The notes under the pieces were generated by a model. It was not told where the DNA came from and ran no database searches. It worked only from the letters and a program-made list of their open reading frames with translations. This document shows positions 1 through 64,000 of a stretch of 64,000 nt of DNA, one piece after another. The position numbers were made by a program, and so were the translations under genes. The number at the start of each line of letters is the position of its first letter. Position 1 is the first letter of the stretch. Origin of the DNA: Halobaculum limi (GTDB taxonomy: Archaea > Halobacteriota > Halobacteria > Halobacteriales > Haloferacaceae); contig NZ_CP120468.1 of the NCBI RefSeq assembly GCF_029490015.1, positions 2,542,001 to 2,606,000 on the forward strand, written 5' to 3'.

Positions 1-69
1 CTCACCGTCGTCGTCGTCGCCCACTACCTCGTGAACGCGCTGGTGTTTCTCGTCCACGAGCGTCCGTGA
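1..69 (+). CDS. C-terminal end of a probable membrane protein (partial)
   Basis: Only the last 22 codons are present, in frame 1, ending at a TGA. The visible tail is a hydrophobic Val/Leu stretch followed by a short polar end (VHERP), which looks like a final transmembrane helix. The rest of the gene lies before the window. The frame is open from base 1 and is followed by a 75-base spacer before the rhodanese gene, so I read it as a real gene end, but the family cannot be named from this fragment. Confidence 0.45.
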   Translation, partial: LTVVVVAHYLVNALVFLVHERP

Positions 70-144
70 GGTCCCGAACGAGGCTCGCGCGTGCAGGTCG
101 ATTCCGGCGGTAGTTCTTTCTCACGTCGTCGCCGCGGTACTGGT

Positions 145-576
145 ATGAGTGACCGCCTGCAACACGCGTGGGAGATGGCCGAGGAGGCAGAAGAACACGT
201 CGAGGTGATCTCTGTCGAGGAGGCACACGACGAGTGGACCGCCCTCCGTGACGACGACACGGACACGATATTTCTCGACGTGCGCGACGTACGCGAACGG
301 TGGATCGAAGGTGCGATTCCCGACGACGCGCACGCACCGCGGGGGATGCTGGAGTTCTGGGCCGACCCCGAGACGACGTACTACCGCGACTACTTCCAGA
401 CCGACCAGCGGTTCGTCTGTTACTGCAACGAGGGCGGTCGCTCGGCGTTAGCGGCGAACGTGTTGCAGGAGATGGGATTCGAGGACGTCGCGCACGTCGC
501 CGGCGGCTTCACCGCGTGGCAGGACGCGGGGTACGACCAAGCGGCCGTCGACCAACCGGACTACTCGGATCGGTAA
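145..576 (+). CDS. Rhodanese-domain protein (sulfurtransferase-like)
   Basis: A 143-residue single-domain rhodanese. Such proteins carry sulfane sulfur as a Cys persulfide in the cytoplasm. The N-terminal 25 residues are an acidic helix. The domain follows, with the FLDVRD strand/loop near residue 53 typical of rhodaneses and the active-site loop CNEGGRSA near residue 95, where Cys is the expected sulfur carrier. The family ending GGFTAW is also present. An in-frame start at 91 would add 18 basic, non-conserved residues, so I chose ATG 145. The specific sulfur acceptor cannot be inferred; the neighbour on the right is on the opposite strand. Confidence 0.85.
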   Translation: MSDRLQHAWEMAEEAEEHVEVISVEEAHDEWTALRDDDTDTIFLDVRDVRERWIEGAIPDDAHAPRGMLEFWADPETTYYRDYFQTDQRFVCYCNEGGRSALAANVLQEMGFEDVAHVAGGFTAWQDAGYDQAAVDQPDYSDR

Positions 577-597
577 GGACGCTCGGCGAGGCGCACG

Positions 598-1089
598 TCA
601 GTTGGCGCGGATGCCCTCGATGTCGCGGAGTCGCTCGGCAACGTCGGGCGGCGTCGCCCCCTCGACGCCGCGCACGCGGTGGTCGGGGACGATGATCGGA
701 AGCGGGTTCTCGCGGAGGGCGGTACGCGCCGTCTGCAGGTCGTCTTCGTCCTCGTGGTCGAGACCAGAAGTCATCCGCACGACTAGCTCCAGGTCGGCCT
801 CGTCGCCGTAGGGGACGTTCCGGACAGACTCCAGCACCTCACGCTGGTCTGTGGGAACGGTGATGGCGACGGCGACGTCGCCGAAGTCGTCTTCAGCACC
901 GGTGAGATACTCGTGGAGGCGGTCGAGCAGCGAGTGAACGCCGTTAGCGTCGTCGGGGAGCGTCTCGGGGAACGACACGGAGATGATCCGTCCGCTCGCC
1001 GTTCCGACCTCGATCGGTCGCCCGATGGCGTCGAACTCGCGGCCGAACACGCCCGTATCACCAAGCCCGCCGTCGGTTCTCACAGTCAT
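598..1089 (-). CDS. Alkyltransferase-like (MGMT/Ogt-family) protein with Asp in place of the active Cys
   Basis: The protein has 163 residues. The C-terminal half follows the O6-alkylguanine-DNA alkyltransferase fold: a helix-turn-helix-like part (DQREVLESVRNVPYGDEAD) and then the signature region NPLPIIVPDHRVRG near residue 140. In true methyltransferases this signature reads PCHR and the Cys accepts the alkyl group. Here the Cys is Asp, so the protein cannot work by that chemistry. Alkyltransferase-like proteins that bind damaged DNA without repairing it also lack this Cys, usually having Trp or Ala. The start ATG 1089 was chosen because the in-frame upstream extension is basic and not family-like. 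A role in DNA damage sensing is inference. Confidence 0.75.
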   Translation of the reverse strand: MTVRTDGGLGDTGVFGREFDAIGRPIEVGTASGRIISVSFPETLPDDANGVHSLLDRLHEYLTGAEDDFGDVAVAITVPTDQREVLESVRNVPYGDEADLELVVRMTSGLDHEDEDDLQTARTALRENPLPIIVPDHRVRGVEGATPPDVAERLRDIEGIRAN

Positions 1090-1193
1090 ACACGAACGAA
1101 CGCCCCGCCGAGGTTTCAATCCCGCGAGGGGACGCCGCTCCCGCGAGCGCAGCCGCCAACGACGCAACTCTTTTGTGCGAAACAATCCACCGA

Positions 1194-1199
1194 TGTACA
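1194..1199. promoter_or_regulatory. TGTACA palindrome immediately upstream of trpC
   Basis: The hexamer TGTACA sits within the 8-base palindrome ATGTACAT, 3 bases before the trpC start codon. TGTACA is the core of the TRP box bound by TrpY in Methanothermobacter. A T-rich element (CTTTTGTG, about 1168-1177) lies 25-30 bases upstream of the start and could be the TATA box. Only one copy is visible and a six-base match can occur by chance, so the link to trp regulation is a guess. Confidence 0.25.
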
Positions 1200-1202
1200 T
1201 AG

Positions 1203-2009
1203 ATGAACACTCAATCGGAGGAACTCGCACCGGCGGTGCGCTCCATCCTCGACGCGGCGGCGGAGCGACCCGGCGGAGACGAGCGCCTGTCGGTGGAGGC
1301 GCAGTCGCTCCCCGACGCGTTCGCGCGTGCGGAGGCCGAGGGACGGGTCCCCGTCATCGCGGAGGTGAAGCCGACGAGTCCGACGACTCAGGGAGAACGG
1401 TCGGACGATCCCGTGGAGTTGGCCGAGGCGATGGTCGACGGCGGCGCGGCAGCGCTGTCGGTGTTGACCGAACCGGACCACTTCGACGGCTCCGTGGAGA
1501 ACCTCGAACGGATCCGCGAGGCCGTCGACGTGCCCGTGTTGCGCAAAGATTTCGTCGTGCGTGAGGACCAACTCGACGCCGTCGAGGCGGACCTGGTCTT
1601 GCTCATCGCGCGGTTCGTCGGCGACGACCTGGCGGCCCTCGTCGACGCGGCCCGCGACCGAGGCTTCCAGCCACTCGTCGAGGTCCACACCGCAGACGAA
1701 CTCGCGGCGGCCCTTGACGCCGGAGCCGACATCGTCGGCGTGAACAACCGTGACCTCGCGAAGTTGGAGGTGGACCTCTCGACGTTCGAGACGGTCGCAC
1801 CCGAGGTTCCGGAGGACGTGACACTCATCGCGGAGTCGGGCATCTCGACGCCGGCGGACGCACGGCGGATGCGCGCGGCGGGCGCGGACGGTCTGCTCAT
1901 CGGGTCGGCAATTATGGACGCGGAGGGGACCGACGAAGCCGGGACCGGCGGCGACGTGACCGCCAACACCCGGCGATTTACGTCTGCGGAGTCGGAGGGA
2001 GACGTATGA
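1203..2009 (+). CDS. trpC: Indole-3-glycerol-phosphate synthase
   Basis: TrpC closes the ring of carboxyphenylamino-deoxyribulose phosphate to give indole-3-glycerol phosphate in tryptophan synthesis. The 268-residue TIM barrel shows [11 protein letters not shown] near residue 46 (catalytic Lys), LRKDFVV near 113 (Lys), LVEVHT, GVNNRDL near 180 and IAESGIS near 209, all family hallmarks. The C-terminal 25 residues are acidic and non-conserved. It is the first gene of trpCBA, with trpB overlapping its last four bases (ATGA), implying translational coupling. The start ATG lies 3 bases after a TGTACA palindrome. TrpD, TrpE and TrpG are not in this window. Confidence 0.97.
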
Positions 2010-3334
2010 GTAGCGAGGGTGAGCGAAGCGAGGCCGCGAATCGAACGGGGAGCGAGGCGGCCGGAGACGGCGGCGGGGGCGACGGCGAGTGGGTCACCGC
2101 TGGAGACGGCAAGTTCGGTCGCTACGGCGGCCAGTACGTCCCCGAGGCACTGATGCCGGCCATCGAGGAGTTGACCGACGCCTACGAGCGGTACGTCCTC
2201 AACAACGAGGACGGCTTTATGGACGAGTTCCGCCAGCGGATTCGCGACTTCGGTGGACGGCCCACGCCGCTCCAGCGCGCGGATCGCCTGTCTGAGCGGT
2301 ACGACACCGAGGTGTACCTCAAGCGTGAGGATCTGCTCCACGGCGGCGCACACAAACTCAACAACGCCCTCGGGCAGGTGCTCCTGGCGAAGTACATGGG
2401 CAAAGAGCGCATCATCGCGGAGACGGGCGCGGGCCAACACGGCACCGCGACGGCGATGGCGGCCGCACACCTCGGGATGCCGTGTGAGGTGTATATGGGG
2501 GAACGCGACATCAATCGCCAGCGTCCCAACGTCTTCCGGATGAAGATCAACGGCTCGGAAGTGACGCCCGTGACGACCGGTCGCGGGACGCTGAAGGAGG
2601 CCATCTCCGAGACGATGCGCGACTGGGCGACGAACGTCGAGGACACCCACTACGTCATCGGGTCCATCGTCGGTCCGCACCCGTTCCCGCAGATGGTGCG
2701 CGACTTCCAGGCGCTCATCTCCGAGGAGGCACGGCGGCAGATTCGCGACCAGACCGGGGGCCTCCCGGACTCGGTCGTCGCCTGCGCGGGCGGCGGGTCG
2801 AACACGATGGGGTCGTTCCACCACTTCGTCGGAGACGAAGGCGTGGACCTGCTGGCCGTCGAGGCCGGCGGATCGTCGCTCGCCGTCGACGAGGCAGAGG
2901 GCGTCGCACCCAACTCCGCGTCGCTGTCGACGGGGACGGAAGGCGTCCTCCACGGCGCACGCACCAAACTCCTACAGGACCGTGACGGTCAGATCGTCGA
3001 GAGCCACTCCGTCTCCTCGGGCTTAGACTACGCGGGCGTCGGCCCGGAACTGGCGTACCTCGTCGACGAGGACCGCGTCACGCCCGTCAACGTCGACGAC
3101 GACGCGGCTATCGAGGGCTTCCACCGCCTCTCGCAGGAGGAGGGCATCATCCCCGCGCTGGAGACGGCCCACGCACTCGGCTACCTCCACGAACACCACG
3201 AGGAACTCGGCGATGTGACCGTGATCAACGTATCCGGACGCGGTGACAAAGACCTCGACACGGCCATCGAAGAGACGACGAAACGCGACATCGCGAACGC
3301 GCCGGATATGTCGATGTTCGAGGGGGGACTGTGA
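2006..3334 (+). CDS. trpB: Tryptophan synthase beta subunit
   Basis: TrpB condenses indole with serine using pyridoxal phosphate. The 442-residue protein has an extra acidic/Gly-rich N-terminus of about 30 residues before the family start [15 protein letters not shown]. The PLP lysine is in [13 protein letters not shown] near residue 114, the catalytic Glu in AETGAGQHG near 136, and the PLP phosphate loop is [10 protein letters not shown] near 260. The GVGPELAYL segment places it in the canonical TrpB1 class that pairs with TrpA. It overlaps trpC by 4 bases (ATGA) and trpA by 1 base (TGATG), so the three genes form one operon. Confidence 0.98.
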
Positions 3335-4194
3335 TGACGGACGCCCCATCTTCCGAGGCCATCGCCGCCGCCTTCGCGGACGGCCCGGCGTTCGTCCCGT
3401 ATCTCGCCGTCGGCGACCCCGACTACGAGTCGTCGCTGGCGTACGTGGAGGCACTCGAACGCGGCGGAGCCGACATCATCGAACTCGGCCTCCCGTTCTC
3501 CGAACCCATCGCCGAGGGACCGACCATCCAGAACGCCGTCGTCCGGGCGCTGGAAGCCGGGATGACGCCGACGCGCTTCTTCGAGTTCGTCGAGGAAGTC
3601 GACGTTGACGTACCGCTCGTCTGTATGACGTACTACAATCTGATCTACCAGTACGGCGACAGCGACGGCCCGCGCGACTTCGTGAAACAAGCCGCCGAGG
3701 TCGGTCTCTCGGGGTTCGTCGTCCCCGACCTCCCCGCAGAGGAGGCGGGACCGCTGCGAGAGGCGTGCGACGAGTTCGGACTGGACCTCGTCTCTATCGT
3801 CGCGCCAACGACGGGCGAAGACCGCCTTCAGCGACTCGTCGACGTCTCTTCGGGCTACCTGTACGTGCAGGCGCGACTGGGCGTCACCGGCGCGTCGTCG
3901 TCGGTGTCGGGACAGACGACGGAGTCGCTGACGCGGCTCGCGGACGTCGACCTGCCGAAGGCGGTCGGCTTCGGCATCTCCTCGGGCGAACAGGCGGCGA
4001 CCATCGTCGAGAGCGGGGCAGACGGCATCATCGTCGGCTCCGCGCTCGTGGACATCGTCGCCGAGGGCCACGCGAACGACGACTCGACCGAGGCGGTGGC
4101 CGACCGCCTCGAAACGAAGGCACGCGAACTGAAGCAGGGTGCGGTCGACGGATACGGGCGACGGACGCCGGCACCCGAAGGTACATCCGACTGA
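3334..4194 (+). CDS. trpA: Tryptophan synthase alpha subunit
   Basis: TrpA cleaves indole-3-glycerol phosphate to indole, which is channelled to TrpB. The 286-residue TIM barrel contains [19 protein letters not shown] near residue 50. The first Glu of that motif is the general acid/base (Glu49 in the bacterial enzyme). The residue equivalent to bacterial Asp60 is Glu in the IAEGP segment. The phosphate-binding loops VGFGIS and IIVGSALVD are intact. A GTG one codon earlier is possible, but ATG 3334 gives the usual TGATG junction with trpB. It is the last gene of trpCBA. Confidence 0.97.
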
Positions 4195-4240
4195 GCCGTT
4201 CGCAAGCCATTTACCCCCGATAGATACACGTTCACACATC

Positions 4241-5038
4241 ATGAAACTCGCCGGACTCGACGCACGACTCGATCGCATCTCCACAGACGACCGCATCCTG
4301 ATGGTCCCGATGGACCACGGCATCACCCTCGGCGCGGTGAAAGGGCTGAAAGACATCGAGGGCACCATCGACGCCGTCACGCGCGGCGGCGCCGACGCCG
4401 TCCTCACGCAGAAGGGCATCGCCCCCCGCGTCCACGACCACAAGAACGGCGCGGGCTACGTCGTCCACGTCAACGCCTCCACCGCCGTCGGCCCGGAGGC
4501 GAACGACAAACGACCGACGGGGTCGGTGAAAAGCGCCATCCGCGCCGGCGCCGACGCCGTCTCGATGCACATCAACGTCGGCTCCGACTACGAACCCGAG
4601 CAGATGACGTTCCTCGCGGAACTGTGCGAGGAGGCCGGCGACTACGGGATTCCCGTCCTCGCGATGGCGTACGCCCGCGGTGCGAACCTCGAGGGCGAGG
4701 ACCCCGAACACGACGCAGAATACCTCGGCCACGCCGTCCGCCTCGCCGAGGAGTGTGGCGCGGACCTCGTGAAGACGGCCTACTCGGGCGACGCCGAGAG
4801 TTTCGAACACGTCTGTGAGTCCACCAGCCTGCCGGTCATCATCGCGGGCGGGTCGCCCGTGAGCGACCTCGCGACGCTGGAGAACGTCCGCGGCGCGATG
4901 GACGCGGGCGCGGCGGGCGTCTCGATGGGGCGGACCATCTTCCAGCACGACGACCCCGAGGCGATGACGCGCGCGGTGTCGGCGGTCGTCCACGACGACG
5001 CCGACGCGGAGGACGCGCTGTCGGCGTCCGGGCTGTAA
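4241..5038 (+). CDS. 2-amino-3,7-dideoxy-D-threo-hept-6-ulosonate synthase (AroA', archaeal shikimate pathway)
   Basis: This 265-residue class I aldolase of the DeoC/FbaB superfamily makes the six-deoxy amino-sugar precursor that replaces the DAHP route in many archaea. Visible motifs are MVPMDHGITLGAVKGL near residue 20, SMHINVGSDYE near 108 and the Schiff-base region DLVKTAYSGD near 175-185, with the phosphate-binding IIAGGSPV near 203. A general archaeal class I fructose-bisphosphate aldolase is the main alternative. Position after trpCBA and before AroB' favours the aromatic role. The ATG at 4241 matches the family N-terminus; the 46-base gap after trpA holds a T-rich ATTTACCCCC that could be a weak promoter. 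Confidence 0.9.
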   Translation: MKLAGLDARLDRISTDDRILMVPMDHGITLGAVKGLKDIEGTIDAVTRGGADAVLTQKGIAPRVHDHKNGAGYVVHVNASTAVGPEANDKRPTGSVKSAIRAGADAVSMHINVGSDYEPEQMTFLAELCEEAGDYGIPVLAMAYARGANLEGEDPEHDAEYLGHAVRLAEECGADLVKTAYSGDAESFEHVCESTSLPVIIAGGSPVSDLATLENVRGAMDAGAAGVSMGRTIFQHDDPEAMTRAVSAVVHDDADAEDALSASGL

Positions 5039-5212
5039 TCGGCTCACGGCGCGGTCACGAGAGCTTCTTTCGGACTGTGCGCGCGAGTGACCGCCTCGGC
5101 GGTCGAAGCGGACTGTCTGCTCGCAGCAACTGCTGTTCCATCGTCGGCACGCGACCCTCGTGGGGTCGCCGTATTCGCCACGTTAAAGCGGCGTCCCCGA
5201 TAGCGACCGACA

Positions 5213-6409
5213 ATGACACGAACGCGGAGCGTCTGGGTGCGCGCCGACGACGGCGTCGGCGACTGGGACGCGCGACGACAGCGGATCACCGCCGGTCTCG
5301 AAGCCGGCGTCGACTGGGTACTCGTCGACGAACGCGACGTGGCGAAGGTGCGCGAACTCGGCGACGTGAACGTCGCGGCGTTCCGCTCGGACGCCGACGT
5401 CGACGTGATCGGTGAAGCAGAGTCCGACGGCATAGACGCGACCGCCGACGCCTACATCGTCGGGAAAGACGGCGAGGGAGACGGCACTGTGGACCTCCCC
5501 TCGGACCTGTCGGGGTCGGCCGACCTGTCGACGCTGCGGCGCGACGACAACCGTGCGCAGGGGGCGTACATCCGCATCTTCGACGAGGAGTACGAGGGCT
5601 TCGCGGAGGCGGCCGCCCGCGACGCGGAGTTCGTCGTCGTCGCCAGCGAGAACTGGCAGATCATCCCGCTGGAGAACCTCATCGCCCGCATCGGCGACGA
5701 CACCACGCTCGTCGCTGGTGCGACCACGGCCGAGGAGGCGCGGACGGCGTTCGAGACGCTCGAACTCGGCGCGGAGGGCGTCCTCCTGGACACCGACGAC
5801 CCCGACGAGATTCGCAAGACGGTCGAAGTGCGCGACGAGGCCGACCGCGAGACGCTCGATCTGACGACCGCGACGGTCACGGCAGTCGAGCGAACTGGCT
5901 CTGCCGACCGCGTCTGCGTCGACACCGGGTCGATGATGGACCACGACGAGGGGATGCTCGTCGGGTCGATGTCCCGAGGGCTGTTCTTCGTCCACGCGGA
6001 GACGGCCGACTCGCCGTACGTCGCCTCCCGCCCGTTCCGGGTGAACGCGGGCGCGGTCCACGCGTACGTCCGGACGCCCGACGGCGGCACGAAGTACCTC
6101 AGCGAACTCCAGTCGGGCGACCAGGTGCAGGTCGTCGACACGGAGGGCAAGACGCGCGAGGCCATCGTCGGACGCGTGAAGATAGAGAAACGACCGATGT
6201 TCCGCCTGCAGGCGGAAGTCGAGACGGAGTCGGGCGAGACTGACCGCATCGAGACGCTCATCCAGAACGCCGAGACGGTGAAAGTCGCCACCAGCGAGGG
6301 TCGCGTCGCCGTCACCGACCTCACGGAGGGCGACGAGGTGCTCGTCTACTACGAGGACGTCGCTCGCCACTTCGGTGAGGCCGTCGAAGAGTCGATCATC
6401 GAGAAGTAA
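5213..6409 (+). CDS. 3-dehydroquinate synthase type II (AroB')
   Basis: The 398-residue enzyme oxidatively deaminates and cyclises the AroA' product to 3-dehydroquinate, using NAD. It starts with RSVWVRADDGVGDWDAR, the family N-terminus, followed by an N-terminal barrel-like half. The highly conserved C-terminal half contains DTGSMMDHDEGMLVGS near residue 240, RPFRVNAGAVHAYV near 274 and GGTKYLSELQSGD near 292. The length is slightly above the usual 360-380 because of acidic inserts. It sits 174 bases after AroA' on the same strand and two genes before aroD on the other strand, so three consecutive steps of the archaeal route are close together. Confidence 0.95.
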   Translation: MTRTRSVWVRADDGVGDWDARRQRITAGLEAGVDWVLVDERDVAKVRELGDVNVAAFRSDADVDVIGEAESDGIDATADAYIVGKDGEGDGTVDLPSDLSGSADLSTLRRDDNRAQGAYIRIFDEEYEGFAEAAARDAEFVVVASENWQIIPLENLIARIGDDTTLVAGATTAEEARTAFETLELGAEGVLLDTDDPDEIRKTVEVRDEADRETLDLTTATVTAVERTGSADRVCVDTGSMMDHDEGMLVGSMSRGLFFVHAETADSPYVASRPFRVNAGAVHAYVRTPDGGTKYLSELQSGDQVQVVDTEGKTREAIVGRVKIEKRPMFRLQAEVETESGETDRIETLIQNAETVKVATSEGRVAVTDLTEGDEVLVYYEDVARHFGEAVEESIIEK

Positions 6410-6490
6410 CGGTTCCGAGCGTCCGGGACAGATTCGGAAAACCGCCGTCCGCTCTGGAGACCGACGAAGTCGAGGGCGCGAGGCCGCCCG

Positions 6491-6874
6491 TTACGACTCG
6501 CGTTCGACGTACTCGAACTCTACCGAACAGTACCAACAGAAGCCAATCGAGAGGTCGACCTCACGGCCACACCGTGGACACGCCAGGCCGGTCGAGCGCA
6601 CGTCTCGCCGCGCGAGGACGTAGGCGTCGAGCGCCGACAGCGCCAACACGGCGACGAGGGGGACGGCGACGCCGAGTTCGGAGCGGGTTGCTGTCGCGTT
6701 GGCGACCGCGGGGAACTCCCCCACCATCTCCGTGCCGAACAACCCGACGAACACGAGTCCAGATCCGACGAGGAGTGCGAGCCACGCGAAGCCACGGCTC
6801 CACCGCCGGAGGTAGGCGTGGCCCAGCGCGGGCACGACCGCGAGCGCGGCCGCGAGGACGGGGCGTCGTCGCAT
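6491..6874 (-). CDS. Small membrane protein with C-terminal zinc ribbon
   Basis: The 127-residue protein has a basic N-terminus, three predicted transmembrane helices (about residues 5-20, 28-46 and 63-85) and then a cytoplasmic zinc ribbon built on CPRCG and CWYC near residues 98-116, ending in a charged tail. Haloarchaea have several such membrane zinc-ribbon proteins of unknown function. The start at 6874 was preferred over 6913 because it leaves a short basic N-terminus before the first helix. It lies between aroB' and aroD but on the aroD strand, separated from it by 112 bases, so a functional link is not established. Confidence 0.75.
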   Translation of the reverse strand: MRRRPVLAAALAVVPALGHAYLRRWSRGFAWLALLVGSGLVFVGLFGTEMVGEFPAVANATATRSELGVAVPLVAVLALSALDAYVLARRDVRSTGLACPRCGREVDLSIGFCWYCSVEFEYVERES

Positions 6875-6986
6875 TGTTCGCCAGAGACTGCCGACCGATA
6901 AGAAGCTTCTCACGGCCCGTCCGACGCGTGTCAGCCACGTGGCGTCGTGCCGTCGGCCGTCGACTGCCGGTGACGCTCTCCCACGA

Positions 6987-7697
6987 CTACAACAGGTCGT
7001 CCACGAGTCGCCGCAGCGTCGCGAGGTCGTACTGTCCGGGCGCGGTCGCGTCGGCGGCGTTCACGGGTGCGTAGCCGAGTCGGGAGCCGTACACCGGTGC
7101 GACGGCGCGGGTGTGGCTCCCCGCCTCGCCCATCGCCATCGTCGCTACGCGGTCGCCGCGGGCGGTCGCTCGGTGGGTCGCGGTCAGCAGCGCCAGCGCC
7201 TCCTCGGTCGTGTGCGCGGTGACGGCGAGTTTCCCCACGTCGCCTGCGGAAGCGGCGGCACCCAAGAGTGCATCGAGCGTCCGCGGGTCGGGCGTACCCG
7301 TGAAGTCGTGGACCGAGGCGACGACCGCCACGTCGTGGTCGTGGGCGCGGTTGAGCAACTCGTCGACGCCGACGTCGTTCGTCCCGGTTGGTCGCCCGCG
7401 CAGCGTCGCCAGTTCCACGTCGACGGCGGCGACGGCGTCGTACTCCACGGCTGCGGCGAGCGCATCGAGTCGACCGTACGGGGCGGTCTCGCCCCCTTCC
7501 CAGTGGGGCCGGTTCGTGACGAGGAGCGGCAACTCTCCGTCGTAGGACGCGAGCGCATCCAGCGGGTGCTCCGCCAAGTCCATCCGGAACTCGACGCAGT
7601 CGGCGTCGTCGCGGGCGTCGGGTTCTGCCGTGAGGTCGGCGGTGCTCGCACACAGCGAAAACGAGTCGAGATCGAGGGCGTCGAGATCGATCGGCAT
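6987..7697 (-). CDS. aroD: 3-dehydroquinate dehydratase type I
   Basis: AroD removes water from 3-dehydroquinate to give 3-dehydroshikimate through a Schiff base. The 236-residue protein shows the family features: CVEFRMDLAEHP near residue 34 (substrate-binding Glu and Arg), the catalytic His in VVASVHDF near 127, and the Schiff-base Lys in GDVGKLAVTAHT near 155, followed by MGEAGSHTRAVAPVYGS near 192. The start ATG 7697 (MPIDLD) fits the family; an earlier in-frame start adds a basic, non-conserved stretch. It acts directly after AroB', encoded about 600 bases away on the opposite strand. Confidence 0.95.
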   Translation of the reverse strand: MPIDLDALDLDSFSLCASTADLTAEPDARDDADCVEFRMDLAEHPLDALASYDGELPLLVTNRPHWEGGETAPYGRLDALAAAVEYDAVAAVDVELATLRGRPTGTNDVGVDELLNRAHDHDVAVVASVHDFTGTPDPRTLDALLGAAASAGDVGKLAVTAHTTEEALALLTATHRATARGDRVATMAMGEAGSHTRAVAPVYGSRLGYAPVNAADATAPGQYDLATLRRLVDDLL

Positions 7698-7755
7698 AGT
7701 CGTGCGTGCGCGACCGGGGCGGAAAAGCCCACCCGTGCCGTGCAACCTACGCCGC

Positions 7756-8127
7756 CTACTGGTCGTCGGAGATGACTGACGGCCGACGCTGAAGCATCGC
7801 GACGCCGAGGCCGAGGACGAACACGCCGGCGAGAACGATCGCCAGGCCGAACAGGTCGCCGTTGCGCATCTGGTCGGTTCCGAGTATGCACATCCCCACC
7901 CCGAGCGAACAGTCTGCGAGTCCCCGGAGCGTCACGTGGTCGACGGTCCGTTCACCGACCTGTCGCTCGACTCTGAGACCGGCGAGGAGTGCGAGACCAC
8001 CGCCGACGCCGAACAGTAGCGTCGCGGCCGCCAGCGGCAGTTCGTCGGGGACGCCGAACAACACGAGGACGCCCGCGGCGATTCCGAGCAAGAGCACTCC
8101 CTGCAGGAGTTCGAGTCGTGCACGCAT
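7756..8127 (-). CDS. Small four-helix membrane protein of unknown function
   Basis: The product is 123 residues with four hydrophobic segments, at about residues 8-25, 30-48, 65-85 and 92-111, the last followed by a basic stop-transfer segment (QRRPS) and an acidic end. The first loop contains FGVPDELP. I do not recognise a family. The reading frame is preferred over others because its hydrophobicity pattern is regular and the acidic tail suits a halophile. It lies 58 bases before the aroD start and 58 bases after the TFB stop on the same strand. Confidence 0.6.
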   Translation of the reverse strand: MRARLELLQGVLLLGIAAGVLVLFGVPDELPLAAATLLFGVGGGLALLAGLRVERQVGERTVDHVTLRGLADCSLGVGMCILGTDQMRNGDLFGLAIVLAGVFVLGLGVAMLQRRPSVISDDQ

Positions 8128-8185
8128 CGCTCGTCGGGTCGGGCGACGCGAACAAAAGCGGTCCGGTGAGAGTCGTTCCGGCCGT

Positions 8186-9196
8186 TCAGGCGACGAGGCC
8201 GTCCTCGGCTTCCAGCAGTTCGTGGTAGCGGTTGCGGATGGTGACCTCGGAGATGTCCGCGACCTCCGAGACGGCCGCCTGCGTCGTCTTCTCGTTGGTG
8301 AGGAGGGCGGCGGCGTAGACGGCCGCGGCGGCGAGACCGACCGGCGACTTGCCCGAGTGGACGCCTTTCTCTTTGGCGTTCTTCAGGAGTTGCTTCGCAC
8401 GCATCTCCGACTCCTCGGAGAGTTCTAGGGAGGAGGCGAACCGCGGGACGTACTGTTCGGGGTCGGCGGGCTTGACCTCCAGTTTGAGTTCGCGGACGAC
8501 GTAGCGGTACGTCCGCGCGACCTCGTCTTTCGAGACGCGCGAGACGTCTGCAATCTCGTCGAGGCTGCGCGGGACGCCAGCCATCCGGGCGGCGGCGTAC
8601 ACACAGGCCGTCGAGACACCCTCGATGGAGCGGCCGGGCAGGAGGTCGTCGTCGAGTGCGCGGCGGTAGATGACAGAGGCGGTTTCGCGGACGTTGTCCG
8701 GAAGACCGAGGGCGGAGGCCATCCGGTCGATCTCACCGAGCGCCTGCTTCAGGTTGCGCTCTTTGGAGTCGCGCGTGCGGAACCGCTCGTTCCACTTGCG
8801 CAGGCGGCGCATCTTCTGTCGCTGGCGAGCGCCGAGCGAACGACCGTACGCGTCTTGGTCGCGCCAGTCGATGTTGGTCGACAGGCCCTTGTCGTGCATC
8901 GTGTTCGTCGTCGGCGCACCGACGCGGGACTTCTGGTCTTTCTCGGCGGCATCGAACGCGCGCCACTCGGGGCCGCGGTCGACGGAGTCCTCTTCGACGA
9001 CGAGGCCGCACTCCGCACAGACGGTCTCGCCGTGTTCTTCGTCTTGGATGACGTTGCCGCTACACTCGGGGCAGACGAGTCCCTCGTCGTCGGTCTGCTC
9101 CTGTTCGGTCTCGTCTTCCTCCTCGGTTCGGTGTTCGTGTGCGATTCGTCCGTCGCGCCCGGTCGGTCGGCGTCGGGTGTGGGTTTTGTCGCTCAT
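8186..9196 (-). CDS. tfb: Transcription initiation factor IIB (TFB)
   Basis: TFB bridges TBP on the TATA box and RNA polymerase. The 336-residue protein has an acidic, Glu-rich N-terminus of about 40 residues, then a zinc ribbon (CPEC and CAEC near residues 42-64), the B-reader/linker with GPEWRAF near 75, and two cyclin-like repeats (about 130-220 and 225-320). The C-terminal repeat holds a helix-turn-helix that contacts the BRE (VSEVADISEVTIRNRY). Haloarchaea usually encode several TFBs; which paralogue this is cannot be said. Two TATA-like boxes and a GC-rich inverted repeat lie upstream (9205-9285). Confidence 0.97.
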   Translation of the reverse strand: MSDKTHTRRRPTGRDGRIAHEHRTEEEDETEQEQTDDEGLVCPECSGNVIQDEEHGETVCAECGLVVEEDSVDRGPEWRAFDAAEKDQKSRVGAPTTNTMHDKGLSTNIDWRDQDAYGRSLGARQRQKMRRLRKWNERFRTRDSKERNLKQALGEIDRMASALGLPDNVRETASVIYRRALDDDLLPGRSIEGVSTACVYAAARMAGVPRSLDEIADVSRVSKDEVARTYRYVVRELKLEVKPADPEQYVPRFASSLELSEESEMRAKQLLKNAKEKGVHSGKSPVGLAAAAVYAAALLTNEKTTQAAVSEVADISEVTIRNRYHELLEAEDGLVA

Positions 9197-9204
9197 CGGC
9201 AGTA

Positions 9205-9218
9205 GGGGCGTGCGCCCC
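9205..9218. promoter_or_regulatory. Inverted repeat GGGGCG-TG-CGCCCC at the tfb start region
   Basis: This is a perfect inverted repeat with 6-base arms and a 2-base centre, ending 9 bases upstream of the tfb ATG. The proximal TATA-like box (9223-9238) is 5-20 bases further upstream, so transcription from it would start within or near the repeat. That position suits a repressor site or an RNA hairpin in a very short leader. Direct observation of the repeat; function is inferred. Confidence 0.4.
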
Positions 9219-9222
9219 GCGG

Positions 9223-9238
9223 GGAATACAAAAAACCC
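9223..9238 (-). promoter_or_regulatory. Proximal TATA-like box of tfb
   Basis: On the minus strand this reads GGGTTTTTTGTATTCC. Its centre is about 34 bases upstream of the tfb ATG at 9196, the spacing expected for a near-leaderless haloarchaeal transcript. It closely resembles a second element at 9272-9285. Confidence 0.5.
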
Positions 9239-9271
9239 CCCAGGGTGACTCTGTGCCCAACCGACGGACGA

Positions 9272-9285
9272 GGAATATAAAAAGG
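9272..9285 (-). promoter_or_regulatory. Distal TATA-like box upstream of tfb
   Basis: On the minus strand this reads CCTTTTTATATTCC, a better TATA match than the proximal box, about 83 bases upstream of the tfb ATG. It would give a leader of roughly 50 bases. On the plus strand the same bases (AATATAAAAAGG) are a less typical TATA order, and the plus-strand gene at 9381 has its own candidate box (CCTTATGTG near 9346), so I assign this one to tfb. Confidence 0.4.
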
Positions 9286-9380
9286 AAACGATCTCAGGAT
9301 CGTCGTCGCCACGCCGTCTGCGGATCGGAAACCGACAGACGAGAGCCTTATGTGTGGGTGGGTCTCACGCCTGATCAACG

Positions 9381-10166
9381 ATGATAGATCGGGTCGTCTC
9401 GCTCGCTCCCAGTGCGACCGCCACCATAGCTGCGCTCAGCGCGGGCGACCGACTCGTCGGCGTGACACACGCCTGCCCCCGTCCGGGTAACTGGGGCGGT
9501 GGCGACGAGGACGCCCCGAGCATCGTGGGTGGGTGGCCCAATCCGGATCTGGACGCGGTGGCGGCGCTCGACCCGGAAATCGTACTCACCTGCGATGCGC
9601 TCCAGCGCGAGACGGTCGAAGGGCTTCGCGACCGAGGTGTTCGCGTCGCACACGCCGAACCGACGCGACTGGCTGACGTGTTCGAGTACGTCGAGGCCGT
9701 CGGCGCGGCGGTCGGCGTCGGCGAGAAGGGCGAACGGTTGGCCGCGCGCCTCCGCGACCGCGTCGACCGGGTTCGCGAAGCGGTCCCCGCCGACGACGCC
9801 GAGCGGCCCGTCGTGTACGCCGAGGAGTGGGGCGACCCCCCGATGGCGGCGGGCAACTGGGTGCCCGACGCAGTCGCGGCCGCCGGCGGGCAGTGCCCGT
9901 TTGTCGAGGCGGGCGAGCGGTCGTGTGCCGTCGACCGTGACACGGTCGAAGCCGCGGCTCCCGACCACGTCTTCTTGCACTGGTGTGGAGTGAATCAGGT
10001 TCCGGACGAGCGAACGCTCGCGGAACGAGGGTGGACGGTCGACGCCGCGGTCCACGTCGTCGACGACGACGTGTTCAACCAGCCGAGTCCGCGACTCGTC
10101 GACGGCATCGAACTGCTTGCATGGACACTCCACGGTGTCGACGTGGGACCACGTTCGAGCGAGTGA
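9381..10166 (+). CDS. Helical-backbone metal/cobalamin receptor-like protein (BtuF-like), no signal peptide
   Basis: The 261-residue protein has the fold of ABC-transporter vitamin B12 or siderophore receptors. It begins IDRVVSLAPSATATIAALSAGDRLVGVTH, typical of BtuF-like proteins, followed by GGWPNPDLDAVAALDPEIVL and YAEEWGDPP near residue 150. Known transport receptors are exported, but this one starts directly at the domain with no signal peptide or lipobox and no ABC transporter gene is adjacent. A cytoplasmic cobalamin-binding role is therefore likely. A possible TATA box (CCTTATGTG, near 9346) sits about 30 bases upstream. Confidence 0.8.
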   Translation: MIDRVVSLAPSATATIAALSAGDRLVGVTHACPRPGNWGGGDEDAPSIVGGWPNPDLDAVAALDPEIVLTCDALQRETVEGLRDRGVRVAHAEPTRLADVFEYVEAVGAAVGVGEKGERLAARLRDRVDRVREAVPADDAERPVVYAEEWGDPPMAAGNWVPDAVAAAGGQCPFVEAGERSCAVDRDTVEAAAPDHVFLHWCGVNQVPDERTLAERGWTVDAAVHVVDDDVFNQPSPRLVDGIELLAWTLHGVDVGPRSSE

Positions 10167-10184
10167 TCGGAGAACGAAGCCGCG

Positions 10185-10454
10185 TTACAGGTCCAGCGAG
10201 TAGAGTCGCTTGCGAGCGTCGGTGAAGGAGAATCGCGACTCGACGACGTCGGCTTCTTCGAGGCGAGAGAGAGCGTAGCGGACGGTGCGGGACGGAAGCA
10301 GCGTCTCTTCGGCGAGTTCACTCTGACTCAACGTGTCCTCGTACTCCAGAACCTTCGCGACGAGTTTCGCGCTCGGGGGCAGGTCCCGAACGGGGGCCCA
10401 CCTGTCGGCAGTCCCGTCTTCGTCGTGTACCGCGTCGGCGTCAGTAGCGCTCAT
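10185..10454 (-). CDS. Small winged-helix transcriptional regulator
   Basis: An 89-residue DNA-binding protein. After an acidic N-terminus of about 25 residues, there is one MarR/TrmB-like winged helix: LPPSAKLVAKVLEYEDTLSQ, recognition helix LPSRTVRYALSRLEEADVV near residue 55, and the wing ESRFSFTDARKRLYSLDL. There is no ligand-binding or dimerisation domain. It is divergent from the PAN gene with 126 bases between them, which hold an inverted repeat (10506-10533) that could be its operator. ATG 10454 was chosen because it starts a haloarchaeal acidic N-terminus and has a TATA-like box (AGTATTAA) about 30 bases upstream. Confidence 0.8.
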   Translation of the reverse strand: MSATDADAVHDEDGTADRWAPVRDLPPSAKLVAKVLEYEDTLSQSELAEETLLPSRTVRYALSRLEEADVVESRFSFTDARKRLYSLDL

Positions 10455-10482
10455 CGTGTTTCTACCCTGGGGATACCGATGG

Positions 10483-10494
10483 TTAATACTTTCC
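10483..10494 (-). promoter_or_regulatory. Candidate promoter of the winged-helix regulator
   Basis: On the minus strand the bases read GGAAAGTATTAA: a purine-rich BRE-like GGAAAG directly followed by a TATA-like core. The core is centred about 30 bases upstream of ATG 10454. Confidence 0.4.
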
Positions 10495-10505
10495 ATATAG
10501 AAGAT

Positions 10506-10533
10506 TACTCTCGAGCATCTGATTGTCAGAGTA
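10506..10533. promoter_or_regulatory. Inverted repeat TACTCT-N16-AGAGTA between the regulator and PAN
   Basis: Six-base arms at 10506-10511 and 10528-10533 face each other across 16 bases in an AT-rich divergent intergenic region. The repeat lies between the minus-strand box at 10483-10494 and the plus-strand box at 10551-10560, so one site could control both genes. Six-base arms can arise by chance; binding by the adjacent regulator is inference. Confidence 0.3.
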
Positions 10534-10550
10534 GTACCCCGACCCGAAGT

Positions 10551-10560
10551 CTCTTATCAA
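10551..10560 (+). promoter_or_regulatory. Candidate TATA box of the PAN gene
   Basis: CTCTTATCAA, preceded by the BRE-like CCGAAGT, is centred about 25 bases upstream of the PAN ATG at 10581. This spacing suits a leaderless transcript. Confidence 0.45.
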
Positions 10561-10580
10561 CGACCGCCCTACCTCCGACG

Positions 10581-11798
10581 ATGACCGACACCGTTGACGA
10601 CGTCGACCTCCCGTACGAAGAGGAGGCCGCGTCGCAGCAGGAGAAGATCGAGGCTCTCCAGGAGCGCCTCGACGTTCTCGAAGGGCAAAACGAGGAAATG
10701 CGCGACAAGCTCCTGGACGCGAACGCGGAGAACAACAAGTACCAGCAGAAGCTCGAGCGACTCACGCACGAGAACAAGAAGCTCAAGCAGTCGCCGCTGT
10801 TCGTCGCCACGGTCCAGGAACTGACCGAGGACGGCGTCGTGATCAAACAGCACGGCAACAACCAAGAGGCGCTGACCGAGGTCACCGACGAGATGCGCGA
10901 GGAGTTGGAACCCGATGACCGCGTCGCCGTCAACAACTCCCTGTCCGTCGTGAAGAAACTGGACAAAGAGACGGACGTGCGCGCTCGCGTGATGCAGGTC
11001 GAGCACTCGCCGGACGTGACCTACGAGGACATCGGCGGCCTCGACGAGCAGATGAACGAGGTGCGCGAGACCGTCGAGATGCCGCTCAAGAGCCCGGAGA
11101 TGTTCACCAAGGTCGGGATCCAGCCGCCGAGCGGCGTCCTCCTCCACGGGCCGCCCGGCACGGGGAAGACGATGCTCGCGAAGGCCGTCGCGAACCAGAC
11201 CGACGCCAGTTTCATCAAGATGGCTGGCTCCGAATTGGTCCACAAGTTCATCGGAGAAGGCGCGAAACTCGTTCGCGACCTGTTCGAGGTCGCCCGCGAG
11301 AACGAACCCGCCGTCATCTTCATCGACGAGATCGACGCCATCGCGTCGAAGCGGACGGACTCGAAGACCTCCGGCGACGCCGAGGTCCAGCGGACGATGA
11401 TGCAACTGCTCTCGGAGATGGACGGCTTCGACGAACGCGGCGAGATCCGCATCATCGCGGCGACCAACCGCTTCGACATGCTCGACCCCGCCATCCTCCG
11501 TCCCGGTCGCTTCGACCGCCTCATCGAGGTGCCGAAACCGGAGATCGAAGGTCGCGAACTCATCTTCCAGATCCACACCCGCGACATGAACGTCGCCGAC
11601 GACGTCGACTTCGCGGAACTGGCCGAACTCACCGAGGGCGCCTCCGGCGCGGACGTGAAAGCCGTCTGCACCGAGGCCGGGATGTTCGCCATCCGCGAGG
11701 ACCGCACCGAGATCACGATGGGCGACTTCGTGAACGCCTGGGAGAAGACCTCACAGGTCGAAGACGCCGACGCCGACGACTCGCTGGCGTTCGCGTAG
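10581..11798 (+). CDS. Proteasome-activating nucleotidase (PAN)
   Basis: PAN is the archaeal AAA+ hexamer that unfolds substrates and feeds them to the 20S proteasome. The 405-residue protein has an N-terminal coiled coil (about residues 15-75, Glu/Lys/Leu heptads), an OB domain (about 75-140) and one AAA+ domain. Walker A is GPPGTGKT near 192, Walker B is VIFIDEID near 248, the pore loop region is IKMAGSELVHKFIG, and the second region of homology includes ATNRFDMLDPAILRPGRFDR. The C-terminus is SLAFA, not a textbook HbYX tail. Haloarchaea often have two PAN paralogues. ATG 10581 is supported by the promoter spacing and the acidic N-terminus. Confidence 0.97.
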   Translation: MTDTVDDVDLPYEEEAASQQEKIEALQERLDVLEGQNEEMRDKLLDANAENNKYQQKLERLTHENKKLKQSPLFVATVQELTEDGVVIKQHGNNQEALTEVTDEMREELEPDDRVAVNNSLSVVKKLDKETDVRARVMQVEHSPDVTYEDIGGLDEQMNEVRETVEMPLKSPEMFTKVGIQPPSGVLLHGPPGTGKTMLAKAVANQTDASFIKMAGSELVHKFIGEGAKLVRDLFEVARENEPAVIFIDEIDAIASKRTDSKTSGDAEVQRTMMQLLSEMDGFDERGEIRIIAATNRFDMLDPAILRPGRFDRLIEVPKPEIEGRELIFQIHTRDMNVADDVDFAELAELTEGASGADVKAVCTEAGMFAIREDRTEITMGDFVNAWEKTSQVEDADADDSLAFA

Positions 11799-11933
11799 TC
11801 GACCCGTCCCCCGACTCACCGCGTTCGCTCGCGTTTTCCGTGTGCTGCGTGACCCGAGCGACCGCGCTCGCGTTCGAATCCGACCGGACACTCACCCCGA
11901 GCGGCTTTTGTGGGGGGCGACGAACGTGAGGAT

Positions 11934-12428
11934 ATGACGCTGGAGGCCGCCGTCGCCGCACCGTTTCGCCACGCCGGGAGCGACCGTATGGGCGAGGGGG
12001 AGTTCGTCGTCGCCCTCTCGCTGGACCGCGACTGGTTCTCGCCGGACCAGGCGAAACGCCTCGTCGACATCGCGACCGCCCGCGGCCTCCTCGCCGAGGA
12101 GGACGGCGACCTCGTCGCGCAGTTCGACCCCTCTGACGTTCACGTCCCACCCGACTTCAGACCCGACGAGTCGGTTCTCCGGGAGCAGTCGACGTTCGAG
12201 CGAGCGGTCGACGCCATCGTCGCCGCCGGCGTGGAGAAGCGCGAGGTGGTCGCCGCCGCCAACCGACGCCAGCGTGAGGCGGGCGTGACCCTGGAGACGG
12301 CGGCCGTCCTCGTCGCTCGCGAACGGGGCATCGACGTCGAGGAAATCGCAGCCGACGTGCGTGCGGACCTGTTCGAGTCGCCCGACACCGACGCGGAATC
12401 CGACGCCGACGCGACGGAGGCACAGTGA
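11934..12428 (+). CDS. DUF2240 family protein
   Basis: The 164-residue protein matches the archaeal DUF2240 family as I remember it: MTLEAAVAAPFRHAGSDRM at the N-terminus, FSPDQAKRLVDIATARGLL near residue 38, and FERAVDAIVAAGVEKREVV near 90. The first half resembles a small winged helix; the C-terminal tail is Asp/Ala-rich and disordered. The function is unknown. A T-rich CGGCTTTTG box about 30 bases upstream supports ATG 11934. The next gene starts inside its stop codon (TGATG), so the two are co-translated. Confidence 0.8.
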   Translation: MTLEAAVAAPFRHAGSDRMGEGEFVVALSLDRDWFSPDQAKRLVDIATARGLLAEEDGDLVAQFDPSDVHVPPDFRPDESVLREQSTFERAVDAIVAAGVEKREVVAAANRRQREAGVTLETAAVLVARERGIDVEEIAADVRADLFESPDTDAESDADATEAQ

Positions 12429-12835
12429 TGGTTGCAGACGAGACCACCGACGGCGTCCGCCTCGCCCAGTTGCTCGCCTCCGAACTGACCGGCGACGGCG
12501 ACTACCTCGCGCACGTGAGCGTCACCGATGCCGACCCCGACGTCGAACCGACGGCCGACGGCGCACTCGCGTATCGCGTTCGCGTCGACGACAGCGAGGA
12601 CAACGAGAACAGCGGGCACTCGACGCTCGCGGAGGCATTCGTCCACCCCGACCGCGTGCGCGTGGAGTTCGCCCGTGCGCCGAGCGTCGCCGTCGACGCC
12701 GCACGCGAGGCCGGCCTTCGGGTCCGACCGAAGGCCGTCACGCCGCCGCGGACGCTCGTGTTCGTCGAGGACGGCGCACAGGTGAAGCGCGTGCTGCCCG
12801 TCTTCCGTGCGGTCGTCGACGCCGACAGCGAGTAG
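12428..12835 (+). CDS. Conserved-looking haloarchaeal protein, unknown function
   Basis: A 135-residue acidic soluble protein. It overlaps the DUF2240 gene by one base (TGATG), so the pair probably forms a two-gene operon. The middle is Asp/Glu/Asn-rich (residues about 35-65), followed by a beta/alpha section with VRVEFARAPSVAVDAAREAG and TLVFVEDGAQVKRVLP. I do not recognise a domain. A GTG one codon earlier is possible, but ATG 12428 gives the usual junction. Confidence 0.6.
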   Translation: MVADETTDGVRLAQLLASELTGDGDYLAHVSVTDADPDVEPTADGALAYRVRVDDSEDNENSGHSTLAEAFVHPDRVRVEFARAPSVAVDAAREAGLRVRPKAVTPPRTLVFVEDGAQVKRVLPVFRAVVDADSE

Positions 12836-12872
12836 TTGGCGAGTGGCGACTGGCCAGGGTGATTCCCGCCGT

Positions 12873-13538
12873 TCAGAACTCGTCGACGATCCGAGGGAGG
12901 TCGGCGGCGATGCGCTTCGGTGTGACGACGGCGTCTGCTTCGGGCGCGGGGTCGTCCTCCCCCTCGACCACCTGTACCGTATTGATGCCGAGTGCGGCCG
13001 CGCCGCGGATGTCCTCGTCGGGGTGGTCGCCGACGAACACCGTCTCCTCGGGCGCGGTGCCGAGACTCTCCAACAGCGCACAGAACGCGCGTTCGTCGGG
13101 CTTCCCGGCGGGGAGGTCACCCGAGATATGGATCGTATCGAAGTCGTCCCACCAGCCGAGGTGGTCGAGTTTCGCCGACTGCGCCCGGACGGGACCGTTC
13201 GTGAGGACGCCGACCGTGTATCGGTCACGGAGGTCGGCGACCAACTCCCGTGCGTCGGGCACCGGCACCAACGCGCCCGTGACGGCGTCGCGGTACGCCG
13301 TCGCGACCGCCGCAGGGTCGGTCGTGACGTCGTGCGGTGCGAGTAGGTCCTCGAACACCGGCACTCTGCTGTCGGCGGTTCGGTGCTTCGCGTGGGCGTC
13401 GAGGTACGCCTGTCGGTCGACGGTGTCTGTCAGTTCGGAGACGCCGCTCGCGTGGAGCGCGTCCGCCAAGAGGTCTGCCCGGGACCGCTCCGGGACGGCG
13501 AGCGTGTAGTCGAGGTCGAAGCCGACCGCCCGTATCAC
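12873..13538 (-). CDS. HAD-superfamily hydrolase
   Basis: A 221-residue phosphatase-like HAD protein. Motif I is GFDLDYTL at residues 6-13 (nucleophile and acid/base Asp), motif II is the Thr in VLTNG near 114, motif III is the Lys in GDLPAGKPDERAF near 145, and motif IV is FVGDHPDEDIRGA near 170. The all-helical cap between motifs I and II points to subfamily I, which includes phosphoglycolate phosphatase and 2-haloacid dehalogenase. Motif I has Asp-Tyr-Thr rather than the common Asp-Gly-Thr. The substrate cannot be told. It is convergent with the preceding gene. Confidence 0.88.
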   Translation of the reverse strand: MIRAVGFDLDYTLAVPERSRADLLADALHASGVSELTDTVDRQAYLDAHAKHRTADSRVPVFEDLLAPHDVTTDPAAVATAYRDAVTGALVPVPDARELVADLRDRYTVGVLTNGPVRAQSAKLDHLGWWDDFDTIHISGDLPAGKPDERAFCALLESLGTAPEETVFVGDHPDEDIRGAAALGINTVQVVEGEDDPAPEADAVVTPKRIAADLPRIVDEF

Positions 13539-13674
13539 GATTCAGAAGACGCGACCAGCGGGTAAGTAGTCAGCGACCGAGGACGGCGACGTGGAAATCA
13601 GCCGCTGCGGGATGGTGACGGCGACTGCAGGCGCGACCGCACCGCTTTTGCGCCGGCGGCCCCCGCGTTGTGGC

Positions 13675-14925
13675 GTGACGCTCGACCCCGTCCACGTCGA
13701 CACCATCGCGTATCTGGCCTCCGCCATCGCCGACGGGGTCGACGACACGGACCACACCGATCTCGCGGGGACGGCCTGGCGCGAGTGGCTCGACCCCCTC
13801 CACGACGACGGCCGCGTCGTGATGGAGGCGCTCGGTGACCACGAACTCCGACAAGCCTCCGTCGAGGACGCCGCCCTCGCCGACCGCCCGTTCGAGACGA
13901 GCCACGGCGTCGACTCGGGGACGCTCAACCCCACGTCGTTCAAGAACGGCCTCGTTCTCGACGTCGCGCAGGCGGCGATGGGTGCAGAGCCGACCGATCT
14001 GGACCTCCACCGCGGGCGCTCCATCGTCGTCACCGTCCACGCGAACGACGCGACCGTGTTCTTCCCCGACGTGCCCGACGGCTGGATGACGTACGACGAA
14101 GGATCCTCCGAGCGCCGCGTCCTGAAGGTGCCCCGGAGTCGGCGCTTCGCCGACGAGATGGTGCACGAACTCGCCCTCTCGCTGGCGGAGTCACACCACG
14201 CCCGCAAGCACCTCGACCACGGCGACGTGACCGACCTGCTCGTCCTCGACGGGCCGCTGTACCCCAAACGCCTGCTCAACTGGGCGACCCGCGACCGCGA
14301 ACTCCGCGAGGTGGCGCACGGCGAGACGGTCCAAGAGGCCGTCGAGACGTACGTCCGACTAGTGGAGTCGTGTATCGAGCGGGGCGTCCCCATCCTCGGG
14401 TTCGTGAAGAACCCCACCTCGGGGTACATCACCCGGACGCTGGACCGGAAGGGCGTCGAAGCGCCGTGGCCCGACGACTCGGCGCTGTTCACCCGCCTGC
14501 TAGAGCGACAGGCCGACGGCGACCGCGACGACGACGCCATCACGTTCACCTCGTGGCTCCGGTCGCGCGGCGGGTCGGACGCGCCGCTGGCCAGCGACGG
14601 TGAGGCGCTCGGCGTCGACCGCGAGCGTGACCCGACAGAGTACGAGGTGACGTACATGCACGTGTACGAACCCCGCGAGGACGTGCTGTTCAAAGTGGAA
14701 GCGCCTGCGGCGTTCACGAGCGACCCGGAGACACGCGACCGCCTCACGAAACAGGTCGTCTCGGAGGTGGCCGCCGAGGCGGGGCCGCCGACGCCGGTGG
14801 CGAAAGCCGACGAACTCGCACGGATCGGCGTCGGGGAGAAGCAGGCGCTGCGCCGGAAGTTCGAGGAGCGATTCGGCGCGGAGTACCTCCGCACGTACGA
14901 CGACGTGCGGTGGAGCGAAGAGTAA
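13675..14925 (+). CDS. nurA: NurA-family DNA end-processing nuclease
   Basis: NurA is a nuclease that resects double-strand break ends together with the HerA translocase. The 416-residue protein fits the haloarchaeal NurA type: an acidic residue in the N-terminal ETSHGVDSG segment, LLVLDGPLYPKRLLNW near residue 200 with an Asp placed like the second metal ligand, GVPILGFVKNPTSGY near 240 and a C-terminal IGVGEKQALRRKFEERFG. GTG 13675 is chosen because a CTTTTG box lies about 30 bases upstream and the sequence before it is non-family. The likely partner HerA starts 1.3 kb downstream on the same strand, with two opposite-strand genes between. Confidence 0.85.
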   Translation: MTLDPVHVDTIAYLASAIADGVDDTDHTDLAGTAWREWLDPLHDDGRVVMEALGDHELRQASVEDAALADRPFETSHGVDSGTLNPTSFKNGLVLDVAQAAMGAEPTDLDLHRGRSIVVTVHANDATVFFPDVPDGWMTYDEGSSERRVLKVPRSRRFADEMVHELALSLAESHHARKHLDHGDVTDLLVLDGPLYPKRLLNWATRDRELREVAHGETVQEAVETYVRLVESCIERGVPILGFVKNPTSGYITRTLDRKGVEAPWPDDSALFTRLLERQADGDRDDDAITFTSWLRSRGGSDAPLASDGEALGVDRERDPTEYEVTYMHVYEPREDVLFKVEAPAAFTSDPETRDRLTKQVVSEVAAEAGPPTPVAKADELARIGVGEKQALRRKFEERFGAEYLRTYDDVRWSEE

Positions 14926-14954
14926 CCGAGACCGCGGCGACCGCAGTGACCGGG

Positions 14955-15728
14955 TTAGTCAGCGAGGTCTGCGACGTTCTGCGTAGTCGCGGATTCGACG
15001 TCGGTGATCTGTTGGTACGCACTGACCAAGACGGCGAGGCCGAACAGACTCGCGACGCCGGTCATCGCGGCCGACACCAGATTCCCGACGGCAGGTGAGA
15101 CGACGCCGAGGAGGCCGAACAGCGCGCCGACGATGCCGGAGACGACGGCAACGATCAGTCCGAGCGCGAACAGGCGGATACGATTCCCCTTCGTGAGCGA
15201 CCAACTGCGCTTCATCGCCTCGACAACGCCCGCCTCCTCGACGACGACTGCGAGTTGCGTGAACACGAGGGCGACGGCGAGGAAGATGCCCGGAATCACG
15301 AGGAAGACGAAGCCGATCCCGATCGCGACGCCGGTGATCAACGAGACGAGGATGAGGACGGCCAGCGTCCGCGGGAGGCGGCGCGTGTGCTGGGCGTTCG
15401 GGACCTCGTCGAGGTCTGCGTACAGCGCTCGCATCGCGACGATGCTCACGAGCATCGTCGCCACCAGCGCGAGAACGGTGACGAGACCGGAGACGGCCAG
15501 CGGAACGTCGAGTGCCAGCGGATACGCCGTGTTCATCGCCTCCGCCGGGAGTTGATCCGCGAGCGTCGTCGCAAACAGCGAGTTGATCGCGACCTGCACG
15601 ATGACCTGCAAGACGACGTACGCGGCGACGAGGCGTGCACCGCCCCGAGTTGTCAGCGAGTCGATACCGTCTGAGAGGGCCGAACCGATTCGGAGTGTCG
15701 AGGACACGACTCTCGGTTGACCGATCAT
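14955..15728 (-). CDS. Multi-pass membrane protein (DUF7847-like)
   Basis: The 257-residue protein has about six hydrophobic segments. It resembles haloarchaeal proteins related to the membrane domain of glycerophosphodiester phosphodiesterases: IGSALSDGIDSL at the N-terminus, a PGIFLAVALVF segment near residue 150, and EAMKRSWSLTKGNRIRLFALGLI near 180. The DUF number is from memory. Its function is unknown. It lies on the opposite strand between nurA and herA. Confidence 0.75.
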   Translation of the reverse strand: MIGQPRVVSSTLRIGSALSDGIDSLTTRGGARLVAAYVVLQVIVQVAINSLFATTLADQLPAEAMNTAYPLALDVPLAVSGLVTVLALVATMLVSIVAMRALYADLDEVPNAQHTRRLPRTLAVLILVSLITGVAIGIGFVFLVIPGIFLAVALVFTQLAVVVEEAGVVEAMKRSWSLTKGNRIRLFALGLIVAVVSGIVGALFGLLGVVSPAVGNLVSAAMTGVASLFGLAVLVSAYQQITDVESATTQNVADLAD

Positions 15729-15782
15729 TCAGTAAAGGTGTACCGGATCGAAGATGTTCGCGCGCCGCGAACACCGCCCGAC

Positions 15783-16118
15783 TCACTCGGGGTCCGTCTT
15801 CACGACTTCGACCTCGACGGCGTCTTCGGGGACGCCGACGCGCGCGAACTGCGTTCGGACGTGGTCTTCGGCGGCCTCGATGGCCTGTTCGCGGGTGTCG
15901 AACCCACGCGGTGTGGGCGACTCGAAGGCGACCCGGATGGGTTCGCCGTCGACGACCAGTTCCGATCCGCCCGACTGCACCTGATAGAAGGCGTCGCAGA
16001 CCCAGACGTAGGGGGCGTCCTCGTCGGGCGCGCCCTTGAACGAGGGTGACTGCTCGCCTCGTTCGTAAATCGTGCCGGTGAGCGTCGTACCGCCGCCGCT
16101 CCCGCGGACGAGTAACAT
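15783..16118 (-). CDS. Small haloarchaeal protein, DUF7113-like
   Basis: A 111-residue soluble acidic protein starting MLLVRGSGGGTTLTGTIYERG, with APYVWVCDAFYQVQSG near residue 45 and FDTREQAIEAAEDHVRTQFARVG near 75. I associate this with a haloarchaeal family of unknown function listed as DUF7113 (from memory). ATG 16118 was chosen over 16157 because the upstream residues are not acidic and are poorly conserved-looking. It is divergent from herA with 97 bases between them. Confidence 0.65.
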   Translation of the reverse strand: MLLVRGSGGGTTLTGTIYERGEQSPSFKGAPDEDAPYVWVCDAFYQVQSGGSELVVDGEPIRVAFESPTPRGFDTREQAIEAAEDHVRTQFARVGVPEDAVEVEVVKTDPE

Positions 16119-16215
16119 ACCAGAGAAGAGTCGATGGAACGGCATAAGCGGTCGCATCGTCTCGCTGGTCCGCGACGACGGATACGGTTTTCACCCCGCG
16201 AGCCAACACGCGTAC

Positions 16216-18111
16216 ATGACCGACGCCGGCGACTCTAGTCTCGGGGACTTCGAGGACCCCGGCCAGTTCGACGAGGCGAGTGAGGCGAGTGACGAACCCC
16301 GAACCGACGTGGCGACCGACGCCAGTGAGGTGTCCGACGCCGGCAACGAACCACCCGCTGACGCGAACGCGGACGCCGCCGACGAGTCGGCCGAGTCCGG
16401 GTTCGAGCGGTACGCGATGGACGTCGCCGACGCGGGCACCGCCGAGGGTATCGGAACGGTGTCGGTGGCGCAGGGCCTGCGCGTCGCCGAGGACAGCGAC
16501 GAGACGAGTCTGAAGGCGTTCGTCACCGTCGGCAACCGCGAGGACGTCCGTATCGGCAAGTACCTTATGGTACCGTACCCCGACGGCGAGCAACTGTTCT
16601 GCCGGATCACCGCTCTCGAGTACGCGCAGGAGTTCCGCACCGACGACGCGACGGAGTTGACCGCGCGGCGACGAATGCGCACCGACCGCTCGGAGTTCAC
16701 CGAGGCCGACTACAAGTACATCGCCGAACTGTCGCCTGTGGCCGTCCTGTTCTCCGATGACGGCGAACTCAAACGTCGGATGGTCGACCGCGTCCCCAAG
16801 CCTGGAGCGCTCGTCCAGCAAGCAACCGACGCCGAACAGATCAAGACGGGACTCGCCATTCCCGAAGAGGGCGTCTTCCTCGGTCACCTCTCGGTCGGCG
16901 GCGAGAAGGTCCGTACCGCCGCAGAGCCACCGACGGTCGACTACCGCCTGAAAGACGACTACGAGGACGGCGACCCCCTCGTGTTCCGTCACACCCTCGT
17001 CGCCGGCGGCACCGGGTCGGGGAAGACCCACGGCGCGAAGAACGTCCTCCGGCAGTACCTCGGGCGGACCTACACAACCGACGACGGCCGCGACGCCCGC
17101 GCCGCCGTCGTGATGTTCGACCCGCAAGACGAGTACGCGCAGATGCACGACGACAACACCGCCCTCGACGACGAGTGGGCGCGGCGACTCGACCGCGAGG
17201 GCATCGAACACGGCGGCCACGACGACACCGTCGCACTCATCCCGAAGGAGGCGGGCGTCTCGTACCCCGGTCGCGGCCACCGCGCCGACCAAGTGGAGTT
17301 CACGATTCCGTTCTCCGTCGTCGACGAGTACGATATGCCGTGGCTCGTCGCCGGCGCATCGCTCAACGAGAACCAGTACCCCGCGCTGTTGACGCTGCTG
17401 AACCGGTTCTTCCGCAACTACGACGGCGGAACCTACCAGCAGTTCCTCTCGTTCCTCGACGACCCAGCGTTGAAAGAGGAACTCGACGAGACGGGCCGCG
17501 TCCACGAGGCCACCTTCGACGCAGTGAAACGCCGGGTCCGGAGCGTCCCCTCGGGCGTGTTCGATCAAGATGCAAAGCCCATCACCGACCTCGACACGAC
17601 GCTCGTGCGCCCCGGTGGGCTGACGGTCGTGCCGACGTACCACCTCTCGTCGGCGCGGGCGAAGGAGATGTTCGTCCTCGCCGTCTCGGCCATCCTCGTC
17701 GACGACAAACTCTCCAACTCGCCGCGGAGCGCCCGCATCGACGAGACGCCGCTCGTGTTGGGGATGGACGAGGCGCACAACTTCCTGTCGGGCGCAGACA
17801 ACGTGCAGGCGCGGAAGGTGGTCGGAAAGTTCACCGAGGCGGCGAAGCAGGGGCGGAAGGAGCGGCTCGGCCTGTTCCTCGTGACGCAGGACCCGCAGGA
17901 CATCGCCGACCCCGTGTTCAAACAGGTGAACACCCGTCTGGTCCTCAACCTCGGCGACGAGGACGCCATCTCGGCGGTGAACATCCCACCGTCGCTGGCG
18001 AACAAGGTGCCGTACATGGAGAAAGGGCAGATGGTGGTGTACTCGCCGGACAACTCCGAACCCGTCGAGGTGACGGGCCTGCCCATCTGTGTGACGCGCC
18101 ACGGCGAGTAA
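16216..18111 (+). CDS. herA: HerA-type hexameric DNA translocase/ATPase
   Basis: HerA is a FtsK-like ring ATPase that works with NurA in end resection. The 631-residue protein has an acidic N-terminus of about 75 residues, a beta-barrel HAS domain (about 75-240), and the ATPase core. Walker A is VAGGTGSGKTHG near residue 268, Walker B is LVLGMDEAHNF near 515, followed by VTQDPQDI, and an arginine-rich sensor region NTRLVLNLGDEDA near 573. The C-terminal KVPYMEKGQMVVYSPDNSEPV is typical of HerA. The ATG 16216 begins the acidic leader. Proximity to nurA supports the assignment. Confidence 0.9.
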   Translation: MTDAGDSSLGDFEDPGQFDEASEASDEPRTDVATDASEVSDAGNEPPADANADAADESAESGFERYAMDVADAGTAEGIGTVSVAQGLRVAEDSDETSLKAFVTVGNREDVRIGKYLMVPYPDGEQLFCRITALEYAQEFRTDDATELTARRRMRTDRSEFTEADYKYIAELSPVAVLFSDDGELKRRMVDRVPKPGALVQQATDAEQIKTGLAIPEEGVFLGHLSVGGEKVRTAAEPPTVDYRLKDDYEDGDPLVFRHTLVAGGTGSGKTHGAKNVLRQYLGRTYTTDDGRDARAAVVMFDPQDEYAQMHDDNTALDDEWARRLDREGIEHGGHDDTVALIPKEAGVSYPGRGHRADQVEFTIPFSVVDEYDMPWLVAGASLNENQYPALLTLLNRFFRNYDGGTYQQFLSFLDDPALKEELDETGRVHEATFDAVKRRVRSVPSGVFDQDAKPITDLDTTLVRPGGLTVVPTYHLSSARAKEMFVLAVSAILVDDKLSNSPRSARIDETPLVLGMDEAHNFLSGADNVQARKVVGKFTEAAKQGRKERLGLFLVTQDPQDIADPVFKQVNTRLVLNLGDEDAISAVNIPPSLANKVPYMEKGQMVVYSPDNSEPVEVTGLPICVTRHGE

Positions 18112-18197
18112 CAGCCGAACCGGAACCGGGCGAAGCGACGGTGGCCGGACACCCTCGGCGTGGATGGCTTTTTGCTTCCCCTGTGTGAGCATCAGGT

Positions 18198-18623
18198 ATG
18201 GTGAGTCGGATCCTCGTCGGCGTCGACGAGTCGGCACAGGCGGAGGCGGCACTCTCGTTTGTCGCCGAGGAGTGGCGTGACGCCGACGTGGTGTTGCTCT
18301 CGGTCATCGACCCCGCGGAGGCAGGACGCGCCGCCGGTGCCGGCGTTCCGAGCGGGGCCGAACAGTGGTACGAACGCACGAAGTCGGATCGGGAGGCACT
18401 GTTGGCCGAGGCCGCAGACGGACTCAACGTGACCGGATCCGTCGAGACGGCGACGACGGTCGGCAAGCCCGCCGCCGCCATCGTCGAGTACGCCGCCGAC
18501 AACGACATCGACCACATCGTCGTCGGCAGCCACGGACGGAAGGGTATCTCGCGGGTGGTCCTCGGGAGCGTCGCCGAGGCGGTCGTCAGGAACGCACCCG
18601 TCCCAGTGACGGTCGTTCGCTGA
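18198..18623 (+). CDS. Universal stress protein (UspA family)
   Basis: A 141-residue single-domain Usp with the Rossmann-like fold. The first strand ILVGVDES and the ATP-binding loop GSHGRKGISRVVLGS near residue 113, which fits the G-2x-G-9x-G-S/T pattern, indicate the ATP-binding class. The end is APVPVTVVR, as usual. A GGCTTTTTGC box about 30 bases upstream of ATG 18198 suggests its own leaderless promoter. Another, divergent Usp is encoded 2 kb away at 20165. Confidence 0.92.
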   Translation: MVSRILVGVDESAQAEAALSFVAEEWRDADVVLLSVIDPAEAGRAAGAGVPSGAEQWYERTKSDREALLAEAADGLNVTGSVETATTVGKPAAAIVEYAADNDIDHIVVGSHGRKGISRVVLGSVAEAVVRNAPVPVTVVR

Positions 18624-18830
18624 CGACGCGAGAGAGCCAGACCGGCGACGTACCGGGTCGACTTGGACTCTCAGCGTCTCCCACCCACCGAGGTCGTGTG
18701 GCGGTGACGCACGCGTTACCTCCCACAACGGGTATGACCCCCCGATTCAGGAGTACAAAAGCGACTGTGGTGGGGGAAGTCCCGACCGGCGCTGACGCCC
18801 TCATACCGACGACGCCCATACGGACGGTCG

Positions 18831-19529
18831 ATGGAGTACGAGGAAGTCGTCACGACGCGCCGTTCACTGCACGAGTACAGCGACGAGGAAGTCACCGAGG
18901 AGACTATCGAGGAGATCGTTCGCCAGGCGACGTTCGCCCCGTCGAGTTTCAACCTCCAGCCGTGGGAGTTCCTCGTCGTCCAGGACGACGACCGCCTCGC
19001 CACGCTCGCGGAGGTCGCAAACGGACAAGAACACATCGAGGAGGCGTCGGCGACGGTCGTCGTCCTCGGTGACCTGGACCCCTCTCGCCACGCCGAACCC
19101 GTCTTCGAGGACTGGCTGCAGAAGGGCTACATCCCGGACGAGGAGACGAAGGGCTACCTCGTCGATACGGTCGACGGGATGGCCGAGATGCCCGAGACGG
19201 AGCGTCGCGTCTGGACGAACCGCTCGACGGCACTCGCGGCCCAGCAGTTCATGACCGCCGCGTGGAACCAGGGCGTCGCGACGCTGCCGATGGAGGGCTT
19301 CGACGACGAGGCACTCGTCAAGGCGTTCGAGATCGACGACAGCGAGTACGAGCCAGTGATGCTCATCGCGGTCGGCTACCCCGCCGACGGCGCCGACGAA
19401 CTCGCGGCCGAGCGCAAGTACCGCCGCCCTGTCGACGAAGTCGTCCACTACGAGACGTTCGAACCAGCGGGCGAGACCAGCCTCGACGGTGACGCGACCG
19501 GCGACGCGAGCGCACCCGCCGACGACTGA
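18831..19529 (+). CDS. Nitroreductase-family flavoprotein
   Basis: A 232-residue protein of the nitroreductase fold, which uses FMN and NAD(P)H to reduce nitro groups, quinones or other acceptors. Motifs are TRRSLHEYSDEEV near residue 9 (FMN phosphate contact), APSSFNLQPWEFLVV near 37 and GVATLPMEGFDDEAL near 150, with a family-like ending RRPVDEVVHYE followed by a disordered Asp/Ala tail. The substrate is not known. The 207-base upstream gap contains a GTACAAAAGC box near 18754, about 75 bases before the start. Confidence 0.88.
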   Translation: MEYEEVVTTRRSLHEYSDEEVTEETIEEIVRQATFAPSSFNLQPWEFLVVQDDDRLATLAEVANGQEHIEEASATVVVLGDLDPSRHAEPVFEDWLQKGYIPDEETKGYLVDTVDGMAEMPETERRVWTNRSTALAAQQFMTAAWNQGVATLPMEGFDDEALVKAFEIDDSEYEPVMLIAVGYPADGADELAAERKYRRPVDEVVHYETFEPAGETSLDGDATGDASAPADD

Positions 19530-19593
19530 CCGGGGTTTTCACCTTCGATACGCGGGCCCGAGGGTTTAGGTTCGGGTGACGGCCCCTTCGGGT

Positions 19594-20133
19594 ATGGGAG
19601 CGCGGAGGAGCCGACGTTGGGGAGTTATCGCACTCGTTGTCACCGCCCTATTACTTGGGCCGGCCGTGGGGGCGGTCGGCGCGACGCAGGAGTCGTGTCA
19701 GGCGAACGGGAACCAGCAGGTGTGTCTCACAGATGCGAGTCTCGACGCCACGACGCTGGCGTCCGGAGCGTCGACGCAACTGTCGGTGACCGTCGAGAAC
19801 GTCGGCGATGAACGGGCGACGGCGATTGTCGTTCTCAACGTCGCCAGTCCGGACAACGAGACGGATTCGTACGAGTTGCGCCGACAGTCGCTTGGACCCG
19901 GTGAGACGCTCAGCCTCACGCAGTCGGTGGACGCGAGCACGCCCGGTCCGCACGCGATGCAGGTCATCGTCTACGGCGACGGCCTCGGACACCGCTACGA
20001 CGCCTCGGCGGCGATGACCGTCACTGTCGAGCGACAGGGCCTCGGCGGAAGTTTCGACACCCCCGAGTACGCGCTGGCGGCGCTGGTCGGCGCAGTCGCT
20101 GTGATGGGCGGTATCGTCTACAAGCGGCGGTAA
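19594..20133 (+). CDS. Secreted or membrane-anchored CARDB-like beta-sandwich protein
   Basis: A 179-residue protein with an N-terminal Sec signal (basic RRSRRW, hydrophobic core GVIALVVTALLLGPAV, Ala-rich cleavage region), one extracellular beta-sandwich similar to CARDB (ASTQLSVTVENVGDERATAIVVLNV near residue 55), and a C-terminal transmembrane helix with a KRR stop-transfer end. It has two Cys near the mature N-terminus (SCQANGNQQVC) that could form a disulfide. No PGF motif for archaeosortase is seen. ATG 19594 is preferred over GTG 19576, as it starts at the basic n-region. Confidence 0.75.
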   Translation: MGARRSRRWGVIALVVTALLLGPAVGAVGATQESCQANGNQQVCLTDASLDATTLASGASTQLSVTVENVGDERATAIVVLNVASPDNETDSYELRRQSLGPGETLSLTQSVDASTPGPHAMQVIVYGDGLGHRYDASAAMTVTVERQGLGGSFDTPEYALAALVGAVAVMGGIVYKRR

Positions 20134-20164
20134 GCGGCGAGAAGCGGCGAGAACCGACGATCGA

Positions 20165-20686
20165 TCACTCGGCCGATTCGGCGACCTGCGGGACGGAGAC
20201 GACCGGTACGCCCGTCGCCGCTCGAACGTCGCTGGCGACGTTTTTCGGAGAGAAGAACCGCCGGAGACCGGTACGGTTGGGTTCGCCGACGACGATCAGG
20301 TCGACGTCGTTGCCGTCGGCGTACAAGCTGATCTCCTCTGCGGGCGTCCCGTAGCGGAGACGTTTGTGTAACGGAACCGACGCGGCGTCTGCGGCCGCGC
20401 CGGCCGCATCGAGGACTGCTTCTGCCGCCGACTCGCGACGTTCGACGACCATGTCCCAGTGGTCAACCGAGACGTCCATCGGGATGACCGACAGGGCGTC
20501 GACCGTCGCACCGTGCGTCGCCGCCATCGAGAGCGCGACGTTGCGGACGCGGTCGTGAGTGTCATCGGCGACCGCGAGGAGCACTCGGTCGACCTCCACA
20601 GGCACGCCGATCGGTTCCTGCGTCTCTACGCCGTCGTGTCCGACGGCTCCATCGGCCGCCTCGATCTCTCCCGTCGTAGTTGCCAT
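20165..20686 (-). CDS. Universal stress protein, probably not ATP-binding
   Basis: The 173-residue protein has a 30-residue acidic N-terminus and one Usp domain: VDRVLLAVADDTHDRV near residue 32, the acidic strand SVIPMDVSVDHWDMV, and VDLIVVGEPNRTGLRRFF near 135. The loop that normally carries the G-2x-G-9x-G-S/T ATP motif is degenerate (the last Gly-Ser is replaced by a Ser-Pro-Lys-Asn segment), so nucleotide binding is doubtful. ATG 20686 fits a strong TATA box about 28 bases upstream (20709-20722). Other in-frame starts (20698, 20746) overlap that promoter. Confidence 0.85.
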   Translation of the reverse strand: MATTTGEIEAADGAVGHDGVETQEPIGVPVEVDRVLLAVADDTHDRVRNVALSMAATHGATVDALSVIPMDVSVDHWDMVVERRESAAEAVLDAAGAAADAASVPLHKRLRYGTPAEEISLYADGNDVDLIVVGEPNRTGLRRFFSPKNVASDVRAATGVPVVSVPQVAESAE

Positions 20687-20708
20687 TACGCAATGCATCG
20701 CGTCGAAA

Positions 20709-20722
20709 ATACATATATTTGT
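20709..20722 (-). promoter_or_regulatory. TATA box of the stress-protein gene
   Basis: On the minus strand the region reads CAAATATATGTATT, a strong AT-rich TATA element in a GC-rich genome, centred about 28 bases upstream of ATG 20686. A further AT-rich stretch lies at about 20740-20765. Confidence 0.55.
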
Positions 20723-20845
20723 CCAAGTACGCGCCGAATTATGCACGTATATTTTCTATTAACGTTCTACAACCAGTGAATGTCCATTATAGAATCGACA
20801 TTCGTGACAGATCGATCGCCGAGAGCCGGCGCGAACCGACAGACT

Positions 20846-20865
20846 GGTGTCTGCAGACTGACACC
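20846..20865. promoter_or_regulatory. Inverted repeat GGTGTC-N8-GACACC before the 20875 gene
   Basis: Perfect six-base arms flank TGCAGACT, and the inner bases GTCTGCAGAC (20849-20858) form a second 10-base palindrome. The structure ends 9 bases before ATG 20875. No clear TATA box sits at the usual distance from this start, so the mRNA may have a leader that includes this element, either as an RNA hairpin near the ribosome-binding region or as a protein-binding site. Confidence 0.4.
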
Positions 20866-20874
20866 GGTGCTCAC

Positions 20875-21576
20875 ATGACTGTGTACGAACGCGCCAGGGC
20901 CGGTGACCTCCACGTCGTCGACCGCTGGGAGGACGGCGTCGGTTGGCTCGCACATCCAACCGAACAGGGGGCGCGTGCGAGTCACGCCGTCCGCGGCGAC
21001 GACGGCGTCTGGCTGATCGATCCACTCGACGCGCCAGGACTGGACGACCTGCTCGACTCGTACGGGCCGGTGGCCGGTGTCGCCGTCCTCAGCAGTTACC
21101 ACGCCCGCGACGCCGGTGTCCTCGCCGACCGCCACGACGTTGCCGTCCACGTGCCCCGGTGGATGGACCGTGTGGACGAGCGCGTGGCGGCGCCCGTCGA
21201 GCGGTTCGACGGGTCGTTCGGGGCGTCCGGGTTCCACGTCCAGCGCTTCGAACCGTTGGGGCTGTGGCGCGAAGCGATCGGATACCGCCCCGACGACGGA
21301 ACGCTCGTCGTTCCCGACCTCCTCGGGTCGGGTCCAGGGTACACCGTCGGCGACGAACGGGTGGGCGTCGTCCTCTCACACCGGATGTTTCCGCCCCGCC
21401 GTCTCGCCCAACTCGCGCCCGACCGGATCCTGTTCGGACACGGCGAGGGCGTGTTCACGGACGCGAGCGCGGCGCTATCGGATGCGCTCGACGGGGCACG
21501 TCGTCGGTTCCCCCGTGCGCTCGTGGAGCAGTTCGGAACGAATCTCCGACTGCTCACGGCGGCGATGCGGGAGTAG
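20875..21576 (+). CDS. Metallo-beta-lactamase-like protein with degenerate metal site
   Basis: The 233-residue protein follows the layout of MBL-fold hydrolases: DGVWLIDPLDAPGLDDLL near residue 45, a strand VAGVAVLSSYHARDAGVLADRHDVAVHVP near 67-95, VVPDLLGSG near 145 and ILFGHGEGVF near 190. In true enzymes the second part would read HxHxDH; here it is YHARDAG, with only a partial metal set, so catalysis is doubtful. It could be a structural or regulatory homologue. ATG 20875 is the first start giving an acidic haloarchaeal protein; an upstream extension is in the AT-rich promoter region and codes for non-typical residues. Confidence 0.6.
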   Translation: MTVYERARAGDLHVVDRWEDGVGWLAHPTEQGARASHAVRGDDGVWLIDPLDAPGLDDLLDSYGPVAGVAVLSSYHARDAGVLADRHDVAVHVPRWMDRVDERVAAPVERFDGSFGASGFHVQRFEPLGLWREAIGYRPDDGTLVVPDLLGSGPGYTVGDERVGVVLSHRMFPPRRLAQLAPDRILFGHGEGVFTDASAALSDALDGARRRFPRALVEQFGTNLRLLTAAMRE

Positions 21577-21604
21577 CCGCGGACGGCCGCGGCCCCTCGA
21601 CTGT

Positions 21605-23035
21605 TCAGAAGATGTTCGCCTGTCTGTACACCGAGATACCGTCGTTGGTTATCTCGTAGGGTTTCGTCTCACGAGAGTGGTTCGCGTCGCGGATCTTCTG
21701 TATCTCGACGGCGAGCCTCGTCTCTCGGAAGTCCGAGGGCCGAACGTACTGCAGGATGAACACCGCGTCGGTGAGGTACTCGACGATGCCGTGACGGGAG
21801 GCGTAGGCGTTGTCCTCGCTGGCTTCGCTGGTCAGCATCGTCGTCACGCCCGCCTCCTTCAGCGAGCGAGCGAAGTCGAACACCTCCGAGCGACGCTTGC
21901 TCGGATGGTCGTACATCATCTCCAGCAGCGACACGGAGTCGAGCACGAGGCGGTCGGCCCCGAACTCGGTGACGAGCCGAGAGATGTCGTCGCGGATGGA
22001 GTCGAGTGAGTTCGCCATCTCGATGGGGTCCATCGCGATGACGGCGAGGCGGTCCTCGTCGGCGTATCGGCGGTACTCCCACCCCTTCTCTTCGGCCGTC
22101 GAGAGGATGGCCTCCTCCGTCTCTTCGAGCGTGATGTAGACGGCGTTGCCGCCGTTCTCGAGCGTCTCGTTGAGGAACTGGAGCCCGAACGTCGTCTTAC
22201 CGGTCCCGGCGCTTCCGATGACGGCCATCAGCGACCGCTCGGGGATGCCGCCGAGGATCATCTCGTCTAAGCCCTCGATACCGACGTCGATGCGGTCGAT
22301 GTCGGACTCGAACTCCTCCTCGTCGAAGTCCGGGCCCGCGCCGCCGCCACCGAACCCGCCGAATGCGTCGCCCCCGAACTCTCCACCGTCGCCGTCGCCG
22401 AACTCCCCCGGCGCGTCCTGCATCGCCGCCGCGAAGTCGTCACCGAACGGGTCGTCATCGGCCCCCGTGCGAGCGCCGCCGAACGGGTCGTCCCCGGCGT
22501 CATCGGTCGTCGGAGTCGAAGCGTCTGCGGTGTCGACACCACCGTTGCCGTCGAGTCCGCCGAAGCCGCCGCCGTCGAAGTCTCCCTCGAGCACTTCGTC
22601 GTCAGCGATGTCGGCCCATTCGCCGTCGGCGTCGCTTTCCGACGGCCCGTTGGCGTCGTCTGGGGACTCGTGGACGCCACCGAACGGGTCGTCGGTGTCG
22701 GAGCCGCTGTCGTCGCGGAGCGTGTCTGACGTCTCGTCGGCAGTCTCTGCGCTGAGTCCGTCGTCGATGTCGTCGACGTCGTCGAATCCGTCCGGGTCAG
22801 CAGGCTCCACGTCTTCGAGGGGGTCCGGCCCCTCGGCGCCTTCAGCCGACTCCTCGGCGGTGGCGTCTCGTTCCGCGTCGGGGTGACCGGCTCCGTCGTC
22901 GCCCGTGTCCCCGGTGTCGTCTGCGACCGCCGCTTCCTCGTCGAATGGCCCCGCGTCCTCCTCCTCACCGTCGTCGCGTTCGGTCGCCTCACGGAGTCCG
23001 CGTTCGAACCAGTCTTCGTCGGCCTCCTCGCTCAC
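21605..23035 (-). CDS. KaiC/RecA-superfamily ATPase with long acidic Gly-rich N-terminus
   Basis: The 476-residue protein has a very acidic disordered N-terminal half (residues 1-245, Asp/Glu with Gly-Phe-Gly runs such as FGGFGGGGAG near 230) and one C-terminal KaiC-like domain. The domain begins RIDVGIEGLDEMILGGIPERS near 250. Walker A is GSAGTGKTTFG near 277, Walker B is DRLVLDSVSLLE near 350, and the end is ITNDGISVYRQANIF. Single-domain KaiC proteins in archaea act in signalling or motility (as ArlH does), but ArlH itself has a different context. No circadian or motility genes are adjacent. The function is unknown. Confidence 0.85.
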   Translation of the reverse strand: MSEEADEDWFERGLREATERDDGEEEDAGPFDEEAAVADDTGDTGDDGAGHPDAERDATAEESAEGAEGPDPLEDVEPADPDGFDDVDDIDDGLSAETADETSDTLRDDSGSDTDDPFGGVHESPDDANGPSESDADGEWADIADDEVLEGDFDGGGFGGLDGNGGVDTADASTPTTDDAGDDPFGGARTGADDDPFGDDFAAAMQDAPGEFGDGDGGEFGGDAFGGFGGGGAGPDFDEEEFESDIDRIDVGIEGLDEMILGGIPERSLMAVIGSAGTGKTTFGLQFLNETLENGGNAVYITLEETEEAILSTAEEKGWEYRRYADEDRLAVIAMDPIEMANSLDSIRDDISRLVTEFGADRLVLDSVSLLEMMYDHPSKRRSEVFDFARSLKEAGVTTMLTSEASEDNAYASRHGIVEYLTDAVFILQYVRPSDFRETRLAVEIQKIRDANHSRETKPYEITNDGISVYRQANIF

Positions 23036-23272
23036 CGACAGTCACCTCGTCTCACTCGACCGTCCCCCCCACCGCGAGCGATCCGACCAAGGAGTGAATG
23101 TCCGTCGTTCGTGGTCGCGAGTTGTCGAGTGGAGGACAGACGGTCGCTCATCGTCACATCGAAGTTCGTGCGTCAGTATGAATGTTCCCCAGAAACCGGA
23201 CTGTGGTTGCACGGCGACTCGCGCGTGCCCCGTGTCGGGTGACTTTTTGCGACGGGCCAGCCAACTCGGAGT

Positions 23273-24097
23273 ATGGATGTCGGCATCGTCGCCCAGAAGG
23301 GGAACGGTCGCGCGGCGTATCTCGCGGGTGACCTCTGCGACAGGCTTCGCGCGGCCGACGCGACGGTCGCCGTCGACGCTGCGACCGCCGAAGCGCTCGA
23401 CGACGTCGAAGCGATTCCCGTCTCGGCGATGGCCGAGATGGATCTGGTCGTCTCTATCGGCGGCGACGGAACTTTCCTGTTCGCCGCCCGGGGCGCAGGC
23501 GGCGTCCCGGTGCTCGGCGTCAACCTCGGCGAGGTTGGCTTTCTCAACGCCGTCTCCCCCTCGGAGGCGGTCGACGCCGTCCTCGACGAAGTGGAGGCGT
23601 TCCGCGGTGAAGGAATGACCGTTCGGGAAGCGCCGCGACTGGCGGCCGCCTGCGGAGACTGGGAGTCGGAACCCGCGGCCAACGAAGTCGTCGTGCAGGG
23701 CGAGCGTCGCGGGCGCGGCGGCGGCGTCGGCTACGAGGTGCGCGTCGACGGGTCGCTGTACTCCAGCGGGCACGCCGACGGCGTCCTCGTGTCGACACCG
23801 ACCGGATCGACGGCGTACAACCTCTCGGAGGGTGGCCCCCTCGTCCACCCCGGCGTCGACGGCCTCGTCGTCAACGAGATGTGCGCCGAAGACGGGATGC
23901 CGCCGCTGGTCGTCTCGCCGGAGTCTGAGGTGACGGTCACGCTCACTGACACCGAGGAGGCGGTCGTCATCACCGACGGACGCGGCCAACACACCGTCGA
24001 CGTGCCCGCGGAGGTGACCGTCTCCGCGACCGACCCACCCGTCAGACTGGCCGGTCCCGCCGCCGACTTCTTCGAAGCGCTCGGGAAGTTGGAGTGA
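23273..24097 (+). CDS. NAD kinase
   Basis: The enzyme phosphorylates NAD to NADP using ATP or polyphosphate. The 274-residue protein contains the family motifs [12 protein letters not shown] near residue 64 and the catalytic region [19 protein letters not shown] near 178, with [11 protein letters not shown] at the N-terminus. It ends after a short helical [15 protein letters not shown] 23273 has a GACTTTTTGC box 23-32 bases upstream, supporting a leaderless transcript. It ends 9 bases before the stop of the convergent HD-domain gene. Confidence 0.95.
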
Positions 24098-24106
24098 CAG
24101 GAGGAG

Positions 24107-24688
24107 TCACGCCTCCCGCAGGTCGTCGAGCGCACGCGAGCGAATCGCCGCCGCAGCGACCTCGTCGGCACGTTTGACTATCTCGGCTTCGATGGTCGCC
24201 GGATCGACGGTCGTCCGCGACGTGTGCGAGAGCACGATGTGTGACAGTTCGACCGGGAGCCCTGCGGCTTCACAGACGTAGACGCCGACGTGCGGGTGGC
24301 CGAGGAGGTCGTAGTAGTCGGTGCCGCTCGACTCTCCGGGCGCGAACTCGTACAGTTTGCTCACGTCGTGGAGCAACGCGCCCGCGACGACGAGGTCGCG
24401 GTCGATACCGAGGTCCGGTCTCGCCGCCAGCAACGCGTCGGCCATCCCCGCCGCCAGCGTCGTCACCTCGTTGACGTGGTCGACGTTCGTCTCGTCGGGG
24501 AGTCCCAGTCGCTGCTGTTCGTCTGGGAGCCACGGCACCTCGCGGATGTCGTCCCACGCGGTCTCCGCGAGCGCCAGCGCGTACGCCTCGTGGACGCCTG
24601 CGCGAAGGTCGTCGTCCGCGATGTCGTCGACCAGCGGGAAGACGTCCGAGAGGTCGTCGGGAAGCGCCGCAGATGTGTCGTCGCTCAC
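24107..24688 (-). CDS. HD-domain metal-dependent phosphohydrolase
   Basis: A 193-residue HD-superfamily protein. Metal-ligand candidates are His in NVDHVNEVTTLA near residue 73, the HD pair in GALLHDVSKLYEF near 107, and His in GHPHVGVYV and SHIVLSHTSR. The fold is that of small archaeal HD hydrolases acting on nucleotides or related phosphoesters; the substrate is unknown. GTG 24688 was chosen as it begins an acidic N-terminus (SDDTSAALPDD); earlier in-frame starts give a basic, Arg-rich extension. Confidence 0.8.
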   Translation of the reverse strand: MSDDTSAALPDDLSDVFPLVDDIADDDLRAGVHEAYALALAETAWDDIREVPWLPDEQQRLGLPDETNVDHVNEVTTLAAGMADALLAARPDLGIDRDLVVAGALLHDVSKLYEFAPGESSGTDYYDLLGHPHVGVYVCEAAGLPVELSHIVLSHTSRTTVDPATIEAEIVKRADEVAAAAIRSRALDDLREA

Positions 24689-24741
24689 GGTGAGTCGTTC
24701 GCGGACGGTCGACAAAAAGGACCGGCAGGTCGCGGGCGGCG

Positions 24742-27700
24742 TTACTCTCCGAGACCCCACGCCTCGACGCGGCGCGGGCGCTCGGAGACCGCCAGCACGT
24801 CGAGCGGTTCGTCGGCCGCACGGGAGGCCAGCGCCTCCAGCGACGCCGTCGCGGACTCGGTCGTCGAGAGGTACGCGACCTCTTCGGAGACGGCCTCGCG
24901 CAGGGCGTCCACCTCGTCGCTGACGAGTAGGTCCACTTCGCCGGTGCGAATCGCCTCCTGTACGTCGTCGATCTCCTCAACGTCGTAGTACTCCGCGAAG
25001 CCGTCGCGCAGAGCAGCGAAGTCGTCGCTATCGGGTGCGGGCAGGGCGTCACCGACCGTCTCGAAGACGACCGTGCCGCCGTCGGGCAGGCCGTGGCCCG
25101 CGGCGTCGAGTGCCTTCCCGTAGGCGACGCCGAAGTCGCTCGCGGTGCCCATCACCTCGCCCGTCGACTTCATCTCGGGGCCCAGGCGCGGGTCGGAGTT
25201 CGGCAGGCGGTCGAACGGCAGGACGACCTCCTTCACCGAGAAGTGCTCGGGCACGGACTCTTCGACGCCGATGTCGGCCAACGACTCGCCGGCCATCACG
25301 CGGGCGGCGAGTTTGGCGATGGGGACGCCCGTCGCCTTCGAGACGAACGGGACGGTGCGCGAGGAGCGCGGGTTCGCCTCCAGGACGTACACCTCGCCGT
25401 CGCGCACGGCCAACTGGACGTTCATCAGGCCGACCGTGTCGAGGGCGTCGGCGATGTCCTCGGTCACCTCGCGCACGCGGGCCATCGTCTCGTCGTCGAG
25501 CGAGCGTGGCGGGATGACACACGCGGAGTCGCCCGAGTGGACGCCCGCGGCCTCGACGTGTTCCATCACGCCGCCGATGAGGACGTCCTCGCCGTCGCTC
25601 ACAGCGTCGACGTCGAGTTCCACCGCGTCGGCGAGGAACTCGTCGACGAGGATGGGCTTGTCCGGCGAGACGCGGACAGCCTCCTCGATGTACTCTTTGA
25701 GTTCCTCGTCGTCGTCGACGACGCGCATCGCGCGGCCACCGAGGACGTAACTCGGGCGCACGAGCACCGGGTAGCCGAGGTCGCGCGCGAGTTCCAGCGC
25801 CTCCTCCTCGCTGGTAGCGCTCCCACCTTCCGGCTGAGCGATGCCACGCTCGTCCATCAGGCGGTTGAAGCGGTCGCGGTCCTCCGCTAGGTCCATCGCC
25901 TCGACGGACGTGCCCATAATGTCGCACTCGACGCCGCGGCGGTCGAGTTCGTCGCGCAGGGGTTCGCCGATGTCGACGGACGTCTGCCCGCCGAACTGGA
26001 TCATCACGCCGTCCGCCGCCGTCGCCTCGATGACGTCGGCCACCTCCTCGGCGGTGATGGGTTCGAAGAACAGGCCGTCGGAGGTGTCGTAGTCCGTCGA
26101 CACCGTCTCCGGGTTGTTGTTGACGACGTGCGCTTCGATGCCCTGTTCGCGCAGGGCACGCACGGCGTGGACCGAACAGTAGTCGAACTCGACGCCCTGT
26201 CCGATGCGGATGGGGCCGCCGCCCACGACGACGACGCTCTCGGCGTCACGGTCGACGCGGAGTTCGCCGCCCGCGGCGTCACCCTCGAACGGCCCGGAGA
26301 ACCACTCGGGCTTGCGCGAGGAGTAGTAGTACGGCGTCGACGCCTGGAACTCGCCGGCGCAGGTGTCGACCTGCTTGTACGTGCGGCCGGGCACCTGCGA
26401 CTCGACTTCACCGACGCCCGCGCGGGCGGCGGAGACGGGCAGTTCCTCGCCGTCCGCGTGGGGCGCCGCCACCTCGGGGGCCTCTCGCCACGCGCCGCGC
26501 GTCTCGGGGAGCCACGTCAGGCTGGAGTCCTCGAAGACGTTGCCCGCGAGCGCGCTGATCTCGGCGTTGGTGAAGCCGGCAGTCGCCGCCTCGACGAACT
26601 CGCCGTCGACGACCTCCTTGCTCGCCTCCACGATGCGCGAGAACCGCTCGACGTACCACTCGTAGATGCCGGTCGCCTCGACGACCTCCTCGACGGAGAA
26701 GTCACGCTCGAACGCCTCGAACATCGCGTACGGGCGGTCGGGGCTGGGCCGTTCGAGGTACTCCTCGGTGAGTTCCTCGTCCTCCAAGTCGCCGAAGTCG
26801 ACGGCGGGGTCGTACTCGGAGGAGCGGAGCGCCTTCAGCAGGCTCTCCTCGAAGGTGCGGCCGATAGCCATTGCCTCGCCGGTCGACTTCATCGCCGTCG
26901 AGAGCGTGAAGTCGGTCTCCTCGAACTTGTCGATGGGCCAGCGCGGCACCTTCGTCACGACGTAGTCGATGGCCGGTTCGAACGCGGCCGTCGTCTCGCC
27001 GGTAATCTCGTTGGTAATCTCGTGGAGGCGCTTGCCGAGTGCGACCTTCGCGGTGACGCGGGCGATGGGGTAGCCCGTCGCCTTCGACGCCAGCGCAGAC
27101 GAGCGGGAGACGCGGGGGTTCACCTCGACGACGCGGTACTCGCCGCCGGGTGTGCCGTCGTCGCGCCACGCGAACTGGATGTTACACCCGCCCTGGATAC
27201 CAAGGTCGCGGATGACCTCCAGCGCCGCGTCGCGCATCTCCTGGTGGCCGTCGTCGGGGATGACCTGCGAGGGCGTGACGACGGTCGACTCGCCCGTGTG
27301 GATGCCCATCGGGTCGAGGTTCTCCATGTTGCAGATGATGACACAGGAGTTGTCGGCGTCGCGCATCACCTCGTACTCCAGTTCGACCCACCCGGAGATG
27401 GACTCGGTGACGAGCACCTCGGAGTTGCGCGAGAGGCGCAGGCCCTTGCGCACGCGAGCGACGAGTTCGTCCATCTCGTCGACGACACCGGATCCGCTCC
27501 CACCGAGCGTGTAGGTGGTGCGCGCGATGACCGGGAGGCCGCCCACTTCGTCGACAGCGTCCTCGACGCGGTCGCGAAGGCCCTCCTCGGTGAGTTCGGC
27601 GACCGCCTCGCCCTCGTCGAGCGAAATGGTCGTCGAGGCGGGCACTGGCTGGCCGAGGCCTTCCATTCGCTGGCGGAACAGGTCGCGGTCCTCGGTCGCG

Positions 27701-28077
27701 TAGATGGTGTCCAGCGGCGTCCCCATAATGTCGACGTCGTACTCGTCGAGGACGCCCTCCTCTGCGAGTTCGGCGGTGACGTTCAGTCCCGTCTGCCCGC
27801 CAAGGCCCGCGATGACGCCGTCCGGTTGCTCTTTCGCGATGACCTCGCTGATGGCCTCGGTGTTGATGGGTTCGATGTACACCTTGTCGGCCATCTCCGG
27901 GTCGGTCATAATCGTCGCGGGGTTGGAGTTGACGAGGACGACTCGGGCCCCCTCCTCCTGCAGCGCGCGACACGCCTGTGCGCCGGAGTAGTCGAACTCG
28001 GCCGCCTGTCCGATTTGGATCGGGCCACTGCCGATGAGGAGGATGGTGCGATCCTCCTCCCCGGTGTCCTGACTCAT
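24742..28077 (-). CDS. carB: Carbamoyl-phosphate synthase large subunit
   Basis: CarB makes carbamoyl phosphate from bicarbonate, ATP and ammonia for arginine and pyrimidine synthesis. The 1111-residue protein has the duplicated layout: first ATP-grasp half (IGSGPIQIGQAAEFDYSG near residue 16, VEVNPRVSRSSALASKATGYP near 317), an oligomerisation region, the second ATP-grasp half (GGGPIRIGQGVEFDY near 617, LEANPRSSRTVPFVSKATG near 885), and a C-terminal allosteric MGS-like domain from about 945. The length is a little above the usual 1050-1070 because of acidic inserts. carA is not in the window. A TATA-like box and an inverted repeat lie upstream (28101-28148). Confidence 0.97.
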   Translation of the reverse strand: MSQDTGEEDRTILLIGSGPIQIGQAAEFDYSGAQACRALQEEGARVVLVNSNPATIMTDPEMADKVYIEPINTEAISEVIAKEQPDGVIAGLGGQTGLNVTAELAEEGVLDEYDVDIMGTPLDTIYATEDRDLFRQRMEGLGQPVPASTTISLDEGEAVAELTEEGLRDRVEDAVDEVGGLPVIARTTYTLGGSGSGVVDEMDELVARVRKGLRLSRNSEVLVTESISGWVELEYEVMRDADNSCVIICNMENLDPMGIHTGESTVVTPSQVIPDDGHQEMRDAALEVIRDLGIQGGCNIQFAWRDDGTPGGEYRVVEVNPRVSRSSALASKATGYPIARVTAKVALGKRLHEITNEITGETTAAFEPAIDYVVTKVPRWPIDKFEETDFTLSTAMKSTGEAMAIGRTFEESLLKALRSSEYDPAVDFGDLEDEELTEEYLERPSPDRPYAMFEAFERDFSVEEVVEATGIYEWYVERFSRIVEASKEVVDGEFVEAATAGFTNAEISALAGNVFEDSSLTWLPETRGAWREAPEVAAPHADGEELPVSAARAGVGEVESQVPGRTYKQVDTCAGEFQASTPYYYSSRKPEWFSGPFEGDAAGGELRVDRDAESVVVVGGGPIRIGQGVEFDYCSVHAVRALREQGIEAHVVNNNPETVSTDYDTSDGLFFEPITAEEVADVIEATAADGVMIQFGGQTSVDIGEPLRDELDRRGVECDIMGTSVEAMDLAEDRDRFNRLMDERGIAQPEGGSATSEEEALELARDLGYPVLVRPSYVLGGRAMRVVDDDEELKEYIEEAVRVSPDKPILVDEFLADAVELDVDAVSDGEDVLIGGVMEHVEAAGVHSGDSACVIPPRSLDDETMARVREVTEDIADALDTVGLMNVQLAVRDGEVYVLEANPRSSRTVPFVSKATGVPIAKLAARVMAGESLADIGVEESVPEHFSVKEVVLPFDRLPNSDPRLGPEMKSTGEVMGTASDFGVAYGKALDAAGHGLPDGGTVVFETVGDALPAPDSDDFAALRDGFAEYYDVEEIDDVQEAIRTGEVDLLVSDEVDALREAVSEEVAYLSTTESATASLEALASRAADEPLDVLAVSERPRRVEAWGLGE

Positions 28078-28100
28078 TACCGCAGTCGAATGCGGTCATC

Positions 28101-28109
28101 GTAATAAGG
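28101..28109 (-). promoter_or_regulatory. Candidate TATA box of carB
   Basis: On the minus strand the bases read CCTTATTAC, centred about 28 bases upstream of the carB ATG at 28077, as expected for a short-leader transcript. Confidence 0.5.
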
Positions 28110-28127
28110 CCGACGAATCGTACCGAT

Positions 28128-28148
28128 TTTCGTAACGGCTTTACGAAA
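28128..28148. promoter_or_regulatory. Inverted repeat TTTCGTAA-N5-TTACGAAA upstream of carB
   Basis: Perfect 8-base arms (28128-28135 and 28141-28148) flank CGGCT. A smaller palindrome AATCG-TAC-CGATT overlaps its left side (28116-28128). Together they fill the region 10-45 bases upstream of the carB TATA box, a position used by activators or by repressors that block TFB and TBP. The only gene whose start faces this region is carB, so arginine or pyrimidine control is the natural guess. Confidence 0.55.
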
Positions 28149-28257
28149 TTCGAAACTCGAATGCCTCGCAGGCGGTCCCGAAGGTATGTGGTCGCGGTTC
28201 GGACAGAAGCGGTGCTGTGGCGGGCGTCCGCGCGATGGGTGACGGCGTGGGGCCGAC

Positions 28258-28788
28258 TCAGACGTACACGTCGTCGGCGTCGAGGTCGCGTTCGGCGCGG
28301 TACTGGTCGACGAACTCGCTCACGTCGAACTCCAGCATCTGCTCTTCGAAGTTCGTCATCGCCGTCGAGTCGTCGGCGTGGCTCACAGCGTGTTCCATCA
28401 ACTCGATCACCAGTTCGACGATAATCTCGTGGAGACGGCGGGAGTCGAACTCCGTGATCCACAGCATCGAGTAGCCCATATCGGGGTTCTCGCTGGCGTC
28501 GACGGCGGTCACTTGCTCGGGGAATTCCTCCAAGACGATTCCCATCAGGTGTGGCGTGCCGAACTCGGGCATCTCCTCGCTGGTCGTCTCGACCGCCTCT
28601 CGGAGCGTCCCGACGAGAAACTCCGGGAGGAAGCGCTCGGGCGGGTTCACGTCGGTGACGACGCCGTGGTGCGCGCCGCACGCGCAGTCGTACTCTCGCA
28701 TCCCCAGGTCGAACACCGACAGCGCACGCGTCTCGCCGCACGGCAACTCGACGTCGTCCCCGCCGCCGGGGACGCGCGGTTCGCTCAT
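28258..28788 (-). CDS. DUF5815 family protein
   Basis: The 176-residue protein resembles the haloarchaeal DUF5815 family (identified from memory): PRVPGGGDDVELPCGE at the N-terminus, LGMREYDCACGAHHGVV near residue 28 with a Cys/His cluster that could bind a metal, PPERFLPEFLVGTLRE near 49, and FGTPHLMGIVLEEFPEQV near 75. The function is unknown. It is upstream of carB on the same strand with a 180-base gap containing the carB promoter, so it is not obviously in its operon. ATG 28788 starts the acidic family N-terminus. Confidence 0.78.
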   Translation of the reverse strand: MSEPRVPGGGDDVELPCGETRALSVFDLGMREYDCACGAHHGVVTDVNPPERFLPEFLVGTLREAVETTSEEMPEFGTPHLMGIVLEEFPEQVTAVDASENPDMGYSMLWITEFDSRRLHEIIVELVIELMEHAVSHADDSTAMTNFEEQMLEFDVSEFVDQYRAERDLDADDVYV

Positions 28789-28870
28789 ACGAGTGGATGG
28801 GAACCGACGTGGTGTAAAAGGCGCGTTCGGCGGCGGTCGGCGTCCCGCGGCACGTTCGTCGCTCGCGTCG

Positions 28871-29296
28871 TTACTCGAAGTCCTCGTACGTCGGCCCTTC
28901 GCTGTCCGGGTCGGGTTCGGCGTCGACGGCGGCCTCGTGGTCCGGTTCGCCGACCGCCTCCGCGTCGGCGTCGCTAGTCGTGTCGTCGTCCTCGTGGTCG
29001 TGTTCCGCTTCGTGTTCGTCGTGGGTTTCGTCGCCAGCGTCGCCGTCATCCTCGTGGTTGGTCTCGTCGCCAGCGTCGTCGTTATCCCCGTGGTCGGCCT
29101 CGTCGCCAGCGTCGTCGTTATCCCCGTGGTCGGCCTCGTCGCCGGCGAACTCGACCTCGGCTTCCACCTCGATTTCGACGCCCGGCGCGGTCAGTTCCGC
29201 CTCGAACTCGTCTGCGTTGTCGACCTCGGCTTCGAGTTCGTCGCTGTCGACCTCCACCTCCACCTCGACGTCGACGGTGATGTCGTCGTCTGACAT
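28871..29296 (-). CDS. Extremely acidic low-complexity protein with tandem repeats
   Basis: The 141-residue product is about half Asp and Glu. The N-terminal 55 residues alternate Val with acidic residues (DVEVEVEVDSDELEAEV), then come 12-residue repeats of the type GDEADHGDNDDA: two identical copies, then two diverged ones (GDETNHEDDGDA and a shorter copy), then a His/Glu/Asp tail. The repeats correspond to a 36-base tandem repeat in the DNA (29063-29134). His-rich acidic tracts could bind divalent metals, but this is a guess. The frame is supported by strong acidic bias and the start ATG 29296; no homologue is recognised. Confidence 0.6.
   Translation of the reverse strand: MSDDDITVDVEVEVEVDSDELEAEVDNADEFEAELTAPGVEIEVEAEVEFAGDEADHGDNDDAGDEADHGDNDDAGDETNHEDDGDAGDETHDEHEAEHDHEDDDTTSDADAEAVGEPDHEAAVDAEPDPDSEGPTYEDFE
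29063..29134. repeat. 36-base tandem repeat, two identical copies
   Basis: Two perfect copies of a 36-base unit, at 29063-29098 and 29099-29134, start with CTCGTCGCCAGCGTCGTCGT and are in frame with the acidic protein gene, where each encodes 12 residues. A partial third copy begins at 29135 and a diverged copy precedes the array. Perfect identity implies recent duplication or gene conversion. Confidence 0.85.
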
Positions 29297-29398
29297 ACGT
29301 TCGAGTTCACGACGGAGCAAGTTCAGGCTTCTCGCCGTCGAGGCTGTCTGTCGGAGCCATCCACAAGCCACTTGCCACGGGGTCACCGATTCCGTGTC

Positions 29399-30733
29399 AT
29401 GATCGCGATCATCGGCGGCGGCATCGCGGGTCTCGCCGCCGCCCGTCGCCTGCGCGAAGGCGGACGCGAGGTGGCGGTGTACGAGGCCGGTCCCGCGGAC
29501 GCGCTGGGTGGACTCGCCCGCACCTACTCGACCGCGGGTGACGACATCGAACAGTTCTACCACCACCTCTCGAAGTCCGAGCAGACTATCGTCAAACTCG
29601 CCGAGGACTTGGGACTGGGCGACAGCATCGAGTGGATCGTCGGCAAGAACGCCTACTACGTCGACGGCGTTGTCCACCCGCTTGACACTCCCTGGGAGAT
29701 TCTCGCGTACCCGCACATGAGCGTGTACGACAAGTTCCGCCTGGGGATGCTCACGCTCGAAATCGACGTGCGCGGCGGCGTCCCATCCTTCGACACCTAC
29801 GACGACCTCGCGGACTTCGAGGACGTTCCGATCAAACAGTTCCTCCTCGATCACACCTCTCGCGGCGTCTACGACAACTTCTTCGAACCCCTCTTGGACG
29901 CGAAGTTCGGCTCTCGGAAAGACGACGTGAGCGCCGCGTGGCTCCTCGGCCGGATCAAGTTCCGCGGCGAACGCGCCCTCCTGCGCGGCGAGATACTGGG
30001 CTACCCACAGGGCGGATTCGCACCCCTCGTCGACGCTCTCGTCGAGGACGTGGGGATGGAGCACATCGAGACGAACGCCCGCGTCACCGGCGTCGAGTTC
30101 GGTGAGGACGGCGCAGCCGACACCGACGCAGTCTCCGCCATCACCGTCGAACAGGACGGCGAGACACGCACCGAGGCGGTGGACGGCGTCGTCGTCGCGA
30201 CGATGCCGAACGTCCTCGAAGACCTCACCGGCTACGCCTGCGACATCGACTTCCAGGGCGCGGTGTGTGCGGTCGCGACGTTGGAGGAGTCGCTGACGGA
30301 CACCTACTGGCTCAACATCGGCCACGACGCCCCGTTCGGCGCACTCATCGAGCACACCAACTTCGTGCCGCCGGAACGGTACGGCGGCGACCACCTCCTG
30401 TACATCGCCAGTTACGTCCAGTCGGAGGAGGAGTGGCTGGCGACCGCAAGCGACGACGAGGTCGAAGACCGCTGGCTCGACCACGTCGGCGAGATGTTCC
30501 CCCAGTTCGACCGCGACTCGGTGTCGCAGTTCCGCCTCGCTCGTGCGCCGCGGGCCGCCCCCATCTACGAACGCGGGTACCGCGACATGGTCGTCCCGTA
30601 CGATCTGAGCGAGGAGGTGACAGAGGGAGTCTACTACGCGGGGATGGCCAGCGCCGCCCAGTACCCCGAACGCTCGCTTGACGGCGGCGTCGTCGCCGGC
30701 TACGAGTGTGCCGACCGCATCCTCGGGAACTGA
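29399..30733 (+). CDS. FAD-dependent oxidoreductase (protoporphyrinogen-oxidase/amine-oxidase-like)
   Basis: A 444-residue flavoprotein. The Rossmann dinucleotide site is IAIIGGGIAGLAAARRLREGG at the N-terminus with the acidic ribose contact VAVYEAGP near residue 32, and GLARTY follows. The C-terminal FAD loop is VYYAGMASAAQYPERSLDGGVVAGY near 415. The middle resembles protoporphyrinogen oxidase, phytoene desaturase and UDP-galactopyranose mutase relatives (YPQGGFAPLVDALVED near 201). The substrate cannot be decided. ATG 29399 starts exactly at the Rossmann strand. The gene is divergent from the acidic repeat protein, with 102 bases between. Confidence 0.85.
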   Translation: MIAIIGGGIAGLAAARRLREGGREVAVYEAGPADALGGLARTYSTAGDDIEQFYHHLSKSEQTIVKLAEDLGLGDSIEWIVGKNAYYVDGVVHPLDTPWEILAYPHMSVYDKFRLGMLTLEIDVRGGVPSFDTYDDLADFEDVPIKQFLLDHTSRGVYDNFFEPLLDAKFGSRKDDVSAAWLLGRIKFRGERALLRGEILGYPQGGFAPLVDALVEDVGMEHIETNARVTGVEFGEDGAADTDAVSAITVEQDGETRTEAVDGVVVATMPNVLEDLTGYACDIDFQGAVCAVATLEESLTDTYWLNIGHDAPFGALIEHTNFVPPERYGGDHLLYIASYVQSEEEWLATASDDEVEDRWLDHVGEMFPQFDRDSVSQFRLARAPRAAPIYERGYRDMVVPYDLSEEVTEGVYYAGMASAAQYPERSLDGGVVAGYECADRILGN

Positions 30734-30811
30734 TCGGCGGCCACGACCCGACTGGCGGGGACCGACGCTCCCGGGCATACGCCTTTACTCGCCGCGTGCG
30801 TATCTCGGGCT

Positions 30812-31531
30812 ATGGCAACCCACTCCGAGTCCCTCACGGCTGCGACGGCGACGGAGCTTCCTGGTGGCGTGTGGCGCGTCGACGGGAGCGCGTCGAACAC
30901 GTTCCTCGTGCGCGATGGGGACGACGAGGACGCGTCCGTCTACCTCGTCGACGCGGGCGTACCGGGTGACGCGGGCGCGATTCGGGCGACCGTCTCCAAC
31001 GCCGGCTACGACCTGCGCGACGTCGACGGCGTGCTCCTCACCCACTACGACTACGACCACGTCGGCGCACTCGGTCGCCTCACGGAACTCGACTGCCCGG
31101 TGTACGCCCACGAACCCGACGCCTCGTTCCTCGACGGGAGCGAAACTCCCAGCCTGTGGCCTCCCAAAGCCCTGCTCCAGCGCGTCACCGGCCGATTCCT
31201 CGACACGCCGAGTCTGCCGGTCGAACGCGTCGCCGATGGCGATTCGGTCGGGAGTTTCACGGCGTATCACACTCCCGGGCACGGTCCGGGTCACCTCGCG
31301 TGGGTGAGCGAGGAGCGTGGAATCGCGTTCGTCGGCGACCTCGTTCGCGAGGACGGCGGCGACCTGGAGGCGTCGCCGTGGTACATCAGTTACAGCGCCG
31401 ACGAGGTGCGCGAGAGCGTCCGCTCGCTCGACGACCGCGCCCCCGACTTCGAGACGGTCTGTGTCGGCCACGGCGACCCCATCGCGTCGGGCGGGCGTGA
31501 GGCGCTGGCGGCGCTGGCGCGGTCGCTGTAG
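30812..31531 (+). CDS. MBL-fold metallo-hydrolase
   Basis: A 239-residue metallo-beta-lactamase-fold enzyme. The metal motif is THYDYDHVGAL near residue 78 (the first His-Asp-Asp-His of the HxHxDH type, with Tyr in place of the middle His), then HTPGHGPGHLAW near 152, FVGDLV near 172 and VGHGDP near 221. This set fits the hydroxyacylglutathione hydrolase-like group with a binuclear site, although one His is changed. A possible role is thioester or related hydrolysis. It lies 78 bases after the FAD oxidoreductase on the same strand. Confidence 0.85.
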   Translation: MATHSESLTAATATELPGGVWRVDGSASNTFLVRDGDDEDASVYLVDAGVPGDAGAIRATVSNAGYDLRDVDGVLLTHYDYDHVGALGRLTELDCPVYAHEPDASFLDGSETPSLWPPKALLQRVTGRFLDTPSLPVERVADGDSVGSFTAYHTPGHGPGHLAWVSEERGIAFVGDLVREDGGDLEASPWYISYSADEVRESVRSLDDRAPDFETVCVGHGDPIASGGREALAALARSL

Positions 31532-31620
31532 CGTCGCTCGCCGGGTCGGTGGCTGAGCGTCGAGAATCTGCGGGTGAGACGGATTGATTCGGCGGTTACG
31601 GGTGTAGCGGCGACGGGCGG

Positions 31621-31914
31621 TTACGCGACTTCGAATCCCTGTTGTGCGAGGATGTCGCGCACGCGGTCGGCGTGGTCACCTTGCACTTCGATGGCGGCGT
31701 CGTCGACGGTTCCGCCCGCACCGACGGCGCGCTTCAACTCCGAAGCGAGCGCCTTGAGGTCGGTCGCGTCGGGGTCGAACCCCTCGATGACGGTGACGGG
31801 CTTGTTGTACGTGCGTCGCTCGACGCGAACGGAGAGTGTCTGCTGTGCGCGGTCGAGGTCGGCGGTCAGGTCGTCCGGGATCCCGGCGAAGGGGTCCTCG
31901 TGGCTATCTCCCAC
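31621..31914 (-). CDS. SUI1/eIF1-family translation initiation protein
   Basis: A 97-residue protein of the SUI1 fold, the archaeal homologue of eukaryotic eIF1 that checks start-codon selection on the small ribosomal subunit. After about 25 acidic residues, the core has VRVERRTYNKPVTVIEGFDP near residue 32, DLKALASELKRAVGAGGTV near 55 and IEVQGDHADRVRDIL near 77, matching the family. GTG 31914 is taken as the start because a TTTTTCACG box lies about 28 bases upstream; no ATG fits. Most archaeal copies are of similar length. Confidence 0.9.
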   Translation of the reverse strand: MGDSHEDPFAGIPDDLTADLDRAQQTLSVRVERRTYNKPVTVIEGFDPDATDLKALASELKRAVGAGGTVDDAAIEVQGDHADRVRDILAQQGFEVA

Positions 31915-31999
31915 AGAGACCTGTACGTACCGAGACGTGAAAAACTGGAGTGTCGATGTGCACGCGAGACGCGCGACGGCCGCGCGGTGTCGTGCGTGC

Positions 32000-33262
32000 T
32001 TACGCGAGGTCGTGGATGCGCTCGACGATCTCGTCGGCGAACTCGGAGGTGGCGAGTTTCGTCGCACCCTCGCGCTGGCGTTCGAGGTCGTAGGTGACGC
32101 GACCCTCGCTGATCTGCGCTTCGACGGCGTCGCGAACGAGGTCCGCGGCGTCGTTCCAGCCCAGGTAGTCGAGCATCTCGCGGCCCGAGAGGATCATCGC
32201 GGTCGGGTTGACCTTGTCCTCACCGGCGTACTTGGGCGCGGAGCCGTGCACTGGCTCTGCGAGCGCCTTGCCCTCGCCGAAGTTGATGCCGGGCGCGATG
32301 CCGAGGCCACCGATCTGCGCACCGGCGGCGTCGGACATGTAGTCACCGTTGAGGTTCATCGTCGCGATGACCGAGTAATCGCTCGTCCGCGTCAGGAGCT
32401 GCTGGAGCATGTTGTCGGCGATACGGTCCTTGACAACGACGGTACCTTCAGGCTGCTCGCCGTCGTGCTCGTCCCACAGTTCGTCCTCGGTGATGACGTT
32501 CTCGCCGTACTCCTCCTCGACCAGTTCGTAGCCCCAGTCGCGGAAGGCCGCCTCGGTGAACTTCATGATGTTCCCCTTGTGGACGAGGGTGACCGAGTCG
32601 CGGTCGTTGTTGATCGCGTAGTTGATCGCCTGGCGGATGAGGCGCTTGGAGCCGAACTCGGAGATGGGTTTGACGCCGATACCGACGGGGCCGTCGTGGA
32701 TGGTCGAGTCGAAGCCCATCTCGTCTTCGACGAACTCGCGGACCTGCTCGACTTCGTCGGTGCCAGCCTCCCACTCGATGCCGGCGTACACGTCCTCGGT
32801 GTTCTCACGGAACGTGATCATGTCCATCTCGCCGGGGTTCTTGACCGGCGACGGGACGCCGTCGAGGTGGTAGGTGGGGCGGACGTTCGCGTACAGGTCG
32901 AGCGTCTTGCGGAGCGCGACGTTGAGCGAACGGAAGCCCGATCCGACGGGCGTCGTCAGCGGGCCCTTGATGCCGACGCGGAACTCGCGGAACGCCTCGA
33001 CGGTCTCCTCGGGCAGGTTCTCGTCGTACTTCTCGCGGGCGGACTCGCCGGCGAACACGCGCATCCACGCGATAGAGCGGCCGGTCGCCTCCGCGGCGGC
33101 GTCGAGTACCTTCTGTGCGGCGGGGCCGACGTCGGTTCCGATACCGTCGCCGTGGATGATCGGGATGATGGGGTTCTCGGGGACCGAGAGTTCGCCCGTC
33201 TCCTCGTCAACAAGGGTGATGGCCTCGCCCTCCTCGGGGCGTTCGGCGATGTCGTAGCTCAT
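32000..33262 (-). CDS. icd: Isocitrate dehydrogenase (NADP type likely)
   Basis: The enzyme oxidatively decarboxylates isocitrate to 2-oxoglutarate in the citric acid cycle. The 420-residue protein has IIPIIHGDGIGTDVGP near residue 33, the substrate serine and arginines in GSGFRSLNVALRKTLDLYANVRP near 107, DMITFRENTEDVYAGIE near 145, the catalytic Lys in INNDRDSVTLVHKGNIMKFTEA near 215, and the metal site GAQIGGLGIAPGIN near 316. The nucleotide-binding end has HGSAPKYAGEDKVNPTAM near 337, where Lys/Tyr fit the NADP form. ATG 33262 precedes the acidic haloarchaeal N-terminus (SYDIAERPEEGEAI). Confidence 0.96.
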   Translation of the reverse strand: MSYDIAERPEEGEAITLVDEETGELSVPENPIIPIIHGDGIGTDVGPAAQKVLDAAAEATGRSIAWMRVFAGESAREKYDENLPEETVEAFREFRVGIKGPLTTPVGSGFRSLNVALRKTLDLYANVRPTYHLDGVPSPVKNPGEMDMITFRENTEDVYAGIEWEAGTDEVEQVREFVEDEMGFDSTIHDGPVGIGVKPISEFGSKRLIRQAINYAINNDRDSVTLVHKGNIMKFTEAAFRDWGYELVEEEYGENVITEDELWDEHDGEQPEGTVVVKDRIADNMLQQLLTRTSDYSVIATMNLNGDYMSDAAGAQIGGLGIAPGINFGEGKALAEPVHGSAPKYAGEDKVNPTAMILSGREMLDYLGWNDAADLVRDAVEAQISEGRVTYDLERQREGATKLATSEFADEIVERIHDLA

Positions 33263-33385
33263 AGCGTGCCTGCGGCTTCTGACGGGGATCGAAAAAGCCT
33301 GCCGTTCTCCGTTTGAGACGCCGGGATCGAACGTCAGCACGGAGACACGATCGGCCGTGGTGACCGTCGCTCGACCGACCTCCAG

Positions 33386-33391
33386 TTATAT
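33386..33391 (+). promoter_or_regulatory. TATA box of the reductase fusion gene
   Basis: TTATAT, in the context CAGTTATATGCG, is centred 27 bases upstream of GTG 33416. This supports both the GTG start and a leaderless transcript. Confidence 0.55.
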
Positions 33392-33415
33392 GCGCTTCCG
33401 TCGTGTGCGTCCCGT

Positions 33416-35440
33416 GTGAACTGTCTGTTCGTCGGCGCGGGCGCGGTGGCCGAGCAGTACGCCGCCGGCCTCGCGGACTCGTCGCTGTCGCTCGCGGCCG
33501 TCTGTGATCTGGATCGCGACCGCGCGGCCGCGGTCGCTGACGTAGTCGCCGGGGAAGACGACGGCGTTGCTGGCGCGACGGACGCCGACCGCCCGGCCGT
33601 CTACGCCGACCTCGACGAGATGCTCGCCGCCGAAGACGCCCCACTCGTCGTCAACCTCACCAGCCACGCCGCACACGCGCCCGTCACCGAGATGTGTCTC
33701 GACGCCGGGCGACACGTCTTCTCGGAGAAGCCGCTCGCACTCGAACCCGAGGAAGCCGCCGACCTCCTCTCACTCGCCCGCGATCGAGGCCTCGCGCTCG
33801 GGTGTGCACCCATCGCTCCCGACTGTGACGCCCAGCGCCACGCCAAGACCCTCCTCACGGACGGCCGCCTCGGGGAGGTTCGCCTCGTGTACGCGACCGC
33901 GCACGTCGGCCGCGTCACCGAGTGGCACGACCGACCCGACTCGTTCCTCGCGGTCGGCCCACTGTACGACGGCGCGGTGTACCCGCTGTCGGTCCTCGTC
34001 GACTGGTTCGGTCCCATCGAGCGCGTGCGCTCGGCGGACGCCGTCGACGCGTGGCCTGACCGCGAGCAGCGCCGCCCCGACGCGCCGGCACACGTCGAGG
34101 CGACCGTCGCGTTCGCCGAGGGACCGGTCGTCTCGCTGCGAGCGAGTCTGTACGCCGACCACCGCAGTCGGGAGTTCTACTCGGTCGAACTCCACGGCGA
34201 CGACGGCACGCTCTATCTCGACGACGCGGGTGCGATGGCCGCCAACCGCGACGCCGTGCAGGTCCGCGGTGGCGACCGCGAGTCGGTGTCGGCACCGCAC
34301 CCCCGCCCGCAACGCGAGCGAACCCATCTGGACGGACCCGAGACGCTCGCTCGTGCCCTCGAACGCGGCGACCGCCCGCGCGACACGGCCGAGCGTGCGG
34401 CCCACGTCGTCGCCGTCTGTGCGGCCATCGAGGCCGAGGCGACCGCTCCCGAGGGAACCGGACGCGACGTGGCCGGCCCCGACGACGCGGCCGCCGGGTC
34501 GCTGTCCCTGGGTCACGTTCCCCCGACCGTTCGACCACCAGCGTCGGGGCGAGCGGCCGACTCCGCGCTTCGGCTTCCGCCCGTCGGGTTCGGGTGTTCG
34601 CGCTACCGAGACGGCGAGTACGTCGACCGAATTGACTCCGTCGGGACGGCGCTCGACGCGGGGTACCGCCTGCTCGACTCGGCGGAACTGTACGGCAACG
34701 AGTCGCGTATCGGCGACCTCCTCGACGCACCGGGGTCGCCCGACCGCGAGTCGCTGTTCGTGCTCGGGAAGGCGTGGAACACGAACCACGGTCACCTGCG
34801 AGAGGCGTGTGTGGGGTCGCTCGCGGAGTTGGGCGTCGACGCGTTCGACTGCTACGCGCTCCACTGGCCCGACGCGTGGGCGTATCAGGGACCGCTCCGG
34901 CGCCTCGCGGAGCGCCCGGTCGACGAACAGGAGTCACTGACGTTCCCGACCGACGACGACGGCGAGCGTGCGACCGCCGATCGCTCGCTGGCGGCGACGT
35001 GGCGCGACCTCGCGGGACTCTGCGAGGAGGGGCTGACGCGCACCATCGGCATCTGCAACGTCGATCTCGGGCCGCTCCAGTCGCTGGTCGCCGAGACGGG
35101 CATCGAACCCGCGCTGGTCCAGGTGGAGCGCCACCCCTACCTCCCGCAGACCGACCTCATCGAGTGGTGCCACGAGCGTGGCATCCGCGTCGTCGCCCAC
35201 TCGCCGCTGTCCGCGCCGGGACTGTTGGACGAGCAAGCGGTCCACGCGGTGGCGGAGTCGGCGGGCGTCACGCCCGCAGAGGCGGTGCTCGCGTGGGACG
35301 TCGCCGACGGCGTGGTTCCCATCCCCGCCAGCAACGACCCCGATCACGTCGTCGCGAACCTCGCGAGCGCACGGGCGGAACTGACCGACGCCGACCGTGC
35401 TCGCCTCGACGGCCTCGCGGACCCGGAGTTCGAGCGATGA
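33416..35440 (+). CDS. Fused Gfo/Idh/MocA dehydrogenase and aldo/keto reductase
   Basis: The 674-residue protein has two enzyme domains. Residues 1-330 form a Gfo/Idh/MocA dehydrogenase: Rossmann site LFVGAGAVAEQYAAGL, NLTSHAAHAPV, catalytic EKP in HVFSEKPLALEPEEA near 103, and RHAKTLLTDGRLGEVRLVYA near 140. A Gly/Pro/Ala linker follows. Residues 378-674 form an aldo/keto reductase: LLDSAELYGN near 421 (Asp and Tyr), VLGKAWN (Lys) and CYALHWPD near 482 (His), the complete AKR tetrad. NADP-binding features (VVPIPASNDPDH) are near 641. Both are usually separate proteins. The start is GTG 33416. The next gene overlaps by 4 bases. Confidence 0.9.
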   Translation: MNCLFVGAGAVAEQYAAGLADSSLSLAAVCDLDRDRAAAVADVVAGEDDGVAGATDADRPAVYADLDEMLAAEDAPLVVNLTSHAAHAPVTEMCLDAGRHVFSEKPLALEPEEAADLLSLARDRGLALGCAPIAPDCDAQRHAKTLLTDGRLGEVRLVYATAHVGRVTEWHDRPDSFLAVGPLYDGAVYPLSVLVDWFGPIERVRSADAVDAWPDREQRRPDAPAHVEATVAFAEGPVVSLRASLYADHRSREFYSVELHGDDGTLYLDDAGAMAANRDAVQVRGGDRESVSAPHPRPQRERTHLDGPETLARALERGDRPRDTAERAAHVVAVCAAIEAEATAPEGTGRDVAGPDDAAAGSLSLGHVPPTVRPPASGRAADSALRLPPVGFGCSRYRDGEYVDRIDSVGTALDAGYRLLDSAELYGNESRIGDLLDAPGSPDRESLFVLGKAWNTNHGHLREACVGSLAELGVDAFDCYALHWPDAWAYQGPLRRLAERPVDEQESLTFPTDDDGERATADRSLAATWRDLAGLCEEGLTRTIGICNVDLGPLQSLVAETGIEPALVQVERHPYLPQTDLIEWCHERGIRVVAHSPLSAPGLLDEQAVHAVAESAGVTPAEAVLAWDVADGVVPIPASNDPDHVVANLASARAELTDADRARLDGLADPEFER

Positions 35441-36285
35441 GCGAGGCGGTGAGGAGGCGCACGGGTCGGACACCCCGCGCGGTGGTCGCGTGGGCCGTCG
35501 CTGGCCTCGTCGCACTCGCGACGGGCGCGGCGGTGTTGACGGCGGGCGTCGCTCCCGACACTGCCGGCGTGTGGCTGCTCCCGGCGGCCGTCGTCGTCGC
35601 GTGGGAGTGGTGGTTCCTCACGGGCAACGTCGACGCAAATCACCCGACAGACGCTCCCGACGCACGACGCGACGGCCTCGGCCTCGCGAACGGCGTGACG
35701 CTCGGCCGCGGCCTACTGTATGCAGGCGTCGCCGGATTCCTCCTGACAGGATCGCTCAACGGCGCGTGGGCGTGGGCACCGGCGCTGTTGTACGGCGCGG
35801 GCGCGGCGCTCGACGCCGTCGACGGGGCCATCGCCCGCCACGTCGGCTCGCAGACCGTCCTCGGCGAACGGCTGGATATGGGCGTCGACACGCTCGGCTT
35901 CCTCGTCGCGCCGCTCGTCGGCGTTGCGTGGGGGCGAATCCCGGTCTGGTATCTCGCGCTGTCGGCCGCACGCTACCTGTTCAAGTTCGGGCGCTGGCAA
36001 CGCCAGCGCCGCGGCCTAGCGGTGTATGACCTCCCCGACAGTCGCGTGCGCCGCCCACTCGCCGGCCTCCAGATGGCGTTCATCGCCGTCGCTCTCGCGC
36101 CGGTGTTACCCGTCGCCATCGTCGAGTACCTCGCAGCGGTCGTCGTCACGCCCTCGTTGCTGGTGTTTGCTCGCGACTACCTCGCCGTCGCGGGCCACGT
36201 CGGCGGCAGTGACGGCGGCGACGAAGAGGACAACGGCGAGGACGACGAGGCAGTCGAGCGCGTAGACGCCGCTGGCGACGACTGA
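35437..36285 (+). CDS. CDP-alcohol phosphatidyltransferase
   Basis: A membrane enzyme that transfers a CDP-activated lipid or polyol to an alcohol. The 282-residue protein has six or so hydrophobic helices. The family signature is complete near residue 128: the Asp-Gly of AVDGAIARHVG, then Gly, Asp and Asp in TVLGERLDMGVDTLG, fitting DG-2-AR-8-G-3-D-3-D. The C-terminus is an Asp/Glu-rich tail. It overlaps the reductase fusion by ATGA, so both are translated together, which hints that the fusion acts in lipid or polyol metabolism. The exact alcohol (serine, glycerol phosphate, inositol) cannot be chosen. Confidence 0.88.
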   Translation: MSEAVRRRTGRTPRAVVAWAVAGLVALATGAAVLTAGVAPDTAGVWLLPAAVVVAWEWWFLTGNVDANHPTDAPDARRDGLGLANGVTLGRGLLYAGVAGFLLTGSLNGAWAWAPALLYGAGAALDAVDGAIARHVGSQTVLGERLDMGVDTLGFLVAPLVGVAWGRIPVWYLALSAARYLFKFGRWQRQRRGLAVYDLPDSRVRRPLAGLQMAFIAVALAPVLPVAIVEYLAAVVVTPSLLVFARDYLAVAGHVGGSDGGDEEDNGEDDEAVERVDAAGDD

Positions 36286-36359
36286 GCCACCCAGCGCCAC
36301 TGCCCGAGCGCCGCGCCGGTTCCCGTGGATTGATGCCCGGCGCCGCCGCGGCTTCGCGT

Positions 36360-37223
36360 ATGCGAGTTATCTGCCACGGCGGCGCGGGCGGTGTCCCCGA
36401 CGAACCAGACCCGAGACAGGCGGTCCTCGACGAGGCCGCCGAGACGGGCGCGGCCGCCGCGGACGTGGTCGACGCCGTCGTCGACGCCGTCGCGGTGTTG
36501 GAGGAGTCGCCGCGCTTCAACGCGGGCTACGGCGGCGCGGTCCAGTCGGACGGTATCGTCCGCACCGACGCGGGGATGATGACCGACGACCGCGAGGCGG
36601 GCGCGGTCGCGTCGATGCCCGGCGTCGCCAACGCCGCCGCGGTTGCGCGTGTGGTGATGGAGGAGACGCCCCACGTCTTCGTCTCGGGCGTCCACGCCGT
36701 CGACCTCGCGGACGACTTCGGGGTCGATGTGGAACGCGACCTCCTCACCGACGATACGCGTGAAAAGTACGAGGACGCCGACCCGCCGGGCCACGACGCC
36801 GGCCCGAAGGCGCACCTCGACTGGTTGGAAGAGCGGTTCGCCGGGCACGACACCGTCGGCGCGGTCGCCCACGACCCGGTGACGGACGCGTTCGCCGCCT
36901 GCACCTCCACCGGCGGGCGGACGTTCGCGCTCGCGGGCCGCGTCGGCGACGTGCCACAGATCGGATCGGGCTTCTTCTGTGCGCCCGCGGGCGGCGCCAG
37001 CGCCACCGGCGCCGGCGAGGACATCGCCAAGGCGACGCTCACGCGGCGGGCCGTCCGACACTTGGAGAACGGGATGGACGCGCAGGCGGCCGCCGACCGC
37101 GCAATCAGGGAGTTCGGCGAACTCACCGGCTCCTCTGCTGGCGTCATCGTGTTGGACGAGGCGGGCGCGGGGTCGGCGTTCAACTCCGAGGGGATGCAGA
37201 CGAGCGTCGCCACCTCGGAGTAG
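36360..37223 (+). CDS. Isoaspartyl peptidase / L-asparaginase (Ntn-hydrolase)
   Basis: A 287-residue plant-type asparaginase. These are made as a precursor that cleaves itself before a Thr, which becomes the nucleophile of the beta subunit. Motifs are VICHGGAGGV at the N-terminus, PRFNAGYGGAVQSDG near residue 51, the cleavage site HDTVGAVAHD near 162 with Thr as the probable nucleophile, CTSTGGRTFALAGRVGDVPQIGSG near 181, and GASATGAGEDI near 213. The residue before the Thr is Asp, where the usual family member has Gly. It starts at ATG 36360, 75 bases after the phosphotransferase. Confidence 0.92.
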   Translation: MRVICHGGAGGVPDEPDPRQAVLDEAAETGAAAADVVDAVVDAVAVLEESPRFNAGYGGAVQSDGIVRTDAGMMTDDREAGAVASMPGVANAAAVARVVMEETPHVFVSGVHAVDLADDFGVDVERDLLTDDTREKYEDADPPGHDAGPKAHLDWLEERFAGHDTVGAVAHDPVTDAFAACTSTGGRTFALAGRVGDVPQIGSGFFCAPAGGASATGAGEDIAKATLTRRAVRHLENGMDAQAAADRAIREFGELTGSSAGVIVLDEAGAGSAFNSEGMQTSVATSE

Positions 37224-37252
37224 GCGGGCGACCGACGACCGACTCGTTCGAC

Positions 37253-37822
37253 TCAGTTCGCGTCGAGTCGTTTCCACATTTCGACGACCGCCCCGGTCAC
37301 GTCGCAGTCGTCGCCACCGAACTCGTGTCTGACCTCGGTAGTTCGTGCGTAGCCGTGGTGCCCGTAGAAGCTGACGGCGTTCAGTGACGCGTGCATCCCG
37401 AGCGACGCGAGGCCGTGGTCGCGTGCCTCGCGTTCGAGGTCACGGAGGAGCGCCGATCCGACGCCCTCGCCCGCGTACTCGGGGTGGACGTACACCGCTT
37501 CGATCGTGCCGACCGGGTGGGCGGGCGGGTCGGCGACGAGGTAGTCACGACGGTACGGGATCAGCGTCCCGAAGCCGACCACGTCGCCGTCCTCGTTACT
37601 TTTCCCGTCACCGTCCAGGTCCGCCTCGCGGTCGACTGCGACCGTGTCGTAGCGAAGCCCGTCATCCGCGAGGTGGTCGTAGTCTGCGGACTCGTAGTCG
37701 CCCGCCCACGCCTCGACCTGGTCGGCGTCGTACCCGCGCGGTCCGAGGCCGCGGATCGACGCCGCGTGTACCCGACAGACGGCGGCCGCGTCGTCGCCGT
37801 TCGCCTCCCTGATACGGACCAC
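37253..37822 (-). CDS. GNAT-family N-acetyltransferase
   Basis: A 189-residue protein of the GNAT fold, which uses acetyl-CoA. It starts VRIREANGDDAAAVCRVHAAS, the standard N-terminal strand and helix. Motif A is AVYVHPEYAGEGVGSALLRDLEREA near residue 110, with the CoA-binding pattern in EGVGSALL, and motif B is AVSFYGHHGYARTTEVRHEF near 149. A Asp-rich insert lies near 70-82. Start GTG 37822; the acceptor is unknown. It is convergent with the asparaginase gene. Confidence 0.88.
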   Translation of the reverse strand: MVRIREANGDDAAAVCRVHAASIRGLGPRGYDADQVEAWAGDYESADYDHLADDGLRYDTVAVDREADLDGDGKSNEDGDVVGFGTLIPYRRDYLVADPPAHPVGTIEAVYVHPEYAGEGVGSALLRDLEREARDHGLASLGMHASLNAVSFYGHHGYARTTEVRHEFGGDDCDVTGAVVEMWKRLDAN

Positions 37823-37904
37823 AGGCGGCGAAGGCGACGAGCCACAATGGACCTTCCGGCGGTGTGAGACGCTCCGCGATCCGGTCTCGGGGCACGACCT
37901 CGGC

Positions 37905-40091
37905 TCACGCCCCTCTGATCAGCGCGACGTTGCCCCGCGCGTCGCGCACGACACGCTCGGTGACGGTCCCGAAGGGGATTCGGCTCCCGTCGGCGCGTCC
38001 CGAGAGGCCGACACAGACGGTGTCGAACGCCGCGGTCGCCTCGACGACTGCCCGCCCGACGTCGTCGTCGACGACCACCTCTACGTCGTACTCGCTCGGG
38101 TCGAGTCCCGCCGCCTCGGCGGCGTCGGCGATGATCGCACGCCCCCGTTCCTCGGCACCAGCGTCGTCGTCGCCGCGGGGTGGTTGGACGTTCAACAACG
38201 TCGGAACGGTGCCGTCGACGGCCGCGAACTCGACTGCTTGGTGGGCGACGACTGCCGCGTTCGGCCCGGGGGCGACGAGTGCCACCGGCACGCCGACGGT
38301 TTCGCGTCTCCGGTCGACCAGCGAGATATCACAGTCGGCTCCCCTGACCACCGCATCGACGACGGGGCCGAAGACGTCGTCACCGTCCTCGGAGAGCGTT
38401 CCGTCCCAGCCGAGGATGACCTCGTCCGCCGCCTCTTCGTCGAGCACGTCGAGTATCGCCTCGCCGACGTCGGGGGCGACCAGCGCCCGCGTCCGGAGCG
38501 AGACGTCCATCCGCGCCGCGATGTCGTGAGCACTCTCGAGGAGTTCGCGCTGGTGGTCCGCGCGGTCGGCCTCGACGTTCAACAGCGCCGAGGGGTGGGC
38601 GACCGGCGTGACGTTGACCGCGACGAGTTCGGGCGTCCCGCGGTCTGCGTTGGCGCGTGCGCTCGCGGCCGCGAGTTCGAGCAAGCCCCGCTGTGTCATC
38701 GGGTTCGCCACCGGGACGACGACGCGGAACGGCTCGGCCGGTTTCCCGCGAATCGCCTCACGTAGGAGCCCCTCGCTCACGACCCGGCCCCGCGTGTAGG
38801 CCACGTACCAGGCGACGCCGAAGGCGACGATGCCCGACCCAATGACGACCACGACGGTCGCCATCTGTGAGACGACGACGAGCGACAGGATCACTCCCAG
38901 AATCGGAACGACTGGGTAGATGGGCCACGGGAGCGCAAACGAGGGCTCGTAGTCGTCGGGGTCCGCCCGGCGGAAGACGACGAGCGAGACGTGGACGAGC
39001 GAGTACGCGACGAGGAAACTGAAACTCGCCGCCTCCGCGAGCAGTGCGATGATCGTCTCCACCTCCAAACCGATCAGGATGAGCAGCGCCGTGATGCCGC
39101 CGGTGGCCGCGATGGCCCGGTGGGGCGTGTAGAACCGGGGGTGGTTCACGTTGAACCAGTCGGTCACGACGCCGTCTCTGCCCATCGCGTAGATGACCCG
39201 CGAGGCCGCGAGAATCGAGGAGTTCGAACTGGAGATGGCCGCGATGATGGCGGCGAAGACGATGGCGACCACGCCCGCGGGGCCGAGGTAGACGACGGCA
39301 ACGTCCGAGACGGGGATAGGCGAGTCACCGAGCGACTCGAACGGAATGACGCCGGTGCTGACCAGCATCACGAGGACGTAGAGGATTGTCACCAGCACCA
39401 CCGAGAGGATCATCGACAGCGGGATGATCCGACTGGGATTTTTGATCTCGCCCGCGACGGTGGCGATGATCTCGAAGCCGAGAAACGAGATGAAGACGAT
39501 GCCCGTCGTGGCGACGATGCCGGCCGGGCCAAACGGGGAGAAGGGTTCGAGATTCGTGGGGTCGATGAAGAAGAGACCGACCGCGACGAACACGAGGACG
39601 ATGACCGTCTCCGTGCCGATGGTCACGTTCTGGAAGGCGCTCGACTCCTCGGTCCCGTAGTAGTTGACCCCGAGGAGGAGGAGCAAGCCCAGGAGTCCCA
39701 GTCCGACGATGAACGTCCGGCCGTCGAGGAACGGGATCGGTTCGACGAGGTACTGACCGAACCCAATCATGTAGAACGCGCTCGCGAACATCAGCCCAGT
39801 CCACATCCCCCAGCCGACGACCGCGCCGAACAAGCCCCCGAGCGCGCGATTGACGTAGTGGTAACTCCCGCCGGCGATGGGCATTCCCGTCGCCAGTTCC
39901 GACAGCGACAGCGCCGCGAGTAGCGCCACGAACCCGGCGATGGCGTAGGAGATGGCGCTCGCGGGGCCGGCGGTCTCGGCGGCGATGCCCGGGAGGATGA
40001 AGATGCCCGCACCGATCATCGTCCCCCCGCCGAGCGTCATCGCCTCGACGAAGCCGAGCGTGCGTTCGAGTTCACCCCCCTCGCTGCTCAT
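37905..40091 (-). CDS. APC-family amino-acid permease with C-terminal universal-stress-protein domains
   Basis: A 728-residue fusion. Residues 1-440 are an APC permease with about 12 transmembrane helices, starting LGFVEAMTLGGGTMIGAGIFILPG, the conserved substrate-binding segment, and LGFEIIATVAGEIKNPSRIIP near 205. Residues 455-728 are cytoplasmic and look like two Usp domains (FRVVVPVANPMTQRG near 460; VPVALVAPGPNAA near 600; VCVGLSGRADGSRIPFGTVTERVVRDARGNVALI at the end). Such fusions occur in archaea and bacteria; regulation of transport by nucleotide or stress signals is a common proposal. The next gene on the same strand is another Usp-domain protein. Confidence 0.9.
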   Translation of the reverse strand: MSSEGGELERTLGFVEAMTLGGGTMIGAGIFILPGIAAETAGPASAISYAIAGFVALLAALSLSELATGMPIAGGSYHYVNRALGGLFGAVVGWGMWTGLMFASAFYMIGFGQYLVEPIPFLDGRTFIVGLGLLGLLLLLGVNYYGTEESSAFQNVTIGTETVIVLVFVAVGLFFIDPTNLEPFSPFGPAGIVATTGIVFISFLGFEIIATVAGEIKNPSRIIPLSMILSVVLVTILYVLVMLVSTGVIPFESLGDSPIPVSDVAVVYLGPAGVVAIVFAAIIAAISSSNSSILAASRVIYAMGRDGVVTDWFNVNHPRFYTPHRAIAATGGITALLILIGLEVETIIALLAEAASFSFLVAYSLVHVSLVVFRRADPDDYEPSFALPWPIYPVVPILGVILSLVVVSQMATVVVVIGSGIVAFGVAWYVAYTRGRVVSEGLLREAIRGKPAEPFRVVVPVANPMTQRGLLELAAASARANADRGTPELVAVNVTPVAHPSALLNVEADRADHQRELLESAHDIAARMDVSLRTRALVAPDVGEAILDVLDEEAADEVILGWDGTLSEDGDDVFGPVVDAVVRGADCDISLVDRRRETVGVPVALVAPGPNAAVVAHQAVEFAAVDGTVPTLLNVQPPRGDDDAGAEERGRAIIADAAEAAGLDPSEYDVEVVVDDDVGRAVVEATAAFDTVCVGLSGRADGSRIPFGTVTERVVRDARGNVALIRGA

Positions 40092-40119
40092 CTGCTCCGC
40101 CTCCCCCAGACGTGTGGGG

Positions 40120-40827
40120 TCATTCGACGTCTCTCACGACGAGCGCCGGGACGTCCAGCGCGTCGATGATCGCCGAGAGACGGTCGCCGATGACCCGTTC
40201 GCGGAGCGAGGGTTCGGTCTCGCCGAGGACGACGAGGTCGTACGCCGCAGCGAGGTCGACGATGCCCGTCTGCGCGTCGCTGTCCTCAGTGACGCGCGAG
40301 TCGATCCGGCCGCGGTCGACGCCGTACTCGACGAGGCGGTCGACGGCGCCCGCGAGGAGGAGTTCCCCCTGACTCGGGTCGGTGTCGGCCGCGACCGCGT
40401 GGAACAGCGTGACCGCCTCGTCGCCCGCCAGAAGCAACCCGGCGACGGCCCCGAGGATGCGGTCGAGGTTCACGTCGCCCCGAAGTGGGACGAGCACACG
40501 CTCGACGGTGGTCGACCGCCCTGCCGTCAGCACCGCGTCACAGTCGTACTCCTCGGCGACGCGGTCGATGCTGGCCTCGCGGTCGTGTGTGAACACCAGC
40601 ACGTGGTCGGGCGTGCCGTGGTCGGCGGCGACGGCGTCCAGTCGGTCCGCGGCCTCGGGACCGTACTGGTCCCTGATGAGCGCCGGTTCGGCCTGGTCCG
40701 GCACCGGGAAGTAGCCGAGCAGTACGACCTCGACGTCGCCGAGTGCGTCGAGGACGTCCAGCGCGGGCGGCTCCGTCTCCGAGACGTCGAACGGGACGAG
40801 GATCGTCAGCCCGCTGATATGGGCCAT
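40120..40827 (-). CDS. Two-domain universal stress protein, likely partner of the permease
   Basis: A 235-residue cytoplasmic protein with two tandem Usp-like domains: TILVPFDVSETEPPALDVL near residue 8 and VERVLVPLRGDVNLDRIL near 108, ending with YDLVVLGETEPSLRERVIGDRLSAIIDALDVPALVVRD. The second domain lacks a complete ATP loop. It lies 28 bases upstream of the permease on the same strand and would be transcribed first, so the two probably form an operon. ATG 40827 was chosen because earlier starts add a basic, unlikely extension. Confidence 0.83.
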   Translation of the reverse strand: MAHISGLTILVPFDVSETEPPALDVLDALGDVEVVLLGYFPVPDQAEPALIRDQYGPEAADRLDAVAADHGTPDHVLVFTHDREASIDRVAEEYDCDAVLTAGRSTTVERVLVPLRGDVNLDRILGAVAGLLLAGDEAVTLFHAVAADTDPSQGELLLAGAVDRLVEYGVDRGRIDSRVTEDSDAQTGIVDLAAAYDLVVLGETEPSLRERVIGDRLSAIIDALDVPALVVRDVE

Positions 40828-41019
40828 AGATGGTCCACTATCCACGCCAGTTGAGTTGAATCCTTCGCGCAGTGTCGTGTGCGTCCGATCGCCGGGCACA
40901 CACAAGGTACGGAGAACGAGTATCACGGCACCGGACTGACAGTTCTCGGCGTCAGCCGGACGCCGTCCACATCGAGCACGCGCGGCGCATCACGTCCTGC
41001 AGACGTCGAGGCGCCCGTC

Positions 41020-41865
41020 TCACGCCGGGGCCGCGACCGCGAACAGCAGGGCGTTGTGGACGCCCGGCCCGAGACCGACCGCGGTGATGATCGCGAGCAG
41101 CGCGTAGCCGTATCGCGGTTCGTCGCGGACGGTCGGCGCGACGGCGAGGACGACGACGGCGGCGACGGCGAGTTTCACGAGGACAAACAGCCACCCAGCG
41201 CCGAGTACCTCGGCCGTCGGTAGGTCGGCCGCGAACTCGATGATGACGCGCGAGGCGGGTGTGCGCTCGCCGAAGCCGAGCAGGTCGACGCCGACAGCGG
41301 TCGTCACGCCGTCGACGCCGTGGGCGGCGACTGCGAGCAGGCCCGCACGCCCGGCGACCGCGGCCTCGTCGCTGCCGCGGTAGAGCAAGAGACCGACGCC
41401 GACGCCGAGGAGCGCACCGCCGACCAGCCCCGCTGCGGGGAGCGCGGGCGCGAACGTTCCGTCGGTCGCGCCGACCGCGAGGACACCGCCGGCGGCCGGG
41501 ACGAGTGCGACGACGCCGGCGACGCCGAGGATCGGTGCGTCGTCGCGGCCCGAGGCGAGCGCCGCGAGCCACACCGCACCGGCGACGGCGACGGTCGTGA
41601 GGTACGCGGCGGGCGTGCCGAACAGCGGATTCACGGCGGCGGGAAGCACGTCGAGGACGTACAGGACGTGTCCGGCCGCGCCGACGCACATCCACGGCAC
41701 GAGCGCGAAGACGTGCGCAGAGCCGAACGGTGGGTCGCGGCGATGGAGGCAGACGGCGACGCCCGCAAGCGCCGCGACTAACGCGAGCAGATACGGGAGC
41801 GGCGGAAGCCCGAACCCGCTGGGGAGGAGTTGACCGAGAACGACAGAATCGGCGAGCGCGTGCAT
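41020..41865 (-). CDS. DUF63 family membrane protein
   Basis: The 281-residue protein belongs to the archaeal membrane family DUF63: about seven to eight hydrophobic helices with PLPYLLALVAALAGVAVCLHRR near residue 21, WMCVGAAGHVLYVLDVLP near 58, GHLLAVAAHGVDGVTTAVGVDL-like segment near 185 and NALLFAVAAPA at the end. The His/Asp-containing helices (HVLYVLD, AHGVDGVTT) suggest a membrane enzyme or metal site, but the family has no assigned function. ATG 41865 matches the family; an in-frame start at 42051 adds a soluble unlike extension. Confidence 0.85.
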   Translation of the reverse strand: MHALADSVVLGQLLPSGFGLPPLPYLLALVAALAGVAVCLHRRDPPFGSAHVFALVPWMCVGAAGHVLYVLDVLPAAVNPLFGTPAAYLTTVAVAGAVWLAALASGRDDAPILGVAGVVALVPAAGGVLAVGATDGTFAPALPAAGLVGGALLGVGVGLLLYRGSDEAAVAGRAGLLAVAAHGVDGVTTAVGVDLLGFGERTPASRVIIEFAADLPTAEVLGAGWLFVLVKLAVAAVVVLAVAPTVRDEPRYGYALLAIITAVGLGPGVHNALLFAVAAPA

Positions 41866-41971
41866 AGTCGTGCGGGTGTCCCGGCCGCCGAAAGCGTTGT
41901 GAAACCACCCGGTCGGTGGGCCACCCGGAGACACTCGGTACCTTTTCCGAGATGCGTGCTCAGTGGCGAGT

Positions 41972-42658
41972 ATGACCGACAGTTCCGACGCCGACTTCAG
42001 CGACCCCGAATCGCTGTCGCTCGACACCTTCGCCGCGGCTATCGACCACACCGTCCTCGGGCCGACGACGACGCTCGCAGACGTCGAGACCCTGCTCGAC
42101 GAGGCGGCCGACCACGGGATGAACGCCTGTATCCCGCCGTGTTACGTCGCGGAGGCCGCCGAGTACGCGCCCGACGTGACGCTGGCGACCGTCGTCGGCT
42201 TTCCGCACGGCCAGCACGCACCGGGCGCCAAGCGCGACGAGGCCGAGCGAGCGTGGCGGGATGGCGCAGACGAACTCGACCTCGTCATCAACGTCGGCCG
42301 ACTCCTCGCCGGCGACGACGACGCGGTGCAAGCGGAGATTTCTGAGGTCGTCGCTGCGGTCCCCATCCCGGTGAAGGTGATCATCGAGACGGCGCTGTTG
42401 ACCAACGACCAGAAACACCGGGCGTGTGCGGCCGCCCGCGACGCCGACGCCGCGATGGTGAAGACGTCGACCGGGTTCGCCGACGGCGGGGCGACCGTCG
42501 ACGACGTGGCCCTGATGAGCGAGTACCTCCCCGTGAAAGCCAGCGGCGGTGTCGGCGGGTACGACGACGCCTGCGCGATGTTCGCCGCGGGTGCCGAGCG
42601 CATCGGCGCGTCCTCGGGCATCGAGATTCTCGGCGGCCACCCCGACGCCGACGCCTGA
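41972..42658 (+). CDS. deoC: Deoxyribose-phosphate aldolase
   Basis: DeoC splits 2-deoxyribose-5-phosphate into glyceraldehyde-3-phosphate and acetaldehyde in nucleoside breakdown. The 228-residue class I aldolase shows [11 protein letters not shown] near residue 25, VVGFPHGQH near 73, [16 protein letters not shown] near 100 (catalytic Asp), [15 protein letters not shown] near 135 (Lys) and the Schiff-base Lys in [16 protein letters not shown] near 165, with [13 protein letters not shown] near 191. The TACCTTTTCC box 23-32 bases upstream of ATG 41972 supports the start. No other nucleoside catabolism genes are adjacent. Confidence 0.95.
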
Positions 42659-42662
42659 GCCG

Positions 42663-43838
42663 TCACTCCAGCACCGCGACGCCGGGCGACCCGTCGAGGT
42701 CATCGGAGGTGACCACCACTGCGCCGTCGGCGATGGCGACCCCTCGGGTTCGGATCGGGAGTCGCCAGCGCTGAACGTCGACGCGGTATGGACCGACGCC
42801 GACGCCGCCGCCGAGCGCGTACGCGTGCAACGCCCCGCCGACGCCGACGTACAGCGTGTCGCCAGCGGCCGCCGGCGGCGACGCGGGTGCCGTTCTGTCG
42901 ACCGTCGCGCGCCACCGCGGGTCGCCCGTCGCGGCGTCGTACGCCGAGACGCCCTCGGACCCGACGCCGACGACGAGACGACCGGCGTGAACCAGTGCGT
43001 CCGTCACGGTCGGCGCACCCGTCGCGTGCCACTCTGTGCGTCCGGCGGACGCTCCCGTCGCCAGTTTGAGGAAGCCGCCGCCGAACGTCGCCGCGTAGAC
43101 GGATTGGCGGGTCGCACTCAGCGCCCGGACGGTTCCGGGGAGTTTCCGTCGCCACAGCGGGACGCCCGACGGCCCGTCGTCGCCGTCGACGACGTGGAGT
43201 TCGTACGCCTCGCCGCCGGTCGTTCCGACGTACACGCGGTCGTCGCGTGCGGCCAGCGAGTAGACGCCGGTGAACGCGCGGAAGCGCCAGCGCGTCTCGC
43301 CGGTGCGGGGCGCCAACGAGCGGACGTGTCCGTCTGTGTCGCCGACGACGACGGCGTCACCGCTCGAAAGCGGCAACGGCGCGGTCGCGAAGTCAGCCGC
43401 CGTCTCCCGCCGCCAGCGACCCTCGCCGCTGTCGGCCTCGTATGCGAACACGGCCGCCTCGTCGCGCGCAGTAGCGTACACGACGCCGTCGGCGACGGCG
43501 ACGCCGTAGGGTGCGATCGACGCTCGCCACCGCTGTTCGCCGTCGCGCAAGCGGAGCGCGTACAGGCCGTCTTCGGCGGGGACGAACACCGTCTCGTCGG
43601 CGACGACCGGGCGACCGACCGACCGCCCCGTCTCGGCGCGCCACCGCTCGCTCGGCGGTGTCCTCGGCGCGACCGCGTTCCTCGTGTAGTTGCTCGCGCG
43701 GGGGCCGTGCCCCGGGAGTGGCCAGTCGGTGTTAGACGTACGCCCCGGCGAGAACGTCGTCCCGCCGCCGAGACACCCGGACAGCCCCACGGCTGTGCCG
43801 GCCGCCAGTCCCGACAGGAAGCGTCGTCGCGAGGGCAT
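42663..43838 (-). CDS. PQQ-type beta-propeller lipoprotein (BamB-like)
   Basis: A 391-residue exported protein. The N-terminus has a Tat signal (SRRRFLSGLAAG) directly followed by a lipobox ending in Cys (VGLSGCLGG), so it is likely lipid-anchored outside the cell. The body consists of about seven PQQ-like repeats of strands with W/G motifs, for example GLYALRLRDGEQRWRAS near residue 90 and SLAPRTGETRWRFRA near 173. In haloarchaea such proteins are common and of unknown role. It is followed on the same strand by a paralogue (43913-45100), transcribed first. Confidence 0.88.
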   Translation of the reverse strand: MPSRRRFLSGLAAGTAVGLSGCLGGGTTFSPGRTSNTDWPLPGHGPRASNYTRNAVAPRTPPSERWRAETGRSVGRPVVADETVFVPAEDGLYALRLRDGEQRWRASIAPYGVAVADGVVYATARDEAAVFAYEADSGEGRWRRETAADFATAPLPLSSGDAVVVGDTDGHVRSLAPRTGETRWRFRAFTGVYSLAARDDRVYVGTTGGEAYELHVVDGDDGPSGVPLWRRKLPGTVRALSATRQSVYAATFGGGFLKLATGASAGRTEWHATGAPTVTDALVHAGRLVVGVGSEGVSAYDAATGDPRWRATVDRTAPASPPAAAGDTLYVGVGGALHAYALGGGVGVGPYRVDVQRWRLPIRTRGVAIADGAVVVTSDDLDGSPGVAVLE

Positions 43839-43912
43839 CGACTCTGTGGGTGCGTGGTTCGGGCCGGCCTAAGCGCTTTCCCCTTTCGTGTCGGGCGGTC
43901 GTCGAGTTCGCA

Positions 43913-45100
43913 TCAGTCGTCCACCGGGTCGAGGACGACTACCTCGTGCTGGTCGCCGCCGCGGACGGTCGCGACGAGCGACCCCGACGCGACCGCGAGG
44001 CCACCGACGGGTCCCCCAAGCGACATCGACCACCGGCGAGCGCCCACGCGGTAGCCTCCCGCACCGACGCCGCCCGACAGTGAGATGGCGTGGACGCCGT
44101 CGGTGTCACCGAGGTACAGCGTGTCGCCGGCGGCGACCGGGTCACAGCGGTCGAACCGGCCGTTCAGCCCCCACGCTCGCTTTCCGTCGTAACCCCGCGT
44201 CGTCGAGACGGTGTCGTAGCCGGCGGAGACGAGCCACGAACCCACGAGCACGGGCGCGGTGTTCGCCCGCGCCGCGGGCGCGGTCCACTGCACCGACCCG
44301 ACACCCGCGTTGTCCGTGAGGTTCGTGAGCGGCCCGCCGAACAGCGCCACTGTCGGCCCGTTGCTGTGTGCAGTGACCGCCTCGACCATCCCGTCGAACC
44401 GGAGTCGCCACGCCTCCAGCGGGTCGAAGCGGTCCCCGAAGGCGTACACCTCGCCGCCGCGCGTCCCGACGAACAGGAACCGCTTCAGCGACAGCGTCTG
44501 CACCGTCCCGAACACGTCGGCCTCCCACGTCACCTCCCCCGTCGCCGGGTCGAGTTGGTAGACGTGGCCGTCCTCGCCGCCGCCGAAGACGTAGTCGCCG
44601 TCGTCAGTGAGCACGGGCGTCGCCTCGGGTGTCGCGGACGGCCCGCGCCACAGTTCCTCGCCGTCGGCGAGGCGGACCGCGGTGAGGCCCTCGCGCATCG
44701 GCACGTACGCGACGCCGTCGTGGACGGCGGGCGCACCGACCGTCGGGTGTTCGTCCGGCTCGTACGACCACCGTTCCTCGCCGGAGTCGACGTCGTAGGC
44801 GGTGATTCCCACGCCAGCGGCCGTCCGGAGGACGAGACCGTCGGCCACGACCGGTGGTCGCGGGAGGAACGTCTGGCGTCGCCACGAGACGGTCGCGCCG
44901 GTCCGAGGTGCGGCCGCGTCGGGCGCGTAGCCGGTCGCGCGAGCGTCGTGTCGGGGCCTGGGCCAGTCGGTGTCGGCGTCGTCGCCGGGACTCACACCGT
45001 CGTACGAACCGGGACCTGCACCGAGACAGCCGGCGGTCGCTGCGAGACCGACTGCACCGAGACTCCCGAGGCCGCGGAGCGTGTCACGTCTGGAGGGCAT
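43913..45100 (-). CDS. PQQ-type beta-propeller lipoprotein, paralogue of the next gene
   Basis: The 395-residue protein has the same plan as the gene at 42663: Tat signal (SRRDTLRGLGSLG), lipobox (TAGCLGAG), the post-Cys segment ending DADTDWPRPRHDARATGY that parallels NTDWPLPGHGPRASNY, and propeller repeats such as ITAYDVDSGEERWSY near residue 99 and VYQLDPATGEVTWEAD near 181. The pair is clearly a tandem duplication. The gap to the neighbour is 74 bases, so co-transcription is possible. ATG 45100 was chosen over the GTG one codon earlier. Confidence 0.88.
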   Translation of the reverse strand: MPSRRDTLRGLGSLGAVGLAATAGCLGAGPGSYDGVSPGDDADTDWPRPRHDARATGYAPDAAAPRTGATVSWRRQTFLPRPPVVADGLVLRTAAGVGITAYDVDSGEERWSYEPDEHPTVGAPAVHDGVAYVPMREGLTAVRLADGEELWRGPSATPEATPVLTDDGDYVFGGGEDGHVYQLDPATGEVTWEADVFGTVQTLSLKRFLFVGTRGGEVYAFGDRFDPLEAWRLRFDGMVEAVTAHSNGPTVALFGGPLTNLTDNAGVGSVQWTAPAARANTAPVLVGSWLVSAGYDTVSTTRGYDGKRAWGLNGRFDRCDPVAAGDTLYLGDTDGVHAISLSGGVGAGGYRVGARRWSMSLGGPVGGLAVASGSLVATVRGGDQHEVVVLDPVDD

Positions 45101-45231
45101 CACGTTCGCCGTCCCGGCGGTGCGTGATAGCCCTTATCCTCGACGGAGACCGCGTCGCTGGTCTCCTCGTGTCTCCCGCCACTCGGGACCGTTCCCCTTA
45201 ACCTCGCGCGCGGGTACGCTCACACAAGCGA

Positions 45232-46482
45232 ATGGCGACGTACCACATCGAGACGTACGGCTGCACGTCCAACCGGGGTGAGAGCCGGGAGATCGAGCGC
45301 CGGCTTCGGGACGGCGGCCACCGCCCCGCCGACGGGCCCGGCGAGGCGGACGTGGCCATCCTCAACACCTGCACTGTCGTCGAGAAGACGGAGCGCAATA
45401 TGTTGCGCCGCGCGGAGGAACTGGCCGACGAGACGGCGGACCTCATCGTAACTGGCTGTATGGCGCTCGCGCAGGGCGAAGAGTTTGCCGAGGCCGAAGT
45501 CGACGCGCAGGTCCTCCACTGGGAGGACGTCCCGACGGCGGTGATGAACGGCGAGTGTCCCACGCCGACGGCCGACACCGAACCGATCCTCGACGGCCAA
45601 GTAGGTATCCTCCCCATCGCCCGCGGGTGTATGAGCAACTGCTCGTACTGCATCACGAAGTTCGCGACCGGCCGCATCGACTCGCCGCCAGTCGCGGAGA
45701 ACGTCGAGAAGGCGCGGGCACTCGTCCACGCGGGCGCGAAAGAGATTCGCGTGACAGGGCAGGACACCGGCGTCTACGGCTGGGACGAGGGCGAGCGGAA
45801 ACTGCCGGAACTCCTCGACCGCATCTGCGACATCGACGGAGAGTTCCGCGTCCGCGTCGGGATGGCGAATCCGGGCGGCATCCACGGCATCCGCGAGGAA
45901 CTCGCGGACGTGTTCGCCCGCAACGAGAAACTGTACGACTTCATCCACCTCCCCGTCCAGTCGGGCAGCGACGACGTCCTGGAGGATATGCGCCGCCAGC
46001 ACCGCGTCGACGGCTTCCTCGACATCGTCGAGACGTTCGATGAGCGACTAAACGAGTGGACGCTGTCGACGGACTTCATCGTCGGCTTCCCCTCCGAGAC
46101 GGACCACGACCACGAGCAGTCGATGGCGCTGCTCCGGGAGGTCCGTCCCGAGAAGGTGAACGTCACCCGCTTCTCGAAGCGGCCCGGCACCGAGGCGGCA
46201 GAGATGAAGGGACTGGGCGGGCAGACGAAGAAGGACCGCTCGAAGGAGATGAGCGCCGCCAAGCGCGACATCGTCGGCGCCGCCTACGAGTCGATGGTCG
46301 GCACGACACGCCACGTCCTCGTCGTCGAGGAGGGAACCGGCGACTCCGTGAAGTGCCGCGACGGCGCGTACCGACAGGTCATCATCCAGCACGCCGACGA
46401 CCACGGCGTCTCCCCCGGTGACTTTCTCGACGTGGAGATTACCGGGCAGAACACGATGTACGCGTTCGGAGAACCCGTCTGA
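45232..46482 (+). CDS. tRNA t6A37 methylthiotransferase (MtaB/CDKAL1 type)
   Basis: This radical-SAM enzyme adds a methylthio group to N6-threonylcarbamoyladenosine at tRNA position 37. The 416-residue protein has the UPF0004 domain at the start (YHIETYGCTSNRGESRE, NTCTVVEKTE, VTGCMA, providing three cluster Cys), the radical-SAM triad CMSNCSYC near residue 137, DTDxVYGWD-like SAM sites (GQDTGVYGWDEG near 180), DFIHLPVQSGSDDVLEDM near 238 and a C-terminal TRAM domain (SPGDFLDVEITGQNTMYAFGE). A TTAACC box about 30 bases upstream supports the start. Confidence 0.95.
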   Translation: MATYHIETYGCTSNRGESREIERRLRDGGHRPADGPGEADVAILNTCTVVEKTERNMLRRAEELADETADLIVTGCMALAQGEEFAEAEVDAQVLHWEDVPTAVMNGECPTPTADTEPILDGQVGILPIARGCMSNCSYCITKFATGRIDSPPVAENVEKARALVHAGAKEIRVTGQDTGVYGWDEGERKLPELLDRICDIDGEFRVRVGMANPGGIHGIREELADVFARNEKLYDFIHLPVQSGSDDVLEDMRRQHRVDGFLDIVETFDERLNEWTLSTDFIVGFPSETDHDHEQSMALLREVRPEKVNVTRFSKRPGTEAAEMKGLGGQTKKDRSKEMSAAKRDIVGAAYESMVGTTRHVLVVEEGTGDSVKCRDGAYRQVIIQHADDHGVSPGDFLDVEITGQNTMYAFGEPV

Positions 46483-46568
46483 GACGCCGACCAGATGCGG
46501 TCGGATGTGGCCAGCGTGTCTGACGACTCCTCCACAAGAGCTTTCATCGTATCCACAGAGCCTCCGTC

Positions 46569-47144
46569 GTGAACGACGCCCTCCGACAGATCATCCGAGA
46601 CACGGTGCAGGTCGGCCTCGGCGTCCTCGTCGTCGCGTCGCTGTTGTTCGCGGCCACCGGCGTGTGGCCGCCGATGGTCGCCGTCGAGTCCGGCAGTATG
46701 GAACCGCATATGGAGCGTGGCGACCTCGTCGTCGTCGCTGACCCCACGCGTGACGGTCCCGAGACTGTCGCGGGCGTCGTAACCGCCGCGGAGGCGCCGC
46801 CCGGATCGCGAACGATCGGCGCGCCTGGCGATGTCATCGTGTTCGACTCGCCGTACAGACCGGGGTCGCCGATCATCCACCGCGCACACCTGTACGTCGA
46901 GGCCGGCGAGAACTGGTACGACGACGCCGACCCCGCACACCTCCCGGCGGGCGTCGACTCCTGCCGAGAACTGGAGGCGTGTCCCGCACCGCACGCGGGA
47001 TTCGTCACGAAGGGGGACGCCAACTCCCAGTACGACCAGGTGAACGGCAACGCACCGGTCGTCCGTCCTGACAGCATCCGCGCGGAAGCACACGTTCGAA
47101 TCCCGTATCTCGGCTACGTTCGACTGACGCTGACCGGCGCGTGA
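46569..47144 (+). CDS. Signal peptidase I, archaeal type
   Basis: Membrane peptidase that removes signal peptides from exported proteins. The 191-residue protein has one N-terminal transmembrane helix (GLGVLVVASLLFAATGVW), the catalytic Ser in AVESGSMEPHMERGDLVVV near residue 42, and the archaeal catalytic His in PGSPIIHRAHLYVE near 103 in place of the bacterial Lys. GDANSQYDQVNG near 150 is the conserved box E region. The insert between residues 60 and 80 is haloarchaeal. The start is GTG 46569. It lies 86 bases after the methylthiotransferase on the same strand. Confidence 0.92.
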   Translation: MNDALRQIIRDTVQVGLGVLVVASLLFAATGVWPPMVAVESGSMEPHMERGDLVVVADPTRDGPETVAGVVTAAEAPPGSRTIGAPGDVIVFDSPYRPGSPIIHRAHLYVEAGENWYDDADPAHLPAGVDSCRELEACPAPHAGFVTKGDANSQYDQVNGNAPVVRPDSIRAEAHVRIPYLGYVRLTLTGA

Positions 47145-47221
47145 GACACCGCTACGATGCGCGTCCGTTGTCTTCGGATCTAGCCGAGAGATTCATACTG
47201 TCGCTCGTACAACACGATCGT

Positions 47222-47686
47222 ATGCGCTGGTCAGGCAGTGAGCGCGGCCGAACGGACCTCGCTGGGACGCGCACCCAGCGGACGCTTCGGGACGTCCTCC
47301 ACGAACTCCCGGTCGACGCCCTCGTCCCCGACGGCTGGCGCGTCGGCACCGGGGTGGTGCAGTTCGGCGACCGCCTGCCAGCGGACGCGGTGACACTCGC
47401 GCACGGCGACTATCCGTGCGACCTCTTGATCACGACGGTCGGATCGAGCGACGGCGAGACGTTGGCCGTCCACGAACGCGACCGAACCGCGGGCGACCGC
47501 CGCGTCGTCGCCGGGGTTGGTCCCGCCGAGGACGACACGGCAGCCCTCGATTCGGCGTTGCGTGCCGCGGCCCGTGCGGTAGAACGGATCGAAGCCGACA
47601 CCTCGGGCGAGTCGAGGGCACTCGACCGCGACCCGTCGGCGTCGAGAACCGTCGAGGGTGTGGACACGCGAGTCAACTTCTACTGA
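47222..47686 (+). CDS. Hypothetical haloarchaeal protein
   Basis: A 154-residue protein with no recognised domain. The first 25 residues are basic/Thr-rich, then RDVLHELPVDALVPDGWRVG near 24 and GDYPCDLLITTVGSSDGETLAVHERD near 62, followed by a helical, acidic end. A TTCATACTG box lies about 30 bases before ATG 47222, so it may have its own promoter, though it lies only 77 bases after signal peptidase. Conserved function cannot be stated. Confidence 0.55.
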   Translation: MRWSGSERGRTDLAGTRTQRTLRDVLHELPVDALVPDGWRVGTGVVQFGDRLPADAVTLAHGDYPCDLLITTVGSSDGETLAVHERDRTAGDRRVVAGVGPAEDDTAALDSALRAAARAVERIEADTSGESRALDRDPSASRTVEGVDTRVNFY

Positions 47687-47722
47687 GTCGGTTCCGGATG
47701 CGAACGCGACCGCACCACCAGA

Positions 47723-48517
47723 TCAGGTGTTCGACATCCCGCCGTCGACGACGAGCGACTCCCCGGTGACGTACCCCGCCATCTCGCTGGCGAGGTACAC
47801 CGCGGCGTCGGCTACCTCCGAAGGCTGGCCGAAGCGACCGCTCGGAATCGCCTTCGACATCCGTGCCTCCGTCTCGGTGCCGACGAGTTCCACGTCCTCT
47901 GTGGTCATCGCCGTCTCGATGAACCCCGGATGGATGGCGTTCACCCGGATGCCCGCGTCGCCGAGGGCGTCCGCCAGTGCGTAGGTGAACAGTCGAACCG
48001 CCCCCTTCGACATCGAGTAGGTGACGAGGCGGCCGTCACCGCGCAGGCCTGCGGCGCTGGACATATTGATGATGACGGGGGCTGGTCCGTCGGCCTCGCC
48101 CGCCTCCGCCCGTGCGACCATCCGTTTGGCCGCCGCCTGCGCGCCGAAGTAGACACCCTTCGCGTTGATGTTCATCAACTGGTCGAACTCGTCCTCGCTC
48201 GTCTCGAGGAAGTTCTCCGGCCGGTAGATGCCGGCGTTGTTCACCATCACGTCGACGCCGCCGAACGCCTCCGCAGCCTCGACGGCCGCTTCCAGGTCCG
48301 CCGGGTCGCGCACGTCACACTCGACGAACGTCGCCTCGGCGTCCGTCTCGGCCGCGACCAGTTCGTGCGTCGGCTCACCCCCCTCGCGTGGTTCCTCGCG
48401 CACGTCGGCGACGACCACGTCTGCTCCTTCCTCGGCGAAGCGTCGGGCGATGGCCCGTCCGTTCCCACTCGCCGCGCCCGTCACGACAGCCGTCCGTCCT
48501 GCCAGTAAATCTGACAC
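47723..48517 (-). CDS. Short-chain dehydrogenase/reductase (SDR)
   Basis: A 264-residue classical SDR with the NAD(P)-binding motif TGAASGNG near residue 14, DVxxP-type CDVRDPADLEAA near 66, NNAG near 92, the catalytic Ser in IINMSSAAGL near 150, Tyr/Lys in YSMSKGAV near 166, and PGFIETAM near 195. The acidic segment (ADVREEPREGGEP, about residues 38-50), with Asp after the second strand, favours NAD over NADP. The closing DGGMSNT is family-like. The start is GTG 48517. The substrate is unknown; 3-oxoacyl-ACP reductase and glucose dehydrogenase are common annotations for this type. Confidence 0.92.
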   Translation of the reverse strand: MSDLLAGRTAVVTGAASGNGRAIARRFAEEGADVVVADVREEPREGGEPTHELVAAETDAEATFVECDVRDPADLEAAVEAAEAFGGVDVMVNNAGIYRPENFLETSEDEFDQLMNINAKGVYFGAQAAAKRMVARAEAGEADGPAPVIINMSSAAGLRGDGRLVTYSMSKGAVRLFTYALADALGDAGIRVNAIHPGFIETAMTTEDVELVGTETEARMSKAIPSGRFGQPSEVADAAVYLASEMAGYVTGESLVVDGGMSNT

Positions 48518-48585
48518 GTCTGCGGATTTCGCGGTCGGGTGAAAAGCGTTCCGTGGCGACCGACCGACACGGATCGTCGCCGGCG

Positions 48586-49632
48586 TCAGTCGTCGGTGCC
48601 GTCCGTACTCTCGGATGCTGGTCGGGCGTCGGCGGCGTCGGAGTCGCCGTCGGAGTCGCCGTCGGAGTTAGCGTTGTCAACATCGGTACCGTCCTCGGGC
48701 GCGCCAGACAGCGTCACCTCTTCGGCGGCGACGCGTGCGTCCGCGGCGTCTTTCCACTCGCCGAGTTCTTTCGGGTCGACGTGGACGAACACGTCGTCGA
48801 CGGCGGCGATAGCCCGGATGGACTCCACCACCTCGGTCTCGATGTCGTGGGCCTCGAACAGGGATCGCTTCCCCTCCACCTCGATGTGGAGGCTCACGTC
48901 CACCTCCGGGCCGACGTAGTGGGCGACCACGTCGTGTGCACCGCGCACTTGCGGGTGCGACAGCGCGCGGTCGAGAATCTCCTCGCGGAGTTCCTCCGGC
49001 GGGGCCGCGCCGACGAGGTACCCCACGTTGTCGCGGACGATGTCGTAGCCCGTGTAGAGGATGCCCACCGAGACGGCCGTCGCGGCCACCGCGTCGAGTG
49101 CGGGGTAGCCCGCGGCCGACCCGAGGACACCCACGAGCGCCGCCCCCGCAGTGAGCGTGTCGTTGCGGTTGTCGAGGGCGGTGGCTACGATGGCGGGAGA
49201 GTTGCGCTCGCGGCCGATAGTGTAGCAGTAGCGGTACAAGAGGAGTTTCACCACGCCCGTCGCGACGAGGACACCCACCGCGAGCGGTCCGCCGGTGAAC
49301 GTCTGCGGCGGTCCCGGCGCGAGGAGTGCGGAGACACCCGAGTAGGCGACGCCGATACCGGCGACGAGGACGCCCGCGGCGACGAACAGCGAGACGAACG
49401 GTTCGATCCGTTCGTGGCCGTGCGGATGCTCGAAGTCCGGCGGTTGCGTGGTGAGGTACAGACCGGCGAGGACGACAGTGGAGTACGCGACGTCCGCGAG
49501 TGAGTTGACCGCCTCCGACCCGACCGCGAGGCTGCCGGTCACGTACCACACCGCGGCCTTCGCGACCGCGAGGACGACGTTCACCACGAGGATGACGGCA
49601 CCGACGCGGCGGACGGCGGCCTTACGGCTCAT
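48586..49632 (-). CDS. Cation diffusion facilitator, Mn-type metal site
   Basis: A 348-residue membrane metal/proton antiporter. Six transmembrane helices are visible (about residues 8-200), followed by a cytoplasmic CDF domain and a Ser/Asp-rich tail. The transport site in TM2 reads NSLAD and in TM5 DNRND, giving Asn-Asp and Asp-Asp, compared with Asp-Asp and His-Asp in FieF. Zinc transporters have His at one or both positions; an Asn/Asp-only site has been linked to manganese in MntE. Between TM2 and TM3 a His-rich loop (FEHPHGHERIEP) is family-like. Manganese export is therefore the favoured prediction. ATG 49632 starts the basic N-terminus. Confidence 0.9.
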   Translation of the reverse strand: MSRKAAVRRVGAVILVVNVVLAVAKAAVWYVTGSLAVGSEAVNSLADVAYSTVVLAGLYLTTQPPDFEHPHGHERIEPFVSLFVAAGVLVAGIGVAYSGVSALLAPGPPQTFTGGPLAVGVLVATGVVKLLLYRYCYTIGRERNSPAIVATALDNRNDTLTAGAALVGVLGSAAGYPALDAVAATAVSVGILYTGYDIVRDNVGYLVGAAPPEELREEILDRALSHPQVRGAHDVVAHYVGPEVDVSLHIEVEGKRSLFEAHDIETEVVESIRAIAAVDDVFVHVDPKELGEWKDAADARVAAEEVTLSGAPEDGTDVDNANSDGDSDGDSDAADARPASESTDGTDD

Positions 49633-49694
49633 ACTGGCCGTGAGAACGCAGGTGCCAAAAGGTCCGTCGCCTGCGAGCCGCCGCAGTCACCGGC

Positions 49695-49958
49695 TTACGC
49701 CGACGCGGTCGAGTCGCGGATCTGTCGGAACGTCGGGATGAGCACCCAGAACGTCAGCGCGCCGAGGATGGCCGTCCACAGGAACACGTCGTTGAGGAAG
49801 ATGCCGATGGCGTCGAAGACGTTACTCGGCTCCGGCGGCGCGGCGATAAGCTGTCGGGGGCTCTCGAACGAGGGCGTCCGGTACCAGCCCGCGAGCACCA
49901 TCCACGCGAGTCCCGCACCACAGAACAGCCCGAGACCCTTGATGAACTCGTCTGCCAT
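49695..49958 (-). CDS. Small membrane protein of the cytochrome b block (DUF7314-like)
   Basis: An 87-residue protein with two predicted transmembrane helices: LGLFCGAGLAWMVLAGWY near residue 8 and VFLWTAILGALTFWVLIPTF near 58, with a proline-rich loop (APPEPSNVFDAIG) between. It is the last gene of the minus-strand block 49695-54205 and starts 4 bases after the stop of the previous gene, so the genes are tightly coupled. The DUF number is from memory. A role as an accessory subunit of the quinol-oxidising complex is inferred only from context. Confidence 0.78.
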   Translation of the reverse strand: MADEFIKGLGLFCGAGLAWMVLAGWYRTPSFESPRQLIAAPPEPSNVFDAIGIFLNDVFLWTAILGALTFWVLIPTFRQIRDSTASA

Positions 49959-49962
49959 TACC

Positions 49963-50457
49963 TTACACTTCGGCGTCGTCGTCTTGAGGGTTTCCGTTCT
50001 CCGCGCTCATCCCCGCCGCCCGGAAGCGCGACCCGAGCACGTACACGCCCGCACCGAACGCGATGGACCCTAGCCCGAGCACCGAGAACAGTGCGGTGAG
50101 GAACGTCTCCGGCGGCGCCACGCCGACGGTAGCCAACACACCGACGACGAACCGCCGCGTCAGCGAGACGTTCAGCGTCGCCGCATCGAGGAGGATGAAT
50201 CCGAAGACGACCGTCACCACCGCCGTCAGCGTCGCGTAGGCGGTCACGCGCTTGTACAGTGCCATCGGAACGACCACGTCGCGTGCGCGACCCTCGCCGC
50301 TGGCGACCGGACCGTCGGGGGCAGTCGGACCGTCGGTGGGGGTCGGGTCGTCCGCCTCGGTGTCGGTGGCAGCGTCCCCCGTCGACTCGTCCGCCGCCGA
50401 TCCGCCGCCCGCGCTCGTCGCCGTCGAATCCGACCGGTCGGTCGGCGTCTCGCTCAT
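49963..50457 (-). CDS. Membrane protein of the cytochrome b block (DUF7315-like)
   Basis: The 164-residue protein has a 60-residue disordered acidic/Ser/Thr N-terminus, a segment DVVVPMALYKRVTAYATL, then two transmembrane helices (about residues 72-92 and 112-134) and an acidic tail. ATG 50457 follows the family start; an in-frame start at 50547 is not acidic. It lies between the PetD-like gene and the small membrane protein at 49695, so the three are probably one transcript. Function is unknown. Confidence 0.75.
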   Translation of the reverse strand: MSETPTDRSDSTATSAGGGSAADESTGDAATDTEADDPTPTDGPTAPDGPVASGEGRARDVVVPMALYKRVTAYATLTAVVTVVFGFILLDAATLNVSLTRRFVVGVLATVGVAPPETFLTALFSVLGLGSIAFGAGVYVLGSRFRAAGMSAENGNPQDDDAEV

Positions 50458-50586
50458 ACCCCAACCGAGGGGCCGGACGGTACTATGTCCTGCGGCAGCG
50501 GTCGACGCGGTGGCGAGAACGCGGTCGCTGCCGAGTGGTGGGTGCAAAACCGCAGAGAGAAACTGGTGAACGACGAGTCGCCGGCG

Positions 50587-51402
50587 TTACTTCGGCGGCC
50601 GCAGCCGGTAGTAGCGCCGGTTGAGGTCGTACATGTACCCTTCGCGCATCGTCTTCAGCACCGCGTAGGTGACGATGCCCGCGATGGGTGGGACGAAGAA
50701 CGTCAGGTCGAACAGCAGGTCGACGTTCATCGGCATGAGATTCTTGACCGACAGCATCGACAGCGTGAACGCGAGGAACACGCCGAAGACGCCGACGGCC
50801 GCCCAGAACGGCTGTTCGACGGGACGCCGCGCCGACCCCTTGTTGATGAAGGGGACGATGGCGATAGCGCCGACGACGATGCCGTTCGCGAGCACGCCGT
50901 ACGTGCGGTCGGCCATCAGCTTCTGCCCGCCGAGGATGGCCAGCTCGGGGTTGAGCGGGCCCAGCTTGAGCAGGCCGAACGACCAGTAGAGGTACCAGTC
51001 GGGCAGGATGATCGCCGGAGTCGAGTTCGGGTTCGCCGGGTCGCCGATGTGCGGCGGCAGCGTCGCCGACAGGAAGATGATCATCCCGACGAAGAAGCTC
51101 GTCAACGCGAGGTTGCGAACCGTCTCGTGGGGCCACGTCGGGAACGCGAGCACGTCACGCTCGACGTAGTCGGACTCGCGACGGAGGTCCTCGTCCTCGC
51201 GGCGCGCTCGCTCGAAGTACTCGTACGTCAGCCGGGAGAGCCCCTCGGTGCGCTCTTTCCGCTCACGCCACGTCGGGGTCTCGTCGTCCGGCGCGACGAT
51301 GCCGGTTCCACCATCAGACCTGACGGTCTGATCTGCTTCCGAGCCGTCGGGCTCGGAACCGCCGTCCGTTTCCACGTCCGTGTTGGTGTTGTCTTCGGTC
51401 AT
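50587..51402 (-). CDS. Cytochrome b C-terminal subunit (PetD-like)
   Basis: The 271-residue protein corresponds to subunit IV of b6f complexes, the C-terminal half of cytochrome b. The first 95 residues are acidic and probably cytoplasmic. Then come three or four transmembrane helices. The quinol-site motif is PDWYLYWSFG near residue 134, a PEWY variant with Asp, and LNPELAILGG, NKGSARRPVEQPFW near 186 resemble the cytochrome b end. It has no haem ligands, as expected. It is directly downstream of the PetB-like gene with 7 bases between. Confidence 0.9.
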   Translation of the reverse strand: MTEDNTNTDVETDGGSEPDGSEADQTVRSDGGTGIVAPDDETPTWRERKERTEGLSRLTYEYFERARREDEDLRRESDYVERDVLAFPTWPHETVRNLALTSFFVGMIIFLSATLPPHIGDPANPNSTPAIILPDWYLYWSFGLLKLGPLNPELAILGGQKLMADRTYGVLANGIVVGAIAIVPFINKGSARRPVEQPFWAAVGVFGVFLAFTLSMLSVKNLMPMNVDLLFDLTFFVPPIAGIVTYAVLKTMREGYMYDLNRRYYRLRPPK

Positions 51403-51409
51403 TGTTGGA

Positions 51410-52216
51410 TCAGTGCGGCTCCGCGATGCCCTGCACCCACACGATACCGATGTGGATCGCGATGAGCGTCGTCACCACGAACGGGAGCAGGAACACGTGC
51501 AGGATGTACATCCGCTGCAGCGTCGCCTGGCTCAGCGAGAACCCGCCGAACAGGAGCTGAGCGACCCACTCGCCGATGAGCGGGATCGAGAGGCTCATTT
51601 CGACGCCGATCTGGCCGGCCCAGAAGGCCAGCTGGTCCCACGGTAGGAGGTACCCGGTGTACCCGAACACCATCGTCAGCGAGATGAGCACGATGCCGAG
51701 CAGCCAGTTCAGTTCGCGCGGCTCCTTGTACGCGCCCGTGAAGTACACACGGAGCATGTGCAGGAAGACCGCGGCGGTCATCACCTGCGCCGACCAGCGG
51801 TGGATCGAACGCAGCATAAAGCCGAACTGGAGGTCGCGCATGATGAACGCGATCTGCTCGTACGCGATGGACGCCTCACCCGGTCCGGCGGCTCCGACTG
51901 CGGGAACGTAGTAGAACCCGAGTAAGGCCCCGGAGATGGCTGCGACGACGTACGCGAGGGTACTGAAGAATCCGAGCGTGTACAACGCGTACCAGTACCA
52001 GAACTTGTTGTCCAGGTCGTACTGTTCGGTGTGGGACTTCGGCATCTGGAGGTTCGACCGGTAGTACAGCGACTCCAGCAGTTCGAGGTAGTCGACGATG
52101 CGGAGGCGCTTGTCGACCCAGATGAGCGCGGTGAGGAACGTCGCCTCGACCGGCGTGAGGTCCTTGGTCTCGAGCCAGTTCTTGTGATCGTATTCGTCTT
52201 TCTTTTCCAGACTCAT
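51410..52216 (-). CDS. Cytochrome b N-terminal subunit (PetB-like, b6 type)
   Basis: This 268-residue protein carries the two b-haems. Four transmembrane helices hold the ligands: RSIHRWSAQVMTAAVFLHML near residue 136 (His with 13 residues between) and ILHVFLLPFVVTTLIAIHIG near 241 (14 between). The 14-residue spacing is the b6 pattern, in contrast to 13 in bc1-type cytochrome b. GYLLPWDQLAFW near 192 and GGFSLSQATLQRMY near 229 are other conserved segments. There is no Cys at all, so the extra c-type haem of chloroplast b6f is not possible. It is in a split arrangement with PetD. The electron donor is likely menaquinol, as in haloarchaea. Confidence 0.95.
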   Translation of the reverse strand: MSLEKKDEYDHKNWLETKDLTPVEATFLTALIWVDKRLRIVDYLELLESLYYRSNLQMPKSHTEQYDLDNKFWYWYALYTLGFFSTLAYVVAAISGALLGFYYVPAVGAAGPGEASIAYEQIAFIMRDLQFGFMLRSIHRWSAQVMTAAVFLHMLRVYFTGAYKEPRELNWLLGIVLISLTMVFGYTGYLLPWDQLAFWAGQIGVEMSLSIPLIGEWVAQLLFGGFSLSQATLQRMYILHVFLLPFVVTTLIAIHIGIVWVQGIAEPH

Positions 52217-52220
52217 CGTG

Positions 52221-52607
52221 TCACCGCTTGTAGTAGGGGTAGACGGCGCGTTTGACCTGCTCCCACGCGTCGCCGCCCAAGGTGGTTCCATCGACGTCTT
52301 CCTCGCGGATGTAGAGGTCCTCCCACTTGCGACGCCGTTTCTTGACGATCATCACGTCCGGGAGGAACTCCTTGCGGTACAGCGCGAGAATAAACGCCAG
52401 ATCGATGAATATCACCGCGAGGATGCCGCCGAGGAACATATTCCCCGTGTCCGAGAGGCCCCAGCCGTTGACGAGGCCGTAGGTGAACATAAACACGAAC
52501 ACGACCTCGACGATCGTCAAGAGGACGATCGCGATGGCCGCAGCGGTGCTCTCGCGGGCCGGTTCGTAGCGGTGGATGTCGCCGTAGGTGGATCCAGTAC
52601 TCGACAT
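52221..52607 (-). CDS. Small membrane protein of the cytochrome b block (DUF7318-like)
   Basis: A 128-residue protein with two transmembrane helices (AAAIAIVLLTIVEVVFVFMFTY near residue 22 and GGILAVIFIDLAFILALYRK near 60) and a basic, soluble C-terminus with KKRRRKWEDLYIREEDVDG near 88. It lies between the halocyanin gene and PetB, with 4 bases to PetB and 3 bases from the halocyanin stop. This position is often taken by a Rieske protein in other organisms, but there is no CxH motif here. The DUF number is from memory. Confidence 0.8.
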   Translation of the reverse strand: MSSTGSTYGDIHRYEPARESTAAAIAIVLLTIVEVVFVFMFTYGLVNGWGLSDTGNMFLGGILAVIFIDLAFILALYRKEFLPDVMIVKKRRRKWEDLYIREEDVDGTTLGGDAWEQVKRAVYPYYKR

Positions 52608-52610
52608 CGG

Positions 52611-53246
52611 TTATCTCCCCGTCCCTGTGTGTGCGGACTCCCCGTACTTCACCAGATAGAACGTGAATATCACGCTCATAATGATGCCGAGGATGGTCGC
52701 CGCCCCGACCCAGTGTGCCTGGATCGCGACGCCCAGTTCGTGGAGTTCTTTCGGTCCGCCACCGCCGGTCGCGACAGTCGGCACTTCGCTGCCGACGGCG
52801 ATAGCGCCGAGCATCCCCAGCGATTTGTGGGGGTCACAGTAGTACTTGTAGATGCCACCGGTGTCGAACGTCACCTCGAAGGAGAATCCCGACCCCTCGA
52901 GCGGTTCGTGCCCGCTCACGGAGGCGTCGGAGGGCGTCTCCTCGAAGATGACGTTGTGGCCATCGGAGGACCACTCGAACGTGACGGTCGTCCCGGTGTC
53001 GATCCACAGGTCGGTCGGCAGGAACGCGAGGCCCCCGCCGCCGCCGACGTCCACGGTCACTTCGGACTGACCGCGGGCGTCGAGATACTCGCCGCCCTCG
53101 GCGCCGTCGGTGTAGCCGCCGAAGTCGGGCTGCTGCCCGCCGCCACCGCCTTCCTGGGCTGTAGCGGTGCCGGCCGTCGCGGCCGTACCCGCCCCGAGGG
53201 CGGCCGTGGCGCCACCGGCCTGTCGCATAAAGTCCCGCCTCTTCAT
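52611..53246 (-). CDS. Halocyanin-type blue copper protein, Tat-exported, membrane-anchored
   Basis: A 211-residue electron carrier facing outside. The N-terminus is a Tat signal (MKRRDFMRQAGGATAALGAG, ending at an Ala-rich site). The plastocyanin-like domain (about 60-150) has the copper ligands His in WSSDGHNVIFEE near 92, and Cys, His and Met in YCDPHKSLGM near 138. A C-terminal transmembrane helix (GAATILGIIMSVIFTFYLVKY) anchors it. It sits in the cytochrome b block, so it is the probable electron acceptor, either beside or instead of a Rieske protein and cytochrome c. ATG 53246 was chosen at the Tat start. Confidence 0.92.
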   Translation of the reverse strand: MKRRDFMRQAGGATAALGAGTAATAGTATAQEGGGGGQQPDFGGYTDGAEGGEYLDARGQSEVTVDVGGGGGLAFLPTDLWIDTGTTVTFEWSSDGHNVIFEETPSDASVSGHEPLEGSGFSFEVTFDTGGIYKYYCDPHKSLGMLGAIAVGSEVPTVATGGGGPKELHELGVAIQAHWVGAATILGIIMSVIFTFYLVKYGESAHTGTGR

Positions 53247-53323
53247 CGGTACTGTACGGTCGGGGTTGGTCGCGCATAAACCCACCGACCTTCGGGCCGG
53301 TGCGTACCCGATACAACGGCCCG

Positions 53324-54205
53324 CTATCCGTCGGTTTCGTCGCTCGTCCCTCGAACAGATTCGCCGGCTGAGCCGTCGGCTGTGACCTCACTCCCCGCAG
53401 TCGGTTCTCGCTCTTCGAGTGCGGCCGCGAGTGCCTCTTCTGCGACTTCTTCGAACGGGACGAACTCCGCCTCGCCGCCGCCCTCGACGATGCCCGCCGC
53501 ACGGAGGCGGTCGCGGTACTCCTCGGCACGGAAGCGGTCGGACAACCGCGCGTTCGCGACGACCGCGAACAGGAACACGCCGATGAGGAGGAAGAAGCCC
53601 CCCGCGACCGGCGCGACGATGGTCTCGACGTTGAGGAACAGCCACGCCCCGATGAGACCAAGGCCGCCGAGCAACTGCATCGCGGCGACCGCCTGGATCA
53701 TCAGGTTGCCGAACTCGCCGGTCCCCGACTGTACCTCCTCGGGCGTCGGCAGTTCGTACTCCTCGGGTGGTTCGCGCACTTCGTAAGAGTCCATCGAACA
53801 CAGCGCCACCGTCGGCTTCACGTCGCGCAGGACGGTCCCCTCGCCCTCGACGCTCCCGTCCTCGTAGACGACCGCCCACCCCTCGTCGGAGTAGGCGACG
53901 ACGGTGGGCGGGTCCTCACGGCGGTCCAACACGGCGAACACCTCTCGGGAGGCGATGCGGTTGCGGAGGTCTTTCTCGACGCGGTCGAGGAGGTCGCGTC
54001 CGGTGATCCACGAGTCGGGGTCGAACGCCGCCTCCCACTCGGCGGCGGTCATCTCGGCCATATCCGCCGGACCGAAGTTGTCGAAGTCGTACTTCTCTTC
54101 GACCTCGGCACGCAGCGCCTCGATCGACACGTCCTCGTCGCCCGCCGCGTCCTCGCTGGCGGCGTCCGCGTCGACGGTGGGCGACTCGTCGGCGGCGTCG
54201 GTCAT
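53324..54205 (-). CDS. Membrane protein of the cytochrome b block (DUF7319-like)
   Basis: A 293-residue protein with a large acidic soluble N-terminal domain (1-165), containing EKYDFDNFGPADMAEMTAAEWEAAFDPDSW near 37 and SREVFAVLDRREDPPTVVAYSDEGWAVVYED near 86, then two transmembrane helices (about 175-215) and an acidic C-terminus. The first residues are an Asp/Ala-rich leader. It is the first gene of the minus-strand block. Function is unknown; its place suggests assembly or modulation of the complex. The DUF number is from memory. (Quoted stretches over 20 residues are given by their starts; see positions.). Confidence 0.8.
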   Translation of the reverse strand: MTDAADESPTVDADAASEDAAGDEDVSIEALRAEVEEKYDFDNFGPADMAEMTAAEWEAAFDPDSWITGRDLLDRVEKDLRNRIASREVFAVLDRREDPPTVVAYSDEGWAVVYEDGSVEGEGTVLRDVKPTVALCSMDSYEVREPPEEYELPTPEEVQSGTGEFGNLMIQAVAAMQLLGGLGLIGAWLFLNVETIVAPVAGGFFLLIGVFLFAVVANARLSDRFRAEEYRDRLRAAGIVEGGGEAEFVPFEEVAEEALAAALEEREPTAGSEVTADGSAGESVRGTSDETDG

Positions 54206-54497
54206 TCAGTAGAAGTCGGGGCCGTAGGCGCATAAGGGCCGCGACGTTCGCCGAGCAATCGGGGCTTCCGGATCAATCGAGCGAGCGGAGTACGTCGGGG
54301 CCGACCCACAGTACGTTCCTGTTTCAGCACGCGAGGGAGTGCATACCGGGTGAACGGACGCTGGATCTCCGAAGATAGGAACCGACAGTGTGCGTTCGAG
54401 TAGGATTCTCGGAAGGTACGCCTCTCGCTGACAAAGCCCAGGTGAACGCTCGCACGCGAGTGAATAACGAACCCGGTGGCCGACGTGTGGGTGTGAT

Positions 54498-55385
54498 ATG
54501 GGACAGAAACCGACCCATCCGAACGGACAGTCGCGCCGTACCGTGATGAAAGCCATCGGCCTCGGCGCGGGCCTGTCTGCGGTCGGCGGCACCGCCGCGG
54601 CGCAGTCGGGCTATCGGGGCGTCCCTGCACAGGTCGACGAGGACGACGAGAGCGGTGGCAATGGCACGGGGACAGTACACGACGTCGAGACGATCATTCG
54701 CGGACCGCCGACCGCCGCCGGCCGTCCCGCCGACTTCTTCTACCGACCGACCGGCCTCCATATCGATCCTGGCGACGTGATCCGATTCGTGTTCACCACC
54801 CCGGACCACAACGTCGTGTCGTACCACCCGGCGTACGGGATGCGTCGCCGCGTCCCACTCGGCGTCGACGCCTTCTCCTCGCCGCTTCTGGGCTGGACGC
54901 CAGAGTCGATTCCCGGTGATATGGTGGACCCACCCGCGGAGGGCGGCGAAGGCGGCGAGGGCGAGGAGTCGGGTGGATCGGACGGTGGCCCACAACCGGA
55001 CACCTGGCTCCACAGTTTCGACGTTCCTGGCGTCTACGACCTCGTGTGTTCACCGCACGAAGGATTCGGGATGGCGATGCGCGTCGTCGTCGGCGACGTG
55101 ACGGACGCTCCGTTCGAGACGAGCGACCCGAACGCGCTTCCGGAACCCCGCATCGGTCCGGTCGGCCTCGCGCGGGTGACGCTCACCGACCCTGCGTTAC
55201 AGCCGTCGGCCATCGTCGAGGCTGGGACCGTCGACTGGGACGACCTCGAAGCGGTACAGTCGGGCGGGTCCGGCGGTGGCGACGGGAGCGGTGGGAACGG
55301 TGGCGACGGCAGTGGTGGGAACGGTGGCGACGGGGAGGACAGCGACGGTGACGGGAGCGACGGCGGCGGCAGCGGCGACGACTGA
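54498..55385 (+). CDS. Second halocyanin-type copper protein, Tat-exported
   Basis: A 295-residue secreted copper protein divergent from the cytochrome b block. The Tat signal has SRRTVMKAIGLGAGLSAVGG. A plastocyanin-like domain follows with His in TTPDHNVVSYHPAY near 98 and Cys, His, Met in LVCSPHEGFGM near 182, where the usual spacing fits a type 1 site. The domain has an 80-residue insertion between the strands, Gly/Glu-rich near 150. The C-terminus (about 250-295) is a Gly/Asp/Ser-rich tail without a membrane helix, so it may be soluble or bound to another protein. The 292-base gap to the left gene is the divergent promoter region. Confidence 0.9.
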   Translation: MGQKPTHPNGQSRRTVMKAIGLGAGLSAVGGTAAAQSGYRGVPAQVDEDDESGGNGTGTVHDVETIIRGPPTAAGRPADFFYRPTGLHIDPGDVIRFVFTTPDHNVVSYHPAYGMRRRVPLGVDAFSSPLLGWTPESIPGDMVDPPAEGGEGGEGEESGGSDGGPQPDTWLHSFDVPGVYDLVCSPHEGFGMAMRVVVGDVTDAPFETSDPNALPEPRIGPVGLARVTLTDPALQPSAIVEAGTVDWDDLEAVQSGGSGGGDGSGGNGGDGSGGNGGDGEDSDGDGSDGGGSGDD

Positions 55386-55438
55386 GCGGCGGGCGCTCCC
55401 GGAGGGCTTAGGGTCTCGCCACCCCGAGAGGAGAGTGG

Positions 55439-55927
55439 ATGCTCTCGGACGGAACGGTGGCGACGATTGCGGCGGGGATGGTGACTGCCAGCCTCCCGTT
55501 CTACCTCTACGGCGCGTGGATTATGGTCGGACGAGAACGGTCGCACGTCACCTGGGACCTCCTCGTCCGCCACCTCAAGGTGATCCTCCCGGGCCTCGTC
55601 CTCAACACCATCCCGGTCGTCTTCTGGATGGCTCCCCGCTTGCTCGACCAGTTCGGCGGCATCACCGCTCTCCACGCGTTCCTCGGCCTGCAGGCGTACG
55701 CCCTCCTCGCGTTCGGACTGACGGGCATCGTCCGCATCTTCCAGGTGAAACGCGACGCCGACCTCTACGACGTCGAAGACCCCGACACCGACCTGAACGA
55801 CCTCCACGAGAATATGGCCGCGTGGCGGGGACGCCTCCGCATCGGCGTGTTCGGCTACGTGCTGTTCTGGTTCCTCGCGTACGCCGTCGGTCTGTATCGG
55901 TACTACGGGCAGTACATCGCTGCCTGA
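55439..55927 (+). CDS. Membrane protein next to the halocyanin (DUF7321-like)
   Basis: A 162-residue integral membrane protein with four predicted helices, at about residues 6-28, 47-66, 78-98 and 134-154. Conserved-looking features are LPFYLYGAWIMVGRE near residue 20, HLKVILPGLVLNTIPVVFWM near 45 and VKRDADLYDVEDPDTDL near 103. It has no haem-binding Cys motif. It lies 53 bases downstream of the second halocyanin and probably shares its transcript, which suggests a function with the respiratory block. The DUF number is from memory. Confidence 0.8.
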   Translation: MLSDGTVATIAAGMVTASLPFYLYGAWIMVGRERSHVTWDLLVRHLKVILPGLVLNTIPVVFWMAPRLLDQFGGITALHAFLGLQAYALLAFGLTGIVRIFQVKRDADLYDVEDPDTDLNDLHENMAAWRGRLRIGVFGYVLFWFLAYAVGLYRYYGQYIAA

Positions 55928-55969
55928 CCAGACTCGAAGAACGACAACAGGGGCGACCGCCTGCCCGCG

Positions 55970-56176
55970 TCAGGACTGATACGGCTCTTCGTCACGGTGG
56001 GCGTCGGGATTCTCCTGTTCGGCCGCCTCCTCCTCACGAACCTCGCCGTCGGTATCGTCGCGACCCGGTTCCTGTTCCGGCATCGCGTCGTCGGGTGCGT
56101 CGGACTCCTCGTTGTCGGCTGTTTCGAGGGCTGTATCCTCCTCGACGTCGACGCCGTGTTCGTCTCCGTCTGACAT
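55970..56176 (-). CDS. Small acidic disordered protein
   Basis: A 68-residue product, about 40% Asp and Glu, with no hydrophobic core, starting MSDGDEHGVDVEEDTALET. Such tiny acidic proteins are frequent in haloarchaea. The frame is supported by the acidic composition and by ATG 56176 following an intergenic region; the alternative frames on both strands encode basic, Arg-rich shadows. It is convergent with the membrane protein at 55439. Function is unknown. Confidence 0.5.
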   Translation of the reverse strand: MSDGDEHGVDVEEDTALETADNEESDAPDDAMPEQEPGRDDTDGEVREEEAAEQENPDAHRDEEPYQS

Positions 56177-56304
56177 CGTCGGTCGAGGATCGACCACTCA
56201 GACAGATACGCCCGGTGGCTGTTTTCGGACTCCTGTAACACGCCACTGCACTCGTGGCGCGGTCGGTCTCGGCGCGGTCGCCGCCCTCATCTGGTGGCCG
56301 CCCC

Positions 56305-56988
56305 TCACCACGCCTCGCCGCTCGCGAGGTCGACTGCTGCGTCGCCCTGTTCGGAGGGGCAGATGTCTGCGAGCACGCAGTCGTCGCAGTCGGGGTTCCG
56401 AGCCGTACACGTCGCGCGACCGTGGCTGATGAACAGGTGGGTGAACATTCGCCAGTCCTCTTCGGGGACAATGCCCATCAGATCCTCCTCGATGGCCTCC
56501 GGTCGCTCCTCTTCGGTCAAGCTGAGTCGCCGCGAGATGCGCTGGACGTGGGTGTCAACGACGATACCCTCGGTCACGTCGTGGGCGTGTTGGAGGACGA
56601 CGTTCGCCGTCTTCCGGCCGACGCCGGGGAGGTCCGTCAGCGCGGTCATCGTGTCGGGCACCTCGCCGTCGTGCTTCTCGATGAGTTGCTCGCCGATGCC
56701 CTTCAGGTAGCCCGCTTTGTTGTTGTGGAAGGTGATGCCGTAGATGTCCTCCGCGAGTTGCTCCTCGGAGGCGTTCGCGTAGTCTTCCGGGGACTGGTAC
56801 TTCTCGAACAGGTCCGCACACACCGTGTTGACTCGTTCGTCTGTACACTGCGCCGACAGGACGACCGCGACCAGCAGTTCGAGTCTCGTCGAGAAGTTCA
56901 GCGAGATGTCGGTGTCCGGGTACTGTTCGTACAGTCGGTCGAGTATCTCGACGGTCTGCGCCTCCCGCGAGTCCAACGGCGTTCCCAT
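56305..56988 (-). CDS. nth: Endonuclease III (DNA glycosylase/AP lyase)
   Basis: Nth removes oxidised pyrimidines and cuts at the abasic site. The 227-residue protein has the helix-hairpin-helix LPGVGRKTANVVL near residue 119, with the catalytic Lys in GVGRK, and the catalytic Asp in IVVDTHVQRISRRL near 143. The [4Fe-4S] loop is C-6-C-2-C-5-C, in CTARNPDCDDCVLADIC near 195. It lacks unusual features apart from an acidic composition. ATG 56988 starts MGTPLDSREAQ, matching family length. Confidence 0.96.
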   Translation of the reverse strand: MGTPLDSREAQTVEILDRLYEQYPDTDISLNFSTRLELLVAVVLSAQCTDERVNTVCADLFEKYQSPEDYANASEEQLAEDIYGITFHNNKAGYLKGIGEQLIEKHDGEVPDTMTALTDLPGVGRKTANVVLQHAHDVTEGIVVDTHVQRISRRLSLTEEERPEAIEEDLMGIVPEEDWRMFTHLFISHGRATCTARNPDCDDCVLADICPSEQGDAAVDLASGEAW

Positions 56989-57082
56989 ACCCGCCCCTCC
57001 GGCGCGGGCGGCTTGAACGGTTCGGACGGGGACGTGGTCACAGGAGGGGAACGGTTTTGGTCCGACCCGAACACCACTTCGT

Positions 57083-57211
57083 ATGGACCTCGGCCCACTC
57101 TCGCACGAGTCGTTCCGCGCGGCGGCCGGTACCGCCGCGGCCTACGGCGCGATTCTCGCCGTGATGACGCTGCTGCTGTTCGGCGTTCCGTTCTTGTTGT
57201 TCAGTCTGTGA
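57083..57211 (+). CDS. Single-helix membrane microprotein
   Basis: A 42-residue protein starting MDLGPLSHESFRAAAG, followed by one transmembrane helix (about residues 18-41) that contains LLLFGVPFLLF. The T-rich box GGTTTTGG about 30 bases upstream of ATG 57083 supports a leaderless transcript, and the start GTATG context repeats at the next microprotein. Too short for standard gene finding, but the amphipathic start, clean helix and stop support it. Small single-helix proteins often attach to respiratory or transport complexes; no function can be assigned. Confidence 0.6.
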   Translation: MDLGPLSHESFRAAAGTAAAYGAILAVMTLLLFGVPFLLFSL

Positions 57212-57248
57212 ACACCAGCGTTTTGCCCGTCACGGTCGATTCGTCCGT

Positions 57249-57332
57249 ATGGACCGCCAGCAGGTGCTCGCGCTGTTCCTCGTAGGACTAATGTTGTTCT
57301 CTTCGCTCGCGTACGCCGTCTCGTTCCTCTAA
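57249..57332 (+). CDS. Single-helix membrane microprotein
   Basis: A 27-residue protein: MDRQQVLALFLVGLMLFSSL and then AYAVSFL, essentially one transmembrane helix with a charged N-terminus. The box GCGTTTTGCCC about 27 bases before ATG 57249 resembles the promoter of the preceding microprotein, and the stop is clean. It is separated from the preceding gene by 37 bases. It may be a conserved haloarchaeal microprotein, but it could also be a chance frame. Confidence 0.5.
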   Translation: MDRQQVLALFLVGLMLFSSLAYAVSFL

Positions 57333-57344
57333 GCCCGCAGCCGA

Positions 57345-57647
57345 TCAGTACAGCGGCTCTGGTTCGTCGCCTTCGACGGGTTCGACGCCGAGTGCGTCGG
57401 CAATCGTCAGGAGTTCCGGTTTCGAGAAGGTTCCCGTGTCGGCCTCGTCCAGTGAGTCAGCCACGCCGGCGGCGACTCTGATTGCTGCGCGGGTCGTTTC
57501 GTTTGTCGACCGGTGTTCGTGGGGAACGTCGAGGGCGTCGGCGATGGCCGCGAGTTCTTCCTTGGTGAACGTCGCAGTCGTCTCGCGCTTGAACCGGCCG
57601 ACGCCGCCGCGGATGCCGTTGCGAATGTCGTGAACGGTGAGGGCCAC
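57345..57647 (-). CDS. Small protein with internal duplication, unknown function
   Basis: A 100-residue acidic protein starting at GTG 57647, with a CGTTTTCAG box about 28 bases upstream. Two similar helix pairs are visible: TFTKEELAAIADALDVP near residue 26 and TFSKPELLTIADALGVEP near 72, so the protein looks like a duplicated small helical unit, each about 45 residues apart. This resembles the shape of EF-hand or HTH pairs, but no ligand set or DNA-binding motif is recognised. It lies 13 bases after the microprotein at 57249 and is convergent with it. Confidence 0.65.
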   Translation of the reverse strand: MALTVHDIRNGIRGGVGRFKRETTATFTKEELAAIADALDVPHEHRSTNETTRAAIRVAAGVADSLDEADTGTFSKPELLTIADALGVEPVEGDEPEPLY

Positions 57648-57746
57648 ATCGTGTGTCAGAGGCGGGTGCTGAAAACGTCGGCGGGGAAGCAGGCAGCGGA
57701 GCGATGCAGCACTCCTTGGGTCGTGAGGTCGCGACGGGTGAGAAAT

Positions 57747-57818
57747 AGTCCCGGGCGGATTCGAACCGCCGTCGAAGGCTCCAAAGGCCCTCATGATTGG
57801 CCACTACACCACGGGACT
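57747..57818 (-). tRNA. tRNA-Gln (anticodon UUG)
   Basis: The minus strand folds into a standard cloverleaf of 72 bases without encoded CCA. The acceptor arms AGTCCCG and CGGGACT pair perfectly, the D arm includes GTGTAGTGGCCAATCAT, the anticodon stem AGGGC/GCCTT (one G-U) encloses loop CTTTGGA with anticodon TTG, and the T arm is GGCGGTTCGAATCCGCC. The anticodon UUG reads CAA and CAG as Gln. No intron is seen. Confidence 0.95.
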
Positions 57819-57896
57819 CCATCTCGTCGTACTGGACCAACGTACAATAGGATTACTTTCTGGTCCGACCAGCAGACCACCCGGACGCACCGCGTC

Positions 57897-58046
57897 TCAG
57901 CCGCGTCGGATGTCGAATCCCCCGCAGTCGGGGCACTGTTGCCGATTGGCGTCGAAGCCGCGTTCACAGGCCGTACAGACGAAGTCGGGGTCGTCCTCGC
58001 TCGCCCCCACGAGCGATCTGAGTCGACTTCTGACACCCACTCCCAT
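57897..58046 (-). CDS. Zinc-ribbon microprotein
   Basis: A 49-residue protein beginning MGVGVRSRLRSLVGASEDD, then a zinc ribbon with CTAC near residue 28 and CPDCGG near 40, giving Cys-2-Cys and Cys-2-Cys, ending FDIRRG. Zinc ribbons of this size are common in haloarchaea and often bind nucleic acid or proteins. The start at 58046 (ATG) is supported by the complete four-Cys ribbon. It lies between tRNA-Gln and the DtxR-like regulator on the same strand. Confidence 0.75.
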   Translation of the reverse strand: MGVGVRSRLRSLVGASEDDPDFVCTACERGFDANRQQCPDCGGFDIRRG

Positions 58047-58103
58047 AGCGCAAAGACCCACCGCGGCCGCCCATATAACAGCGGCGGTCGTCGTCGATCA
58101 GAC

Positions 58104-58541
58104 TCAGTCGGCGGGGTTCTCGGGTTCGGCTTCGACGAGATACTCGCAGGCGTCGGTCTCGGCGTTGAAGCAGTCGGGGCACTCGCTGGAGCGGTCGATG
58201 ATCGTGTCGAGTCGCTCCGCGACGGTGTCGTCGATGACGGCCTCCAGCGAGCGTGCTTCCTCGCGGAACTCCTCGACTTCGAGGACGTTCGCGAGGAAGC
58301 GCTCGATGATGCAGTAGTTCGACAGCGCCTCGCGCGCCCGAACGATGCCGTCGTCGGTGAGCGAGACGCCCTTGTACTTCTCGTGTTCGGCGAGGCCGCG
58401 CTCCTCGAGTTTGCCGATCATCTCGTTGGCGGAGGCCGGACTCACGTCGAGTGCGTCGGCGACGGAACCGGTCGAGGCGGGGCCGTCCTCCATCTCCTGC
58501 ACGAGATAGATGGCTTTGAGATACTGGTCTGCCGTGTTCAT
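58104..58541 (-). CDS. DtxR/MntR-family regulator lacking most metal ligands
   Basis: A 145-residue protein with the DtxR/MntR layout: an N-terminal winged helix (TADQYLKAIYLVQEME, then ALDVSPASANEMIGKLEERGL near residue 30) and a helical dimer domain (NYCIIERFLANVLEVEEF near 75 and EEARSLEAVIDD near 95). Aligned with B. subtilis MntR, Asp8 becomes Gln, Glu11 Lys, His77 Tyr, Glu99 Arg and His103 Ala; only Glu102 is retained. In place of these the C-terminus has a Cys cluster ECPDCFN followed by DACEYL near 120-133. It is 2 bases downstream of the ferritin-like gene and probably co-translated. Confidence 0.88.
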   Translation of the reverse strand: MNTADQYLKAIYLVQEMEDGPASTGSVADALDVSPASANEMIGKLEERGLAEHEKYKGVSLTDDGIVRAREALSNYCIIERFLANVLEVEEFREEARSLEAVIDDTVAERLDTIIDRSSECPDCFNAETDACEYLVEAEPENPAD

Positions 58542-58543
58542 CG

Positions 58544-59029
58544 TTATCGTCGCTCCATAATCGCTGTCACTTCTTCGACGCCCTCGGCCTCCTCCTCGCG
58601 AATGCTCCGAAGCGTGTCGAGCACTTGCTCGCGGTCGACCGAGAACGACGAGTCGCTCCCCTCGATGGCCGTGATGAGGTCGTCGTAGAACTTGTACGCC
58701 GTCTCTTCGTTACACAGTTGATCGTAGAGGACGCCGTCGAAGTCCTCCGGCTTCGTCTTCCCGTACTGCGCCTCGACGAGCGTCTCTATCTCGTCGTAGG
58801 AGACCGAGTCGGCGTCCAACTCCGCGATGAGTTCCTCCAAGCGCTGGCGGTGTTCGGCCGACTCCGCGGCCGCATCGCGAAGCAGTCGCTCGATGTCGGG
58901 GTCGAACTCCTCGTCCATCGCGCGGTGGTGGTGCGTAGAGCGTGCCTCCACGACCTCTTCCAACACGACACCGATCTGGAGCAGACGCGCGAGTTGGTGG
59001 TCGGACGTGACCCGCTGGCCGAGGCTCAC
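58544..59029 (-). CDS. Ferritin-like four-helix protein
   Basis: The 161-residue protein shows four long helices with candidate iron ligands: EEVVEARSTHHH near residue 25, ESAEHRQRLEEL near 57, CNEETAYKFYDDL near 105 and IREEEAEGVEEVTAI near 143. The Glu and Glu-x-x-His patterns fit the ferritin/rubrerythrin-like group, but no rubredoxin part is present. The start is GTG 59029, and a 19-codon frame ends in the same GTGA (59026-59085). The regulator begins 2 bases later on the same strand. Iron storage or peroxide protection is inferred from the fold. Confidence 0.78.
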   Translation of the reverse strand: MSLGQRVTSDHQLARLLQIGVVLEEVVEARSTHHHRAMDEEFDPDIERLLRDAAAESAEHRQRLEELIAELDADSVSYDEIETLVEAQYGKTKPEDFDGVLYDQLCNEETAYKFYDDLITAIEGSDSSFSVDREQVLDTLRSIREEEAEGVEEVTAIMERR

Positions 59030-59085
59030 GGCCGGTCACCCCACGACGGCGGGCAGACGGGGTCGTCGGTCGATTCCGCGGTCAT
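59026..59085 (-). CDS. Possible 19-codon upstream reading frame
   Basis: A frame starting ATG 59085 encodes 19 residues, MTAESTDDPVCPPSWGDRP, and its TGA overlaps the GTG start of the ferritin-like gene as GTGA. This is the standard geometry of translational coupling, and the acidic start looks haloarchaeal. It could be a leader peptide regulating the ferritin-like gene or simply a chance frame. No homologue can be assessed at this length. Confidence 0.3.
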   Translation of the reverse strand: MTAESTDDPVCPPSWGDRP

Positions 59086-59222
59086 CGTCAGGGAATCGGT
59101 CGACGCCGACCGTAAGCCTTCCCCTCGGACGCTGTTCTCGCCGGTCGCAACGACGGTCCGACGACGGCCCGACGACGGCTCGACGCCGAACTCTCAAGCC
59201 GTCTGCGATCCAACACCCGCCG

Positions 59223-60473
59223 ATGAGTGACGCGGGCCGCGACGACGACGACGACTCCCGCCGGCAGCGACGCGACCGGATCGCACTCGCACTCGTCGTC
59301 TACGCTGTCCTCCTCGCACAGACGCTGGTGTACCCCGGCGTCGACATCCTCGCACGGGCGTTCGGCGGACAGGGCGTCGCCGCGCCCACGCTGTTTCTCG
59401 CCGTCGAGTTCGCCGCCTTCGCCGTCTTCGCCGGCCCGTGGGGCGCACTCTCTGACCGACTCGGCGAGCGTCGTCGCCTCGTTGCCCTCGCCAGCGCGGG
59501 CGGTGCGGTCGGCTATCTCGCACTCGCTGGCGTCGCCGACGCCGGGCTTCCGTTCGCGGCCGTCCTCGTCATCCGTGCGCTCCAAGGCGGTGCGACGGTG
59601 GGCGCACTCTCGTTGGCCATCTCGGCGCTCGCGGACCGCTCCGGCGGCAACGGCCGGAATATGGGCATCGCCGGCATCGCTATCGGCCTCGGCACCGCCA
59701 CCGGCGCGCCGCTCGGGGGCCAACTGTACGAGGTCGGTGCGACCGTCCCGCTGCTCGCCGCTGCTGGACTGCTCGGCGTCGCGGCCGTCGGCGCACTCAC
59801 GATTCCCGACCGTCCGCCCGCGGCCGCCGGCGACGGCGCGAGGCGGCACGGTGGCCTCTCCGCACTCCTCGCGGGACTCCGCGAGCAGCGAGACCTCTCG
59901 ATTCCGTACGCGTTCGCGTTCGTCGACCGCCTCACCGCCGGCTTCTTTGCACTCGTCGGGACGCTGTACTTCCGAGAGGCGTTCGGCCTCGGCCCCGGCG
60001 CGACTGGCCTCCTCCTCGCGGCCTTCTTCGCGCCGTTCGCGCTGCTACAGTACCCGTTCGGCCTCCTCTCGGATCGGATCGGTCGCGTCGTCCCCATCGC
60101 CGCTGGATCTGCCGTCTACGGCCTCGTCGTCGTCCTCGTCGGCCTCGCCCCGACGGTTCCGCTCGTCGCCGTCGCGATGGTCGGCGTCGGCGTCCTCGGG
60201 GCGCTGATGGCTCCGGCGACGCTGGCGCTCGTGGTCGACCTCGCGGGCGACAGCGACCGTGGTGCGGCCGTCGCCGGGTTCAACGCCGCCGGGAGTCTCG
60301 GCTTCCTCGCCGGATCGCTCGTCGGCGGCGCAGTCGCCGCGGAGTTCGGCTTCCTCGCGGCGTTCGTCGTCGCCGGCGGCAGCGAGTTCCTCCTCGCCAT
60401 CGCGGCGCTTCCGGGACTCCTCCGACTGGGTCGCCGCGCTGGGCGGTCGGCGGTGTTCAGCGGCGGCGACTGA
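59223..60473 (+). CDS. MFS transporter
   Basis: A 416-residue 12-helix transporter of the major facilitator superfamily. The N-terminal half has the motif GPWGALSDRLGERRRLVAL near residue 73, which fits MFS motif A, and the second half has QYPFGLLSDRIGRVVPIA near 278, its repeat. An ALQGGATVGALSLAISALAD segment follows in helix 4. The loop near residue 200-220 is polar. The type is close to drug-export or sugar-phosphate transporters. ATG 59223 opens an acidic N-terminus (SDAGRDDDDD). The substrate is unknown. Confidence 0.9.
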   Translation: MSDAGRDDDDDSRRQRRDRIALALVVYAVLLAQTLVYPGVDILARAFGGQGVAAPTLFLAVEFAAFAVFAGPWGALSDRLGERRRLVALASAGGAVGYLALAGVADAGLPFAAVLVIRALQGGATVGALSLAISALADRSGGNGRNMGIAGIAIGLGTATGAPLGGQLYEVGATVPLLAAAGLLGVAAVGALTIPDRPPAAAGDGARRHGGLSALLAGLREQRDLSIPYAFAFVDRLTAGFFALVGTLYFREAFGLGPGATGLLLAAFFAPFALLQYPFGLLSDRIGRVVPIAAGSAVYGLVVVLVGLAPTVPLVAVAMVGVGVLGALMAPATLALVVDLAGDSDRGAAVAGFNAAGSLGFLAGSLVGGAVAAEFGFLAAFVVAGGSEFLLAIAALPGLLRLGRRAGRSAVFSGGD

Positions 60474-60563
60474 CGGCGTCTCGACGGCGACCGACAGCGG
60501 TACTGACGGCCGCGCGACAAGACTGATACTTCACCGGGGCGTCCACTCACCCGATCAGATTCT

Positions 60564-61841
60564 ATGTCCGACCACGACCGCGAGTACGAGATCGTCCTGT
60601 GGGGCGCGACCGGGTTCACCGGCGGCCTCGTCGCCGAGTACCTCGCCGACCGCTACGGCACGACCGACCTCGACTGGGCGCTCGCCGGCCGTGACGAACG
60701 GCGTCTCGCCGCCGTTCGCGACTCGCTGGCCGACAGCAACAGTGACGCCGACGTCGACGCCGACGCGCTGGACCTCCTGACCGGCGACGCGTTCGACCAG
60801 GACTCCTTGGACGCCATCGCCGAACAGACCGCCGTCGTCATCTCGACGGTCGGCCCCTACGCCCGATTCGGCTCCCACCTCGTCGCCGCCTGCGTCGACG
60901 CGGGCACCCACTACTGCGACCTCTCGGGTGAGGTCCACTGGATGCGCGAGATGATCGACGAGCATCACGACGCCGCCCGCGAGAACGGCACGCGCATCGT
61001 CCACGGGTGCGGGTTCGACTCCGTGCCGAGCGACGTGGGAACGCTCTTCCTGCAGTCGCACGCCGAGGAGACCGTCGGCGCGTACTGCGACGAGGTGCGC
61101 GGCTTCGTCTCGATTCGGGGTGGCTCCTTCAGCGGCGGCACCATCGCGAGTATGGTCGAGATGTACGAGATGGCCAGCGAGGACCGCGAGGTGCGACGCC
61201 TCCTCGCGGACCCGCGGGCACTCGACCCGCCGGAGAGTCGCGGCGCGCCCGCCGACCGCCCGCAACGCGGCGTGGCATACGACCGCGACGCCGACACCTG
61301 GACCGCGCCGTTCGTGATGGCTCAGATCAACGAACCCGTCGTCCGTCGCTCGAACGCCCTCCTCGGCCACCCGTGGGGACACACCTTCCGCTACGGGGAA
61401 TCGCTGCGAACCGGGCAGGGTGTGAAAGCCGCGGCGACCGCCGCCGGTCTCGCGGTCGGACAAGGGTTACTCGCAGGTGCGCTCTCAGTCGGACCGGTTC
61501 GCGAACTCCTCGACCGCTACGTCCTCCCCGAGGCCGGTGAGGGGCCCGACCGCGAGACCATCGAGGGGAGTTCCTTCGAAGTGCGACTCGTGGGCACCGG
61601 TGCCTCCGACGACCACCCCTCGGGGTTCACCGTCGAGGCGCGGGTCCGCGGCGACCGCGACCCCGGCTACGGGTCGACCGCGCGGATGCTCGGTGAGTCG
61701 GCCGTCTGTCTCGCCCGCGGAGAGGTGGACTCCCCCGTGGAGGGCGGCGTGTTGACGCCGGCGTCGGGCATCGGCCTGCCGCTGATCGACCGACTGGAGG
61801 GGACTGGCGTGTCGTTCGAGGCCGAGGTCGTCGACGACTGA
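60564..61841 (+). CDS. Saccharopine-dehydrogenase-like NAD(P)-binding reductase
   Basis: The 425-residue protein has a Rossmann fold at the start (EIVLWGATGFTGGLVAEYLAD near residue 8) and the family segment VVISTVGPYARFGSHLVAAC near 90, followed by GTHYCDLSGEVHWMREMID near 112 and HGCGFDSVPSDVGTLFL near 147. This matches the trans-acting enoyl reductase/saccharopine-dehydrogenase-like group, in which members act on lipids or remain uncharacterised. The substrate is not known. It lies 90 bases after the MFS transporter on the same strand. Confidence 0.85.
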   Translation: MSDHDREYEIVLWGATGFTGGLVAEYLADRYGTTDLDWALAGRDERRLAAVRDSLADSNSDADVDADALDLLTGDAFDQDSLDAIAEQTAVVISTVGPYARFGSHLVAACVDAGTHYCDLSGEVHWMREMIDEHHDAARENGTRIVHGCGFDSVPSDVGTLFLQSHAEETVGAYCDEVRGFVSIRGGSFSGGTIASMVEMYEMASEDREVRRLLADPRALDPPESRGAPADRPQRGVAYDRDADTWTAPFVMAQINEPVVRRSNALLGHPWGHTFRYGESLRTGQGVKAAATAAGLAVGQGLLAGALSVGPVRELLDRYVLPEAGEGPDRETIEGSSFEVRLVGTGASDDHPSGFTVEARVRGDRDPGYGSTARMLGESAVCLARGEVDSPVEGGVLTPASGIGLPLIDRLEGTGVSFEAEVVDD

Positions 61842-61913
61842 TCGGCGCAGCGCAGTCGCTGTGGACGGGAAGAAAAGCGTGAGAACGGGAGCGGAGCCGA
61901 GGGTATCGTCGCC

Positions 61914-63125
61914 TCAATCGAGGCGGGCGACGATGAGGTCCTCGATGTCGTCGCGGAGTTCGTCGACCTCGACCTCCTCGAGGACGGGCACGAAGAAGCC
62001 CTCCACGAGCATATTGCGCGCGGTGCGCTCGGGGATGGATCGAGAGGTCATGTAGAACAGGTCCTCTTTGTCCACCTGGCCGACCGTCGCGGAGTGCGAC
62101 GCTTCGGTGTCGTGGTTGTGGATGATGAGCTTCGGCGAGGCGTCGGCCTCGGAGTCGTCGCTCAGCATCAGGGTGTTCTCGCGCTGGTACGAGGAGGTGT
62201 CCCAGGCGTCGCGGCCGACGTCCTGCACGCCCTCGTACACCGAGCGTGCCTCGTCGTCGAGGACGCCGCGCGTGACCAGGTCGGCGGTCGTGTGTTCGCC
62301 GTTGTGCCACACGCGAGCGTTGATGTCGAGGTGCTGGTCGTTGTGGCCGAAGAACGCGCCGACGATCTTCGTCTCCGAGGAGTCGCCGTTCAACTCCGTC
62401 TCGATGTCCGAGCGGGTGAGTCGAGAGCCGATGTTGCCCTCGATCCAACTGATCGTCGAGTAGGTGTTGGCGTCGCCGCGCTTCAGCGTGAAGTTGTACA
62501 CGTCCTCGTCGAGGTTCTGGAGCGTGCCGTACTGGACGTACGAGTTCTCGCCGGAGACGATCTCGACGATGTTGCTGAAGTAGCGGTCGCCCTCGACGTC
62601 GCTCTCGCCGTTCGAGATGCGCTCGAGGATCGTCGCCGAGGCGTTGTCCTCGGTGACGACGAGCGTGTGGCTGAACAGCGACCGACTGTTCATCTCGGCG
62701 CGCACCTTCACGTCCTCGGCGTCGACGCCCTTGGGGACGTAGATGACCGTGCCGGTCGTGAACAGCGCCGTCGACAGCGCGGTGAGGTAGTTCGTCTGCG
62801 GGTCGGTGACGGAGCCGAAGTGCGCTTTCACCAGTTCGGGGTGCTGGTCCAGCGCTGCCGGGAAGTCGAGCACCTCGGCACCCTCGGCGGAGACGCGTTC
62901 GGTCTCGTCGCTCTGGTCGATCGGGTCGACGAGGGTCTCGTAGTCGAGGTCTTCGAGGTTCGTCCAGCGGCGGCCGGGTGTCTCGATGACGTTCGGCATC
63001 TCCAGGTCGTCCAGCGCCGCCAGCGCGTCGAGACGCGTCTGGAGGAGCCAGTCCGGTTCGTCACGCTCGTCGGAGATCGTTCGCACGGTCTCCTCGGAGA
63101 GGTTCGCGGGTAGCTGTGTACTCAT
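61914..63125 (-). CDS. sufD: Fe-S cluster assembly protein SufD
   Basis: SufD pairs with SufB and SufC to form the scaffold on which iron-sulfur clusters are built. The 403-residue protein is a right-handed beta helix. The C-terminal core has IIHNHDTEASHSATVGQVDKE near residue 335, where the second His of TEASHSATVG corresponds to E. coli SufD His360, and SIPERTARNMLVEGFFVPVLEE near 366. The N-terminus (1-90) is an alpha-helical cap. It starts 37 bases after the sufB stop. Confidence 0.92.
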   Translation of the reverse strand: MSTQLPANLSEETVRTISDERDEPDWLLQTRLDALAALDDLEMPNVIETPGRRWTNLEDLDYETLVDPIDQSDETERVSAEGAEVLDFPAALDQHPELVKAHFGSVTDPQTNYLTALSTALFTTGTVIYVPKGVDAEDVKVRAEMNSRSLFSHTLVVTEDNASATILERISNGESDVEGDRYFSNIVEIVSGENSYVQYGTLQNLDEDVYNFTLKRGDANTYSTISWIEGNIGSRLTRSDIETELNGDSSETKIVGAFFGHNDQHLDINARVWHNGEHTTADLVTRGVLDDEARSVYEGVQDVGRDAWDTSSYQRENTLMLSDDSEADASPKLIIHNHDTEASHSATVGQVDKEDLFYMTSRSIPERTARNMLVEGFFVPVLEEVEVDELRDDIEDLIVARLD

Positions 63126-63162
63126 TGTGTGTGGTGAGTGTGGGGTGAGACGGGGACTCGGA

Positions 63163-64000
63163 TTATCCGAGCGAGCCCTCCATCTCCAGTTCGACGAGCC
63201 GGTTGAGCTCGACGGCGTACTCGATGGGCAGTTCCTCCGTGATCGGCTCGATGAAGCCCGAGACGATCATCTGCTTGGCGTCGTCGTCGTCGAGGCCGCG
63301 CGACTGCAGGTAGAACACGTCCTCGTCGCCGATCTTGCCGACGGTCGCCTCGTGGGCGACGTCCACCGTCGACTCGTTGATCTCCATGTACGGCATCGTG
63401 TCGGAGGTGGACTCGTTGTCGAACATCAGCGCGTCACACTCGACGGCCGTCGAGGAGCCGTGTGCGCCGTCGGCGATGTGGACGAGACCGCGGTAGTTGG
63501 TGCGGCCGCCGTCCTTGCTGATAGACTTCGACTCGATGGTCGACTTCGTGTCCGGCGCGTTGTGGTACACCTTCGCGCCGGTGTCGATGTTCTGGCCCTC
63601 GCCAGCGAACGCGATGGTGATGTGGTTGTCTGAGGCGCCGCGGCCCTTGAGGATGGAACTGGGGTACAGCATCGTCGCCTTCGATCCCATCGATCCGGAG
63701 ATCCACTCCATCCGCCCGCCCTTCTCGACGATGGCGCGCTTCGTGTTGAGGTTGTACGTGTTCTTCGACCAGTTCTGGACGGTCGAGTACTGCACGTGGG
63801 CGTCTTCGTTGACGAACACCTCGACGCCGCCGGAGTGGAGGTTGAACGCCGAGTACTTCGGCGCGGAACAGCCCTCGATGTAGTGGACTTCGGAGCCCTT
63901 CTCGGCGATAATGAGCGTGTGCTCGAACTGGCCCATCCCCTCGGAGTTCATCCGGAAGTACGCCTGCACGGGCATCTCGACGGTGACGTCCTCGGGGACG
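63163..64000 (-). CDS. sufB: Fe-S cluster assembly protein SufB (5'-truncated by the window)
   Basis: The reading frame is open from the right edge to the stop at 63163 and gives 278 residues of a protein that usually has about 475. The conserved core is present: HYIEGCSAPKYSAFNLHSGG near the start of the visible part, STAVECDALMFDNES with the essential Cys (E. coli Cys405), and VDVAHEATVGKIGDEDVFYL with His/Glu (His433/Glu434). The ATG at 63975 is internal; the frame continues upstream (VPEDVTVEMPVQAY). SufC is probably beyond the window. Confidence 0.94.
   Translation of the reverse strand, partial: VPEDVTVEMPVQAYFRMNSEGMGQFEHTLIIAEKGSEVHYIEGCSAPKYSAFNLHSGGVEVFVNEDAHVQYSTVQNWSKNTYNLNTKRAIVEKGGRMEWISGSMGSKATMLYPSSILKGRGASDNHITIAFAGEGQNIDTGAKVYHNAPDTKSTIESKSISKDGGRTNYRGLVHIADGAHGSSTAVECDALMFDNESTSDTMPYMEINESTVDVAHEATVGKIGDEDVFYLQSRGLDDDDAKQMIVSGFIEPITEELPIEYAVELNRLVELEMEGSLG

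Follow-up and report, generated by a model that had tools for sequence, protein, structure and literature searches.

A haloarchaeal Gfo/Idh/MocA-aldo/keto reductase fusion and its association with an accessory CDP-alcohol phosphotransferase

Enzymes of the Gfo/Idh/MocA family (PF01408/PF22725) consist of a Rossmann domain and a C-terminal α/β domain, and their catalysis involves the lysine of an EKP motif together with an Asp and a His or Tyr in the C-terminal domain; binding of NAD usually goes with an Asp that follows the second strand of the Rossmann fold. In the aldo/keto reductases (AKRs, PF00248), the Lys/Arg pair that contacts NADPH is not obligatory across the superfamily. Haloarchaeal CDP-alcohol phosphotransferases (CDP-APs) include HVO_1143 (PssA/AssA), HVO_1297 (AisA) and HVO_1136 (PgsA1). 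An archaetidylglycerophosphate synthase is expected in all haloarchaea, PG and PGP-Me being typical lipids, and relatives of the CDP-APs can produce soluble phosphodiesters. The assignment of genes to haloarchaeal polar lipids and small-molecule chemistry is only partial so far, and for the PgsA1 group (HVO_1136/HVO_1135) a table in PMC8305020 gives no better than distant, partial similarity to proteins that have been characterised.

The locus analysed here lies in a window of 64,000 nucleotides (the whole stretch of DNA that was studied), and all of its features are on the forward strand. It joins members of these families in an arrangement that our search, which covered its sources in part, did not recognise as described, either for the fusion or for the gene set; in the main text of a paper on archaeal fusions (PMC11237513), the word 'aldo' is absent.

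The fusion protein and its active sites

The fusion gene (33416..35440) starts with GTG and encodes 674 residues in a frame without breaks. Pfam identifies a GFO_IDH_MocA Rossmann NAD(P)-binding domain at residues 1-128 (33416..33799; 2e-17, 64.4 bits against a cut-off of 24), the GFO_IDH_MocA_C3 C-terminal domain at residues 141-266 (33836..34213; 8e-13, 48.9 bits, cut-off 27) and an Aldo_ket_red domain at residues 390-668 (34583..35419; 2e-37, 129.3 bits, above cut-off). The AlphaFold2 model has a mean pLDDT of 87.6 and a pTM of 0.86. The interdomain linker (residues 356-385, 34481..34570) is poorly modelled, with pLDDT below 50 at residues 357-366, and contains no invariant residue. The AKR domain has the (β/α)8 fold, and its best solved relative both by sequence, at about 31% identity, and by Foldseek (E 1.4e-21) is AKR1A4 (4gac). 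The best NCBIfam matches of the fusion are levoglucosan and inositol dehydrogenases, these being weak and far below every equivalog cut-off, so that no curated equivalog is reached.

The first half shares with Gfo/Idh/MocA proteins the EKP lysine and a D-x3-Y motif in the C-terminal domain, but differs from them in bearing the additional AKR domain. In 59 of 59 full-length homologues, Lys105 (33728-33730, within the EKP of residues 104-106), Pro106, Asp185 and Tyr189 are invariant, the last two lying in the D-G-A-V-Y of the C-terminal domain; Glu104 is replaced by Gln in 14 of the 59. Many family members have His where the fusion has Tyr189. The AKR tetrad, Asp421 (codon at 34676), Tyr426 (34691), Lys452 (34769) and His483 (34862), is likewise unchanged in all 59. 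Over the whole alignment the two parts have nearly equal numbers of invariant residues, 83 (Gfo) and 84 (AKR). The initial annotation noted that both enzyme domains look intact, and the domain matches and catalytic residues bear this out. We predict a soluble two-domain oxidoreductase with NAD(P)-dependent redox activity.

Another invariant residue is Asp31, located after the second Rossmann strand. The NADPH-contacting residues of the AKR (IPKSxxxxR) are replaced in all 59 homologues, Lys by Ser or Ala and Arg by His; unlike the fusion, four AKR paralogues of the same genome retain the Lys. His at the Arg position is also common in the haloarchaeal AKR paralogues of the same genome, and this control weakens any attempt to read the cofactor from the AKR residues.

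In four further homologues, those of Haloarcula halophila and Haloarcula sp. GH36 and a second pair forming a separate lineage (from genomes G123 and G173), the AKR tetrad is lost or nearly so, and H. halophila was consequently rejected as a candidate for a second full fusion. Both lineages retain the Gfo site, along with the CDP-AP and the other genes of the cluster.

A TATA-like element, TTATATG (33386..33392), ends 24 nt upstream of the GTG; it occurs three times in the window, against 0.27 expected, and the spacing is consistent with a leaderless haloarchaeal transcript. A scan for sigma-70 promoters found none, as expected for an archaeon.

The linked CDP-alcohol phosphotransferase

The fusion overlaps the CDP-AP gene (35437..36285, 282 residues, PF01066 4e-14) by four bases, the ATG at 35437 lying inside the stop of the fusion in the sequence ATGA (35437..35440). 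This overlap, pointed out in the initial annotation, recurs identically in five annotated plasmid records (Salinigranum marinum, Halobellus limi, H. halophila, Haloarcula sp. GH36 and Haloarcula pelagica), and it suggests translational coupling of the two genes. The matches to fusion and CDP-AP are 400-1000 bp apart in 33 of the 71 genomes that carry the fusion, leaving room for one small gene. All 71 have a matching CDP-AP, which in 67 cases lies no more than 1 kb downstream and in the same orientation.

The protein has PF01066 and the CAPT motif in common with PssA/AssA, AisA and PgsA1. The motif, D-x2-D-G-x2-A-R-x7,8-G-x3-D-x3-D, spans residues 126-151 (35812-35889) and is present in the window's CDP-AP and in 44 of 46 aligned rows; the two rows that do not have it, L041 (207 residues) and L062 (62 residues), are among the shortest. 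It differs from them in being accessory: at E 1e-12, 126 of 292 Halobacteria genomes give no match to the fusion type. Exactly two CDP-OH_P_transf matches are found in 106 of the 292, and since none of these 106 has either the fusion or the fusion-type CDP-AP, the latter is an accessory enzyme. In the genome of the window it is a third copy, the other two being one that is linked to hisC-adk2 and one that is unlinked. For the same reasons, its identification as the archaetidylglycerophosphate synthase of core lipids is ruled out.

In the phylogenetic tree the fusion-linked CDP-APs form one clade (98/98), within which are nested three rows from loci that have no fusion, one of them adjoining a fusion remnant; the partial row L062 falls outside the clade on a very long branch. 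Distances between fusions and between CDP-APs are correlated (Mantel r 0.82, n=27, 0 of 2000 permutations), this and the Fisher statistics used here being uncorrected for phylogeny. The link to the phosphotransferase proposed in the initial annotation is thus strongly supported by the presence of the pair in 71 of 71 genomes, the congruent trees and the accessory character of the third CDP-AP. In one genome that has the CDP-AP and PTPS-like genes but no fusion (G022), the fusion-type CDP-AP adjoins a methyltransferase gene, and from this neighbourhood we infer that the fusion-linked CDP-AP may belong to the PgsA1 (HVO_1136/HVO_1135) group. It may thus be the group given as uncharacterised in the consulted part of PMC8305020.

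Distribution and the wider gene set

The full fusion is present in 71 of the 292 sampled Halobacteria genomes. A phylum-wide sample of 392 genomes, searched at E 1e-40, yielded it in 23, every one of which belongs to the window's own order. No full fusion was seen outside Halobacteria, the other 7 of 41 loci being bacterial and matching part of the Gfo domain only; on plasmids outside the haloarchaea, the AKR part alone was matched among the matches listed (12 of 27). As far as searched, the fusion is restricted to Halobacteria, where copies are also carried on plasmids of Haloarcula, Salinigranum and Halobellus. The initial annotation had raised the case of relatives with two separate genes in place of the fusion, and no such orthologue pair was seen in the 292 genomes, those without the fusion giving weak single-domain matches only.

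In many relatives a single cluster contains the fusion, the CDP-AP, a copy of GTP cyclohydrolase IIa, a zinc alcohol dehydrogenase (ADH), a PTPS-like protein, a GT4 glycosyltransferase and a methyltransferase. The PTPS-like gene is present in all 71 fusion genomes. Across the 292 genomes it occurs together with the CDP-AP in 162, neither occurs in 117, and only 13 are discordant (9 and 4). For the fusion, co-occurrence and co-inheritance with both partners, CDP-AP and PTPS-like gene, are near-obligate. Together the three make up one accessory set, of which the two partners are present in over half of the haloarchaea sampled and the fusion in a quarter. Among the 221 genomes that have no fusion, 95 have the CDP-AP and 100 the PTPS-like gene; the fusion is therefore dispensable for the core of the pathway.

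Canonical PTPS and QueD enzymes have zinc histidines, a catalytic Cys and an Asp-His pair. The cluster protein matches PF01242 and its zinc histidines (H15, H29 and H31) are mostly retained, but it differs from PTPS/QueD (COG0720) in its catalytic residues: it has Glu at the position of the QueD Cys and Asp69 at that of the His, with no Asp-His pair, and so falls outside the canonical PTPS and QueD enzymes. The GTP cyclohydrolase IIa copy is comparable to the riboflavin gene arfA (HVO_1284), but a second arfA copy is found only in a minority of genomes; a second GCH_III match is present in 22 of 71 fusion genomes, compared to 18 of 221 others.

Possible functions of the gene set

Given this co-occurrence and the clustering in many relatives, the fusion is read as a tailoring oxidoreductase in an accessory pathway of haloarchaea, so far undescribed and based on CDP-alcohol chemistry, with a minor polar lipid as the simplest product. 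We regard this as quite possibly correct, though we propose it tentatively. Its partners would be the third CDP-AP, the zinc-ADH, the PTPS-like T-fold protein, GT4 glycosyltransferases and the methyltransferase. Using NAD(H) or NADP(H), the Gfo domain would oxidise or reduce a polyhydroxylated intermediate at a secondary hydroxyl or carbonyl group, and in most lineages the AKR domain would reduce a further carbonyl of the same class of compound. The resulting alcohol may be the acceptor, or be joined to it, and would be coupled through a phosphodiester by the membrane CDP-AP. In the simplest case it would displace CMP from CDP-archaeol, the assumed acceptor lipid, so that a minor polar lipid carrying an unusual head group is formed, and the glycosyltransferase and methyltransferase would decorate the product. 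Core phospholipids would be independent of the set, since many haloarchaea do not have any of it. Against this reading stand the PTPS-like and GTP cyclohydrolase genes, for which a simple polyol head group offers no explanation, the many genomes that have CDP-AP and PTPS-like genes but no fusion, the decay of the AKR half in two lineages, and the ability of CDP-AP relatives to make soluble phosphodiesters.

The PTPS-like gene and the frequent extra GTP cyclohydrolase IIa mean that a GTP-derived product also fits, namely a glycosylated, phosphodiester-linked pterin- or pyrimidine-type compound. Here the extra cyclohydrolase would open GTP, the PTPS-like protein and ADH would shape the side chain, the fusion would reduce its two carbonyls like AKR1-family enzymes in tetrahydrobiopterin synthesis, and the GT4 would add a sugar. 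Glycosylated pterins were described from halobacteria in older papers. The best solved relatives of the AKR domain are AKR1 enzymes, members of which convert 6-pyruvoyl-tetrahydropterin to BH4 (PMC4423366, consulted in part), and the consulted part of PMC3546692 reports that cyanobacterial pterin glycosides are made with a glycosyltransferase and that Sulfolobus has solfapterin. The co-occurrence of the PTPS-like gene with CDP-AP and fusion, the enrichment of a second GCH_III match with the fusion, and the Haloarcula plasmid operon, in the order fusion, CDP-AP, GTP cyclohydrolase IIa, ADH, PTPS, methyltransferase, argue for such a product. The altered catalytic residues of the PTPS-like protein, and the fact that less than a third of fusion genomes have the second cyclohydrolase, argue against it, and we know of no precedent for a CDP-AP in pterin synthesis. 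On balance we consider it somewhat unlikely. A more specific version is doubtful: a pathway started from GTP by the dedicated cyclohydrolase and the PTPS-like protein would end in the CDP-AP, giving a glycosylated pterin or pyrimidine phosphodiester, possibly on archaeol (a 'pterin lipid'), with the fusion as a side-chain reductase in place of sepiapterin reductase. Should GTP-derived chemistry indeed meet a phosphodiester or lipid here, the product would belong to a new molecular class.

With two redox domains of opposing direction in a single chain, both with conserved sites, the fusion could also epimerise or isomerise its substrate without net redox change: a hydroxyl would be oxidised by the Gfo domain, the AKR would reduce the resulting carbonyl with opposite stereochemistry, and one nicotinamide pool would be recycled. 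The invariant Asp31 and the AKR Lys replacement, which sets the fusion apart from its four paralogues, agree with this; the Arg-to-His change is not distinctive, and loss of the AKR in two lineages that keep everything else would abolish such an activity. We consider it distinctly doubtful. The same two lineages bear on the proposal of the initial annotation, in which a single carbonyl intermediate is channelled from one active site to the other and the resulting polyol goes into a phospholipid. The conservation of the fusion in 71 genomes, the similar numbers of invariant residues in its halves and a predicted domain arrangement that appears well determined are in its favour, but because the Gfo half, CDP-AP and cluster persist where the AKR tetrad has gone, obligatory channelling is unsupported, and we hold this reading to be quite improbable. 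It is extremely improbable that the genes are merely co-carried on plasmids or islands rather than forming one pathway: plasmid copies do exist in three genera, but the association holds where every other neighbour differs and also between unlinked genes, the PTPS-like gene of the window's genome being far from the CDP-AP. The accessory set thus points to a hidden pathway that is open to direct genetic and mass-spectrometric testing.

Structure and distribution of the fusion protein

The window corresponds to positions 2542001-2606000 of contig C1 in a 3.48 Mb genome of two contigs. The fusion, encoded on the forward strand at 33416-35440, is a protein of 674 amino acids in which Gfo/Idh/MocA domains (residues 1-128 and 141-266) precede an aldo/keto reductase (AKR) domain (390-668). 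The initial annotation considered both enzymes to be intact, and this is borne out by an alignment of 59 full-length fusion homologues (window protein included), in which K105, P106, D185 and Y189 of the Gfo half and the catalytic tetrad D421, Y426, K452 and H483 of the AKR half are invariant (59/59). The only residue of the EKP motif that varies is E104, which is Gln in 14 of the 59. Residues conserved at 98% identity or more number 83 in the Gfo part and 84 in the AKR part, with none in the linker (356-385). An AlphaFold2 model from a 30-row alignment has a mean pLDDT of 87.6 and a pTM of 0.86, the linker being of low confidence.

The alignment also provides hints as to the cofactors. Asp31, which is invariant in the fusion homologues, follows the second Rossmann strand, where an Asp is usual for NAD binding. 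PDB relatives of the AKR half conserve an IPKS lysine, whose place is taken by Ser or Ala in the fusion homologues (59/59); four AKR paralogues in the same genome keep this lysine, yet, like the fusion homologues, carry His where Arg is expected. The residue pattern hints, though weakly, that NADPH is not strictly required.

The fusion is found over its whole length in 71 of the 292 genomes sampled from the class, a count that includes G088, G095 and G288, each with two aligned pieces within one open frame. Besides these, two copies are truncated by contig ends (genomes G278 and G044), G123 and G173 have a decayed AKR half, and G109 retains a stop-containing remnant. At E 1e-40 the phylum sample yielded matches in 23 of its 392 genomes, every one belonging to the window's own order. 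A locus search gave 41 loci, 34 being haloarchaeal (fusion or part of it) and seven bacterial, in which the match covers part of Gfo. Halobaculum saliterrae and H. litoreum, the closest relatives with a name, have carB, DUF5815, FAD oxidoreductase, isocitrate dehydrogenase and asparaginase genes in common with the window around the locus, which makes Halobaculum the most likely genus. It is worth adding that window positions 29372-30733 encode an FAD-dependent amine-oxidoreductase-like protein annotated as 'hypothetical protein' (NCBIfam PRK07233, 514 bits against a cut-off of 252).

The linked CDP-alcohol phosphotransferase

The proposed four-base overlap of the fusion stop with the start of a CDP-alcohol phosphotransferase (CDP-AP) gene, at 35437-36285 on the forward strand, is confirmed. 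Directly downstream on the same strand is an Asparaginase_2 family gene (36330-37223), which is kept only in the nearest relatives and is therefore probably not part of the fusion pathway.

Fusion-type CDP-AP is present in 166 of the 292 genomes (E 1e-12), including all 71 with the fusion. The downstream distance from the fusion to the matched segment is up to 400 bp in 34 of the 71 and 400-1000 bp in 33; of the rest, two are about 4 kb upstream, one is on another contig and one is far away. This last case, G237 (fusion at L092 6194-8005, CDP-AP at L091 6428-7123), is the sole one in which the pair is about 1 Mb apart. In 11 named loci the intervening gene is a DUF7475 membrane protein. Among the 34 named haloarchaeal loci, CDP-AP was located inside 32; the exceptions are L061 and L048, the latter cut off by a contig edge.

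A 46-row CDP-AP tree unites the fusion-linked rows in one clade (98/98; 35 rows), within which are nested three fusion-less rows, one adjoining the G109 remnant; the partial row L062 is outside the clade, on a very long branch. The 30-row fusion tree contains groups that match those of the CDP-AP tree: Halorubrum salinum clusters with Natronomonas and Natrinema, for instance, and Halosimplex with other Halorubrum. Such groups suggest that the pair has been transferred between families. Pairwise distances of the two proteins are correlated (Mantel r 0.82, n=27 of 30 rows, 0/2000 permutations, kinship not corrected for). The match is not complete, as the two trees place Halorussus and Halolamina in different groups, at forks some of which lack support.

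A family search found exactly two CDP-OH_P_transf genes in 106 of the 292 genomes, none of which has the fusion or a fusion-type CDP-AP. The window's genome has three CDP-APs: the fusion-linked one, one of 292 amino acids, and one that follows hisC and an adenylate-kinase-like gene (names from our reading of the ORFs), for which HVO_1295-1297 (PMC8305020) serve as comparison. PMC8305020 describes PG and PGP-Me as typical haloarchaeal lipids, so that the shared pair should include the core synthases; the third, fusion-linked CDP-AP is thus accessory, and its product optional.

Loss of the aldo/keto reductase half

In Haloarcula halophila and Haloarcula sp. GH36, the Gfo half retains its K, D and Y, at about 60% identity to the window protein, whereas identity in the AKR half is down to 32% over 208 residues and the tetrad is wholly gone; a Pfam scan of the H. 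halophila protein no longer detects an AKR domain. G123 and G173 have the same pattern (G123 still has one Asp aligned with position 421), with CDP-AP, zinc-ADH, a PTPS-like (PF01242) protein and methyltransferase still adjacent. Since the AKR half has decayed while the pathway genes stay, the AKR step appears dispensable, which argues against a compulsory form of the channelling between domains that the fusion had originally suggested. The pattern speaks for the predicted Gfo activity being more central than the AKR activity. A tree of the Gfo part is compatible with one or two origins of AKR decay. Tetrad-less proteins with an intact Gfo half and cluster are at loci L122 (9815-11554), L125 (7815-9554), L127 (from 6244) and L128 (from 6219). 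In the Haloarcula pelagica copy, the frame is broken in its N-terminal part.

The wider gene set and its possible product

ORF clustering at the 34 named loci identified as recurrent neighbours a GTP cyclohydrolase III/IIa, zinc-ADH, PTPS-family protein, methyltransferase, DUF7475, a second membrane protein and a GT4 glycosyltransferase. Within the fetched stretches, PTPS is found at 21 of the 34, ADH at 22 (one partial) and GTP cyclohydrolase at 11. Plasmids of H. halophila, GH36 and H. pelagica carry, in this order, GT4, the fusion-type gene, CDP-AP, GTP cyclohydrolase IIa, zinc-ADH, PTPS-like and methyltransferase genes, all in one direction except the divergent GT4, with overlaps or gaps of at most about 25 bp.

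The PTPS-like, GT4 and methyltransferase genes of the window's genome are at C1:479407, far from the fusion. This locus (L103 6295-9811; C1:478294-481810) also encodes DUF7475 and a YdjM-like membrane protein; its PTPS has the same phylogenetic profile as the fusion set, and weak NCBIfam matches liken its GT4 to MshA/BshA. Of the 292 genomes, 171 have the PTPS-like gene, among them all 71 with the fusion. It shares a near-perfect pattern of presence and absence with the accessory CDP-AP in the class sample, fusion present or not (both in 162, PTPS only in 9, CDP-AP only in 4, neither in 117). Two GTP cyclohydrolase III matches occur in 22/71 fusion genomes versus 18/221 others, as match counts that may include fragments.

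The safest statement is that the fusion probably serves as a tailoring oxidoreductase in an accessory pathway ending in, or passing through, CDP-alcohol phosphotransfer. There are two readings of the product. It may be a minor phospholipid of archaeol whose head group is unusual, in line with the use of CDP-archaeol by archaeal CDP-APs reported in PMC9385802. Alternatively, it may be a GTP-derived, pterin-like glycoconjugate: the set includes PTPS-like and GTP cyclohydrolase genes, and PMC4423366 describes how BH4 synthesis uses AKR1 enzymes to reduce a pyruvoyl side chain. However, the PTPS-like protein has Glu in place of the Cys and lacks the Asp-His pair.

Both domains belong to known families, and the pathway behind their fusion is possibly new. 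The literature searched gave no description of a Gfo-AKR fusion or of this gene set. Public annotation calls the protein just 'aldo/keto reductase' or 'Gfo/Idh/MocA family oxidoreductase'. A variant of the cluster, with much of the gene set under generic annotation names, is found on plasmid pNG700 of the well-known strain Haloarcula marismortui (L121 9373-17545).

Follow-up and report, generated by a model that had tools for sequence, protein, structure and literature searches.

Two sets of metal ligands serve for comparison within the DtxR family of regulators, namely D8, E11, H77, E99, E102, and H103 of MntR and M10, H79, E83, H98, C102, E105, and H106 of DtxR/IdeR. In the structures of DtxR/IdeR, the ancillary site consists of H79, E83, and H98, and the segment following the dimerisation domain is folded back onto it. 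The closest described counterpart of the regulator dealt with here is TroR (HVO_0863) of Haloferax volcanii. According to the part of PMC11349517 in which Martinez Pastor et al. 2024 is cited, three DtxR proteins were recognized as potentially regulating iron homeostasis, HVO_0863 being among them, and TroR is referred to there as an iron-homeostasis regulator of Haloferax, where it acts on genes of iron uptake and storage. With regard to translation, 72% of the protein-coding transcripts of H. volcanii are leaderless (PMC4983044), and strict translational coupling was found in nine out of nine overlapping gene pairs tested in this organism (PMC6728339).

The present analysis concerns a stretch of 64,000 nucleotides from Halobaculum limi, referred to as the window, in which a DtxR-family gene is preceded by a ferritin-like gene and a 19-codon frame. 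The regulator gene as such is already known (troR); no description of the loss of its iron site, of its set of four cysteines, or of the upstream ORF (uORF) was encountered in the literature searched, which comprised sources other than the primary TroR paper, where metal-site data may be contained.

Organization of the Locus and Identity of the Regulator Gene

All three frames are located on the minus strand and are arranged, in the direction of transcription, as the 19-codon frame (59085-59026), the ferritin-like gene frt (59029-58544), and the DtxR-family gene (58541-58104), with 2 nt separating the latter two in the window. Rechecking of the ORFs confirmed the coordinates and frames of the initial annotation, including the overlap of the first two frames through GTGA.

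58104..58541, minus strand: troR, DtxR-family regulator of 145 amino acids; canonical metal site lost by alignment, candidate four-Cys site; both Pfam domains above cut-off
58544..59029, minus strand: ferritin-like gene (frt), predicted four-helix protein of 161 amino acids, GTG start, Dps/bacterioferritin-like fold
59026..59085, minus strand: 19-codon uORF, MTAESTDDPVCPPSWGDRP; its stop overlaps the frt start by GTGA; equivalent present in 98 of 103 distinct loci

In the 145-amino acid product, the N-terminal winged-helix domain PF01325 is recognized with 66 bits (cut-off 26) and the metal-binding/dimerisation domain PF02742 with 40.4 bits (cut-off 27), and the nearest solved structures are MntR/DtxR/IdeR-type regulators (e.g., 1on1, 2isy, and 8pvt). 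Matches are found in 56 out of 60 sampled relatives and, at E <= 1e-20, in all 47 good genomes, the latter count including a few genomes whose sole match is a related type of 44-50% identity. A degenerate pseudogene is not compatible with these data, since the gene is intact and its orthologues across the order are about 64-94% identical. The gene order sufB-sufD-frt-troR recurs across the relatives.

The assignment to a described gene is based on published PCR primers flanking HVO_0863 of H. volcanii, for which a product of 1,767 bp is stated. The forward primer matches the loci of Haloferax prahovense and H. gibbonsii without a single mismatch (L047:4442-4461; L077), at a site between sufD and frt, 540-560 nt ahead of the regulator gene; for the reverse primer, no placement was found in these two loci. 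The position of the forward primer, taken together with the product length, identifies the regulator as the gene in the middle, that is, HVO_0863. By published primer and synteny, the gene at 58104-58541 is the orthologue of H. volcanii TroR; the order suf-frt-troR is shared, and protein identity to the Haloferax sequences is 75-79%. There is no fundamental difference between the two systems, except that in Halobaculum two genes are inserted between sufD and frt, encoding an MFS transporter and a dehydrogenase-like protein (59224-61841 in the window), while in many other genera sufD is located close before frt. Just downstream of troR, a small zinc-ribbon-like frame with two CxxC pairs is found (57897-58061, minus strand), and similar frames occupy this place in several related genera.

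Loss of the Classical Metal Site

TroR has the winged-helix DNA-binding domain and the dimerisation domain in common with DtxR/IdeR and MntR, but it is devoid of an SH3/FeoA domain, its metal ligands are replaced with the exception of the equivalents of E83 and E105, and four invariant cysteines are added. According to the alignment, the protein of the window carries Q6, K9, Y76, R97, E100, and A101 at the six MntR ligand positions, while from the DtxR/IdeR set only E80 (corresponding to E83) and E100 (corresponding to E105) are retained; over the combined DtxR and MntR positions, the residues read Q6, K9, Y76, E80, R93, R97, E100, and A101. In a set of 100 distinct orthologous sequences, each sharing 64% identity or more with the protein of the window, Q6, Y76, and E100 are found in all 100, A101 or its alternatives Pro and Ser in 99, E80 in 98, K9 in 97, R97 in 86, and R93 in 84.

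It had been proposed at the outset that five out of six MntR ligands are replaced. The five substitutions Q6, K9, Y76, R97, and A101 are indeed present, but Lys9 carries no diagnostic weight, given that Lys likewise occupies the position of MntR Glu11 in the SirR-type paralogue of this genome, whose site is intact. This paralogue (L001:1312-2031; 239 amino acids) belongs to the same family, with 39% identity over the matched part, and differs from TroR in that all of its ligands are retained (D, H, E, H, D, E, and H) and the four cysteines are missing. That a better alignment would restore the ligands of TroR can be dismissed, since the alignments with solved structures, with outgroups, and with the genome's own SirR-type protein are concordant. 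The comparison supports the view that loss of the classical ligands is a fixed and ancient property of the whole TroR orthologous group. Judged from its sequence, TroR is a member of the DtxR family in fold and ancestry, but not a classical metal-activated one.

The invariance of E100 and the presence of E80 in 98 out of 100 orthologues would be in line with a classical site that functions with altered ligands, for instance, E80 and E100 complemented by a residue of the partner subunit. Such a site is very improbable, as the remaining positions are occupied by Gln, Tyr, Arg, and Ala/Pro/Ser, which are implausible ligands of a transition metal, and a cation would be repelled by Arg93 and Arg97.

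Four Invariant Cysteines

The C-terminal CPDC motif and a further Cys, pointed out in the initial annotation, correspond to C121, C124, and C132, which are invariant in 100 out of 100 orthologues. A fourth invariant residue, Cys77, had escaped the first reading.

58311..58313, minus strand: codon of Cys77; Cys in 100 of 100 orthologues; adjoins former ligand position 76
58170..58181, minus strand: CPDC motif with the codons of Cys121 and Cys124; both Cys in 100 of 100 orthologues
58146..58148, minus strand: codon of Cys132, fourth invariant Cys; Cys in 100 of 100 orthologues

Cys77 neighbours the position equivalent to H79 of DtxR/IdeR, and in sampled archaeal outgroups, position 77 is occupied by Arg, Gln, Gly, Glu, or His. 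The AlphaFold2 model of TroR is confident in the DNA-binding part, while pLDDT values of 50-61 are obtained around residues 111-140, where the other three cysteines are located. In the reading preferred here, the four cysteines would constitute one metal or Fe-S centre which has taken over the role of the lost site as iron sensor. Zinc, iron, and an Fe-S cluster cannot be told apart from the sequence alone. The binding of any metal by these residues is not to be assumed either, considering that most, but not all, of the small CPxCG proteins of H. volcanii that were tested bind zinc (PMC11241148). It had further been suggested that the altered site implies a different signal, such as zinc, an Fe-S cluster, or redox state. 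This is unsafe, because the Haloferax orthologue is described as an iron regulator in the relevant part of PMC11349517; the signal of TroR may still be iron, read by another site.

Related DtxR Types and a Possible Order of Events

A related haloarchaeal type, 44-50% identical to TroR, carries the ligands M-H-E-H-C-E-H, which is exactly the DtxR set, together with all four TroR cysteines, including the CPDC pair. It was observed in L113-L116, L118, L119, and L135. In several sampled genomes it is the sole match besides the SirR type, while two other genomes possess it alongside TroR; in L113, L114, and L116 it adjoins a distant ferritin-like homologue (32-38% identity). The idea that the genomes containing this type are those of anaerobes was abandoned, as three of them have cytochrome oxidase (PF00115) and one TroR genome is without it. 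Other archaeal DtxR relatives have an intact site and usually one or two cysteines in the tail, but no C77.

Since an intact iron site and the four cysteines occur together in the related type, the latter did not originate as a substitute for the former. This suggests that they are a feature separate from the iron site, which would have been kept by TroR when the iron site was lost. The main rival to a four-Cys sensor takes up precisely this point. According to this alternative, the cysteines would hold a structural zinc ion fixing the C-terminal tail of TroR, and the iron signal would come from another site, from a partner such as the adjacent ferritin-like protein, or from control of the TroR level. 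Coexistence with an intact iron site is what would be expected of a structural element, and the prevalence of zinc among the tested small CPxCG proteins of H. volcanii (PMC11241148) points in the same direction. On the other hand, it would leave a published iron regulator without any sensor site, Cys77 adjoins the former position of an ancillary ligand, and all four cysteines have outlived the classical site. On balance, a structural zinc is considered the less likely of the two readings.

Short DtxR-like paralogues devoid of both the ligands and the four cysteines also occur (L120, L121, L122, and L125, with QLYSELAG or QLYSEMAG at the site positions), the one of L120 (matching 2895-3278) being located on the second replicon of the same genome. 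In addition, L117 (G020; matching 2970-3380) contains a second TroR-like copy of 54% identity, which is site-less (RKSQRREP) and has all four cysteines. In a tree calculated after removal of the ligand and cysteine columns, TroR, the TroR-like paralogue, and the Cys-less set fall on one side of a branch with a support of 100/99. As the site-less proteins share this side, a single loss of the classical site in their common ancestor is the simplest assumption. The first tree supports an origin of the four cysteines before the loss of the site, and a single one; after removal of the ligand and cysteine columns, however, this single origin is recovered in 40% of the bootstrap trees, and a robust single origin is no longer maintained. 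That the four cysteines predate the loss of the classical site is suggested, but not robustly so.

The nearly complete and ancient loss of the classical ligands could also mean that TroR senses no metal at all, binding DNA constitutively and exerting control through its amount or through competition with metal-sensing DtxR paralogues. The retention of an intact SirR-type paralogue in the genome and the related plasmid-type paralogues that have lost ligands and cysteines alike would fit such a scheme. The strict conservation of the four cysteines would then be left without explanation, though, while Cys-less paralogues persist without them, and constitutive binding is regarded as improbable.

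The Ferritin-Like Gene

A homologue of frt adjoins troR in the loci checked. With its product, the Pfam model Rubrerythrin scores 20.8 bits, just under the cut-off of 22.8, and it matches 23 out of 39 members of the frt family; a profile search against the PDB yielded no significant match. The AlphaFold2 model (pLDDT 88.7, pTM 0.86) gives as best Foldseek match the bacterioferritin-related thioferritin 2vzb (query TM-score 0.75, E 5.7e-3), followed by mostly Dps-type structures, with bacterioferritin-like ones among the neighbours. Thus, by its predicted structure, the frt product is ferritin-like in fold, sharing the four-helix arrangement with Dps and thioferritin. In comparison with the ferritin-like superfamily, its diiron pattern is altered. 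The invariant residues are E24, E25, E28, E56, H60, E108, E109, and E147, and the standard motifs (E, ExxH, E, ExxH) are not intact, helix 2 showing ExxxH (E56/H60) and helix 4 showing E147xxG150. A different metal site is possible.

Upstream ORF, Promoter-Like Element, and Probable Coupling of Translation

Each of the 11 Halobaculum genomes contains a frame of 19 or 20 codons that begins with ATG and terminates in the same overlap with frt. The comparison was extended to 103 distinct loci, which represent many named genera and are related to one another, hence not independent. In 98 of them, a mini-frame of 6-22 codons starts with an in-frame ATG and terminates at the TGA of a (G/A)TGA overlap. 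Dinucleotide shuffles (200 rounds) gave a chance level of 12 +/- 3.2 out of 103, with a maximum of 21, and the other two reading frames before frt contain a mini-frame in three loci and one locus, respectively. The keeping of the frame over so many different lengths is unlike chance expectation, despite the kinship of the loci. The peptides encoded have little in common beyond close relatives, so that the parts kept are the start, the frame, and the stop, and a sequence-specific leader peptide is not supported. The conserved AGY second codon provides no independent proof, since haloarchaea show a general preference for adenine following the start codon (PMC4983044). A conserved TATG...GTATCG pattern upstream of frt, first read as an operator, turned out to be the start of the uORF.

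The distance of the mini-frame from a putative promoter is likewise conserved.

59107..59124, minus strand: BRE/TATA-like element, GGGGAAGGCTTACGGTCG; basal promoter-like; CTTAC begins 31 nt before the uORF ATG

The element GGGGAAGGCTTACGGTCG has a single exact match in the whole genome. Related loci show a conserved GGGAAC..CTTAAG block 29-33 nt before the uORF ATG. A TATA-like element is located at this distance in 90 out of 98 loci, while its distance to the frt start is mostly variable (about 61-90 nt). Seen from the promoter, an ATG follows 27-35 nt downstream in 90 out of 91 cases, and all 90 promoter-anchored ATGs are in frame and open, with lengths of 6-20 codons; together with the 98 mini-frames against 12 expected, this excludes a chance ORF. 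In all five loci that are without a mini-frame, the TATA-like element is positioned 30-34 nt before the frt start itself. A Shine-Dalgarno-like motif precedes frt in 80 out of 103 loci. In addition to GGGAAC..CTTAAG, conservation of up to 1.7 bits per base is seen in a CcgAg block that follows the TATA-like element at a distance of 17-21 nt (e.g., in L041 and L054) and may represent an operator or a feature of initiation.

From the comparison of loci, the mini-frame is probably a leaderless uORF that delivers ribosomes to frt by termination-reinitiation. With the uORFs and reinitiation pairs described for H. volcanii (PMC4983044, PMC6728339) it has in common the short ORF and the 4-nt overlap of stop and start; the uORFs tabulated in PMC4983044, however, were found in leaders of 150-250 nt, while the frt uORF starts at the expected transcription start and is kept over many genera. 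The initial proposal of a joint translation of all three frames can be upheld in part. Coupling of the uORF with frt is strongly supported by the comparison. A tight coupling that includes troR as the third frame is not a conserved trait, given that the spacing between frt and troR ranges from -4 to 281 nt and is often 13-82 nt; with the 2-nt gap of the window, coupling of frt to troR is plausible.

Proposed Mechanism

The best explanation of the locus as a whole, which is given an even chance of being correct, combines a TroR protein without classical site, a sensing centre of four cysteines, a leaderless uORF, and reinitiation at frt. Transcription would start at the ATG of the uORF, which comprises 10-20 codons; ribosomes would terminate at its TGA and resume translation at the GTG/ATG of frt overlapping with it, the frt product probably binding or storing iron. 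In this scheme, a single transcript would yield both an iron-binding protein and the regulator. In TroR, C77 on the dimerisation helix, together with C121, C124, and C132 on the tail, would connect the two next to the former ancillary site, thereby taking the part played by the folded-back segment of DtxR/IdeR. This tie would set the TroR dimer for binding of DNA, and the switch would be the cysteine centre itself or the loss of this centre when iron is scarce or oxidation occurs. Somewhat more tentatively, it may be proposed that a main iron regulator of haloarchaea senses iron or Fe-S status through the four-Cys centre, which once would have been present beside the classical DtxR site and later replaced it.

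Summarizing, in an archaeon amenable to genetic work, TroR is published as the primary regulator of iron; judged by its sequence, it is nevertheless devoid of the known iron-sensing chemistry of the DtxR family, which makes the sensing mechanism a directly testable question. If sensing by the four cysteines holds true, TroR would be an Fe-S or Cys-metal sensor of DtxR fold that is encoded beside the suf genes of Fe-S assembly. The related type with both sites offers a natural intermediate stage in the exchange of one metal site for another by a sensor. The uORF, in turn, would represent an unusually well-conserved case of the proposed leaderless initiation followed by reinitiation, and the loci in which the promoter directly precedes frt and the uORF is missing offer a clean prediction on translation start in haloarchaea.
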